Of a DNA stretch of 37,159 bases, positions 1-37,159 are shown one piece after another. Position 1 is the stretch's first letter; every line of letters starts with the position of its first letter. The notes under the pieces were generated by a model. That model was not told the origin of the DNA. It saw nothing but the letters and a program-made list of their open reading frames with translations, and made no database searches. Made by a program: the position numbers and the translations under genes. This DNA is from JACRDV01 sp024860865 [NCBI: Methanobacteriota archaeon] (GTDB lineage: Archaea; JACRDV01). Location: assembly GCA_024860865.1 (NCBI GenBank), contig JACRDV010000029.1, positions 1-37,159 of the forward strand, given 5' to 3'.

Positions 1-2
1 CG

Positions 3-74
3 AGTGCTTTGATCGGATTTGTTTCAATCGCTTTTGCATCCGCTATTGTACTCTATAGGAAACTCAAATATTAA
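3..74 (+). CDS. C-terminal membrane anchor of a protein truncated by the window edge
   Basis: The reading frame beginning at base 3 gives 23 residues and ends at TAA 72-74. The visible part is one hydrophobic helix (ALIGFVSIAFASAIVLY) followed by a basic tail (RKLKY). This is the usual layout of a C-terminal anchor on an extracytoplasmic protein. The octaheme cytochrome at 4028-5461 ends in the same way (AIVIGAISAIVVAILVGRK), so the truncated gene could be another anchored exported redox protein, but nothing else of it is visible. The function is unknown. Confidence 0.5.
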   Translation, partial: SALIGFVSIAFASAIVLYRKLKY

Positions 75-418
75 TATTAAATTAAAATAGATGAGAGGGA
101 TAAGCGCCTTCTCTTCTACCTTTTTTATTTCAAATTCTAAGATATTTTTGCATTAATAAGAAATATAGAAACTTTAGGTTTCATTAGGAATATTTAAATT
201 ATTCTCTCTTTTTTCTTTTTAAATTAACTTATTCTATATGAAGATAACTAAAAAAGAAATCCAATTATGCAATATTACAAATCATTTTAATTAATTTCGA
301 ATTATAAAAAATTTATTTGCATATCTAGCTATAAAATATTACTGTATTTTTATAACTAAAAAAATTAATCAACTAAAATAAATAATTTTTATATAAGTCT
401 CTAGTGAATAGAAATAGC
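75..418. other. AT-rich intergenic stretch, no gene seen
   Basis: About 340 bases of very AT-rich DNA separate the truncated upstream gene from the cytochrome. The first part has pyrimidine-rich runs (around 109-131 and 205-222) that could terminate the upstream transcript. No reading frame of reasonable length, tRNA or clear inverted repeat was found. The last 30 bases form the cytochrome promoter, listed separately. Confidence 0.5.
388..397 (+). promoter_or_regulatory. TATA box for a leaderless start at 419
   Basis: TTTATATAAG lies 22-31 bases before the ATG at 419, the normal archaeal distance from TATA box to transcription start. No ribosome-binding site precedes 419. Transcription would therefore begin at or next to that ATG, giving a leaderless mRNA. 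This makes 419, not the internal ATG at 490, the likely translation start. Confidence 0.5.
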
Positions 419-493
419 ATGCAAAAAAATAAAACTATTAAATTAGTCATCCTCGTTACAATTGTGGCAATATTATTTCTAGTAATTGGATGA
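419..493 (+). pseudogene. Lipoprotein signal peptide, out of frame with the cytochrome that follows
   Basis: The frame from ATG 419 encodes 24 residues, MQKNKTIKLVILVTIVAILF then LVIG, before TGA at 491-493. This is a basic N-terminus plus a hydrophobic core ending in V-I-G, exactly the first part of a lipobox. One extra base after TG (491-492) would turn the stop into a Cys codon and place the next codons (ATA AAC CCA) in the cytochrome frame, giving VIG-C-INPPP. Either the gene carries a 1-base deletion, or the base was lost in sequencing or assembly, or the frame is shifted during translation. The next in-frame codon is TAA, so reading TGA as selenocysteine would not help. Confidence 0.6.
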
Positions 494-696
494 TAAACCC
501 ACCACCAACTACAGAAGGAGAGATGCTATATAAAGAAAAATGTAGCAAGTGCCATGAGTTGAGGCCTCCTTTACGGCACACTGCTAACGAATGGCCGACT
601 ACTGTAGATAGAATGCAGTCCAAGGATCCTTTGTGGATTTCAGATACTGAGAAAGAGAAAATTCTAGCATATCTCCAAGCAAACGCGAGAAAATGA
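490..696 (+). CDS. Small monoheme cytochrome c (mature part of a likely lipoprotein)
   Basis: The 68-residue frame has one heme c motif, CSKCH at residues 18-22 (after EGEMLYKEK), the classic N-terminal position in class I cytochromes c. It has a possible axial Met in VDRMQSKDP and a C-terminal helix (DTEKEKILAYLQANAR). ATG 490 overlaps the stop of the preceding signal-peptide frame by four bases. Translated alone from 490 the protein would stay in the cytoplasm and could not receive heme by the usual extracytoplasmic route. The full gene is therefore best read as 419-696 with a frame break at 491. It probably carries electrons at the outer face of the membrane, perhaps with the octaheme cytochrome nearby; that partnership is inference. 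Confidence 0.7.
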   Translation: MINPPPTTEGEMLYKEKCSKCHELRPPLRHTANEWPTTVDRMQSKDPLWISDTEKEKILAYLQANARK

Positions 697-733
697 ATCG
701 TGTAAAAATTTTCATTTTAAGCTGTTTTCACTC

Positions 734-1252
734 TCATGCAATATAACTCATGCTAGACTTATCGAAATCAGGCACCATTTCAATATAAAGTTCTGGTTCT
801 TCTTGTGGCTGCCAGCCTAATTGCCAATCTAATGCTGGATATAATTTCTTGAAAAATTCTGTTGGATTTTTCGAAACTAGTGTAACTAAGTGGTTGGGAC
901 CAAACAAATCGAGAGCGATCTTGTATGCTATCTCCTCAGTTCTATTTTCATCGATATTTCCTAAGGAGTGAATATACTCATGGAGCAAAATATAGAACGC
1001 ATAAGGTTTAAAAAAAGAAGGATCCGCTTCATTGATTAACTTGAGAAGACTTTTATTCATAACAATAATATTTGATCCAACTGGATAAAATGCCCCAATA
1101 AAATAGCCTTTCCTAAAGCCTAGTTCGGCTAGACCTAGCGTTAGTCCAGCCCTTCCAAATCCGTAGATTTTCCGAACAGCATCCTTGACTATTTCAAAAA
1201 TATCCGCTAAACTACCCGCCTGATCGAGTCGCTCGGCGAATGACTTTACCAC
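734..1252 (-). CDS. HExxH putative metallopeptidase, 172 aa
   Basis: Residues 90-97 read LHEYIHSL, a zinc-peptidase HExxH motif (His91, Glu92, His95). Glu107 in NRTEEIAYKIA lies about 12 residues further on and could be the third ligand, as in short gluzincin-type proteins. No signal peptide or membrane helix is seen. The GTG start at 1252 has an AGGTGG ribosome site about six bases upstream. The gene is divergent from the HTH regulator at 1343 and shares its promoter region, which carries two copies of TTAACGNNGTTAA. On this strand one copy touches the TATA box and the other covers the expected start. The substrate is unknown. The HExxH motif alone does not prove peptidase activity. Confidence 0.6.
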   Translation of the reverse strand: MVKSFAERLDQAGSLADIFEIVKDAVRKIYGFGRAGLTLGLAELGFRKGYFIGAFYPVGSNIIVMNKSLLKLINEADPSFFKPYAFYILLHEYIHSLGNIDENRTEEIAYKIALDLFGPNHLVTLVSKNPTEFFKKLYPALDWQLGWQPQEEPELYIEMVPDFDKSSMSYIA

Positions 1253-1273
1253 TTAATCCACCTTTTTTGTTTT

Positions 1274-1329
1274 TTAACGCTGTTAAAAATAAAAAGGAAC
1301 AATATTATATATAAAGTTAACGCCGTTAA
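1274..1329. promoter_or_regulatory. Divergent promoter with paired palindromic operators
   Basis: Two 13-bp palindromes, TTAACGCTGTTAA (1274-1286) and TTAACGCCGTTAA (1317-1329), lie 43 bp apart, about four helical turns. A TATA element lies between them (TTTATATA on the minus strand, 1315-1308). Read leftward, the second site abuts the TATA box with one base between, and the first covers the expected start site of the HExxH gene. Read rightward, 1317-1329 sits just downstream of the TATA element, near the expected start of the HTH gene, so that gene may regulate itself. The block 1308-1329, read on the minus strand, is identical over 22 bases to 1844-1865. Confidence 0.7.
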
Positions 1330-1342
1330 ACATGGTGATAAT

Positions 1343-1735
1343 TTGAAACCTCCATGTATGGTCGTTGTTACACAAATTTTACCTGCAATCAGAGTTATGG
1401 TGGCAAGAGAGTTAGTATACAACCATGGCTTAAAGCCAATAGAAGCCGCAGTCAAAATGGATGTTACGCCAGCGGCTATAACCCAGTATATTAAAGGTCT
1501 CCGAGGAAAATACCCGATAGAAACGATTGAGAAATCCAGAAAAGCAAAGAAAATTATATCAGAATTAACTATTGAGCTTGTAAAGGATGAAGTAGACATT
1601 ATATTTGTTTTAAATATGTTATGCAAAGCTTGCAAAGCCATTAGTTCTGAAGGCCTTCTTTGTGATCTACATAAAGAGCTAATGTTAAGTCTTAGAAAGC
1701 ACAAATGCAAAATTTGCCCCATGCTTATAAGGTAG
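1343..1735 (+). CDS. Cys-rich HTH transcriptional regulator, 130 aa
   Basis: Residues about 17-58 form an HTH domain (ARELVYNHGLKPIEAAVKMD, then TPAAITQYIKGLRG). The C-terminal half has five cysteines: Cys94 and Cys97 (CKAC), Cys107, and Cys122 and Cys125 (CKIC). They could bind an Fe-S cluster or a metal. The architecture resembles archaeal HTH regulators of the COG2522 type. The chosen start is TTG 1343, preceded by GGTGAT at 1334-1339; an in-frame ATG lies five codons further on. The gene lies against paired operators, so autoregulation is likely. It is the best candidate to bind the TTAACGNNGTTAA sites at 1.3, 1.85 and 8.5 kb. That link, and redox or metal sensing, are inference. Confidence 0.75.
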   Translation: MKPPCMVVVTQILPAIRVMVARELVYNHGLKPIEAAVKMDVTPAAITQYIKGLRGKYPIETIEKSRKAKKIISELTIELVKDEVDIIFVLNMLCKACKAISSEGLLCDLHKELMLSLRKHKCKICPMLIR

Positions 1736-1843
1736 AAATCTTTTAATTGCTAAATTAACCCAAGAATTCGATCTTGTATTTTTATGGAATTTTGTATTTT
1801 TAAAAAAAATTCTTTTATATTTATAATAACTTGTTTATTAAAT

Positions 1844-1899
1844 TTAACGGCGTTAACTTTATATACATTTTTAGAGTAAATTATTTTTAACAGCGTTAA
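1844..1899 (+). promoter_or_regulatory. Promoter of the 552-aa gene with paired operators
   Basis: TTAACGGCGTTAA (1844-1856) is followed after one base by the TATA box TTTATATA (1858-1865). A second palindrome TTAACAGCGTTAA (1887-1899) covers the expected transcription start. Repeat spacing is 43 bp, the same as at 1274-1329. The sequence around the second site (1885-1903) also matches the minus strand around 1274-1286. The conserved geometry argues for a dimer or tetramer bound on one face of the DNA, blocking TBP and the start site. Confidence 0.7.
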
Positions 1900-1911
1900 A
1901 AAGTAATAAAT

Positions 1912-3570
1912 ATGCCCGATAAAATCTATTTAAAAGGCTTTCCAGAAATCATGAGATTTAAACTAACAGATGATGTTCGCAATGAGATTTTTGCTGAAGC
2001 ATTTGAAAAAATGAGAGAGCAATATTTAGACGTGAGTGATTTATTAACAAATGAATCCTCAAATCACACCTTATATGGCCAATCTATACACGAGTTTGTT
2101 TTTGGAAGATTTGAAGGTAGAATTTTAAAAGTGTTAGAAGAAGCGCCTTCAACCGGCATTGAAATAGTCCAAAAAACAGGACTATCTCCAAATACTTTTC
2201 GCCATAAAATTGCAGAATTGAAAAGAAAGGGAATGATCGAACGAAGAAATGGCAAATATGGATTTATAAAGAATCCATTCGATCTAATTAAGTTCTCAGA
2301 AATAGGAAAAACTGGCAGCTTAGCACCTACACAACGTAGAAAAAAATTTCTTTCTAAAAATGATGTTAAACTTGCGATATATCTGTGGCCAAAATATAGA
2401 AAAGCATGTGCTGAGGTAGGTATCAGTCCTCTAGTCTCAAAATACGCAATAACTTATCATAATATTTTCTGTCTTGCTAATGCTATCAAAAAGTGGAGAA
2501 AAGGAAAAAACGCAACTCCAAAATGGGCCCTGATAGCATTAACAGACCTAACTCAAAAAGCAAATGAATTAAATGAGGAAGGTATAATCCAGAGCTATTG
2601 TTTGCCGGCAAGTACTCCTATAATTCCTTTTTATAATGGAAAATACAAAATTCCAATCGAAGCTGGAGAAGATTTAGACATAATAGCTATCAAACTATTG
2701 GCAAAAGGTTCAGCAAATGGAACAACTTATAACCATAAAAATAAGGAAAAATTTTTTGAAAGACTTCATGATCTTTTTGGATTTTTTGAAACTAAAAGAA
2801 ATAAAGGAGTTCCAACAACAATTCTGGAGATAATTAAAAAGCACTATAATATTCAAAATTTTGATAAAAAAGAAGCTAAAATTCCTTTAATAATAACTGA
2901 AAAATTAGAGAAATTAAAAGGCTACGAAAAGATAAAATATGAACTGAATTTATTAAAGGGAATAACCGAGCTGAGCAGCAACTATAAGGGATATTTTGAT
3001 CTAACATCTCAATCAAAGGATTTTCTAATTGGCGTATCTAAAATCGTGGAAGATTTAGGATTAGGAAAACTAACTATAATGAAAAAATTAAATAGACCTC
3101 ATTATCGATGTATGATTCCTTCTAAGAAAATTAATTTGCTACAACAAAAGGAGTTGCAATTGAAGAAATTATATGAAAACATAGAGCGAATATATCCAGA
3201 CTTTGAAATTTGGAATAAAATACCCTTAAACACAATAATAGAAAGAGCAAGGAGAAAAGACGTATTAAAATTAACACCAATAGAAGTTTTGCAACAATCC
3301 TGCAAAGAAGAGCTTTCCGATTATCTAGGTTTGATTTTAGATAGCATTAAGCGAAACACGAATAAATATATCCATAATTTTCTAGGAAAAAAGATAAACA
3401 CCTTAGAACTCCAAAAAGAAATGACAAATTATTACTGGAATAACAAAAAAATACCAAGCGCTAGAAGCGTAAAAGAATATCTGAATATGATTGAAACTAC
3501 TGGAGCAAGTGTAGATTCTGAAAAAACTTTATCTCGTTTAGGTTCTTCTTCAAATTTATTAAAACTTTAA
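1912..3570 (+). CDS. Unknown 552-aa protein with a winged-helix domain
   Basis: Family not recognised. Residues about 66-120 look like a winged helix-turn-helix (GRILKVLEEAPSTGIEIVQK, LSPNTFRHKIAELKRKG, then a wing ending KYGFIKNP). The rest is Lys-rich, mostly helical and has no membrane segment, signal peptide or obvious catalytic motif. A possible second helix-turn-helix lies near residues 490-525 (MTNYYWNNKKIPSARSVKEY). The ATG start at 1912 follows the expected transcription start by about 20 bases and lacks a strong ribosome site. The promoter carries the same paired operators as the HExxH/HTH pair upstream, so these genes probably form one regulon. A DNA-binding role is likely; anything more would be guesswork. 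Confidence 0.6.
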   Translation: MPDKIYLKGFPEIMRFKLTDDVRNEIFAEAFEKMREQYLDVSDLLTNESSNHTLYGQSIHEFVFGRFEGRILKVLEEAPSTGIEIVQKTGLSPNTFRHKIAELKRKGMIERRNGKYGFIKNPFDLIKFSEIGKTGSLAPTQRRKKFLSKNDVKLAIYLWPKYRKACAEVGISPLVSKYAITYHNIFCLANAIKKWRKGKNATPKWALIALTDLTQKANELNEEGIIQSYCLPASTPIIPFYNGKYKIPIEAGEDLDIIAIKLLAKGSANGTTYNHKNKEKFFERLHDLFGFFETKRNKGVPTTILEIIKKHYNIQNFDKKEAKIPLIITEKLEKLKGYEKIKYELNLLKGITELSSNYKGYFDLTSQSKDFLIGVSKIVEDLGLGKLTIMKKLNRPHYRCMIPSKKINLLQQKELQLKKLYENIERIYPDFEIWNKIPLNTIIERARRKDVLKLTPIEVLQQSCKEELSDYLGLILDSIKRNTNKYIHNFLGKKINTLELQKEMTNYYWNNKKIPSARSVKEYLNMIETTGASVDSEKTLSRLGSSSNLLKL

Positions 3571-3716
3571 AATATATGCAATGCTTGAGTTATCATGTTA
3601 ACTTTTTATGAGTCTCTAAAATCAAACAGAATAAGCAATTTGGACAGCAAGTTTCTTTTCTATAAGGACCATAAAAAATATATTATACTTCGATGATGTT
3701 TTTTGGAGTGATTAAA

Positions 3717-3947
3717 ATGCCATTTTTAGTAAGGATTAACCATGAAACTTGTAATGGGAACGGAGAATGCTTTAATAGTTGCCCAGCGGGCGTTTTTGAG
3801 GCATCTCACGATGGAAAGTGTTGGGTTGGCGGAGAGAAGTCAATGGAAGGAAATCTTCAGAAAGGCAGTAACGAAGATCTATGTGTAGGGTGTTTGGTTT
3901 GTGTAGAAGTATGCCCAACTAAATCCATCACGGTGACTGAAAAATAA
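3717..3947 (+). CDS. Dicluster (7Fe-type) ferredoxin
   Basis: This 76-residue protein has two cluster motifs. The first, CNGNGECFNSCP, has Asn where the second Cys of a 4Fe-4S motif would stand, as in archaeal ferredoxins that have Asp there (CxxDGxCxxxCP) and hold a 3Fe-4S cluster. The second, CVGCLVCVEVCP, is a complete 4Fe-4S motif. Archaeal 7Fe ferredoxins carry low-potential electrons between oxidoreductases in the cytoplasm. The start at 3717 is preferred over ATG 3693 because GGAGTGAT (3705-3712) lies just before it and the protein then begins MPFLVRINHETC, as expected. The gene is convergent with the octaheme cytochrome. Confidence 0.85.
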   Translation: MPFLVRINHETCNGNGECFNSCPAGVFEASHDGKCWVGGEKSMEGNLQKGSNEDLCVGCLVCVEVCPTKSITVTEK

Positions 3948-4027
3948 CTGTACAAACAGAAAAATATTTTTCCTAATTTTTTATTTTTGGATTTTAGGCA
4001 AAGCAAATAAAAATAAAAAAGGAGACT

Positions 4028-5461
4028 CTAACCAGTTTTTCTTCCTACAAGGATTGCTACTACAATTGCACTTATTGCTCCTATTACTATAGCTGCTATT
4101 GACAATGGATATGCTGCCGCAGCCTGTTTAACCCTTGTTTCTATTGCTGCCCCCTCTCTGATTTTTTTAGCCTCATCTTTTATGAAGTTTAGAGATGTTT
4201 TCATTGGCGCCCAGCCATACCAGTGCATATAGTCAGGGTTCATGTGAAAAGCTCCTTGGAAAGTTCTCATTCGGTGCTCTAGAAACATTCCGTAGAGTTC
4301 TTGTTCAATGGGAGATGGAGCTTCGTAAAATGTTAGCAAATCTGGATAGGCATATGCATAGTCCTTTGGCTTGGAAAGCAATCCATCTTTGTATAATTCA
4401 GCAACAGTGGATATGCCTTCAGCCATCAGAGCATCAGCTTGTTTTATGATAGCGTCTGCATTCTCTAGATTTTGCTTAGCATAATTTGCTGAATGGCATT
4501 GACCACAAACATTTAGCATAGCCTCCCTTTGGGCCTGCCATTCTTCTGCCGTTAATCTCGCAACCTTTCCAGCTTTAACCACATCCAGCCTTGCTGTAGG
4601 TTTCCCATCTGGGTCCAATACACCTGTTCCCTTAAGAATTATTGTTCTATAAGACATCCACTCCGAATCAGGTTCTGGTAACCTCACAGCTAAAAAGCCC
4701 CAAGATGTGATTACTTTATGGTTGCCATTTGTCATATGGCAGATTTGGCATGTCGGTGCTGGATATGGATTTTCGCTGAGGTGTTTGTTCCAGTCCCATG
4801 TATCACCTTGCATTGCATAAATTACACCGTGCTTAGAGGTCGAATACATTTCCCATTGAGGGTGATTAAAACCCATGTGGCATGGCAAACATGCTTCAGG
4901 TCTTCTTGCTTCAGCCGTGGAGAATTTATGTCTGGTATGACATGAATCGCAACTACCCATGCCATATCTATACTCTGGTATTCCTGTTTTATTCTTTGAT
5001 CCCATTTTGTGGCATCCTCCACAGCCTTTTTGACCTCCTATTATTGGCTTAGCTTGATGTGTAGTCCCCGGCATTGCATTCATGGCAATCCATGCGAGCG
5101 CGTGCTTACCCTCATTGAATTCTACTACCTTTGGAGCATGGCAAGCATCGCATGTATCTGGCGTCGGCATCTTTGCCTTTGTAAAATCAGCAGCTGAGGT
5201 ATGTTCTGACCCGTGGCAATTTTCACAGCTAATTTGCGATAAACCTCCAGCCATCTTGCTAGCTGTTGGATTCTGTATCCCAGGTGTTCCCATTGCGCCA
5301 CTTTGAAAGGCATCAACAATTTTTGGAGTTATTGTTTTATGGCATGCTATACATGGCGACTCTTCTGCAACTACTTGGGTAGTAATTCCTATTAAGAATA
5401 AAAGTGTCGTTAAAAACGTTACAATTAAAATTTTATTTGAAATTATATTTTCACTTCTCAT
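4028..5461 (-). CDS. Octaheme cytochrome c, hydroxylamine-oxidoreductase (HAO) type, membrane anchored
   Basis: Eight CxxCH heme motifs lie at residues 37, 79, 104, 147, 171, 191, 238 and 319. A signal peptide occupies about residues 10-32 and a C-terminal membrane helix about 451-472. Eight hemes with CLPCHMGFNHPQWEMYSTSK and the later MNPDYMHWYGWAPM segment point to the HAO-like octaheme family, whose members oxidise or reduce hydroxylamine, NO, nitrite or hydrazine. True HAO cross-links a late Tyr to the catalytic heme 4. Tyr411 and Tyr415 are candidates, but I cannot assign one without an alignment, so the direction of catalysis is open. The protein would act outside the membrane, tethered by its C-terminus. 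No cytochrome c maturation genes are in the window. ATG 5461 is leaderless or nearly so, with TTTAAAT about 25 bases upstream. Confidence 0.8.
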   Translation of the reverse strand: MRSENIISNKILIVTFLTTLLFLIGITTQVVAEESPCIACHKTITPKIVDAFQSGAMGTPGIQNPTASKMAGGLSQISCENCHGSEHTSAADFTKAKMPTPDTCDACHAPKVVEFNEGKHALAWIAMNAMPGTTHQAKPIIGGQKGCGGCHKMGSKNKTGIPEYRYGMGSCDSCHTRHKFSTAEARRPEACLPCHMGFNHPQWEMYSTSKHGVIYAMQGDTWDWNKHLSENPYPAPTCQICHMTNGNHKVITSWGFLAVRLPEPDSEWMSYRTIILKGTGVLDPDGKPTARLDVVKAGKVARLTAEEWQAQREAMLNVCGQCHSANYAKQNLENADAIIKQADALMAEGISTVAELYKDGLLSKPKDYAYAYPDLLTFYEAPSPIEQELYGMFLEHRMRTFQGAFHMNPDYMHWYGWAPMKTSLNFIKDEAKKIREGAAIETRVKQAAAAYPLSIAAIVIGAISAIVVAILVGRKTG

Positions 5462-5593
5462 TTACAGGCAATATATAATTCTAAGATTTAAATCATTCGA
5501 ATTTTAACCGTTTGGGCAGGGCAACTGGTATTAATATGGCTTTACGCCTGAATAAAAACCGATTTAAAGCGCATAGAAGAAATGCTGCAAAAT

Positions 5594-5639
5594 TTTATAA
5601 ACCACTGCTAAAGAATTACTGCTAATAAATGTTAGGAGG
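5594..5639 (+). promoter_or_regulatory. trpB2 promoter and ribosome-binding site
   Basis: TATA-like TTTATAAA (5594-5601) is followed by two direct copies of ACTGCTAA (5603-5610 and 5618-5625) near the expected start, then AGGAGG at 5634-5639. The ribosome site fits ATG 5647 (seven bases away) and excludes the in-frame ATG 5629, which lies before it. The repeated octamer could be an operator, but two copies are weak evidence. Confidence 0.4.
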
Positions 5640-5646
5640 ATATGAT

Positions 5647-7032
5647 ATGTACATAAAAGTACTGTTAGATGAAGATGAAATACCTAAGCAATGGTATAAT
5701 ATTCAGCCTGATCTTCCAAAACCATTACCACCTCCAATTAACCCAGCAACAAAAGAACCGATAGATCCTAAGGCATTAGAAAGAGTATTTGCGAAAGAGC
5801 TCGTAAGGCAAGAAGTAAGTCAGGATAGATGGATAAATATTCCAGAGGAAGTTAGAGATGTCTGGATGGCATGGAGGCCAACTCCATTCTATAGAGCTGT
5901 TAAACTTGAAAAAGCTCTAGGAACACCTGCAAAAATTTACTATAAGTATGAAGGCGTCAGTCCTCCAGGTAGTCATAAACCAAACACAGCAGTAGCACAA
6001 GCCTGGTATAACATGAAAGAAGGCGTTAAAAGGTTAACAACAGAGACAGGGGCTGGCCAATGGGGTTCTGCTTTATCTTTTGGCTGTTCAACTTTTGGTT
6101 TAAAATCAACAGTGTACATGGTAAAAGTTAGCTACCATCAAAAGCCCTATAGGAGAACTATGATGCAAACTTGGGGCGCTGAGGTGTTTCCAAGTCCCAG
6201 CGATAGAACTCAAACTGGGAAGAAAATATTGCAACAAGATCCAGATAATCCAGGTAGTCTTGGAATATCTATAAGCGAAGCTGTTGAGGATGCAGTAACA
6301 CATGAGGACACTAAGTATACATTAGGAAGTGTCGTGAATCATGTTCTTATGCACCAAACGATAATAGGTATAGAAACTGAAAAGCAATTTGAAATTGTAG
6401 ATGATTATCCCGATACGATTATTGGGTGTGTAGGTGGAGGGAGCAGTTTTTCTGGACTATTTTGGCCATTTTATTACGATAAAGTTTCTAAGAAAGCTCC
6501 GAAAGAAGCGGAATTTATTGCAGTCGAACCAACGGCATGCCCTAGCTTGACCAGAGGCAGTTATACGTATGATCACGGGGATACTGCTAGGTTTATCCCT
6601 CTAGTTAAAATGCATACTCTTGGCCACGATTTTGTTCCTGCCCCAATACATGCTGGAGGTCTAAGATATCATGGAGATGCTCCAACGCTATGCTTGCTAG
6701 TCAATGAAAAAAGGGTAAAAGCAAGGGCATACAATCAAGTTGAAGTTTTTGAAGCTGCCGTACTGTTTGCAAAGACCGAAGGAATAATACCCGCTCCTGA
6801 ACCTGCGCACGCTATAAAGGCAGTAATTGATGAAGCAATCAAGTGCAAAGAAACAGGTGAGGAAAAAACAATACTTTTCCTTTTGTGCGGGCATGGATAC
6901 TTTGACATGAAAGCTTACGAGGATTTCTTTGAAGGCAAGTTACTTCCTTATGAATATCCCGAAGAAAAAATTAAGGAATCATTAAGAAGGTTAAAAGAGC
7001 TCTATCCTTGGGCAGAAAAACTTCCATACTAA
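5647..7032 (+). CDS. trpB2: Tryptophan synthase beta chain, TrpB2 type
   Basis: The 461-residue PLP enzyme joins indole and L-serine to give tryptophan. The PLP lysine is in [13 protein letters not shown], the phosphate-binding loop is [10 protein letters not shown], and EPAHAIKA is near the C-terminus. Extra N-terminal residues ([18 protein letters not shown]) and total length mark the long TrpB2 class common in archaea, rather than TrpB1 that pairs tightly with TrpA. There is no trpA or other trp gene here, in keeping with the stand-alone genes usual for TrpB2, which may salvage indole. The start is set by AGGAGG at 5634-5639. A T-rich run after the stop suggests a single-gene transcript. 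Confidence 0.92.
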
Positions 7033-7034
7033 CC

Positions 7035-7048
7035 TTTTTTCTTTTTTA
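7035..7048 (+). terminator. Oligo-T terminator after trpB2
   Basis: A run of Ts broken by one C (TTTTTTCTTTTTT) starts just after the trpB2 stop. Archaeal RNA polymerase stops at such U-rich tracts without needing a hairpin. Confidence 0.45.
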
Positions 7049-7096
7049 TTAAATGTAGTAAATAATATAAGATTGCTCAATAGAGAATTCCTTCTT

Positions 7097-8302
7097 ATGG
7101 GAGATTTAAAAAGATTTACTTCTTCTATCCAAGCTGCAATTAAAAAACTCCAAACTTGGCCAATTAGAGAACTAACTCTATGCCATCACGACGAAGCTGA
7201 TGGGTGCACATCGGCAGCTATAACTAAAACTGCTCTCGAGAGGAGGGGCTATAAAGTAAATTTTCTTTGTATAGAGAAGTTATTTCCTCAAGTGCTTGAG
7301 AAACTTCATACGCAAAAAGGGGCTTTAATTTTTTATACAGACATTGGAGCTTTTCACTCGAAACTAATCTCTGATTTAAATAAAGGCAAAAATCTTACAA
7401 TAATTTTAGACCACCATGACACTGAGCCTTCAACTGACTCGATGGTTTTCAATTTAGATCCTGAATTGTTTGGATTTAGTGGCGAAAAAGATGCTAGCAG
7501 CGCGACTACTTGTTATCTATTTGCTAAAGAATTAGATCCAAAAAACATCGATTTAGCTCATCTTGCAATTATTGGTTCAGCTGAAATACCAGGAGATGTT
7601 ACAGGTCTTAACAAAATTCCACTTGAAGATGCACAAAAACAAGATTTAGTTGAGGTTAGTGGTACGAAGGGAAAGCAAAGGTATAAAGTTAAATTACCAA
7701 GTGGAAAAATTTCTAGCACTGAAGCTTCCAGCAAATTGTCTGCGCTTGCATCGGTTGGATATTATGAAAACGGTCCAAAACTTGCGATTAAAGCTTGCCT
7801 AGATGGGTTTGATGAAACTATTGAGAAAAAAATTTTAGAGCTCCAAGAAAAACGAAAAACTGTTAGTAAGAAAATGCTGGCAATTCTATATAAAACCAAA
7901 CTTAAAGAAACTGATCATATTCAATGGTTCCATGCTAAGGACATTTTTAAATCTATGGGTGTTAAAGTTATTGGAACCTTTTGCTCTATGTTGCGTTTTC
8001 AAACCAAATTGATTAAACTGGAGAAATACATTGTCGGGTTTATGAATATGGACCCAGTTATTCCTAGGTATGGAAAATTAGAACAACCAATGACTAAAGT
8101 TTCAATGAGAGTTCCGATTCAACTTGAAAAGTTAATTAATGCGAAGAAAATGCCCGGTGCTTCATATCTCTTGCCTGAAGCTTCAAAGTTAGTAGGTGGA
8201 TTTGGTGACGGTCATAGTTTAGCTTCTTCTTCAATTATTCCAAAAGGGCAGGAAGAAAAATTGATTGATTATATGGAATCGCTATTTAAAAATTTTTCAT
8301 AG
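7097..8302 (+). CDS. DHH-family phosphoesterase (RecJ/Cdc45-like)
   Basis: The N-terminal DHH domain shows LCHHDEADGCTSAA (first metal-binding motif), FYTDIGA and the signature ILDHHDTEP. The C-terminal DHHA1-like domain ends GGFGDGHSLASSSIIP, a variant of the usual GGHxxAAG. Such proteins are Mn-dependent exonucleases or nucleotide phosphodiesterases; archaeal RecJ-like members (GAN, Cdc45-like) associate with the replisome. The length of 401 residues fits this group. The exact substrate cannot be read from the sequence. ATG 7097 is preferred to an upstream TTG at 7073, because there is no ribosome site and a TATA-like stretch (about 7060-7067) fits a leaderless start near 7097. The gene stands alone between trpB2 and the candidate RNA. 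Confidence 0.8.
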   Translation: MGDLKRFTSSIQAAIKKLQTWPIRELTLCHHDEADGCTSAAITKTALERRGYKVNFLCIEKLFPQVLEKLHTQKGALIFYTDIGAFHSKLISDLNKGKNLTIILDHHDTEPSTDSMVFNLDPELFGFSGEKDASSATTCYLFAKELDPKNIDLAHLAIIGSAEIPGDVTGLNKIPLEDAQKQDLVEVSGTKGKQRYKVKLPSGKISSTEASSKLSALASVGYYENGPKLAIKACLDGFDETIEKKILELQEKRKTVSKKMLAILYKTKLKETDHIQWFHAKDIFKSMGVKVIGTFCSMLRFQTKLIKLEKYIVGFMNMDPVIPRYGKLEQPMTKVSMRVPIQLEKLINAKKMPGASYLLPEASKLVGGFGDGHSLASSSIIPKGQEEKLIDYMESLFKNFS

Positions 8303-8306
8303 TATG

Positions 8307-8479
8307 AAAAAGAGTTGGCAGTTGCTTTTCTTACTCGAACGATTGGTATCATGTAAACATGAAATTGCCAATTAGATCATTTGTTGGTAAGATTTAGTGA
8401 CCTAATTTGGGTAAGGGGCTTGTGAGTTTAAGATTTTTGAAGTTTGGGAGTTATAAGAACAACTGCCAACTTTTGTTAA
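8307..8479 (-). ncRNA. Candidate structured noncoding RNA under the palindrome promoter
   Basis: Read leftward from the TATA box at 8509-8502, transcription should begin near 8479. The transcript would open with AGTTGGCAGTTG (8471-8460) and close with its exact complement CAACTGCCAACT (8324-8313), followed at once by CTTTTT (8312-8307), a terminator-like U tract. The end stem extends by six more pairs (TTCTTA with TAAGAA) past a 3-base bulge. Inside, ATTGG/CCAAT and CATGT/ACATG form a nested hairpin (about 8341-8372). No protein frame of note lies here. An alternative is a small inverted-repeat element (MITE-like) about 160 bp long. The fit of promoter, stem and terminator makes an RNA gene more attractive, but no family is recognised. 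Confidence 0.4.
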
Positions 8480-8501
8480 AATAATTTAAGGATGTACCAA
8501 G

Positions 8502-8523
8502 TATAAAAAGTTAACGGCGTTAA
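8502..8523 (-). promoter_or_regulatory. Third copy of the operator-TATA promoter module
   Basis: On the minus strand the palindrome TTAACGCCGTTAA (8523-8511) is followed after one base by TTTTTATA. This differs from the 22-base block at 1844-1865 at only two positions. A half-site GTTAA (8475-8479) lies about 44 bp from the matching edge of the full site, near where the second operator lies in the other two promoters and at the expected start site. The module points left into the stem-forming stretch and not toward any protein gene. Confidence 0.6.
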
Positions 8524-8546
8524 AATTAGTTAAAAACTCTATTAAA

Positions 8547-9968
8547 CTAGCCTAAAAGAGCGGCACGGAAACCTGAAATGCAGTCTTTAGCTGATTGGAA
8601 AAGCAGGTGTTTTATTTTTGTAGGAGTTTTCAGTTTTTCTAACCTGCCAATCCTAAAATAGATCGGTGGATGTGGATCCCATGTTATCCAACTTTGGATC
8701 CTATAAGTTGGTGATCTTTCAAATTGAAGTTTTCGAAATCCAATTTTTCGTAGAGCTTCAGCCAAAACCTGCGGCTGCTCTATTTTAACTGCAGATTCAA
8801 GGTCAGCCCTTGCCTCAAAGAATTTAGCGATGAAGAAAACTATTCCCATGGCAACAAAGAGATATAATAATGGAAAGAATACAACAATTGGCCAAAACAC
8901 ATATAAGCGAAGCAAATATTCAGATGCCGTTAATACAAAGAGATTAAAGGGATCTCTTCCTTTAAGATGGCTAAACTCATGCCCTAAAACGTTAAATATC
9001 TCATATTCTTCCAATTGAACTAGCAATCCTGTAGTAATAAGTATTGTCCCATGACTCGGGCTAGGACCGGAAGCAGCTGCGTTAGGTAGCATTGTATTTG
9101 AAATGACTATTTTGGGCACCGGAAGGTTGAATCTTTCGGCAACCTTTCGCACTAGTTCATAGACATTTATTGTTTTTGTTGAGATGTTCGCTGGTATGCA
9201 TTTGATTCCATATTTAGAAAATACTTCTTCGGCAGTTTGACAGCTGAGTTCTTTACCAACAGCTAGAGTTTTTTCATAGATCTCTTTCTTCATTTCAATA
9301 ACGAGGTCTTTCCCATACTTTTGTTGAAATTCTTTATATTCTTCTACTGGCAAATGATATTGTAATAAGTGAACATTTGGATTTTTAGGTGTTACAGACC
9401 AGTTGCCTAATTTTTTTATGATTTTGTCTGAAAAAAGAACTGTCACAAACTGAAAAGCTACTATAACAATTGGCGCATAAGAACCCAAAAAATAAAACAC
9501 TAAAATACTTGCAGCAATGAAGATTATAAAAAAGAAAAGCATACTATCTGTTAAAATCCTTTCAAGAGCACTTCCACGTTTTGATGGAATTTTTTCAGGT
9601 ATAATTTCTTCGCCTTCGAGCCAGGCAAAGTAAAGAGTAGTTTTTCTAACTTTCTCTTCAAATAGCTGAACAACTATGATTAAGTCTTCTTTCAGTTGAT
9701 CTATGGCTGTTTCAGGCACATTTTCGCTTGGAGACATTTTAACTTGAATTGGTTTTACAGCTTTAATCTCAACATTAATGTACCATTTTTCTTCTGACTC
9801 AAATGCTGTGAAACAGAGGAGATGCTCATTATCTGCAGTTAATTTTTTTATGCTTGCAAAACGTTCTTTGTTAGGGAGCAGATAATACTCATTTATGAAC
9901 TTTAGCAGATCGTCAAGATGTGCTAGCGTGACTTCTGTATCTATTGTAAAACTCTCAGTTTTTCTCAT
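8547..9968 (-). CDS. M48 family membrane metalloprotease (HtpX-like) with an extra N-terminal domain
   Basis: The zinc motif VLGHEFSHLKGRDP lies at residues 328-340 and the third ligand Glu385 is in FFEARADLESA, as in M48 (HtpX/Ste24-like) proteases. Membrane helices occur at about 142-180 (two segments) and 350-382 (two segments). HtpX-type enzymes degrade damaged membrane proteins at the cytoplasmic face. The first 130 or so residues form a soluble domain not usual in HtpX (around 290 residues), so this 473-residue protein is a longer variant. The ATG start follows an AT-rich stretch with no clear ribosome site. Its 3' end lies 24 bases from the palindrome at 8523. Confidence 0.82.
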   Translation of the reverse strand: MRKTESFTIDTEVTLAHLDDLLKFINEYYLLPNKERFASIKKLTADNEHLLCFTAFESEEKWYINVEIKAVKPIQVKMSPSENVPETAIDQLKEDLIIVVQLFEEKVRKTTLYFAWLEGEEIIPEKIPSKRGSALERILTDSMLFFFIIFIAASILVFYFLGSYAPIVIVAFQFVTVLFSDKIIKKLGNWSVTPKNPNVHLLQYHLPVEEYKEFQQKYGKDLVIEMKKEIYEKTLAVGKELSCQTAEEVFSKYGIKCIPANISTKTINVYELVRKVAERFNLPVPKIVISNTMLPNAAASGPSPSHGTILITTGLLVQLEEYEIFNVLGHEFSHLKGRDPFNLFVLTASEYLLRLYVFWPIVVFFPLLYLFVAMGIVFFIAKFFEARADLESAVKIEQPQVLAEALRKIGFRKLQFERSPTYRIQSWITWDPHPPIYFRIGRLEKLKTPTKIKHLLFQSAKDCISGFRAALLG

Positions 9969-10047
9969 AAAATCGCTTTTTATAAAACAAAACTAATAGA
10001 AATCTTATAGAAAAATTCCAAGCAAAAAATATCAATCATTAATTCTG

Positions 10048-10788
10048 TTATTCTCTCATAAGCTTATATCTCATAAAAATATCCTTCAATCGAGGAATAA
10101 GCTCTGAATGACTTCTAACATAAAGAACATGCCTAGGCATGCGAGTCTCCTCTTTCTCAACTCGATGTTCCATCATGAACGGCTCTCCCCAAACGGTCAA
10201 GAATGCTTCTTTGACTTCTTTTTCGGAACTAACATCTATCATTCTAAAAGCTATATTTTCCTCTATATCTCTCCACAATGGAGGTTGAATTTTTTCTTTG
10301 CCTTTGCATTTTTCAATCTTAGGTTGAATGTCTTTCTCCCAAGCATCTTTCATTGAATGCTTCAAAACAAATACAATTTTACTGCTTTTTTGACTTTGAA
10401 TTGAAGGCTTCAATAATCTATCAAATAGATCTTGAGAGCGAAACATATCAGCACATATATTAAACCACCATTCTTCGCCCTGATTCCTTAACGCAAATTC
10501 CTGTGATAGAGTGAGAAGATCGGGTGGTTTTATAAGTTCGATCTCCGATGGTGGACAAGTTAGTTTATTCTCAATTCTCATTATTGTTTCATGCGCTACG
10601 TCATACTTTACGCTATGACTAATTTCATGAATAGCAAGAAGGCTAAGAAGGAGTAGAAGCAAAGATATAAGATATGCTTCAGGTATTATTCCCAAAGCAT
10701 GCAATGCAAGGCCAATTATGCTTGCAACTATAACAGCTATAAGATCTAAATGTTTAGTAATTCTCGTTATTGATAACATATTTATCAT
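10048..10788 (-). CDS. Unknown two-helix membrane protein, 246 aa
   Basis: Two adjacent hydrophobic helices (about residues 15-32 and 38-55) are followed by a soluble domain of about 190 residues on one side of the membrane. The domain contains RSQDLFDRLLKPSIQ, KIVFVLKHSMKDAWEKDI and a late beta-rich part (RMPRHVLYVRSHSEL). The layout recalls two-helix proteins with a phospholipase-D-like fold, but I see no HKD motif, so catalytic activity is not supported. The function is unknown. It may be co-transcribed with the small frames at 10826-11478, whose last stop is 37 bases before this start. Confidence 0.5.
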   Translation of the reverse strand: MINMLSITRITKHLDLIAVIVASIIGLALHALGIIPEAYLISLLLLLLSLLAIHEISHSVKYDVAHETIMRIENKLTCPPSEIELIKPPDLLTLSQEFALRNQGEEWWFNICADMFRSQDLFDRLLKPSIQSQKSSKIVFVLKHSMKDAWEKDIQPKIEKCKGKEKIQPPLWRDIEENIAFRMIDVSSEKEVKEAFLTVWGEPFMMEHRVEKEETRMPRHVLYVRSHSELIPRLKDIFMRYKLMRE

Positions 10789-10825
10789 CTTCCTATCCTA
10801 AAAATTTGAATTTTACTTTTATTTA

Positions 10826-10918
10826 TTAGATTTTTTTTAACATTATTATATTTTCTTTAGCAAAACTCTGGACTTTTTCTAGCTCTATCAATGCTTGCTC
10901 ATTCCATTTAATTGCCAT
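10826..10918 (-). CDS. Very small ORF, 30 aa, possibly a decayed PCP_red-like domain
   Basis: The frame starts at ATG 10918 after an AAGGGGA ribosome-like site and reads MAIKWNEQALIELEKVQSFA, then KENIIMLKKI. The start resembles small archaeal proteins of the PCP_red domain family (pattern W..EA...LEKVP.FVR), but the central FVRK..Ie part is missing, so it may be an internally deleted relic. It lies eight bases after the preceding frame and could be the last cistron of a run of four small leftward genes. Homology is tentative. Confidence 0.35.
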   Translation of the reverse strand: MAIKWNEQALIELEKVQSFAKENIIMLKKI

Positions 10919-10926
10919 ATTCCCCT

Positions 10927-11058
10927 TTATCCATGGATAAAGAACGGAAGACATTGAACGCATACAAAATCTTTCTTTCCTTTAAAATAATATTGAATCA
11001 ATTTAACTTCATTATCTGTTCTTTTGCAGTTACTACATCTTGGAATTTCTTCTGCCAT
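10927..11058 (-). CDS. Small zinc-finger protein, 43 aa
   Basis: ATG 11058 is preceded by GAAGTGA, a usable ribosome site that recurs before its neighbours. The protein begins MAEEIPRCSNCKRTDNEVKL and has two CxxC pairs, CSNC (8-11) and CVQC (33-36), about 21 residues apart, typical of a single treble-clef or zinc-ribbon fold. Intact Cys pairs and a ribosome site support a real gene despite its size. The function is unknown. It lies 11 bases after the DUF1858-like frame and is presumably co-transcribed with it and the zinc ribbon at 11236. Confidence 0.55.
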   Translation of the reverse strand: MAEEIPRCSNCKRTDNEVKLIQYYFKGKKDFVCVQCLPFFIHG

Positions 11059-11069
11059 TTTTTCACTTC

Positions 11070-11228
11070 TTATCTAGGTATCTTAAATAAAGAGAAGATA
11101 CATAACAAAATTAAGTTGATATAGTGAAATGGTCTCCAGCGATCGCAAATACCGTACTTTAAAAATATGCTTTTGGTTTTTGGGTGCTTCTGGATTATTT
11201 CTTTAATTGCCATATCGCGAGCAATCAT
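11070..11228 (-). pseudogene. DUF1858-like paralogue, probably decayed
   Basis: From ATG 11228 (ribosome site GAAGTGA) the frame reads MIARDMAIKEIIQKHPKTKS then IFLKYGICD. This clearly matches the DUF1858 protein at 12836 (MKITKDMTVGEVIRKFPKTR, EILLKHGLCD): 12 of 21 residues are identical from KEII/GEVI to CD. After CD the match stops. The usual CC/GGH part and the second half are replaced by RWRPFHYINLILL, while the next frame would give AGDHFTIST, closer to the expected GGHLSLEGG. A frameshift after the CD codons would explain this. The frame starts eight bases after the zinc-ribbon gene. Confidence 0.5.
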
Positions 11229-11235
11229 AAAATTT

Positions 11236-11478
11236 TCACTTCTTTAGTTTTTCTTCAATAATTTTTTTGTATTTCTCTTCGCCAATACACTTTTTTGCAT
11301 ATGAACACCATTCTATGCAAGAAGGAACCGATTCTCTAAACACTATTGTTCCGCATTTGTCACATTTGGCTTTCATTTCATCTGCGAATATTTCTACTTC
11401 TTCACCACAATTGGTACATTTCACAATTACAATAGTTGGTCTTCTTATTGCTGCGCTTCCAGGGCATTTAACTTCCAT
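11236..11478 (-). CDS. Zinc-ribbon protein with a PSCIEWC motif, 80 aa
   Basis: The central zinc ribbon has CTNCGEEVEIF and CDKCGTIVF (two CxxC pairs). The C-terminal part is PSCIEWCSYAKKCIGEEKY, a Cys-rich motif seen in small archaeal and bacterial proteins; I recall no proven function. Cys5 (EVKCPGSA) is an extra conserved-looking thiol. ATG 11478 lies 111 bases from the divergent Bat-type regulator at 11590, so the two probably share a control region. It is the first gene of a leftward run of small frames. A role with the redox/Fe-S genes on the other side is inferred from position only. Confidence 0.7.
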   Translation of the reverse strand: MEVKCPGSAAIRRPTIVIVKCTNCGEEVEIFADEMKAKCDKCGTIVFRESVPSCIEWCSYAKKCIGEEKYKKIIEEKLKK

Positions 11479-11549
11479 GATATTCCTCTAAAGCGAATAA
11501 ATACAAAAACTTTTTCTAAATTTTTATGCTATGATTTAATAATATGTTT

Positions 11550-11565
11550 TAATCTTTTAAGATTA
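11550..11565. promoter_or_regulatory. Inverted repeat between divergent transcripts
   Basis: TAATCTT-TT-AAGATTA is a perfect 7-base inverted repeat 24 bases before the ATG of the Bat-type regulator and 71 bases from the divergent zinc-ribbon gene. In such AT-rich DNA a repeat of this size can occur by chance. The position near the start site makes it a possible operator. The ribosome site GAGGTAG follows at 11578-11584. Confidence 0.35.
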
Positions 11566-11589
11566 TAATAAACTGTTGAGGTAGTAATA

Positions 11590-12222
11590 ATGATGGAAGC
11601 TATTCTATCTCTTAAAATCCCGAAAATTTGGATGACTGAAATTTCACAAAAGTATCCAGCAATAGTTAAAATCTTAGAGCGCAAGCCATTTGGGAAGTAT
11701 GGAGTTCAAGATTTAGTCGAAATTAGTGCAACTGACGAGTATCTTGGTAAAATAATAGAGGATATTCGAAGTAATCCATTAGTTTATAAAGTCGATATTA
11801 GCACAACTGATAAAAGTAAAGCACTAGGGGTAGTTTCAACCGTTAAATGTGTGGCGTGCAGGGCTTTAGTGGGTTCAAATTGTTTTCTTATTTCGTCTAC
11901 TTCCAAAAAAGATGGAAAAGTTGAATGGAAATTAATTTTTAGTGAAAAGGATTCGTTACGACGGTTAATTATAAAGTTAGAGAAATCTCATTGTGAAGTC
12001 AAGCTAACTAAACTTTCAAGTATTGATGACAAAGAAGCATTAACATCAAGGCAAGGAGAGATCATTCAAATAGCATTTCAAAAGGGATATTTTGACTATC
12101 CTAAGAAAATAACCATAAGAGATTTAGCAAAAATATTTAATATTTCAATATCAACGCTTTCTGAGATTCTAAGAAGAGGACAACGAAAAATTTTGATAGA
12201 ATATTTTAGGGAGCATAAATAA
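11590..12222 (+). CDS. Bat-type HTH transcriptional regulator with a Cys sensor region
   Basis: The C-terminal domain (about residues 148-205), LTSRQGEIIQIAFQKGYFDY then ISISTLSEILRRGQRKIL, is the HTH_10 domain of the bacterio-opsin-activator (Bat/DmsR) family. The N-terminal 145 residues form the ligand-binding part and contain Cys87, Cys90 and Cys98 (KCVACRALVGSNC) plus Cys135. The spacing could hold an Fe-S cluster or metal, a plausible way to sense redox state or NO. ATG 11590 (followed by a second ATG) has GAGGTAG just upstream. It lies directly before a perfect palindrome and the DUF59, DUF2249, DUF1858 and oxidase-like genes, which it probably controls. The ligand is unproven. Confidence 0.82.
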   Translation: MMEAILSLKIPKIWMTEISQKYPAIVKILERKPFGKYGVQDLVEISATDEYLGKIIEDIRSNPLVYKVDISTTDKSKALGVVSTVKCVACRALVGSNCFLISSTSKKDGKVEWKLIFSEKDSLRRLIIKLEKSHCEVKLTKLSSIDDKEALTSRQGEIIQIAFQKGYFDYPKKITIRDLAKIFNISISTLSEILRRGQRKILIEYFREHK

Positions 12223-12229
12223 TACAAAA

Positions 12230-12243
12230 CCGAACATGTTCGG
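12230..12243. promoter_or_regulatory. 14-bp perfect palindrome upstream of the DUF59 gene
   Basis: CCGAACATGTTCGG is a perfect palindrome, GC-rich against its surroundings. It lies eight bases after the regulator's stop and about 20 bases before TATA-like sequence (TTTTAAGGAGATATAA, 12254-12269). Position upstream of the TATA box suggests an activator site for the Bat-type protein encoded just before it. I saw no second exact copy in the window. Confidence 0.6.
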
Positions 12244-12298
12244 GACAAGAACTATTTTAAGGAGATATAATATTAATTGAGCTGAGAGAGGTGAAAAA

Positions 12299-12580
12299 AT
12301 GGTCACAGAAAATCAAGTAATTGAAAAATTAAAAGAGGTAATGGATCCTCACACGAATACTAGCGTCTATGATATGAATTTAATTTCAGGGTTAAAAATA
12401 AACAATGGTGATGTAAGTTTGACTTTCACACCTTCAAGTCCGTTTTGCCCGTTAGGGATTCAACTTGCAGTGGCAATTAAGCGAAAGTTAATGGAACTTA
12501 AAGAAGTTAAAAAAGTAGACGTGAATGTTGTAGGGCACGTTCAAAAAGACCAATTAAATGAACTTTTGAAGAAAATTTAA
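12299..12580 (+). CDS. DUF59/MIP18-type iron-sulfur assembly factor
   Basis: The 93-residue protein has the MIP18 (DUF59) fold layout: EKLKEVMDPHTNTSVYDMNL, a beta strand GDVSLTFTP, the conserved Cys in SSPFCPLG, and the closing VKKVDVNVVG. Relatives (SufT, PaaD, Cia2-type) help build or deliver Fe-S clusters; the single Cys is the key residue. ATG 12299 has GAGGTGA nearby (about 12287-12293). It is the first gene downstream of the palindrome and runs closely with the DUF2249 and DUF1858 genes, forming an operon. In this setting it may mature or repair clusters of the module, an inference from context. Confidence 0.85.
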   Translation: MVTENQVIEKLKEVMDPHTNTSVYDMNLISGLKINNGDVSLTFTPSSPFCPLGIQLAVAIKRKLMELKEVKKVDVNVVGHVQKDQLNELLKKI

Positions 12581-12596
12581 TGCAAAGGTGGAAATT

Positions 12597-12839
12597 TTGA
12601 GCAGTGAGATTTTGACTCTGGATGTTCGAGGACTACCGCACCCAGAGAGGCCACCTTTAATTATGAGCAAGCTCTTGCAACTCAAAGAAGGTGAAACACT
12701 TACTTTAATTGTTGAAATTGAACCTCTTCCAATGTATACGTTACTAAAACAACATGGATACGAATGTAAAGGAGAACAATTACCAAATGGTTCGTGGAGA
12801 GTTTTAATAAAAAAGTCAAAGCTAGGGGAGAAAAAATGA
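12597..12839 (+). CDS. DUF2249 protein
   Basis: The protein reads SSEILTLDVRGLPHPERPPL, then KLLQLKEGETLTLIVEIEPL, PMYTLLKQHG and SWRVLIKK: a TusA-like, small alpha/beta protein of the DUF2249 family, about 80 residues. Family members occur with NnrS, nitric oxide reductase and hemerythrin-type genes in denitrifiers; the biochemical role is not established. TTG 12597 is chosen because AGGTGG (12586-12591) fits it. GTG 12588, inside the ribosome site, would add three residues. The 3' end overlaps the DUF1858 start (ATGA), indicating coupled translation. Confidence 0.75.
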   Translation: MSSEILTLDVRGLPHPERPPLIMSKLLQLKEGETLTLIVEIEPLPMYTLLKQHGYECKGEQLPNGSWRVLIKKSKLGEKK

Positions 12840-13021
12840 AAATAACTAAAGATATGACTGTTGGAGAAGTAATAAGAAAATTCCCAAAAACTAGAGAGAT
12901 TCTTTTAAAACATGGCTTGTGCGATTGTTGTGGAGGTCATCTCAGCCTCGAAGGTGGAGCGAAAATTCACAAAGCCAATGTTAGTGCATTAGTGAAAGAG
13001 CTCAATTCTTTTATCGAGTAA
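12836..13021 (+). CDS. DUF1858 protein
   Basis: This 61-residue protein reads MKITKDMTVGEVIRKFPKTR, EILLKHGLCDCCGGH, then a helix ending ALVKELNSFIE. This is the DUF1858 (ScdA N-terminal-like) domain with a CxCC thiol cluster at residues 29-32. In longer proteins the domain accompanies Fe-S repair or hybrid-cluster-type proteins. The start is ATG 12836, overlapping the DUF2249 stop, with GGGGAG just upstream. A related but decayed copy is on the opposite strand at 11070-11228. Translational coupling with DUF2249 suggests a shared pathway. Confidence 0.8.
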   Translation: MKITKDMTVGEVIRKFPKTREILLKHGLCDCCGGHLSLEGGAKIHKANVSALVKELNSFIE

Positions 13022-13035
13022 TTTTTTAACAATGG

Positions 13036-14292
13036 ATGTTTTTAAAAATGATCCAGAACTTATCTGTGAGATTTTTTGCTACATCTATTGTATATTTCTT
13101 AATTACTGTTACGTTTGGAATACTGATTGCACTAGGAAAAATAGGCTTTTTTGACAATCCAATTGCTGCGCATTCCCATATTGCTCTCATCGGTTGGATC
13201 ACAATTACAATAATGGGAGCTGAGTATCAAATAGTTCCAACGTTATTAGGTAAGGAACTTTACAACAGAAGGTTAGCCGAAATTCAGTTTTGGCTTATAA
13301 ATATTGGGACAATAGGCATGTTTTTGGGATTTTTATCGGGAAATGGTTTATTAATATTTATATTCGGTGTAGTGGTGGCAATAGCCGCATATCTTTTTGC
13401 TTTCATTATTTTTAAAATGTTAGAAAAGAAAAAAATGATTTTAACGATGAAATTTTTTGTTGTAGCTATTCTATATGTGCTTGTAACGGTTACACTTGGA
13501 TTGCTCATAGCTACAAATGCCAAATATCTAATTTACTATGCTTTTCCTGAAGTTAAGATTCTTGCAACACAAACTCATCTTGCATTAGTTGGTTGGGTTT
13601 CTATGACTATTATGGGCGCAATGTATCAAATGTTGCCCATGCTTTCATTAAAAAAACTTTATAGCGAGAAGTTGGGAGAAGCTCAGTTCTGGGTTGCAAA
13701 TGTTGGAATCATTGGAATGACTTTAGGTTTTTTAACTGGAGAGATACGGCTGGTAGCTATATTTGGCACAATTACTGCAATAGCTTCTTACTTGTTCGCC
13801 TATAATATGTTTCAAACACTAAGAACTAAATCTGAAACAAAAATGAAAGTGGATATTTCTGTTAAATTTTTTGTTAATGCTGTCATTTACTTTTTAATAG
13901 TAGTTACTTTCGGAGTACTGATAGCTACTGATGCGACAAATTCGATTTTTAAATTAATACCAGGAGCTAAAATTATTGCTTCTCACGCCCATCTTGGGTT
14001 GATAGGTTGGGTTTCAATAACTATAGTCGGAGGCATGTATCATCTAGTGCCGATGCTTGTATGGATGGAGCGATACGGTCCAAAGTTAGGAATAGAAAAA
14101 GTACCTACAATTAAGGAGCTCTTCAGCGAAAAGTTAGCAAATGTTCAGCTCTTACTTTTTAACGTTGGATTAGTTGGAATGTTTTTAGGTTTTATGATGG
14201 CAGAGATGAGACTAGCAGCGATATCTGGAGCTATCATTGCCATAGCCTCATACATATTTGCTTACGATATGTTAAAAACGATTAAAGGATAA
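13036..14292 (+). CDS. Heme-copper-oxidase subunit I-like membrane protein built of three 4-helix repeats
   Basis: The 418 residues fall into three repeats (about 10-130, 138-262, 276-416), each starting KFF/RFF and running through TVTFGILIA, HxHLALxGWVSxTIMG, MYQMLPML and GMTLGFLTG to IASYLFAY. Each should form four helices, 12 in all, the helix count of heme-copper oxidase subunit I and of NnrS. One His per repeat is invariant (48, 181, 319); His46, His317 and His335 are extra. HxHLxxxGW resembles the heme-ligand helix of cbb3/NorB-type subunits. Whether it binds heme or copper, is an NO reductase-like enzyme or a signalling protein such as NnrS is open. No subunit II is nearby. The start (ATG 13036 or 13048) is uncertain. 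It closes the Bat/DUF59/DUF2249/DUF1858 cluster. Confidence 0.78.
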   Translation: MFLKMIQNLSVRFFATSIVYFLITVTFGILIALGKIGFFDNPIAAHSHIALIGWITITIMGAEYQIVPTLLGKELYNRRLAEIQFWLINIGTIGMFLGFLSGNGLLIFIFGVVVAIAAYLFAFIIFKMLEKKKMILTMKFFVVAILYVLVTVTLGLLIATNAKYLIYYAFPEVKILATQTHLALVGWVSMTIMGAMYQMLPMLSLKKLYSEKLGEAQFWVANVGIIGMTLGFLTGEIRLVAIFGTITAIASYLFAYNMFQTLRTKSETKMKVDISVKFFVNAVIYFLIVVTFGVLIATDATNSIFKLIPGAKIIASHAHLGLIGWVSITIVGGMYHLVPMLVWMERYGPKLGIEKVPTIKELFSEKLANVQLLLFNVGLVGMFLGFMMAEMRLAAISGAIIAIASYIFAYDMLKTIKG

Positions 14293-14354
14293 TCCGAATC
14301 CTAGTCTTAGAGCGGATATGGGTAAACTATGTTTGGCTATTATTAAAAACCAAA

Positions 14355-14972
14355 TTAAATAGAGAAACTCAATTTGATCCATTCCCTGAAAAATAAATCC
14401 AATATCCTATTATCTTCAATTAAACCCGCGCCCTCTAATGCCGTTATTGCTTTCCTCACGTGACCTGGGGATTTTAACCTATATTTTTCTATGAAATCCT
14501 TGGAGTAAATTGATGCACCCTTTTCATTAGCAATGCCAATGAGTAGTTTTCTCTGTTCACTGCTCTTGATTCTGTCCCAAATTGTTTGAAAGCCCGCGCT
14601 GAGATTAGGTAAAATCTTTTCTTGTAAAGCTTTCTGTGCTGTCTCTATATTGGCACTCTCTTTTGTTATATACCAAGTTTCATGACATAAGTGTTGTACG
14701 TAAGAGGGAACCCCTTCACTGAATGCCACTACCCAATTTGCTGCTTCCTCGCTAATTTTCTTTCCACTGGCTTTAAATCTATTAATGACAAATTCTTCTA
14801 GTACTTTTGTATCAATAGATTTGAGTTGTATAGGCTTAGCAAATCTATAAAAAGGTCTTTCCTTTTCTCCAAAAATTAGAGAAATTAAACTTCTTTTACT
14901 TCCAGCAAAGAGATAGCTAACATGATGGTGATGCTGTAGAATAGAACGAAAAAGCTTCGCCCCAGGCCAATT
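14355..14972 (-). pseudogene. 5'-truncated AAA+ ATPase (archaeal ATPase family) remnant
   Basis: The open frame runs from a stop at 14973-14975 through to the stop at 14355. It reads LFRSILQHHHHVSYLFAGSK then RPFYRFAKPIQLKSID, SYVQHLCHETW and a C-terminal winged helix (SPGHVRKAITALEGAGLIED). This is the second half of the archaeal ATPase family (PF01637-type): sensor-1 region, lid and winged helix. The P-loop and Walker B half is missing, and no ATG lies in the 5' part. A GTG at 14729 could start only the last 124 residues. The upstream side is replaced by the aro operon promoter, so the gene was probably cut by a rearrangement. It should have no ATPase activity. Confidence 0.7.
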
Positions 14973-14998
14973 TTAAGCCTAACTGTGAGCATAATTCT

Positions 14999-15029
14999 TA
15001 TATAATACATGCTAACATGTCACATGTTA
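14999..15029 (+). promoter_or_regulatory. aro operon promoter with an operator at the start site
   Basis: TTATATAA (14999-15006) is a strong TATA box. TAACATGT-C-ACATGTTA (15013-15029), a perfect 8-base inverted repeat, extends to the expected transcription start. A repressor bound there would block initiation of the ADH synthase-aroB'-aroD-aroE transcript. The ribosome site GAGGTAA (15040-15046) serves ATG 15055. The repressor is unknown. Confidence 0.6.
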
Positions 15030-15054
15030 ACAAGAATTAGAGGTAAGTAATTTT

Positions 15055-15858
15055 ATGCCTGAAATCGGAAAACGCATTCGTTTAGAGCGGATTCTCAACC
15101 GTGACAGCCACAAAATATTAATTGTCCCAATGGACCATGGCGTGACAGTAGGGCCTATTAAAGGAATAATAAACGTGGCTGAGATGGTTAACAAAGTGGC
15201 TGAAGGTGGAGCTACCGCAGTTCTATTACACAAAGGCATAATTCAAGCGGGCCATCGTGGATACGGGAGAGATATTGGCCTTATAATTCACGTTTCGGCC
15301 TCAACAGCTCTCGGCCCCGACCCTAATTACAAAATTCAAGCAACTTCGATCAAAGAAGCCATCAAACTTGGAGCAGATGCAGTTTCAATCCACGTTAATG
15401 TTGGCGCAAATGATGAGCCTGAAATGTTAAGAACTCTTGGATCGGTTGCTGAACAATGTGCTGAATGGGGGATGCCGTTGCTCGCGATGATGTATCCAAG
15501 AGGACCAAAAGTTAAGAGCGAACATGCTGTAGAGTTCGTAAAACATGCAGCTAGGGTCGGAGCGGAGTTAGGAGCAGACATTATAAAAACAAATTACACA
15601 GGTAGCGTTGAATCATTTAAAGAAGTGGTCGACGGCTCTCCAGTTCCAGTTGTAATTGCAGGTGGACCGAAGATGGCGAATGATCTAGAACTTTTAACTA
15701 CGGTGAAAGGTGCTATAGATGCTGGTGCCAAGGGTGTGGCATTTGGAAGAAATATTTTCCAACATTCTAATCCGACATTAATTACGAAAGCTATTGGTAT
15801 GATTGTACATGAAAATGCTGATGTAGAAGAAGCAACTAAAATACTGAGCAAACATTAA
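15055..15858 (+). CDS. aroA': ADH synthase (2-amino-3,7-dideoxy-D-threo-hept-6-ulosonate synthase)
   Basis: This aldolase-type enzyme makes the six-carbon-route precursor of dehydroquinate used by many archaea instead of DAHP. Landmarks are [47 protein letters not shown] (Schiff-base Lys) and VVIAGGPK. The 267 residues match the family, which is close to class I (DeoC/FBA-type) aldolases. It is followed directly by dehydroquinate synthase II, the partner acting on its product, which rules out a fructose-bisphosphate aldolase role. It is the first gene of the aro operon, behind a TATA box and operator. Confidence 0.92.
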
Positions 15859-15900
15859 GACACTAAAAGGTTAATTTTAATTTTTATTTTAGGTTTTTCT

Positions 15901-16998
15901 ATGAAAACTTTTTGGGTAGCAGCAAATCAAAATATACCATGGGAAACGCGAAAAAAATTCGTCACTACTGCCATAGAGTCTGGAGCTGAGGCTGTCTTAA
16001 TAAATTCTAATGAAGTTGAAAAAGTAAGAGAATTAGGTAAAATATTTGTAACAGCCCCACCTTCTGAAAAAAATGTTGCGGATATTGTAGTAACAACTGA
16101 AATAGATACAAGATTAATTCAGGATCTCAAAGAAAAGGGATTTCAGGCAGCCATCAGTGTAATAATCGATGAAAAAACAAAAGAGCAACCTGCTATTGCT
16201 GCTGCAAAAACAGGAGCAAACTATGTGATTATATCAGCTAGAGACTGGAAAATTATACCGCTTGAAAATTTAGTAGCTGAATTACAAAAAACGAACACAA
16301 AAATTGTAGCCGAAGCCAAGACTGCAGAAGAGGGACGAACTTTATTTGGCACTTTAGAGAAAGGAGTAGATGTTATTTTAATTGATCCTTCTCGATCAAG
16401 CTTAGATGAAATCAAAAAACTACACTATGTGGTTGAAGGCCTTAAGTCCGAAAAAATCACTTTAGCACCGGCAAAAATTACTAAAATTAAGCCCGTAGGC
16501 ATGGGAGACCGCGTTTGCATTGATACATGTTCGCTTCTTAGAGTTGGAGAAGGTGTACTCGTTGGATCAAAATCTACTGGATTGTTTTTAATTCATAGCG
16601 AAACAGTTGAAACACCATACGTGGAAACAAGACCATTTAGAGTTAATGCTGGCCCAGTACATGCTTATGTAAAAGTAATAGGCGGCAAAACTAAGTATTT
16701 AAGTGAACTAAAAGCTGGAGATGAAATATTAATTGTAGATAAAAGTGGCGAAACTAGGACTGCTATTGTTGGAAGAGTAAAAATCGAGAGACGCCCGTTG
16801 ATGTTAATTGAAGCAGAACATAAAGGAAATAAAATTAAAACATTAGTACAAAATGCTGAGACTATTAGGCTAGTAAATAAAGAAGGGCAACCAATTTCTG
16901 TTGTTAATTTAAAGCCCGGCGATGAGATATTAGCTGCAATTGAAGAAGAAGCAAGACATTTTGGTATAAAAATTCACGAAACTATTATTGAGAGATAG
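15901..16998 (+). CDS. aroB': 3-dehydroquinate synthase II
   Basis: The 365-residue archaeal enzyme converts the ADH synthase product to 3-dehydroquinate by NAD-dependent oxidative deamination and cyclisation. It is unrelated to bacterial AroB. The start MKTFWVAANQNIPWETRKKF and the C-terminal GMGDRVCIDTCSLLRVGEG, VGSKSTGLFLIHSE and RPFRVNAGPVHAYV are characteristic. It lies 42 bases after ADH synthase and three bases before aroD. No strong ribosome site is visible before ATG 15901. Confidence is high from both sequence and neighbours. Confidence 0.93.
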   Translation: MKTFWVAANQNIPWETRKKFVTTAIESGAEAVLINSNEVEKVRELGKIFVTAPPSEKNVADIVVTTEIDTRLIQDLKEKGFQAAISVIIDEKTKEQPAIAAAKTGANYVIISARDWKIIPLENLVAELQKTNTKIVAEAKTAEEGRTLFGTLEKGVDVILIDPSRSSLDEIKKLHYVVEGLKSEKITLAPAKITKIKPVGMGDRVCIDTCSLLRVGEGVLVGSKSTGLFLIHSETVETPYVETRPFRVNAGPVHAYVKVIGGKTKYLSELKAGDEILIVDKSGETRTAIVGRVKIERRPLMLIEAEHKGNKIKTLVQNAETIRLVNKEGQPISVVNLKPGDEILAAIEEEARHFGIKIHETIIER

Positions 16999-17001
16999 AT
17001 T

Positions 17002-17751
17002 ATGAGATTATCAGCAAAGAAACCAATTGAGATTGGGAAAGTTTTAGTTGGGAGAGATATTCGAATATGTGCCTCTATCATGGGTAATGATGAAAGCGAA
17101 GTTCTAGAACTAATTAATAGGGCAAATGCAGCTGATTTAATTGAAATTAGATTAGATGGATTTAATAAAATCAATCCAGCTATAACTAAACGTGTTCTAC
17201 GAACTGCTAAAATACGCAGTGGCTACCCAATAATAGCAACAAATAGAATGGAGGCTGACGGTGGAAGCTTTCCAGGTTCTGAGAGAGATAGGATTGAAAA
17301 TTTAATTGCAGCCCTTGAAATTGCTGATGCAATTGACATAGAACTTCGCTCTCAACTTGAGTTAAGAGATGAACTAATTGAAAAAGCAAAAGAGAAACGA
17401 ATTCCAACAATAGTTTCTTACCATAATTTTGAGAGGATGCCGCCGAAAAATGAACTATTGCAAATTCTCGATGAAGAAGTTCAAGCAGGGGCGAGTATTG
17501 CGAAAATTGCAGTTATGACAAAGTCATTAGAAAATATTTTAACTGTGCTTGATACAACTTTGCTTGCCAAGGCTAGAGTTGAAATTCCAGTAAGTATAAT
17601 TGCAATGGGTGAAATTGCAAAACATGCTAGAGTAATTACCCCAATTTATGGATCAGATTTGATCTATGCAGCGGTTGATGAAGGAAGAAGTACAGCACCT
17701 GGTCAATTAACGGTTCAAGAGGTACGTGAAGCTCTAGGGATTTTGACCTAA
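17002..17751 (+). CDS. aroD: 3-dehydroquinate dehydratase, type I
   Basis: The class I dehydroquinase (249 residues) removes water from 3-dehydroquinate through a Schiff base. The visible residues are EIRLDG near the N-terminus, His in VSYHNFERMP, the Schiff-base Lys in ASIAKIAVMTKS, and the closing GSDLIYAAVDEGRSTAPGQL. All catalytic elements are present. ATG 17002 lies three bases after the aroB' stop and the stop is followed within two bases by the first possible aroE start, so the enzymes of steps 2-4 are made from one tightly packed mRNA. Confidence 0.93.
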   Translation: MRLSAKKPIEIGKVLVGRDIRICASIMGNDESEVLELINRANAADLIEIRLDGFNKINPAITKRVLRTAKIRSGYPIIATNRMEADGGSFPGSERDRIENLIAALEIADAIDIELRSQLELRDELIEKAKEKRIPTIVSYHNFERMPPKNELLQILDEEVQAGASIAKIAVMTKSLENILTVLDTTLLAKARVEIPVSIIAMGEIAKHARVITPIYGSDLIYAAVDEGRSTAPGQLTVQEVREALGILT

Positions 17752-17752
17752 T

Positions 17753-18619
17753 GTGGTGGTGACTTTGGAAATTTTAACCACCACCAAAGTTTTTGCTTTA
17801 ATTGGAAGCCCAATAACACATTCGCTTTCGCCCCGGATGCACAATGCTGTCTTTAGGCAACTTAACTTAGACTGTGTATATTTAGCCTTTGAAGTTAAAA
17901 AAGAAAATCTAAAGCAAGCTTTTGAAGGGGCTAAAGCATTGGGGATAAAAGGACTAAATGTTACTATTCCACATAAAATTGCTGTTGTTCAATATCTTGA
18001 TGAATTAGATGAATCAGCCCAGTTAACCGGTTCTGTTAACACAATTAAATTCGATGAGAAGGCAGTTGGATTTAATACAGATGGCATTGGGGCTATTCGT
18101 GCACTTGAAGAAGAATCTAATGAAACTGTTCGCGGAAAAAAAGTTGTATTAATTGGAGCAGGTGGAGCAGCTAGAGCAATTGCGTACCAACTCGCACTTA
18201 AGAAGGCGCATGATATAGTTATTGCAAATAGAACTGTAAAAAAGGCCCAAGAACTTGCTGAAGAAGTTGAAACTAAACTAAAAGTAAAAATTAGAGCTTG
18301 TGGAACAAACAAAGGAACGCTCAAGATAGAACTTGAGAGTGCAAAGTTCCTTATTAATGCAACTTCGGTTGGGATGTTTCCAAATGTTAATGAAACACTA
18401 GTTACAGCTGATGTTATGCATTCTGATTTAATTGTTAATGATATAGTCTATAATCCAATTGAAACTCTATTATTAAAAGAAGCAAAGAAAGCAGGAGCTA
18501 GAACAGTAAGTGGTATCGGTATGTTTGTTTATCAAGGAGCAGAGTCTCTTAGGATTTGGTTAGGAATTGACCCTCCAATTGAAACAATGAGACAAGTTGC
18601 TTTAGAAGTTTTAGGATAA
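17753..18619 (+). CDS. aroE: Shikimate dehydrogenase
   Basis: This NADP-dependent enzyme reduces 3-dehydroshikimate to shikimate. The substrate motif is IGSPITHSLSPRMHN, the catalytic Lys is in NVTIPHK, FNTDGIGA follows, the Rossmann loop is IGAGGAARAIAYQL with ANRT as the cofactor-selecting turn, and the end includes GIGMFVYQGAESLRIW. Length is normal at 288 residues. The first codons are GTG GTG GTG. Because GGTGGTGA could be a ribosome site, TTG 17765 is an alternative start. The gene is followed 39 bases later by an AbrB-type gene, then tyrA. Confidence 0.93.
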   Translation: MVVTLEILTTTKVFALIGSPITHSLSPRMHNAVFRQLNLDCVYLAFEVKKENLKQAFEGAKALGIKGLNVTIPHKIAVVQYLDELDESAQLTGSVNTIKFDEKAVGFNTDGIGAIRALEEESNETVRGKKVVLIGAGGAARAIAYQLALKKAHDIVIANRTVKKAQELAEEVETKLKVKIRACGTNKGTLKIELESAKFLINATSVGMFPNVNETLVTADVMHSDLIVNDIVYNPIETLLLKEAKKAGARTVSGIGMFVYQGAESLRIWLGIDPPIETMRQVALEVLG

Positions 18620-18658
18620 TATTTTACTTATTTTTCCACTATTTAGTGGTGGATAAAA

Positions 18659-18931
18659 ATGAGAATGAGAACAACCAAAGCAAAAGTAGATGAAAAATGG
18701 CGAGTTTTAATTCCTAAAGAAGTGCGAGAAGTACTAGGTATTACTCCTAACACTACGATTCAGTTTATTGAAGAAGAAGGTAAATGGTATGTAAAACATG
18801 TTGGAAAAGACCCTCTCGATGAATTAGTAGAACGACTGGAAAAAGGCAAGATAAAACGTGTAGGTAAGCCATTATTGAAAAATGGAAATGAAGCCATTAA
18901 AGTAATCCGACAGATGTGGGGCGAAAAATAG
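18659..18931 (+). CDS. AbrB/SpoVT-type DNA-binding protein
   Basis: The N-terminal swapped-hairpin domain is clear: KAKVDEKWRVLIPKEVREVL followed by GITPNTTIQFIEEEGKWYVK. The C-terminal tail (DPLDELVERLEKGKIKRVGK) resembles the toxin-binding tail of VapB-like antitoxins. No PIN-type toxin follows. The next 84 bases hold only a 15-codon frame before tyrA. It may be an orphan antitoxin whose toxin was lost, or a local regulator of aromatic synthesis placed between aroE and tyrA. The start has GGTGGATAAAA upstream (18648-18658). Confidence 0.8.
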   Translation: MRMRTTKAKVDEKWRVLIPKEVREVLGITPNTTIQFIEEEGKWYVKHVGKDPLDELVERLEKGKIKRVGKPLLKNGNEAIKVIRQMWGEK

Positions 18932-19015
18932 TGGAAATAGCAAATGACCTAGAAGATATATCAGAATCAAGCGTATGATCTAACTTTACTCGGTTTACGG
19001 ACAGAAGGAAAAAAA

Positions 19016-20338
19016 ATGAAGATTACAATAATTGGTGGAACTGGACAAATGGGCAGTTGGTTCGCTCATTTTTTTAAAACAAAAGGATTCGATGTAACAA
19101 TTTCCGGCCCAAATACTAAGACTGGCGATGAATTAGCTAAGAAACTTAATATAAAGTATACTCTTGACAACAAAGCTGCAGCAAAAGATGCTGATATTGT
19201 TCTAGTTTCAGTTCCAATTGAGAAAACTGTTGATGTAATAGCTGAAGTAGCTCCTCAAATGAAGACTGGTGCACTCTTGACAGATACTACTTCAGTTAAA
19301 GTTGATCCAGTTAAAGCTATGCAGAAATTCGCTGCTCCAGGTGTTGAAATAATTGGAATGCACCCAATGTTTGCTCCGAGATTTCCAAGTTTAAAGGGTC
19401 AAGTGATTATTCTTACACCAGTAAATCATCCACCTTGGCTAGAGAAGATTAAAGATTTTTTTGAAAAAGAAAATGCAAGAGTTTTTATTGCAACCCCAGA
19501 AATGCATGATGAAATGATGGCAATCATTCAAGGATTAACTCATTTCGTATATATTGCAACTGCAAGCACGCTAAAAAGATTAGGAATTGATATTAAAGAA
19601 TCGCGCAAGCTTATGAGCCCTATCTACGAGCTTACTCTTGATATCATTGCGCGAATTGCGGGTCAAAATCCACGCTTATATGCTGGGATCCAAATGTACA
19701 ACCCAAAAGTGAATGAAATTCACAAAGCATTCATTGAAGAATGCCTTGGATTGCAAAGAGTAATTGAAAGCAAAGATGTGCAAGCATTTGTTAAAATAAT
19801 GAGTTCTGCAGCAAAACATATGGGTGATGTTGAAGAAGCGATGAGAAAATCTGACAAAGCAGTTAGAGCGCTGAATAGAGAACTTGAAGAGCTGACAAAG
19901 AGAATTGGAAAAGAAGTTGCATTGCGGCACATTTACTCTGAAAGTATCCACGTTGGAATTGTTGAAAAAGTTGAGCCCGAAAAAGTTATATTAAAGACAC
20001 AAAGCGGCAGATTAGCTGAATTTAAGATTAGCAATATTGAACTTTTAAGTGATGAAGCGCTTCTAGAATTGAAAAAAGAAAAATTCACAAAAATTACAAG
20101 AGATTTTTCTGTAGTTTTGCCTAAGCAAACAGATCCAAAAGTAATTCAACAAATAGTAGCTAACTCAAATGATAAAATTATTTCAGCAAAAATTTTAGAT
20201 ATTTATGAAGGTGCTCAGATTCCAAGTGATAAAAAAAGCGTTACCATCAGAGTTGAAGCTTTGAGTAATGCCGATCCAAAAATGTTAGAGAATGCTATAA
20301 TAAATTTGCTAAAAGGAATTGGCGGACAAATTAGATAG
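19016..20338 (+). CDS. tyrA: Prephenate dehydrogenase fused to an FDX-ACB domain
   Basis: Residues 1-280 are TyrA: NAD loop IGGTGQMGSWFAHFF, DTTSVK, catalytic His in GMHPMFAPRFPSLKGQ, and IIQGLTHFVYIATAST. It oxidatively decarboxylates prephenate to hydroxyphenylpyruvate for tyrosine. A linker (about 285-350) has a small beta part, HVGIVEKVEPEKVILKTQSG. Residues about 355-440 match the ferredoxin-fold anticodon-binding (FDX-ACB) domain of phenylalanyl-tRNA synthetase: KITRDFSVVLP, ISAKILDIYEGAQIPSDKKS, VTIRVEA, ending GGQIR where FDX-ACB ends GAxLR. TyrA more usually ends in an ACT domain or nothing. The domain may bind an aromatic effector or RNA; this is untested here. A ribosome-like AGAAGGAAA precedes ATG 19016. 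Confidence 0.9.
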   Translation: MKITIIGGTGQMGSWFAHFFKTKGFDVTISGPNTKTGDELAKKLNIKYTLDNKAAAKDADIVLVSVPIEKTVDVIAEVAPQMKTGALLTDTTSVKVDPVKAMQKFAAPGVEIIGMHPMFAPRFPSLKGQVIILTPVNHPPWLEKIKDFFEKENARVFIATPEMHDEMMAIIQGLTHFVYIATASTLKRLGIDIKESRKLMSPIYELTLDIIARIAGQNPRLYAGIQMYNPKVNEIHKAFIEECLGLQRVIESKDVQAFVKIMSSAAKHMGDVEEAMRKSDKAVRALNRELEELTKRIGKEVALRHIYSESIHVGIVEKVEPEKVILKTQSGRLAEFKISNIELLSDEALLELKKEKFTKITRDFSVVLPKQTDPKVIQQIVANSNDKIISAKILDIYEGAQIPSDKKSVTIRVEALSNADPKMLENAIINLLKGIGGQIR

Positions 20339-20371
20339 TGTATTGTCTCTTTCCTTTTTCTAGCAATTCAA

Positions 20372-20554
20372 CGCGTGCTCCGAATCGTCAATTCTACTCG
20401 ATATATTAGCCATGAGAGTCACCGGAAGTATTCGCGATTCATCCATGAGCTTAAAGCAAATGGTATTCCCGCGAAATTATCAATAAAACTCGTTATGATT
20501 GGTCAGAAGTGTATCTCAACTCATGCTCAGTCTAAAAAAGCCTTTCGAAACTGA
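20372..20554 (+). pseudogene. IS110-like transposase C-terminal remnant
   Basis: The open stretch reads SHRKYSRFIHELKANGIPAK then LSIKLVMIGQKCISTHAQSK before TGA 20552. This resembles the end of the second domain of IS110/IS1111-type transposases (F...L..RGKP.K.A..AV.RKLL.I). The region is less AT-rich than its neighbours, suggesting foreign origin. No start codon, catalytic DEDD part or terminal repeats are visible, so this is at most a decayed fragment. The match is by eye and could be wrong. Confidence 0.4.
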
Positions 20555-20572
20555 AAATAAAAAGCTACAAAA

Positions 20573-21472
20573 TTATCTTCTCAGCAAACCACGCACTTTT
20601 TCTCGAGAATAAGAAACTACCGTTCTAAGCGCCCTGACAGGAATACTTGAGAGTCTAAAAGGTTTCATAATGCTTTCTAAAGGTTCTCCTACTGTCTCTA
20701 TATTTTCCAGTTTTCCAATACCGAGACCAAGCTCATCTGCTAATTTTATATGTTTAATACTTAAAGGATCAATACCCATAACTGCTGCACCTACAGCATC
20801 TGCGGCCACGATATCATTGCTCGCGATAATAACACCAACTTTAACTGGATTGCCCGAAATTTCGCTTAACTCCCCTCCTATATAACCATCGATAACTGTT
20901 ATTCTTGGTTTTATATAGCGAGCGAGGTCTACTATTTTCTCATGAAGATGAGTGTGCATGTTTCCCTTAGGCAGCACAAATCCCATTAAATTCTTCATTC
21001 CAAGTGTTACTCCCGCATCTCCGTGAACTTTTAATTTTGGAACAGAAATAATGCAATTATTTTCAAAAAAAGCCTTTGCCACGTTTACTCTCTTCAGCGC
21101 CAGTGCATTTGGAATGTCAACTTCAGCTCTTTTGTCTTTGTTTAGATTAACAAGCTTAATTTTTTTGTTATTAGCAATTTCAGTTAAACCAACCAACTTA
21201 AAAGCATCATCTGCAGTTGATTCACTCCAACCGCCTTCTCCAATTGTTATATTATCAATTCCTAGCTGTTGGAGATAATCGATTATCGCTTCGACAACTT
21301 TGGGATCAGTTGTTATGCCAGTTTCAGGTCTTTTCGCTAAAATATAATTTGGCTTGATCAAAACTTTATCATTATCTGATAGCAATTTTGATGCTCTTAT
21401 CAAGTTTAATGCTTTAAGAGTTGCATTGTATATGTTTTCGTCTTTAATAATGGCGACTGTTGCTTTATACAT
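20573..21472 (-). CDS. DUF362 family protein
   Basis: The 299-residue protein carries typical DUF362 segments: KVLIKPNYILAKRPETGITT, ITIGEGGW, IISVPKLKVHGDAGVTLGMK followed by NLMGFVLPKG, and ITVIDGYIGGEL and DIVAADAVGAAVMGID. No ferredoxin domain is attached, although some DUF362 proteins carry one. The biochemical role of the family is not firmly known. It is convergent with tyrA, with an IS110-like remnant between. ATG 21472 has no obvious ribosome site and may be leaderless. Confidence 0.8.
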   Translation of the reverse strand: MYKATVAIIKDENIYNATLKALNLIRASKLLSDNDKVLIKPNYILAKRPETGITTDPKVVEAIIDYLQQLGIDNITIGEGGWSESTADDAFKLVGLTEIANNKKIKLVNLNKDKRAEVDIPNALALKRVNVAKAFFENNCIISVPKLKVHGDAGVTLGMKNLMGFVLPKGNMHTHLHEKIVDLARYIKPRITVIDGYIGGELSEISGNPVKVGVIIASNDIVAADAVGAAVMGIDPLSIKHIKLADELGLGIGKLENIETVGEPLESIMKPFRLSSIPVRALRTVVSYSREKVRGLLRR

Positions 21473-21821
21473 GTTATTATCACAAAATAAATAACTGCTT
21501 TATTTTCGAAATTAAACGTTCTCTTTAGCTATACTAACTTTTTTAAACAACGTGAAGTTTACCAATTCTTTTTGAAAAACTTAAAACGGAGAGCTTATAA
21601 CCTTATCGCCTCTATACCGTGCGATAATATCGTCGTCCACCCGCTGTTGAAAAGGACAAAAGCTTTCTTTTTTTAAATCTATGCAAAGAATTTTCCTTGT
21701 AATGGAACTATTGCAACGTATGCCTTTTCTGCTAACCACAACTCTTGCAGTAATAGTAACTTTTTAATAGAAGAAGTGATAAAAGAAGTGAAAAAAGTAA
21801 ATAAATAAGAAGTGTTAATAA
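21473..21821. other. Intergenic region with a possible small RNA
   Basis: No protein frame is supported in these 349 bases. One part is unlike the AT-rich background: TATA-like CTTATAA (21594-21600) is followed by a GC-richer stretch (about 21606-21656) containing the hairpin CGAT-AAT-ATCG (21622-21632), then AAAGCTTTCTTTTTTT (21659-21674), a terminator-like run. Promoter, compact GC-rich body and T run fit a short RNA of about 50 nt reading rightward. It lacks tRNA landmarks and clear C/D-box motifs. Its assignment as RNA is weak. Confidence 0.25.
21772..21814 (+). repeat. AGAAGTG direct repeats before the toxin-like gene
   Basis: AGAAGTG occurs at 21772, 21784 and 21808, with intervals of 12 and 24 bases, so the copies fall on a 12-base grid; the slot at 21796 holds a degenerate copy. 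They lie just before the ATG at 21822. Such iterons could be binding sites for autoregulation by the zinc-finger/AbrB-type partner. The core also resembles the GAAGTGA ribosome sites used elsewhere in the window, so chance and translation are alternative explanations. Confidence 0.4.
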
Positions 21822-22082
21822 ATGAAGATAAAATGGTCTAATCACGCCAAAGAAGAGTGTAAAAAGGAGGGTGTTTCTGAAGCTGATGCAAACCAACTTA
21901 TCGAACACGGAGTAGAGGTAATAGATGATGTATTTGAAAAGAAATATCGCATAATTGGATATGTTGGTGCTAAATATTATGTGGCTATCGTGACAAAAAG
22001 TAAAGAAAAACTCAAAGTAACTACATTCTATAAAGCTAGCGATTATGATATTTGGTATTTCAAAAATCAAAGGAGGAAATAA
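21822..22082 (+). CDS. DUF4258-like small protein, putative toxin
   Basis: The 86-residue protein begins MKIKWSNHAKEECKKEGVSE, matching the start of DUF4258/RelE-BrnT-like small proteins (HA.E...EG.S...), and continues with beta strands (RIIGYVGAKYYVAIVTKSKE) as in RelE folds. The next gene, three bases after the stop, encodes a zinc-ribbon/AbrB-type protein. DUF4258 plus YgiT-type zinc finger is a common toxin-antitoxin pairing. RelE-like toxins cut mRNA; whether this one does is unknown. It lacks a strong ribosome site and sits behind 12-base-spaced repeats. Confidence 0.6.
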   Translation: MKIKWSNHAKEECKKEGVSEADANQLIEHGVEVIDDVFEKKYRIIGYVGAKYYVAIVTKSKEKLKVTTFYKASDYDIWYFKNQRRK

Positions 22083-22084
22083 AG

Positions 22085-22399
22085 ATGGAGTGCCTTAGAT
22101 GTGATGGAAAGTTAGAAAAGAAGTTAGCAACTATTGAAGCTGGAGGCATTTCTTTTACTGATGAGTATTTTGTTTGCAGTAAATGCGGAAAGATGTACCC
22201 AACTAAGGATCAGATTAAAAAAATGTATGAGAGTTCAAGTCTTCGAAAGCTCTCTTTTGAGAGAAAGATCTCAATGAGCGGCCGTACTTATGTTATTAGA
22301 GTCCCTCAGACTCTTGAAAAATTATATGAAATCCAAGTTGGAAAAAAAGTTAAAATTGCTCCTTTAGATGCAAAAAGAATGTTAGTTGAATTTGAATAA
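22085..22399 (+). CDS. Zinc-ribbon plus AbrB-like protein, putative antitoxin
   Basis: ATG 22085 is fixed by AGGAGG at 22071-22076, inside the end of the upstream gene. The N-terminal half is a YgiT-type zinc ribbon (CLRCDGKLEKK and CSKCGKMYP). The C-terminal half (about 63-105), FERKISMSGRTYVIRVPQTL then VGKKVKIAPLDAKRMLVEF, looks like an AbrB-type swapped hairpin. Zinc domain plus DNA-binding domain is the layout of MqsA-like antitoxins, which also repress their own operon. Coupled translation with the preceding gene supports a toxin-antitoxin pair. Confidence 0.65.
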   Translation: MECLRCDGKLEKKLATIEAGGISFTDEYFVCSKCGKMYPTKDQIKKMYESSSLRKLSFERKISMSGRTYVIRVPQTLEKLYEIQVGKKVKIAPLDAKRMLVEFE

Positions 22400-22463
22400 T
22401 TTTTCTTTTTTACTTTCTTCTAAGGAGCAGCCAATATAGTTTTTGATTTATCTTGTTAATGCT

Positions 22464-23609
22464 TTAATATTCTGCTTTTGGATACGATCCTAAAACTTTT
22501 AGAAAAGCAACCTTCTTTTCAAGCGATCTAAGAGCTTCTTCAATAATTGGCTCCCTAACATAACCTTCCATATCTACAAAGAAAAAATAATCGCCAAGCG
22601 CTCGTTTAGATGGCCTTGATTCAATTTTTGTTAAATTGATATTGCGGGCGGCAAATTCCCCTAAGGCTCGATATAGCTCTCCAGGTCTGTTTGATTTTAA
22701 TCCAAATACAACCGAAGTTTTGCTGTTTTTAACCCGTTTTTGCCCAGTTTTTGAAAGAACAATAAATCTAGTAAAATTTTCACCATCTTGGATACTCTCT
22801 GCTAGTGTTTTAAGGCCGTACAATCTGGCTGCTGTTTTTGAGCAAATAGCAGCTATGTCCTTAGTAAAACCTTCTGCAACAGACTTTGCCGCCTCAGCAG
22901 TGCTCGGACTTTGCTTTAATTCTGCACGCGGAAATCTACCTTTTAGGAATTGGTGAGTTTGCGCCAATGCCTGTGGATGTGAAATTATAGTTTTTATATT
23001 TTCGAATTTAGCATTTGGCTTAGCCGCTAAGCAGTGGATGATAGGTAAAACTATTTCGCCATAAATTTTAGCATTAGTTTCGAGCAGAGAATCGAGCGTA
23101 ATTCCAATTGATCCCTCAAGGGAATTTTCAACGGCAACTACTCCATGCTCAACTTTTTCTTCTTCAACGGCATTAAATATTTCAGGTATAGTAAGAAAGG
23201 ACTTTAACTCAATTGTATCAGTGAAATAATACCTCGCTGCTTCTTCAGTAAAGGTTCCTCGTGGCCCAAGAATTGCAACTAATAACTTTTTTCTCTTTGT
23301 TTTTACCCTTGGTTTATATTGTCGATGAAGAAGATGCTCTTTGCGGCGTGCATAATTTATCAAAACTCGCGTAAGAGATTGCGCGAATTCTGGATCAATC
23401 CCAAGTTGTTTGGCATGCTCGATTGCTTTATCAATTATTTCAAGTTCGCGTTTTTCATCATAAACTTCCATTCTCAGCTTTGTTTTTATTTTTTTAATAT
23501 CATATAAAAGCTGAATTCTCTGCGCGATTAACTCTCGAATTTGAAAATCAATGGAATCAATTTTTCTTCTAATTTCTTCAAGCTTTTGGCTGAGTTTTTT
23601 ATTTTTCAA
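22464..23609 (-). CDS. pheA: Bifunctional chorismate mutase-prephenate dehydratase (P-protein)
   Basis: Residues 1-95 are an AroQ-type chorismate mutase helix bundle (KIDSIDFQIRELIAQRIQL, YDEKRELEIIDKAIEHAKQL). Residues about 108-285 are prephenate dehydratase, from VAILGPRGTFTEEAARYYF to the catalytic ENFTRFIVLS. Residues about 295-378 are an ACT domain with the phenylalanine-binding ESRPSKR. It turns chorismate into phenylpyruvate and should be inhibited by phenylalanine. In many archaea these activities are separate proteins; here they are fused as in bacteria. The start is TTG 23609, with GAGGT a few bases upstream, overlapping the aroK end by 11 bases. It is the last gene of the leftward aro block. 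Confidence 0.93.
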   Translation of the reverse strand: MKNKKLSQKLEEIRRKIDSIDFQIRELIAQRIQLLYDIKKIKTKLRMEVYDEKRELEIIDKAIEHAKQLGIDPEFAQSLTRVLINYARRKEHLLHRQYKPRVKTKRKKLLVAILGPRGTFTEEAARYYFTDTIELKSFLTIPEIFNAVEEEKVEHGVVAVENSLEGSIGITLDSLLETNAKIYGEIVLPIIHCLAAKPNAKFENIKTIISHPQALAQTHQFLKGRFPRAELKQSPSTAEAAKSVAEGFTKDIAAICSKTAARLYGLKTLAESIQDGENFTRFIVLSKTGQKRVKNSKTSVVFGLKSNRPGELYRALGEFAARNINLTKIESRPSKRALGDYFFFVDMEGYVREPIIEEALRSLEKKVAFLKVLGSYPKAEY

Positions 23610-24498
23610 GACGAATACCTCTAGCTATCTTGTTATTTATGCCTGCCCACATTGTATACCCAGGGCGTTCCCTCCAAAGCCTCCTAATTAAACAATTTTC
23701 ACTAGGTCCAATCAACACTGGATCAAATATTGCAACATGAGCAGGACCTGTACCTGAGATACCAGCAGCTTCTGCCCCTACATCTAGTGCTTCAATTGTG
23801 ATAGTAGGATCATACCCAAATATTGCTGAATAAACCAATCCATTAAGAGTAAGAGCATTAAAAATATCCCCTTTAAGGGCAGCTTTGAATGCTAATTCAA
23901 CTTGCGGAGCAACTAGCCTGATCTTTCCAACATCAACGCTTGCAGTATATACTTTTTTTCGCGGGATGTAAATTTTAATACTTAAAGTTGGATCCATCTT
24001 AACTCGTTTTAAAATTTTTCTTTTATTATTATCTGTAATTACTCCTCCACCAAAATAAGATGCACATGCATCATCAAACGCACCGGTAATCGTAACCCCT
24101 GCTCCAATCGCTGCATCAACTCCAATATTTATTGCTTCCATATGTGATAACTTTTCACCAAGCGCAGCTGCAGTAGCAAGAACTGTAGCATTTGCAGCAA
24201 CGCTGCTGCTCTTTAACCCCCGTGCAATTGGAATGTTCCCTTGTGTTTTAATTGCAGCACCATAATCTTTTTCAGCTTTAAAGTGCTCAAGCGTTTTTTT
24301 TGCACAAAGCTCAATTAAAGTCGTGCTCTCTCTTGGAGCTCCAATAATTTTGCCCCTATATATCCTTGGCTCATTAATTAATTCAACAGTTGACTGAATG
24401 AACAAATCAAGTCCAAATGCAGCACCTTTTCCAGTGGCTATGGCATTGACAATAGTGGCTGCACCATGGGCAATTCCTAAACCTTTCACTATATCCAC
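23599..24498 (-). CDS. aroK: Archaeal shikimate kinase (GHMP family)
   Basis: This GHMP-kinase-type enzyme phosphorylates shikimate and is unrelated to bacterial AroK. The ATP loop is PIARGLKSSSVAANATVLA, the start KGLGIAHGAATIVNAIATGK is family-specific, and AGISGTGPAHVAIF is the C-terminal glycine loop. Length is normal at 299 residues. The GTG start at 24498 overlaps the preceding small gene by 10 bases, and its end overlaps pheA, so the block is translationally coupled. Confidence 0.92.
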   Translation of the reverse strand: MDIVKGLGIAHGAATIVNAIATGKGAAFGLDLFIQSTVELINEPRIYRGKIIGAPRESTTLIELCAKKTLEHFKAEKDYGAAIKTQGNIPIARGLKSSSVAANATVLATAAALGEKLSHMEAINIGVDAAIGAGVTITGAFDDACASYFGGGVITDNNKRKILKRVKMDPTLSIKIYIPRKKVYTASVDVGKIRLVAPQVELAFKAALKGDIFNALTLNGLVYSAIFGYDPTITIEALDVGAEAAGISGTGPAHVAIFDPVLIGPSENCLIRRLWRERPGYTMWAGINNKIARGIRLEK

Positions 24499-24734
24499 CT
24501 GACTTTTTTAGCTTCTATTATTTGCTTCAAGATTATCGGTCGATCAACATTACAAAAATAAACTAAACCATCAATAGCTGTTAGATAGAGATGCTTTTTT
24601 CTTAGAATACCTACCAGAGAGTGAACTACTATACAATTTTCTCTCAAACTGATTAATTTTTGAAATTCCTCAGATGACAATTCAATTCTCGTTGTAACAA
24701 CAGGCGCAGACGTAACAGCTCGCACATTGGTCAC
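24489..24734 (-). CDS. Conserved-looking small protein within the aro block, 81 aa
   Basis: Family not recognised. It overlaps aroC by four bases (ATGA) and aroK by ten, which argues that it is a real, co-translated gene. It reads [20 protein letters not shown], then RENCIVVHSLVGILRKKHLY, LTAIDGLVYFCNVDRP: a small alpha/beta protein with two cysteines and no membrane segment. It may be a subunit or regulator acting with chorismate synthase or shikimate kinase; only its position suggests this. Confidence 0.6.
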   Translation of the reverse strand: MTNVRAVTSAPVVTTRIELSSEEFQKLISLRENCIVVHSLVGILRKKHLYLTAIDGLVYFCNVDRPIILKQIIEAKKVRWI

Positions 24735-25852
24735 TTTAATGATGAACTTTCCTCAAATTTTGTCAAGTGGACATAACCAGCTCTCATCATATGGTCAACT
24801 AGAACTAATGCCAACATGGCCTCTGCAACAGGTACCACTCGGGGACATATCGATGGATCATGTTTTCCTTTAACTTCAATCTTAGCCTCTTTCATTGTTT
24901 TAAGGTTAATTGTGGTTTGAGGTAGTGCGATGGAAGAAGTCGGTTTAACTACTAATCTGGCAATTATTGGCATTCCGTTTGAGATCCCACCAAGAATGCC
25001 GCCAGCATTATTAGTTGTCGTTATAATTTTGCCAGTTTTAGGATCGATTGCAAATTGATCGTTAGCCTCAGAACCTCTCATTTTCGCTAATCTAAAGCCT
25101 GCTCCAATCTCAACTCCTTTGACTGCTCCAATGCTCATTAAAGCCTTTGCAATATCTGCATCGAGTTTATCGAATACAGGGTCCCCTAATCCTGCTGGGC
25201 AATTTAAAGCAATAACTTCAACAATTCCACCTACACTGTCTCCTTCTTCCTTTGCTCTTTTTATTTTTTGAACCATTTTTTCAGCAACATTTGAATCTGC
25301 GCATCGAATTGGATTTTTATCAGCGTTTCGAATTGCGTCGAAAGTCACTTTTTCGGGATCAATCCCAATTCCTGCAACTTCAATAACATGCCCAAGAATA
25401 TCAATTCCAAATTTTTTCAGTATTTTCTTTGCAATTGCACCTGCTGCAACTCTGGCAACTGTTTCTCTACCACTTGCCCTCCCTCCGCCTCTGTAATCAA
25501 CATGACCATACTTTAACCAATAAGTTAAGTCAGCATGCCCTGGTCTTGGCAAATCTTTAATTATTTCGTAAGGTTCATCTTCAAAGGCTATGTTTCGAAC
25601 AATCATTGTAATTGGAGTCCCTGTTGTCTTTCCGTTAAATACTCCAGATAAAATCTCAACTTTATCAAGCTCTGCTCGCGGACTAACTATTTCACTTACT
25701 CCGGGTCGCCTTCGGTTGAGTTCTTTTTGAACATCACTTTCTGAAAGCTCTAGTCCAGCCGGAACTCCATCAATTATAACACCGACCGCCACGTTATGTG
25801 ATTCGCCAAAAGTTGTTACTCGAAAAATTTGGCCAAACGAGTTTCCTGGCAT
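24731..25852 (-). CDS. aroC: Chorismate synthase
   Basis: The 373-residue FMN-dependent enzyme removes phosphate from EPSP to give chorismate. Signatures are [58 protein letters not shown] and [19 protein letters not shown] 25852 has AGGTGA upstream (start [19 protein letters not shown]). It is the first gene of the leftward block aroC-orf81-aroK-pheA. A TATA-like element (TTTATA or TATTTAT, about 25907-25935) lies before it. The enzyme needs reduced flavin, which the cell must supply. Confidence 0.95.
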
Positions 25853-25998
25853 ATTTTCACCTGTAGAACTTTTTTAGTATCTCGTTCAAAAAGGCACTTC
25901 CTAAGGATAAATATCTTATGAAATTTGCTCTATAAAATATCTCACTATGGAAATATCTTTTTTGGGAAACGAGGATTTAAAAACGAGTGCTAGTAAAC

Positions 25999-26364
25999 TT
26001 ATCTTTCTTTTTTAATTTTATTTAATAATTCTTGTTTCAATACTGTTCTTTTTATTTGAAAAATAACAGTTCCACCACCTGTAAATTCCTTGCCTGGATC
26101 TAGACATTGGAGATATCCGATATCCCCTTCTTTGCAAAGACCTACTTCTTTTGGTTCTATTCCTCTACTCAATGGTACTAACATAGAGAGCATGGATCCA
26201 AATGCGTGAATGCAAAACGCATCGGTTTCTTTTAATATTAGCTTTGGTTCTTCAATTGTAATTTTATCTCCTTCTTTAAATACTGGACAATTTCCACGGA
26301 TTTCTTTTACTTTAATTTCAAGACGGTATAATTTAAATGAGTTAAGTTTACTTTTATCAGACAA
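25999..26364 (-). CDS. TIGR04076 family protein
   Basis: The 121-residue protein reads LYRLEIKVKEIRGNCPVFKE, GDKITIEEPKL, DAFCIHAFGSMLSMLVPLSR, GYLQCLDPGKEFTGGGTVIF. This is the TIGR04076 family of small proteins with conserved cysteines (Cys in GNCP, FCIHA, CKEG and YLQCLDPG), which may bind metal; no function is proven. It is a separate gene between the VWA operon and aroC, on the same strand as both. Confidence 0.75.
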   Translation of the reverse strand: MSDKSKLNSFKLYRLEIKVKEIRGNCPVFKEGDKITIEEPKLILKETDAFCIHAFGSMLSMLVPLSRGIEPKEVGLCKEGDIGYLQCLDPGKEFTGGGTVIFQIKRTVLKQELLNKIKKER

Positions 26365-26508
26365 AGGATATTCCCATTCGCTATTTAATCTTAAACTATT
26401 AAAATCTTTATTGAATTCTAACCCATGTGCATTGAAACTAAAGAGCTACTTTAAAGGTTTTTCAAACTTTGAAATGAACAAATAAAGAAAAATATTCGAG
26501 TATCTTCC

Positions 26509-28875
26509 TTATGCTCTTCCCATTTTTTGTATTTCTTTTATTCTCCGTATGACTACTTCAATGAAAAATAGTGTTAAAGCCGTTAATAAAAATGGCAAAC
26601 GCATATCAATTTTTTCTGCTACTATATGTCTTGTTTTTGCTTTTGCTTGTTGCGCTATATCCTCGAATGATTCTGGATTGAGCTCATATACCTTTCCACC
26701 AGTTATTTTAACAATTTTAAACAAATTCTCATTAAACCCAAGACTTATAAATTCTGCTGGATAGTTGGCGGCAACTACGTCATCATACCCATCTGCGCTA
26801 ATATCATAAAATCCCACTATTTCGGGCTTGAATGTAGCACGATATTTGTTTACATCAATTTTTGAAGTTTTCAATTGCCTTCCTTCTGCACTAATGCCAA
26901 GAGGTTTTGAAGAAGTTGCAATAACTTGGAGCACATCGCCTAAGCTTACATCTTGGGCATCGATTTTTATGGCCTTTGTTTTCTCAGGATCTCCTACGAC
27001 CCAGTTTGTTATTGTGGATATCAACTTCGCACTTTTGTCTACATAGAGCTGCGAAGACCATTTTGTACCATCATCAGTTGTAAGAGAAACCACCCTCCCT
27101 AAACCAAATCTCCATGCTGTTACAATAGGTTTTCCAGTTAGAGTCGCAACTAAGAGCTGAGCGCCAGCCTTTGGTGTTACATCATTATAACCATAAACGG
27201 AGGCACTCAATTCCAGATTTTGGGTAATAAAATGATTTTTATCAACCACCACTGCAGCATAAACATTCTGAGGAGTTACTCCCCTTCCAAAAACAAACTT
27301 TAAACGCTCGTTTTCTTCCATTTTAAAATACATACCATTTCCAACTTTAGCTAAATCTTCCAAAAAGGCTTCATTAGTATCATATCCAACCCCTACTGTG
27401 TAGGTCTTTATTCCACGAGTGGCCATACTTTTTGCTTTTGAGAGAGAAAGGTCCTCAAATTCGGTATTACCATCCGATACTATCGCAACATTTTTACTGC
27501 CCTCGAATCTTCCAATCATATCATCAGCAGCAGCTTGAGCAGGATATGTAACTGTTCCACCTCCAAATTGTAACCTAGCTACTCTATCCTCTAAGGCGTG
27601 CTTGTCAGAATATGCTGCGAATGGAATTACAACATAGGGATCAGTATTAAAAGCAATGACTCCGAGGGAATCCTGAGGCAATAAGCTCCTCATTAAACCC
27701 ACGGCAATAGCTTTCTCAACATCTGCTTTAGTATAATTGCCAAAAACTGATCCTGTACTTCCAGATATATCAATAACTATTACTACGGCAATACCCTCTT
27801 CACCAGAGAATGGAACTGACTTGACAGGCAAAAGAGTCTCAAGAAGTGAATCTCTATAGCTTCCTTTCTCAAATGCATGGGTACCACCCACTGCAACTAG
27901 GCCGTTGCCCTTGCCAACATAATTCTTCAGTGATTCTACATCGCCTTTTGATGTCTTATTTACACTCACATCATTTAAAAAAACTACGTCATAGTTTTCA
28001 ATGTTTTCTAAATTTTTTGAAAATCTGAAATCATAGATGCTGTCCAAAATCTTAGCTAATGGTGAAGCTGATGAATCTGAAACGAACAATATTTTAGGCT
28101 TTGGAACAACATATATCGATTTGAAGAATACATTATTTACTGCAAACTGATCAAAAGTAGTTGGGAATATTTCAGCTTTAATCTCATGAATGCCTTCTGT
28201 GTTGAAAATATGTTTGAGAGGGATAACTACCTTCTTTTCCTTTTGCTGGATATTTTCAGAAATAACAACTTTATCATCAACAGTCACTTCAAGCTTGTAT
28301 GATGATTCATTACCTACATGCTCTAATATTATATTATATATGGCTTCAGATCTTAACAAAACTTTTTTGTTACCTTCTATCTTCACTCCAACATCGCTTT
28401 TTTCCGGGATTAGATGAATTGCATGAATAGTTACGTTCATTTTCGCTGCGAATGTCGCAACATCTGTTAGATCTCTTCCATAGTTGTTATTTCCATCACT
28501 GAAAAGTATAATGTTTTCACCTTTACTAGCTTCACTAAATATTGCATCACCCAAGGCAGTTTTATTCCCTTGTGATACATACTTTAATTTAACATCTCCA
28601 GGTTTTACTTTATTTAATGTTCCCATTGCTCTGCCATAAAGCTCCATACTGGTCGAATTATCGACCAAAAGAGTTATGTGAGCTTCACCTTCTTTAACAT
28701 CTTCTTTTACCATAAAAGGAGAGGCAAGAGCTGCCACCATGAGAGAGGCAATTACAAATCTATTTCCAATTAACATTATATTGCTTTTTGTTATCTCGCT
28801 TTTTCTAATAGTATAGTAAAACAAGAATGCTATTGGAATAATTAAAGCCAAGAAATATAGATGCTCAAAGTTCAA
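26509..28875 (-). CDS. Membrane protein with two VWA domains
   Basis: There are two N-terminal helices (about 6-22 and 38-56), a first VWA domain with MIDAS residues in LLVDNSTSME (72-76), a beta-sandwich region (about 165-255), a GATase1-like Rossmann region (KPKILFVSDS to GLVAVGGTHAFEKG, about 259-335), then a second VWA domain with a full DISGSTGS MIDAS (369-376). A helix near 768-780 closes the protein. Two metal-dependent VWA domains in one chain suggest it binds partner proteins outside or at the membrane. It overlaps no neighbour but starts one base after the BatA-like stop, as the last gene of the MoxR operon. The substrate of such MoxR/VWA systems is generally unknown. Confidence 0.8.
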   Translation of the reverse strand: MNFEHLYFLALIIPIAFLFYYTIRKSEITKSNIMLIGNRFVIASLMVAALASPFMVKEDVKEGEAHITLLVDNSTSMELYGRAMGTLNKVKPGDVKLKYVSQGNKTALGDAIFSEASKGENIILFSDGNNNYGRDLTDVATFAAKMNVTIHAIHLIPEKSDVGVKIEGNKKVLLRSEAIYNIILEHVGNESSYKLEVTVDDKVVISENIQQKEKKVVIPLKHIFNTEGIHEIKAEIFPTTFDQFAVNNVFFKSIYVVPKPKILFVSDSSASPLAKILDSIYDFRFSKNLENIENYDVVFLNDVSVNKTSKGDVESLKNYVGKGNGLVAVGGTHAFEKGSYRDSLLETLLPVKSVPFSGEEGIAVVIVIDISGSTGSVFGNYTKADVEKAIAVGLMRSLLPQDSLGVIAFNTDPYVVIPFAAYSDKHALEDRVARLQFGGGTVTYPAQAAADDMIGRFEGSKNVAIVSDGNTEFEDLSLSKAKSMATRGIKTYTVGVGYDTNEAFLEDLAKVGNGMYFKMEENERLKFVFGRGVTPQNVYAAVVVDKNHFITQNLELSASVYGYNDVTPKAGAQLLVATLTGKPIVTAWRFGLGRVVSLTTDDGTKWSSQLYVDKSAKLISTITNWVVGDPEKTKAIKIDAQDVSLGDVLQVIATSSKPLGISAEGRQLKTSKIDVNKYRATFKPEIVGFYDISADGYDDVVAANYPAEFISLGFNENLFKIVKITGGKVYELNPESFEDIAQQAKAKTRHIVAEKIDMRLPFLLTALTLFFIEVVIRRIKEIQKMGRA

Positions 28876-30717
28876 TTATAATTCGCCTCTCTTTTTGAGA
28901 TATAATAATTCCGAAAATACCAACACTAACGCCAATGGGAGTAAATAATAATTAAAATCTTTTTTCGCATCTCTGGTTATCCGTGCAATATGCGAGCTAA
29001 TATTTCGAGCAGTTGAGATGGAAGTGTAAGAGATATCTGATTCTTTCTCATCAATGAGATTTGATGCAATTTTTGTCTCTTTAATTTCGTATATCCCAAC
29101 TTCATCTAAAAACAATTTTTCTGTTTTTAAGGCTGTTGAAGGTGTTTTTACATTTGTTTCTTTTTGCAGCGGCAATAAATCGCCAGTCTTAAGGTTATAT
29201 ACCTTTACTGCATCGCTCTCTCTCATTCCTTCAATTAATTTTAGCCAAAAGATTGGAAAAGAAGGTTTCAAGTGAAAATCACTCCACGTATCTTCAGGAC
29301 GAACTCCAATGTAGGCTACTGTACCTTTACCGAGGCTCCAATATGCTATAAGAGGCGTATTATCATTTTGTGCCGTTGCTAGCACAATAGAACCATTTTT
29401 TCTGCTCGCAAATAAGTACTTTGTAGAAATGCCTTCGAAATATATGTCCTTTGTGATCTCATTTATTGTTTCAATCTTAACCTTAGTTTTCCCAAAACTC
29501 TCATTGATTTTAACTGGTAACGCAGAGCGCAAATCATCAAAGGTTCTTAGATAGTCTGAAGCAATAACAATTAGGCTTCCACCGTTTTCAACATATTTTA
29601 TAAGATTACTAAGAGTACCAGGTAACAAAGAGTCCTTCTTAAATTTATCCAATATTACCACATCATAAGAATCGAAAGCAGGTACTACTGGAGGAATTGC
29701 TTCGCTAAACTCAACGCTTCCAGATGCTAACAAAGCAAGTTTCAAATAAGAAGTAAAAGTTTTGTTCTCAGTAATGATGAGTGTCTTATACTTTTTAGGC
29801 GTTGGAATTACAATAAGAGCTTTATTATCCACAGAAAAATCATCATCTGGCTCGAGATTTATTGCTGTAATTCCAGGAGAAAGATTGCGTAAAATAAAAA
29901 GTTCATCTGAAAGTGGCTGAACAATTCTCTGCTCAGATGATATTGTTCTATCACGTGATGACTTAAGTGTAATTGTCTCCTTTCTGTTCATGTAATTCTT
30001 TACTGTAATTAAATAGCCTTCCTTCATGGGTTTTAAATCCACTATTCCAATGTTTTTTCCTTCGCCACCTACATTCACTAAGTCTACTCTGATATCCTCT
30101 GCCTTTGCAAGTTTTTCAGCTAGCAACGGATCAGTTGCTGAATTAGAAAAATCAGAAAAAACTATGATCCTTTTGCTTTGTCCAGAAAGAAGGTCTTTAG
30201 CTAATATAATTGCATCTCCGAGGTTAGTGGTAGTAGCTCCAGGTTTTACCTCATCTAAAACATTCTTGGCATCTTTGCCACTTCCTTCCCTTAAAGCAAC
30301 AATTGGAATGTTTTCAGCTAGAATAACGCTCACTTTATCCTTATCTGAGACAACATTCTTAGCAAGTTCTACTGCTTTATTGAATCTGCTTGGAATCGTA
30401 TCCGTAGATTGCATGCTTGCAGATGCATCTAATATTAGAACAATATTTTCAGACTCTAAAGTTTCTGTAGTGAAATAAAATGGATTAATCATAGCTACAG
30501 CGAGTAACGATAAAACAAAAAGCTGAATCAAAAGTAAAGGATCTTTAACAAACCTTCTTAACAAGGAACTAATTTTATCTTGTTTTTTTTGGATTTCTAG
30601 AATGAACATGAGAGAGGGTATCTTAACATCCTTAGGTTTTGGTTTAATCAAATAAAGTATTATAATGGGAATTAAAGCTGCAAAGGCCCATGTTGCAAGC
30701 GGATTTGTGATTTCCAA
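28876..30717 (-). CDS. BatA-like membrane protein with a VWA domain
   Basis: The start TNPLATWAFAALIPIIILYL and IPSLMFILE are the BatA N-terminal signature. A second helix (about 61-80) follows, then a VWA domain with MIDAS LILDASASMQS (95-104). A later Rossmann-like domain (YDVVILDKFK, YVENGGSLIVIASDYL, about 340-400) resembles the GATase1-like part of the neighbour. A C-terminal helix lies near 593-608 (NYYLLPLALVLVFSELLYL). BatA-type proteins work with MoxR ATPases, probably as chaperone-like assembly factors. It directly abuts the double-VWA gene. Confidence 0.82.
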   Translation of the reverse strand: MEITNPLATWAFAALIPIIILYLIKPKPKDVKIPSLMFILEIQKKQDKISSLLRRFVKDPLLLIQLFVLSLLAVAMINPFYFTTETLESENIVLILDASASMQSTDTIPSRFNKAVELAKNVVSDKDKVSVILAENIPIVALREGSGKDAKNVLDEVKPGATTTNLGDAIILAKDLLSGQSKRIIVFSDFSNSATDPLLAEKLAKAEDIRVDLVNVGGEGKNIGIVDLKPMKEGYLITVKNYMNRKETITLKSSRDRTISSEQRIVQPLSDELFILRNLSPGITAINLEPDDDFSVDNKALIVIPTPKKYKTLIITENKTFTSYLKLALLASGSVEFSEAIPPVVPAFDSYDVVILDKFKKDSLLPGTLSNLIKYVENGGSLIVIASDYLRTFDDLRSALPVKINESFGKTKVKIETINEITKDIYFEGISTKYLFASRKNGSIVLATAQNDNTPLIAYWSLGKGTVAYIGVRPEDTWSDFHLKPSFPIFWLKLIEGMRESDAVKVYNLKTGDLLPLQKETNVKTPSTALKTEKLFLDEVGIYEIKETKIASNLIDEKESDISYTSISTARNISSHIARITRDAKKDFNYYLLPLALVLVFSELLYLKKRGEL

Positions 30718-30762
30718 TTTTTATCACTAAGGAATGTCCCTTTTTAATAATAGTAGTTGTCT

Positions 30763-31653
30763 TTAGGAGTGCTCAATTATCTCTAAAAACGCATCAAAAA
30801 TAGGAGTATCTGATGTTATAGAATAGAAGTCAGCTCCTACATCATCGCAAACTTTTTTTATTGCGCCAGCATGCTCATCTAGTATTTTTTTATAATTAGC
30901 TTTAAAAGCAGGGCTAATATAAGTACGTCTCATTTCAGAAGTTTCGGAATCGTATAACTTTGTATCACCTTCTACTCCTTCTAAGTTTTTTTCTTTAGGA
31001 TCTAAAACTTGGATTAACACTAAATCATGGGATCCTCTCGCGATCTTGTATATGCCAGTATCTAGAGAAGACAAAGGCTCTAAAAAGTCTGAAATTATTA
31101 TTACAAGAGACCTTGATCTAATTATCTTGCTATATTGATCTGCGCACACATTTAACCTTGTTTTTCCCTCAAGAGATGTGCTATTTAACAGCTCCACCGC
31201 ATCTAAAAAGTGTCTTTTACCTCTTCTTGGTTGCATTATGTCCTTTAACTCATCTGAGTATGTTGAGAGCGCAAACCTTTCATTTTCATTAGTCACTAAG
31301 TATGCAAACCCAGCACCGATCATAGCGGCATAATCAAATTTTTTTATCTCTCCAAACTCCATGCTTTTGCTGCAATCAACTAAAATATGGGTTGTGAGAT
31401 TCTTCTCTTCTTCAAATCTGCGAATGTATAACTTCTCTGTTCTGGAATAAACCTTCCAAGCTATTGATTTTATATCATCTCCAGGAAAATATTCTCTATA
31501 ATCGACAGTATCGATGCCTTTTCCTTCCTTTATAGATACTCTTGCGCCAGCGTATATGCTTATTACTCTTTTTTTGACCATAAAACTGAAGCGATCTAAC
31601 TCCTTACAGAAATCTATGTCTATCAATTTATCACAATTTTTGAATGATTTCAT
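30763..31653 (-). CDS. DUF58 protein
   Basis: The DUF58 signature YFPGDDIKSIAWKVYSRTEK, LYIRRFEEEKN is clear, followed by a VWA-like core (HILVDCSKSMEFG with D-x-S-x-S). The 296-residue length is normal, with no membrane helix. DUF58 proteins are regular partners of MoxR ATPases. The start lies inside the 3' end of moxR (23-base overlap), so translation is coupled. The neighbouring BatA-like gene begins 45 bases downstream. Confidence 0.87.
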   Translation of the reverse strand: MKSFKNCDKLIDIDFCKELDRFSFMVKKRVISIYAGARVSIKEGKGIDTVDYREYFPGDDIKSIAWKVYSRTEKLYIRRFEEEKNLTTHILVDCSKSMEFGEIKKFDYAAMIGAGFAYLVTNENERFALSTYSDELKDIMQPRRGKRHFLDAVELLNSTSLEGKTRLNVCADQYSKIIRSRSLVIIISDFLEPLSSLDTGIYKIARGSHDLVLIQVLDPKEKNLEGVEGDTKLYDSETSEMRRTYISPAFKANYKKILDEHAGAIKKVCDDVGADFYSITSDTPIFDAFLEIIEHS

Positions 31654-34447
31654 TTACGACAGCATCTTGAGTGATGCCTTTTCTCTCCGCATCAAAAGTT
31701 AAAATTATTCTATGCCTTAGAATAGGATATGCCATAGCATTGATGTCCTCTTTGCTCACAAAATTTTTCCCTCGTATTAGTGCTCTAGCCTTTGAAGTTA
31801 ACACTAGTCCAATCGAAGCTCGTGGTGAAGCGCCATACTCTATTTTAGTAGCAAAATCTTTAGACCTAGTTGAAGTAACGATGTCTAATGCATGCTTTTT
31901 TATATCTTCAGCTATTGGCATCTGGCGCGTTAAGCGTTGGAGTGATAGTAATGTTTCTTTATCTATGATCTTCTGTATCGCTGGCGCAGAATGGCTGGCA
32001 TACATCTCAACGATTTTATCTTCTTCCTCTTCAGTGGGATAATCAACAAGCACTTTTAACAAAAAGCGATCTAATTGGGCTTCTGGTAATGGATAAGTGT
32101 TATGATTTATACCACAAGCGCCGAAACCAGCTAAGTAATTCTGCAATCCGGGCACAACAAGTCCAAAAACAAGCCCAGAGTAGGGCTTATACTCTATCTT
32201 ATGCACTTTGTCGTAATATATGTCTTCAGTAAGAAGCCCTTGTAAGTAAGCTAATATTTTCTCCGCTTTACTAAGCCTTTGTTTGAATTTTTCTTTAATA
32301 AAATTTTTAAGCTCTATATGACTTGTGCCATTTGTATATAGCTGCCACACAGTGTGTTTAGAAAAATTAGCTTCTCTAGAAATTTCAGTAATTGACAGCC
32401 CACAAAGAATCGCTAATCTATGCGGATCAGTTTGAGCAAGAGTTTCAACATCTAATGTTCTTCTAAAATCAATCTCTTTTCTGAGATCTTCCAACATTAC
32501 CTTATAAAAATATTCAGATATCCTTTCTCTACCTTCTTTAATTGAATTATAACTGCCATACCAAGTTCTTGAAAGGAATTTCTTAGTTCCATATGAGCGG
32601 AAATTTATTAATCCAAGGAGTTTAACTAGTTCAAGTACAAGTTGCCTTGGAATAGGTACAGCTCTAAAGTTAGAATACCTGCTTGACTGTTTACTTAAAT
32701 CAATTTTAAACTGTTCTATCCAACCAATTTTTTTGAGAAATGCATAATAGTCTCGACCCTGAATTTTTAATCTAAAAATCCTTTTTTGATCTTTTATCCA
32801 TGTTAAAATTCCTTCTTTAATAAGCATATGGATTATTACATTAACACTATCTTTATTGACTTGAGAAAAAGTAATTCGATTATCTCTATTGCTAGATTCT
32901 AAAGAAATAAATGTTCGTAAAAATTCTCTTCTTAGATTTGCAGGCAGAGAAAGCATCCATGGTGGAATACCTTTTCCCGGAGCAGTATCAAATCTCAATT
33001 TAAGGTATTCTACCAGCGGTTTGGACCTAATTATAACGGTCCTGCCATCAGGCTCAGATATAACTTCACTAATGTTAATGCCTAACTTGTTAACAGTTAA
33101 TTCAATAAATCTATCTAAAGCTTTGGGATAATTTTTCTGATATGCTGCAACATAATTCTCTGAAATACTGCCGTCTGAGAGCAAGAATGCTATCCAGAAA
33201 ATAAAATCTTCATCAACGTTAAATCTCTTCATTCTAGTGATTTTATAACTTTCAATAAAGTCATATTCGCATTTTGGATGATTTTCTTTAAAGTAGTTTG
33301 TAAGCAAACAATTAATTCGCTCATTTTTTCCGCCTCTTAAGAATTTTATTAACTTCCAATATTCTGATCGCTCTAGTCCTAATTTCTTTAAGAGTTCAAT
33401 TTTGCTAAAACCTAAAGCTATTCTGAGCTTATCAAAGTCAACACCAGTCAAATTGTAAAAATTTGTAAAATTTTTTGTTTTATCTCTTAATTCTTTTATA
33501 TCCTCTAATTTAACAACTATAAACTTTGTGCATAACCTGTTAAGTGCCTCTTCATGATCCATTAACTCAAATTTTTCATCGCCATCGGGAAGCTTTGCAG
33601 GGCATACTAGATAGTCATTGAGAGTGAGTTCTTCTGCTTTTTTCCAAATTATTCGCCCAAAACGGTTCACTAAGAACGGGTGATTTTTAGTAACGGCAAT
33701 AGTTCTACCGGTTCTTGTTGTTACATAAACAATTTCATCATGGTATGGAAGTGTATAGAGCATACAATCTTGTTTTTCTAGGAGGCCGTTTTGATTCAGT
33801 GTAAAGGTCCAAAGCTCTGGGAGATGATAAAGAACCATTTCTCCATTCTTTACTTGAAGTGCCTTTTTGGCTTTAATTAAAAGCTGTGAACCATTTGCTA
33901 TACTGCCATTAACAAAAACCGGTTGTTCCAAAGCTAAACTTCCTTCCATCTCAATCGGATTTTGCGTCGCAAGCACGAAAAATGGTCTGTCAAGTTGATA
34001 CGTTTCATTTCCTGCTGTAACTTGTTTTTCTTGCATTGCTTCAAGCAGAGCACTTTGAGCTTTGGGCGTAGCTCTGTTGATTTCATCTGCTAATACAATA
34101 TTTGCAAAAACTGGCCCCCTCTCAAACCTAAACACTTTTTTACCGCTCTGCTCTTCTATCACATAAGTGCCGGTTATATCAGAGGGCATTATGTCAGGAG
34201 TACACTGGATTCTGCTGAATTTTAAATCCATTATCTTGGCTAGTGTGCTGATCATCAGAGTTTTTCCTAAACCTGGGTAGCCTTCTAATAATGCATGGCC
34301 ATCGCAAAGCAAAGCTATTATTAAGTGTTCTATAGTATTTTTCTGCCCAATAATGCCCTTTCCTATTTCATTAAATACTGTCTCAAATGTTCCACCAATT
34401 GTTTTGTATACTTTCTCATCCAAAACCTCAGTACCCTCAGTACCCAT
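31631..34447 (-). CDS. MoxR-family AAA+ ATPase interrupted by an intein
   Basis: N-terminal part (1-169): Walker A LLEGYPGLGKTL (about 53-64), Walker B IVLADEINRA (117-126) and sensor ATQNPIEMEG (160-169). C-terminal part (784-938): TYPLPEAQLDRFLLKVLVDY followed by the MoxR lid with YGASPRASIGLVL. Together these are 324 residues, a normal MoxR, and in uninterrupted relatives NPIExEG runs straight into TYPLPEAQLDRF. Residues 170-783 are an intein. MoxR ATPases use ATP to remodel or insert cofactors into client proteins presented by VWA partners. ATG 34447 shares its A with the stop of the upstream gene (TAATG). The protein should be active only after splicing. Confidence 0.9.
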   Translation of the reverse strand: MGTEGTEVLDEKVYKTIGGTFETVFNEIGKGIIGQKNTIEHLIIALLCDGHALLEGYPGLGKTLMISTLAKIMDLKFSRIQCTPDIMPSDITGTYVIEEQSGKKVFRFERGPVFANIVLADEINRATPKAQSALLEAMQEKQVTAGNETYQLDRPFFVLATQNPIEMEGSLALEQPVFVNGSIANGSQLLIKAKKALQVKNGEMVLYHLPELWTFTLNQNGLLEKQDCMLYTLPYHDEIVYVTTRTGRTIAVTKNHPFLVNRFGRIIWKKAEELTLNDYLVCPAKLPDGDEKFELMDHEEALNRLCTKFIVVKLEDIKELRDKTKNFTNFYNLTGVDFDKLRIALGFSKIELLKKLGLERSEYWKLIKFLRGGKNERINCLLTNYFKENHPKCEYDFIESYKITRMKRFNVDEDFIFWIAFLLSDGSISENYVAAYQKNYPKALDRFIELTVNKLGINISEVISEPDGRTVIIRSKPLVEYLKLRFDTAPGKGIPPWMLSLPANLRREFLRTFISLESSNRDNRITFSQVNKDSVNVIIHMLIKEGILTWIKDQKRIFRLKIQGRDYYAFLKKIGWIEQFKIDLSKQSSRYSNFRAVPIPRQLVLELVKLLGLINFRSYGTKKFLSRTWYGSYNSIKEGRERISEYFYKVMLEDLRKEIDFRRTLDVETLAQTDPHRLAILCGLSITEISREANFSKHTVWQLYTNGTSHIELKNFIKEKFKQRLSKAEKILAYLQGLLTEDIYYDKVHKIEYKPYSGLVFGLVVPGLQNYLAGFGACGINHNTYPLPEAQLDRFLLKVLVDYPTEEEEDKIVEMYASHSAPAIQKIIDKETLLSLQRLTRQMPIAEDIKKHALDIVTSTRSKDFATKIEYGASPRASIGLVLTSKARALIRGKNFVSKEDINAMAYPILRHRIILTFDAERKGITQDAVVNEIIQKL
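32099..33940 (-). other. Intein (614 aa) with LAGLIDADG-type endonuclease domain in MoxR
   Basis: The N-terminal splice residue is Ser170 (SLALEQPVFVNGS, block A). Block B is RTGRTIAVTKNHPFLV (TxxH). The last block is VVPGLQNYLAGFGACGINHN, ending in His-Asn before Thr784 of the host. The middle holds a LAGLIDADG-like endonuclease: WIAFLLSDGSIS is the first motif and LRREFLRTFISLES the second, with Glu where the second catalytic Asp is usual. A helix-turn-helix (LSITEISREANFSKHTVWQL) probably reads the target DNA. Splicing elements look complete. The Glu may or may not keep the nuclease active. The insertion point is in the conserved ATPase core, as is typical for inteins. Confidence 0.9.
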
Positions 34448-35280
34448 TATTTACTCTCCTCTGTTAATTTTTCGAAATATTTTCTAACAACTTCCTCATA
34501 TTTCTCAGGTATGTTTTCCGAATATGATTCAGCTATAGTTGGAGTTGCTGGAAAAGACGGTGATATTGTTGAAAAGGATTCCTTCCTTTCTTTGAAGTCT
34601 TTAAGGTCTCTAACTTTAAGTTCTCCGGCTCCAACATACAGCTCTAAATTTATTTTTTCACCTTCTATTTTTGCTATAGAGGATTGCCCGTAGATATCTT
34701 CAAAAGCTTCTTTGCCACCACCAGGGGATTTTTTTCGTTGTGCAGAAGCTGTGGGCTTATTTTTCCCCTCTTCCTCTATACTTGAAGGAACCTCAACTGG
34801 TTTTTTAGTCACTATACTCGATAGTAGGTTAGGAGCGTCAACGACCTTAATATTCATAAAACTAAAAAATAGAAAAATGAAGACTAAGAAAATTGATAAA
34901 AAAACTTTTAATCTAATTTTTCTAGCATCTAAAAAAGAGGAGTATTCAACCGCATTATCCATCTTTTTCGTTATTTCTTCATTTAAGTGCTTTATAATAA
35001 TACTACTTCTCTCTTTGTTGTCATAAGCAGTTCTTAGTCTTTCTCTAAAATACTCATAGTTCTCTTCAATTATTCGGAAAATATTGGTTTTTCTTTTTAT
35101 TATTGCCAATATCGCGTATATTGTAAAAATAATAACTGCATATACCACTGGAATATTAATTAATAAGAAAACTAAACTGAAAATGAGTAAAACTAGTATT
35201 GCATCTAAGAAAATATAAAATACTTTAATTCTTCTAACTGCTCCCTTTATTTTGTTTATTCTATCAATAAACTCATACAT
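34447..35280 (-). CDS. Membrane protein of the MoxR operon, 277 aa
   Basis: Family not recognised. Two adjacent helices (about 20-64), a basic cytoplasmic-looking loop (KRKTNIFRIIEENYEYFRER), a third helix (about 127-147) and an extracytoplasmic Pro/Ser-rich tail to residue 277. The stop overlaps the moxR start by one base (TAATG), so the proteins are made together. Position in the operon suggests a membrane partner of the MoxR/VWA complex, comparable to extra genes found in such operons. Confidence 0.65.
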   Translation of the reverse strand: MYEFIDRINKIKGAVRRIKVFYIFLDAILVLLIFSLVFLLINIPVVYAVIIFTIYAILAIIKRKTNIFRIIEENYEYFRERLRTAYDNKERSSIIIKHLNEEITKKMDNAVEYSSFLDARKIRLKVFLSIFLVFIFLFFSFMNIKVVDAPNLLSSIVTKKPVEVPSSIEEEGKNKPTASAQRKKSPGGGKEAFEDIYGQSSIAKIEGEKINLELYVGAGELKVRDLKDFKERKESFSTISPSFPATPTIAESYSENIPEKYEEVVRKYFEKLTEESK

Positions 35281-35298
35281 AAAATTACCTTACTAATG

Positions 35299-35847
35299 CT
35301 AACCAGATGTGCAGTTTGCTAACTGCTTTTCCAGCTGTGAAACTCTTTTAGTCAAATTTTTTACTTGACTGTCTAATGCTTCCTCTCGTTTATATGCCGA
35401 CTCTAAACTATACTTAGTAATTTCAAGATCACTTTTAGTTTTATTATATTCAATTTTTAATGCTTGTAAATCTGTTTTTGTAAGTGCCAACTCGTTTTGA
35501 GTATCCTTTAATATTCCTTCAACCCTCTGTTTCTCTTTTTCAAGAGCTGTTTTTTCCTCCCTTAATTTGTTGTATTTCTCTGAAATCGCAACCTCTCTTT
35601 CCTTAGCAAGTTTTTCCCTTTCTTTAGTAGCATTCAATTCCGTTAATTTTTGTTTTAGTTGGCTTTCTCTCGCCTTGAGTTCAGCTGAAACTTTGTTTAA
35701 TTCCTCCATAGTGCTTTGGCGGCTCACTATCATTTTACCATAAACATTTTGATAGTAAAAGGATGCGCCTATTATCGATGCTAGCAATAGGAGTATAAGC
35801 CAGAGGAAGGTAAAATTCACGTTGCTCATAGGATTTTGTTTTTTCAT
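35299..35847 (-). CDS. Membrane-anchored coiled-coil protein, 182 aa
   Basis: One N-terminal helix (about 10-31, FTFLWLILLLLASIIGASFY) is followed by a long Lys/Glu-rich coiled coil from about 38 to 178 with heptad-like Leu spacing (SAELKARESQLKQKLTELNA). Low-complexity coiled coils cannot be assigned to a family. ATG 35847 has TGAGGTAA upstream, and a TATA-like AAATATAAAA lies near 35879-35888, so this is probably the first gene of the MoxR/VWA operon. It may be a structural spacer or anchor for the complex. Confidence 0.65.
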   Translation of the reverse strand: MKKQNPMSNVNFTFLWLILLLLASIIGASFYYQNVYGKMIVSRQSTMEELNKVSAELKARESQLKQKLTELNATKEREKLAKEREVAISEKYNKLREEKTALEKEKQRVEGILKDTQNELALTKTDLQALKIEYNKTKSDLEITKYSLESAYKREEALDSQVKNLTKRVSQLEKQLANCTSG

Positions 35848-35959
35848 TATTGATTTACCTCATACTTTATACTTTAAGTTTTATATTTGGGAATTTAAAA
35901 GATTTTGGTAAAATGAAGTCAGGCGACGCTTTTTGTACATACATTAGATGTACAAATAG

Positions 35960-37159
35960 TCAATCTATCCTTAAATTTGCCCCTAGTTTTTGCATTGATT
36001 TGACAAATTCTGGGAATGAGATATTTACTGCTTCGGCAGTATCAATTATAGTCTTCCCTTTTGCAACTAAGCCAGCAACTGCAAGTGCCATAATCATGCG
36101 GTGGTCAAAATAACCATGAACCCGAGCACCTTTGAGTTGCTTAATCCCTTCGATAATTAACCCATCTGGCAATTCTTTGATTTTTGCTCCCATTTTTTTA
36201 AGCTCAATGGCAGGGGCTTTTAATCTATCAGTTTCCTTGTATCTAGCATGAGGTACGTTTTTAATTATAGTCTTTCCTTTAGCAACTGTTGCTAGCACAG
36301 CGAGAGTTGGGACTAAGTCTGGAATATCGCTTGCATCGATTTCAGTACCAGTTAAGGGAGCTCCACCTTCAACTATAACTTCATTTTTTAGCGCTTTTAT
36401 ATGTGAGCCCATCTCCTTTAAGATATCAATTATCTGCCTATCTCCTTGTTTGCTTTCTATTGGAAGATTCTTAACCTTGGCTTTTGATTTTGTTAAGGCA
36501 GCAGCAGCAAGCATATAAGATGCTGAAGAAAAATCTCCAGGGACTTTAAATTCTATGGGGGAATAAATCTGATTTCCTTGAATGAAAAATTGTTGCAATT
36601 CTTTTGGGTAATCCAGCTTAGCACCGGCTATTGACAAAAGCTCTAACGTCATTTCGATATATGGGGCTGATCTTAATTTGCCCAAAATTTCAATTGTCAC
36701 ATTTTTTCTGGAATAGGGCGAGACAATCAACAATCCTGAAATAAATTGAGAGCTAATATCCCCTCTAATTTTTACTTTGCCGCCCTTTAGTCCTCCGCCC
36801 CGTATTACAACTGGCGGAGTGTTATCTTGAGTTGAAAAAGCCTCAACTCCAAGTTGTCTTAATGCTTGGAGAAGCGGATCCATTGGGCGCCTTCGAATAG
36901 ATTGATCTCCGGTAAGAATGGTAGCGCCCGGAGCTAAGGCCGCAACAGCTGTCATAAATCGTATAGTGGTTCCTGAATTCTCGACATCAATTACATTATC
37001 AGGTGTATTTAGCTTGCCGCCGGTTCCTGTTATAAACCAACTCTTTTTTTGTTTAATATCTGCTCCAAAAGCAACGCAAGCTTTTATAGTTGAAAGAGTA
37101 TCGCCTGAGGCTAATGGCGACTTAACAACAGATTTTCCTTTAGCTAAACTAGATATTAC
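35960..37159 (-). CDS. aroA: EPSP synthase (3-phosphoshikimate 1-carboxyvinyltransferase), 5' end beyond the window
   Basis: The frame is open to the window edge and gives 399 residues, so about 25-30 N-terminal residues of a normal 425-430 are missing. Signatures are VENSGTTIRFMTA, RRRPMDPLLQALRQLGVEA, GDISSQFISGLL, VPGDFSSASYMLAAAAL, HARYKETDRL and GYFDHRMIMALAVAG, covering the active-site residues. It joins PEP to shikimate-3-phosphate. An internal ATG at 36955 is not the start, since homology continues upstream (SPLASGDTLSTIKACVAFGA). It is on the same strand as aroC but separated from it by the MoxR operon and the TIGR04076 gene. Confidence 0.95.
   Translation of the reverse strand, partial: VISSLAKGKSVVKSPLASGDTLSTIKACVAFGADIKQKKSWFITGTGGKLNTPDNVIDVENSGTTIRFMTAVAALAPGATILTGDQSIRRRPMDPLLQALRQLGVEAFSTQDNTPPVVIRGGGLKGGKVKIRGDISSQFISGLLIVSPYSRKNVTIEILGKLRSAPYIEMTLELLSIAGAKLDYPKELQQFFIQGNQIYSPIEFKVPGDFSSASYMLAAAALTKSKAKVKNLPIESKQGDRQIIDILKEMGSHIKALKNEVIVEGGAPLTGTEIDASDIPDLVPTLAVLATVAKGKTIIKNVPHARYKETDRLKAPAIELKKMGAKIKELPDGLIIEGIKQLKGARVHGYFDHRMIMALAVAGLVAKGKTIIDTAEAVNISFPEFVKSMQKLGANLRID

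What the first reader, a model, noticed from the sequence alone, without database searches (positions are those of the whole stretch)
8307..8523. A third copy of that promoter module drives a candidate stem-closed noncoding RNA
Leftward from 8523, operator, TATA box and expected start lead into a stretch whose ends pair perfectly over 12 bases (8460-8471 with 8313-8324), extend by six pairs past a 3-base bulge, and are followed at once by a U tract. A nested hairpin lies inside. A half-site GTTAA lies close to the predicted second-operator position. So the regulon may include a structured RNA of about 170 nt ending just before the convergent DHH gene.
Basis: partly seen in the sequence, partly recalled or inferred. 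Interest (0 to 1): 0.78.

Follow-up and report, generated by a model that had tools for sequence, protein, structure and literature searches.

The report
Repressor-controlled candidate small archaeal RNA
In an uncultured archaeon, a switch protein that appears to control its own gene also seems to control a short stretch of DNA with no convincing protein code that looks like a small regulatory RNA; the switch is well supported by sequence, the RNA itself is not yet proven.

Summary
Reading leftward from 8523 there is a perfect operator (TTAACGCCGTTAA), a TATA box at a fixed distance, a half-operator near the expected start, a 12-bp perfect end stem (8460-8471 with 8313-8324), an inner hairpin and a U tract four bases short of the DHH stop. 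The full promoter module has exactly four matches in the 1.54-Mb draft genome, all without mismatch. The likely operator binder is the 130-aa Cys-rich HTH protein at 1343-1735: of 30 distinct fetched relatives, 28 carry the matching palindrome upstream of their own gene, and its outer bases follow the recognition helix.

The RNA reading is weaker. The stem beats shuffles (3 of 1500 reach 12 bp), but both strands fold about equally far above chance, so only the promoter points to the minus strand. I found no convincing homologue in 74 other archaeal genomes, no Rfam family, no second copy, no significant target; no transcript data were available. It does not look like a MITE: single copy, no target-site duplication. 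Best reading: a lineage-specific, repressor-controlled intergenic sRNA of about 165-174 nt, comparable to sRNA154 of Methanosarcina mazei, which has a potential NrpRI operator.

The parts
8511..8523 (-). Operator 1, TTAACGCCGTTAA, perfect palindrome but for its centre base
   Evidence: one of four exact matches of TTAACGNCGTTAA in 1.54 Mb, each with a TATA box at the same spacing.
8502..8510 (-). TATA element CTTTTTATA next to operator 1
   Evidence: same spacing in all four modules.
8474..8479 (-). Degenerate second operator (half-site TTAACA), overlapping the expected transcription start
   Evidence: aligns with TTAACAGCGTTAA of the other three modules; right half not kept.
8307..8480 (-). 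Candidate small RNA, about 165-174 nt; start inferred from the TATA box, end from the U tract
   Evidence: Fold of 8307-8479 -37.8 kcal/mol, z -5.9, z -5.7 with 1000 shuffles; no Rfam match at gathering score. Transcription itself not shown.
8460..8471 (-). 5' arm of the end stem
8313..8324 (-). 3' arm of the end stem
8307..8311 (-). U tract, putative terminator
   Evidence: Sequence.
8385..8459 (-). C-rich, G-poor stretch (23 C, 3 G of 75); 8419-8457 folded alone has no stable structure on the minus strand; possible pairing region
8370..8407 (-). Inner hairpin, 10 pairs (8398-8407 with 8370-8379)
1343..1735 (+). Regulator: 130-aa HTH protein with conserved cysteines, likely operator binder, probably autoregulated
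1274..1329 (-). Promoter module between the HEXXH gene and the regulator (two operators, 43 nt apart)
1844..1899 (+). Promoter module of the 552-aa gene (two operators, 43 nt apart)
734..1252 (-). 172-aa protein with HEYIH motif, predicted regulon member
   Evidence: no Pfam family and no meaningful NCBIfam match.
1912..3570 (+). 552-aa protein with weak winged-HTH matches, predicted regulon member
7073..8302 (+). DHH-family gene, convergent; four bases separate its stop from the U tract
8547..9968 (-). M48 peptidase gene upstream on the same strand; 23 bases separate its stop from the operator

Best explanation
A 130-aa Cys-rich helix-turn-helix repressor (1343-1735) binds TTAAC-N3-GTTAA palindromes next to the TATA box of its targets. 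Of its four full promoter modules in this genome two serve protein genes, one (contig C149) leads into short reading frames, and the fourth (8523, minus strand) reads into a 165-174 nt intergenic RNA whose ends are held together by a 12-bp stem and which stops at a U tract just short of the convergent DHH gene. When the repressor's signal (probably redox or metal, guessed from the cysteines) releases it, the RNA is made; its unpaired C-rich stretch would then pair with G-rich mRNA stretches such as ribosome-binding sites. Shown by sequence comparison: operator, TATA spacing, the link between operator and regulator family, the stem, the lack of a convincing reading frame. Inferred: repression as the mode, transcription, start and end, signal, and action by base pairing.
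For: Four full modules, zero mismatches, no other within 3 mismatches in the genome; three of the four lie in the window. 28 of 30 distinct relatives have the palindrome within 120 nt upstream, against 0.017 expected each; 5 of 5 with helix TPAA[IV]T have TTAAC..GTTAA and 23 of 24 with TQA..S have ATAAC..GTTAT. HTH_3 matched by 12 of 12 members of an alignment I chose, at E <= 1, best 8.9e-6. End stem 3 of 1500 shuffles; fold z -5.9. Minus-strand frames touching the element have only 24 and 27 codons, plus-strand ones 25 and 36.
Against: Plus strand folds to -53.9 kcal/mol with z -5.5, minus to -37.8 with z -5.7; interior z -2.6 and -2.5, so structure does not choose the strand. No convincing homologue among 74 other genomes (best E 0.35) and, by DNA, only one 31-nt match among 100 others. 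Second operator is degenerate. No start-region target stands out. No transcript data.
Confidence: 0.55

Rival explanations
1. Orphan or decaying promoter: a copy of the module was duplicated into the gap between two convergent genes and drives nothing that matters; the stem is fortuitous or a by-product of convergent termination.
For: The stretch resembles the module at 1831-1892 over 62 nt at 77% identity; second operator degenerate; no homologue of the RNA found; perfect 12-bp stems of this loop size occur by chance about 1.6 times per window.
Against: Operator 1 and TATA box are perfect although the second operator is not; stem reached by only 3 of 1500 shuffles of the stretch; fold z -5.9.
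Confidence: 0.22
2. The structured RNA lies on the plus strand, as the 3' UTR or terminator of the DHH mRNA or as a short RNA of its own; the minus-strand promoter then makes an antisense to it.
For: Plus strand forms 67 pairs including 16 G-U, -53.9 kcal/mol, 0 of 200 and 0 of 1000 shuffles as good; in a scan of 617 stretches of 173 nt on both strands one other reached -53.9; branch 8419-8457 folds only on plus (12 of 1000); the stem on plus is also followed by TTTTGTT; an AT-rich TATTTAAAAA at 8283-8292 could serve as a TATA box (sequence).
Against: The plus strand is richer in G and U, which lowers the energy of its shuffles too; z is no better than for minus, and falls to -3.1 for the wider stretch 8290-8546. 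No operator-linked promoter on plus. In two Bathyarchaeota the DHH gene is followed after only 57 and 115 nt by a purF-like frame (my reading of the translations), which leaves no room for such an element (no stem search was run there).
Confidence: 0.14
3. The transcript encodes a very short peptide.
For: The C149 module leads into short frames (31, 32 and 76 codons). Minus-strand frames of 24 and 27 codons exist here.
Against: I see no GGTG-type ribosome-binding site before these two frames (by eye); both lie in the 3' part and run on past the U tract.
Confidence: 0.06
4. A MITE or other palindromic mobile element inserted by the promoter.
For: Terminal inverted repeats of 12 bp.
Against: No second copy found in its genome by DNA search or covariance model; the two other exact copies of the 11-bp arm (C124, C130) lie inside stop-to-stop frames of 344 and 112 codons without a partner arm in the 3 kb fetched; no direct repeat at the flanks of 8313-8471 (sequence).
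Confidence: 0.03

Closest known systems
sRNA154 of Methanosarcina mazei (PMC3177094, PMC5867862; passages read)
   Same: Archaeal intergenic RNA of similar size (130 nt there) with a potential operator of a transcriptional repressor (NrpRI, GGTA-N6-TACC) in its promoter region; [quoted passage not shown]
   Different: Other operator and, as far as I know, other repressor family. sRNA154 is backed by Northern blot, deletion and targets and is conserved in Methanosarcina. Here nothing is shown beyond sequence and no relative of the RNA was found.
RyhB/IsrR-type metal-controlled sRNAs of bacteria (recalled; of IsrR I saw only the start of an abstract in a search listing)
   Same: Repressor-controlled sRNA with C-rich unpaired stretches, if the present regulator senses metal or redox state.
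   Different: Bacterial, Fur-controlled (recalled); the signal of the present regulator is guessed from conserved cysteines only.
XRE/HTH_3-type repressors (PF01381)
   Same: HTH_3 match in 12 of 12 aligned members at E <= 1; palindrome upstream of the own gene, as expected of autoregulation.
   Different: Window protein scores below the Pfam cut-off (14.4 against 23 bits); C-terminal conserved cysteines; no meaningful NCBIfam match.

Membership tests
Repressor-controlled archaeal intergenic sRNA (sRNA154 kind) | Operator of an identified regulator in the promoter | tested here: met
   (by sequence; binding and repression not tested).
Repressor-controlled archaeal intergenic sRNA (sRNA154 kind) | Intergenic and without a credible coding frame | tested here: met
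   four frames of 24-36 codons touch the gap; I judge none credible.
Repressor-controlled archaeal intergenic sRNA (sRNA154 kind) | Stable structure beyond chance on the transcribed strand | tested here: inconclusive
   Minus z -5.7 but plus z -5.5; interior z about -2.5 on either strand.
Repressor-controlled archaeal intergenic sRNA (sRNA154 kind) | Discrete regulated transcript | not testable with these tools
   No RNA data held.
Repressor-controlled archaeal intergenic sRNA (sRNA154 kind) | Pairs with target mRNAs | tested here: inconclusive
   Best of 34 start regions -23.4 kcal/mol, near the 1st percentile (-23.6) of 300 mid-gene controls; of 11 chosen stretches the best was matched by 21 of 500 shuffles, uncorrected.
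Repressor-controlled archaeal intergenic sRNA (sRNA154 kind) | Conserved in relatives with compensatory changes | tested here: inconclusive
   No relative found; no other genome of the phylum held.
Known RNA family (Rfam 15) | Score at or above a gathering threshold | tested here: not met
   none in the window; best sub-threshold score 18.6 bits, E 2.7, cut-off 47.
MITE | Several dispersed copies | tested here: not met
   (own genome, about 92% complete).
MITE | Target-site duplication | tested here: not met
   Flanks 8303-8312 and 8472-8481 share no direct repeat at the element's ends (by eye).
MITE | Terminal inverted repeats | tested here: met
   12 bp.
5' leader / riboswitch | Gene downstream on the same strand | tested here: not met
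   The next gene downstream, DHH, is convergent.

The most novel reading that the evidence does not exclude
A redox- or metal-sensing regulator family, widespread in the searched Bathyarchaeota-class genomes and without a Pfam or NCBIfam model of its own that I could find, controls in this lineage a dedicated trans-acting sRNA whose C-rich stretch blocks ribosome-binding sites: an archaeal counterpart of RyhB-type sparing RNAs.
Probability: 0.15. Interest if true: 0.7.

Novelty: new member of a known kind. Interest (0 to 1): 0.45.

Why it matters
To my knowledge few archaeal small RNAs have a known transcriptional controller. Here a likely controller, its operator and its full-module sites in the genome can be written down from sequence, so the RNA reading is directly testable. 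The operator-to-recognition-helix code of a regulator family found in 199 of 256 searched genomes is useful in itself for annotating regulons in uncultured archaea.

Tried and rejected
MITE: rejected on copy number and flanks. Known RNA family: no match at gathering score in the window; five weak sub-threshold matches around the element, all far below cut-off. tRNA or tmRNA: none in the window. Viral origin of the regulon: no relative of the regulator, HEXXH protein or 552-aa protein was confirmed in viral contigs by the pattern-based search, and the exact module pattern has no match there. Conserved position after DHH: in Bathyarchaeota BA2 and Kmv02 DHH is followed by another gene after 115 and 57 nt. 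Regulon conservation beyond the regulator's own gene: HEXXH relatives occur in 172 of 256 genomes, but 0 of the 20 loci fetched carry the operator, so the wider regulon looks lineage-specific. In 12 chosen genomes with related regulators TTAACNNCGTTAA occurs in 9; I read about 100 bases on either side by eye and made no systematic search for a similar RNA there. Target search: not significant. Bacterial-type promoter and terminator scan: one promoter-like site, no terminator, of little meaning for an archaeon. Folding with DNA parameters: z -2.4, 5 of 200, not pursued. A covariance model from the single sequence found the element itself on both strands and no convincing other match; its hits at E 0.35-0.96 in 4 of 75 genomes and at E 0.99 or more are taken as chance and were not followed. 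One search, a search for the stem pair in the window, returned nothing only because I allowed gaps of 100-130 where the real one is 135. Solved structures: no match better than E 0.088 to the regulator profile (single sequence E 0.69). Literature: five searches (one search listed 12 of 629 papers) showed no title or abstract start on this regulator or RNA; only open-licence papers are held, so this is weak evidence of absence.

Full report
Setting. The window is contig C129 of a 1.54-Mb archaeal genome in 160 contigs, about 92% complete, and a search of its phylum held only this genome. The two named DHH relatives that a pattern-based search confirmed lie in Candidatus Bathyarchaeota BA2 and Kmv02 at 47-48% identity. 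The finding lies in a 244-nt gap between two convergent genes: DHH (+, ends 8302) and an M48 peptidase (-, ends 8547).

The promoter. TTAACGNCGTTAA occurs without mismatch at 1317, 1844 and 8511 of the window and at C149:2336, and nowhere else in the genome. Extended with the TATA box to TTAACGNCGTTAACTTTNTATA it has exactly four matches, all with zero mismatches, although three were allowed; the reversed control pattern gave 1 forward and 4 reverse matches. In the three other modules a second operator, TTAACAGCGTTAA, follows at 43, 43 and 37 nt, about where transcription should start. At 8523 only its left half, TTAACA, remains, at 44 nt. Two of the other modules lead into protein genes close behind: HEXXH 734-1252 and the 552-aa protein 1912-3570. 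C149 leads into short frames behind a leader whose fold (z -1.9, 6 of 200 shuffles as good) pairs the stretch around a ribosome-binding site.

The regulator. The 130-aa protein at 1343-1735 begins 14 bases after one operator. A profile of it and two relatives matches 199 of 256 genomes of BA2's class. I examined 32 loci, the 29 new ones that delivered plus three; two were duplicates. Of the 30 distinct upstream regions 28 hold an NTAAC-N3/4-GTTAN palindrome within 120 nt of the start, against an expectation of 0.017 each from the rest of the same loci. The outer base pair follows the recognition helix: all 5 proteins with TPAA[IV]T, the motif of the window protein, have TTAAC..GTTAA, and 23 of 24 with TQA..S have ATAAC..GTTAT. 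The two without a site are L068 (TQAAVS) and L033 (helix motif not found). L071 and L074 have a four-base spacer. This identifies the window protein as the binder of the 8511-8523 operator about as firmly as sequence can; these relatives are related to each other, so the 28 are not independent events. Its cysteines C94 and C97 (31 of 31), C107 (28), C122 (24) and C125 (29) are conserved in the 31 rows; those rows, the window's included, had been selected for the N-terminal P[PS]C motif, so C5 says nothing. A redox or metal signal is my guess. HTH_3 is matched by 12 of 12 members of an alignment I chose at E <= 1, in the window protein only weakly (E 0.04, below Pfam's cut-off). That it represses rather than activates is inferred from operators that flank the TATA box and start site.

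The element behind the 8523 promoter. The end stem, inner hairpins and U tract are as described. A 12-bp perfect inverted repeat is unremarkable in a 37-kb window but was reached by 3 of 1500 shuffles of this 173-nt stretch. The 11-bp arm occurs exactly at two other places in the genome (C124, C130), in open frames and without a partner in the 3 kb fetched. The DNA search of the genome found no second copy, only the related module at 1831-1892. No recognised RNA family reaches its threshold. A covariance model found nothing at E below 0.3 in 74 other genomes (75 of the 257 handles then in question were given, and the tool's stricter filters applied). A DNA search of 100 other archaeal genomes gave one 31-nt match. 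Covariation therefore cannot be tested.

Which strand? The plus strand folds to -53.9 kcal/mol with 67 pairs, the minus strand to -37.8 with 41. The plus strand is richer in G and U, so its shuffles fold better too: z is -5.5 against -5.7, and for the interior alone -2.6 against -2.5 (one search gives -6.2 for plus with 200 shuffles). For the wider plus stretch 8290-8546 z falls to -3.1. One branch (8419-8457) exists on plus only (12 of 1000 shuffles). On minus the same stretch has no stable fold of its own and the surrounding 8385-8459 is C-rich (23 C, 3 G), which would suit a pairing loop but might equally be the shadow of a plus-strand purine bias. Both strands have a U-rich run after the stem. 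Only the promoter speaks for minus.

Function. Duplex energies of the C-rich stretch with 34 start regions did not differ on average from 300 mid-gene stretches (-11.3 against -11.1 kcal/mol); the best, gene 17753 at -23.4, lies near the first percentile of the controls. Against 11 chosen stretches, the start regions of the 552-aa gene (21 of 500 shuffles as good) and of HEXXH (33 of 500) were the best, not significant after correction for 11. No target is claimed.

Precedent. M. mazei sRNA154 is an archaeal intergenic RNA of 130 nt with a potential NrpRI operator in its promoter region, shown by Northern blot and deletion (PMC3177094, passages), with two predicted loops, one carrying anti-RBS sequences (PMC5867862, passages). 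What is described here would work like it; membership cannot be claimed without a transcript.

Verdict. Observation confirmed; regulon and its likely regulator strongly supported by sequence; small RNA plausible (0.55), strand and function open.

Noticed in passing
window 1343-1735; loci L047-L075, L032, L034: A regulator family for which I found no Pfam match above cut-off and no NCBIfam model has a clear operator code: helix TPAA[IV]T goes with TTAAC-N3/4-GTTAA, TQA..S with ATAAC-N3-GTTAT. Could be used to map regulons across these archaea.
   Followed up: partly
L079, L086, L084 (relatives with the TPAAIT-type helix or similar): Two operators lie 20-22 nt apart beside the regulator gene; in L079 and L086 an ATG-started frame in the opposite direction to the regulator begins right after the second operator.
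   Followed up: no
L013:2336-2846 (C149): The fourth module leads into a leader whose fold pairs the ribosome-binding-site region of a 32-codon frame, followed by a 76-codon frame; no family found for either frame.
   Followed up: partly
window about 540-696 and L013:3206-3604: Very similar frames with a CxxCH haem motif and alike C-termini lie near two of the modules (C129 and C149); compared by eye.
   Followed up: no
window 734-1252: 172-aa HEYIH protein without a Pfam family, with relatives in 172 of 256 searched genomes of BA2's class: a conserved, apparently unannotated family; 'zincin-like' is recalled from the motif.
   Followed up: partly
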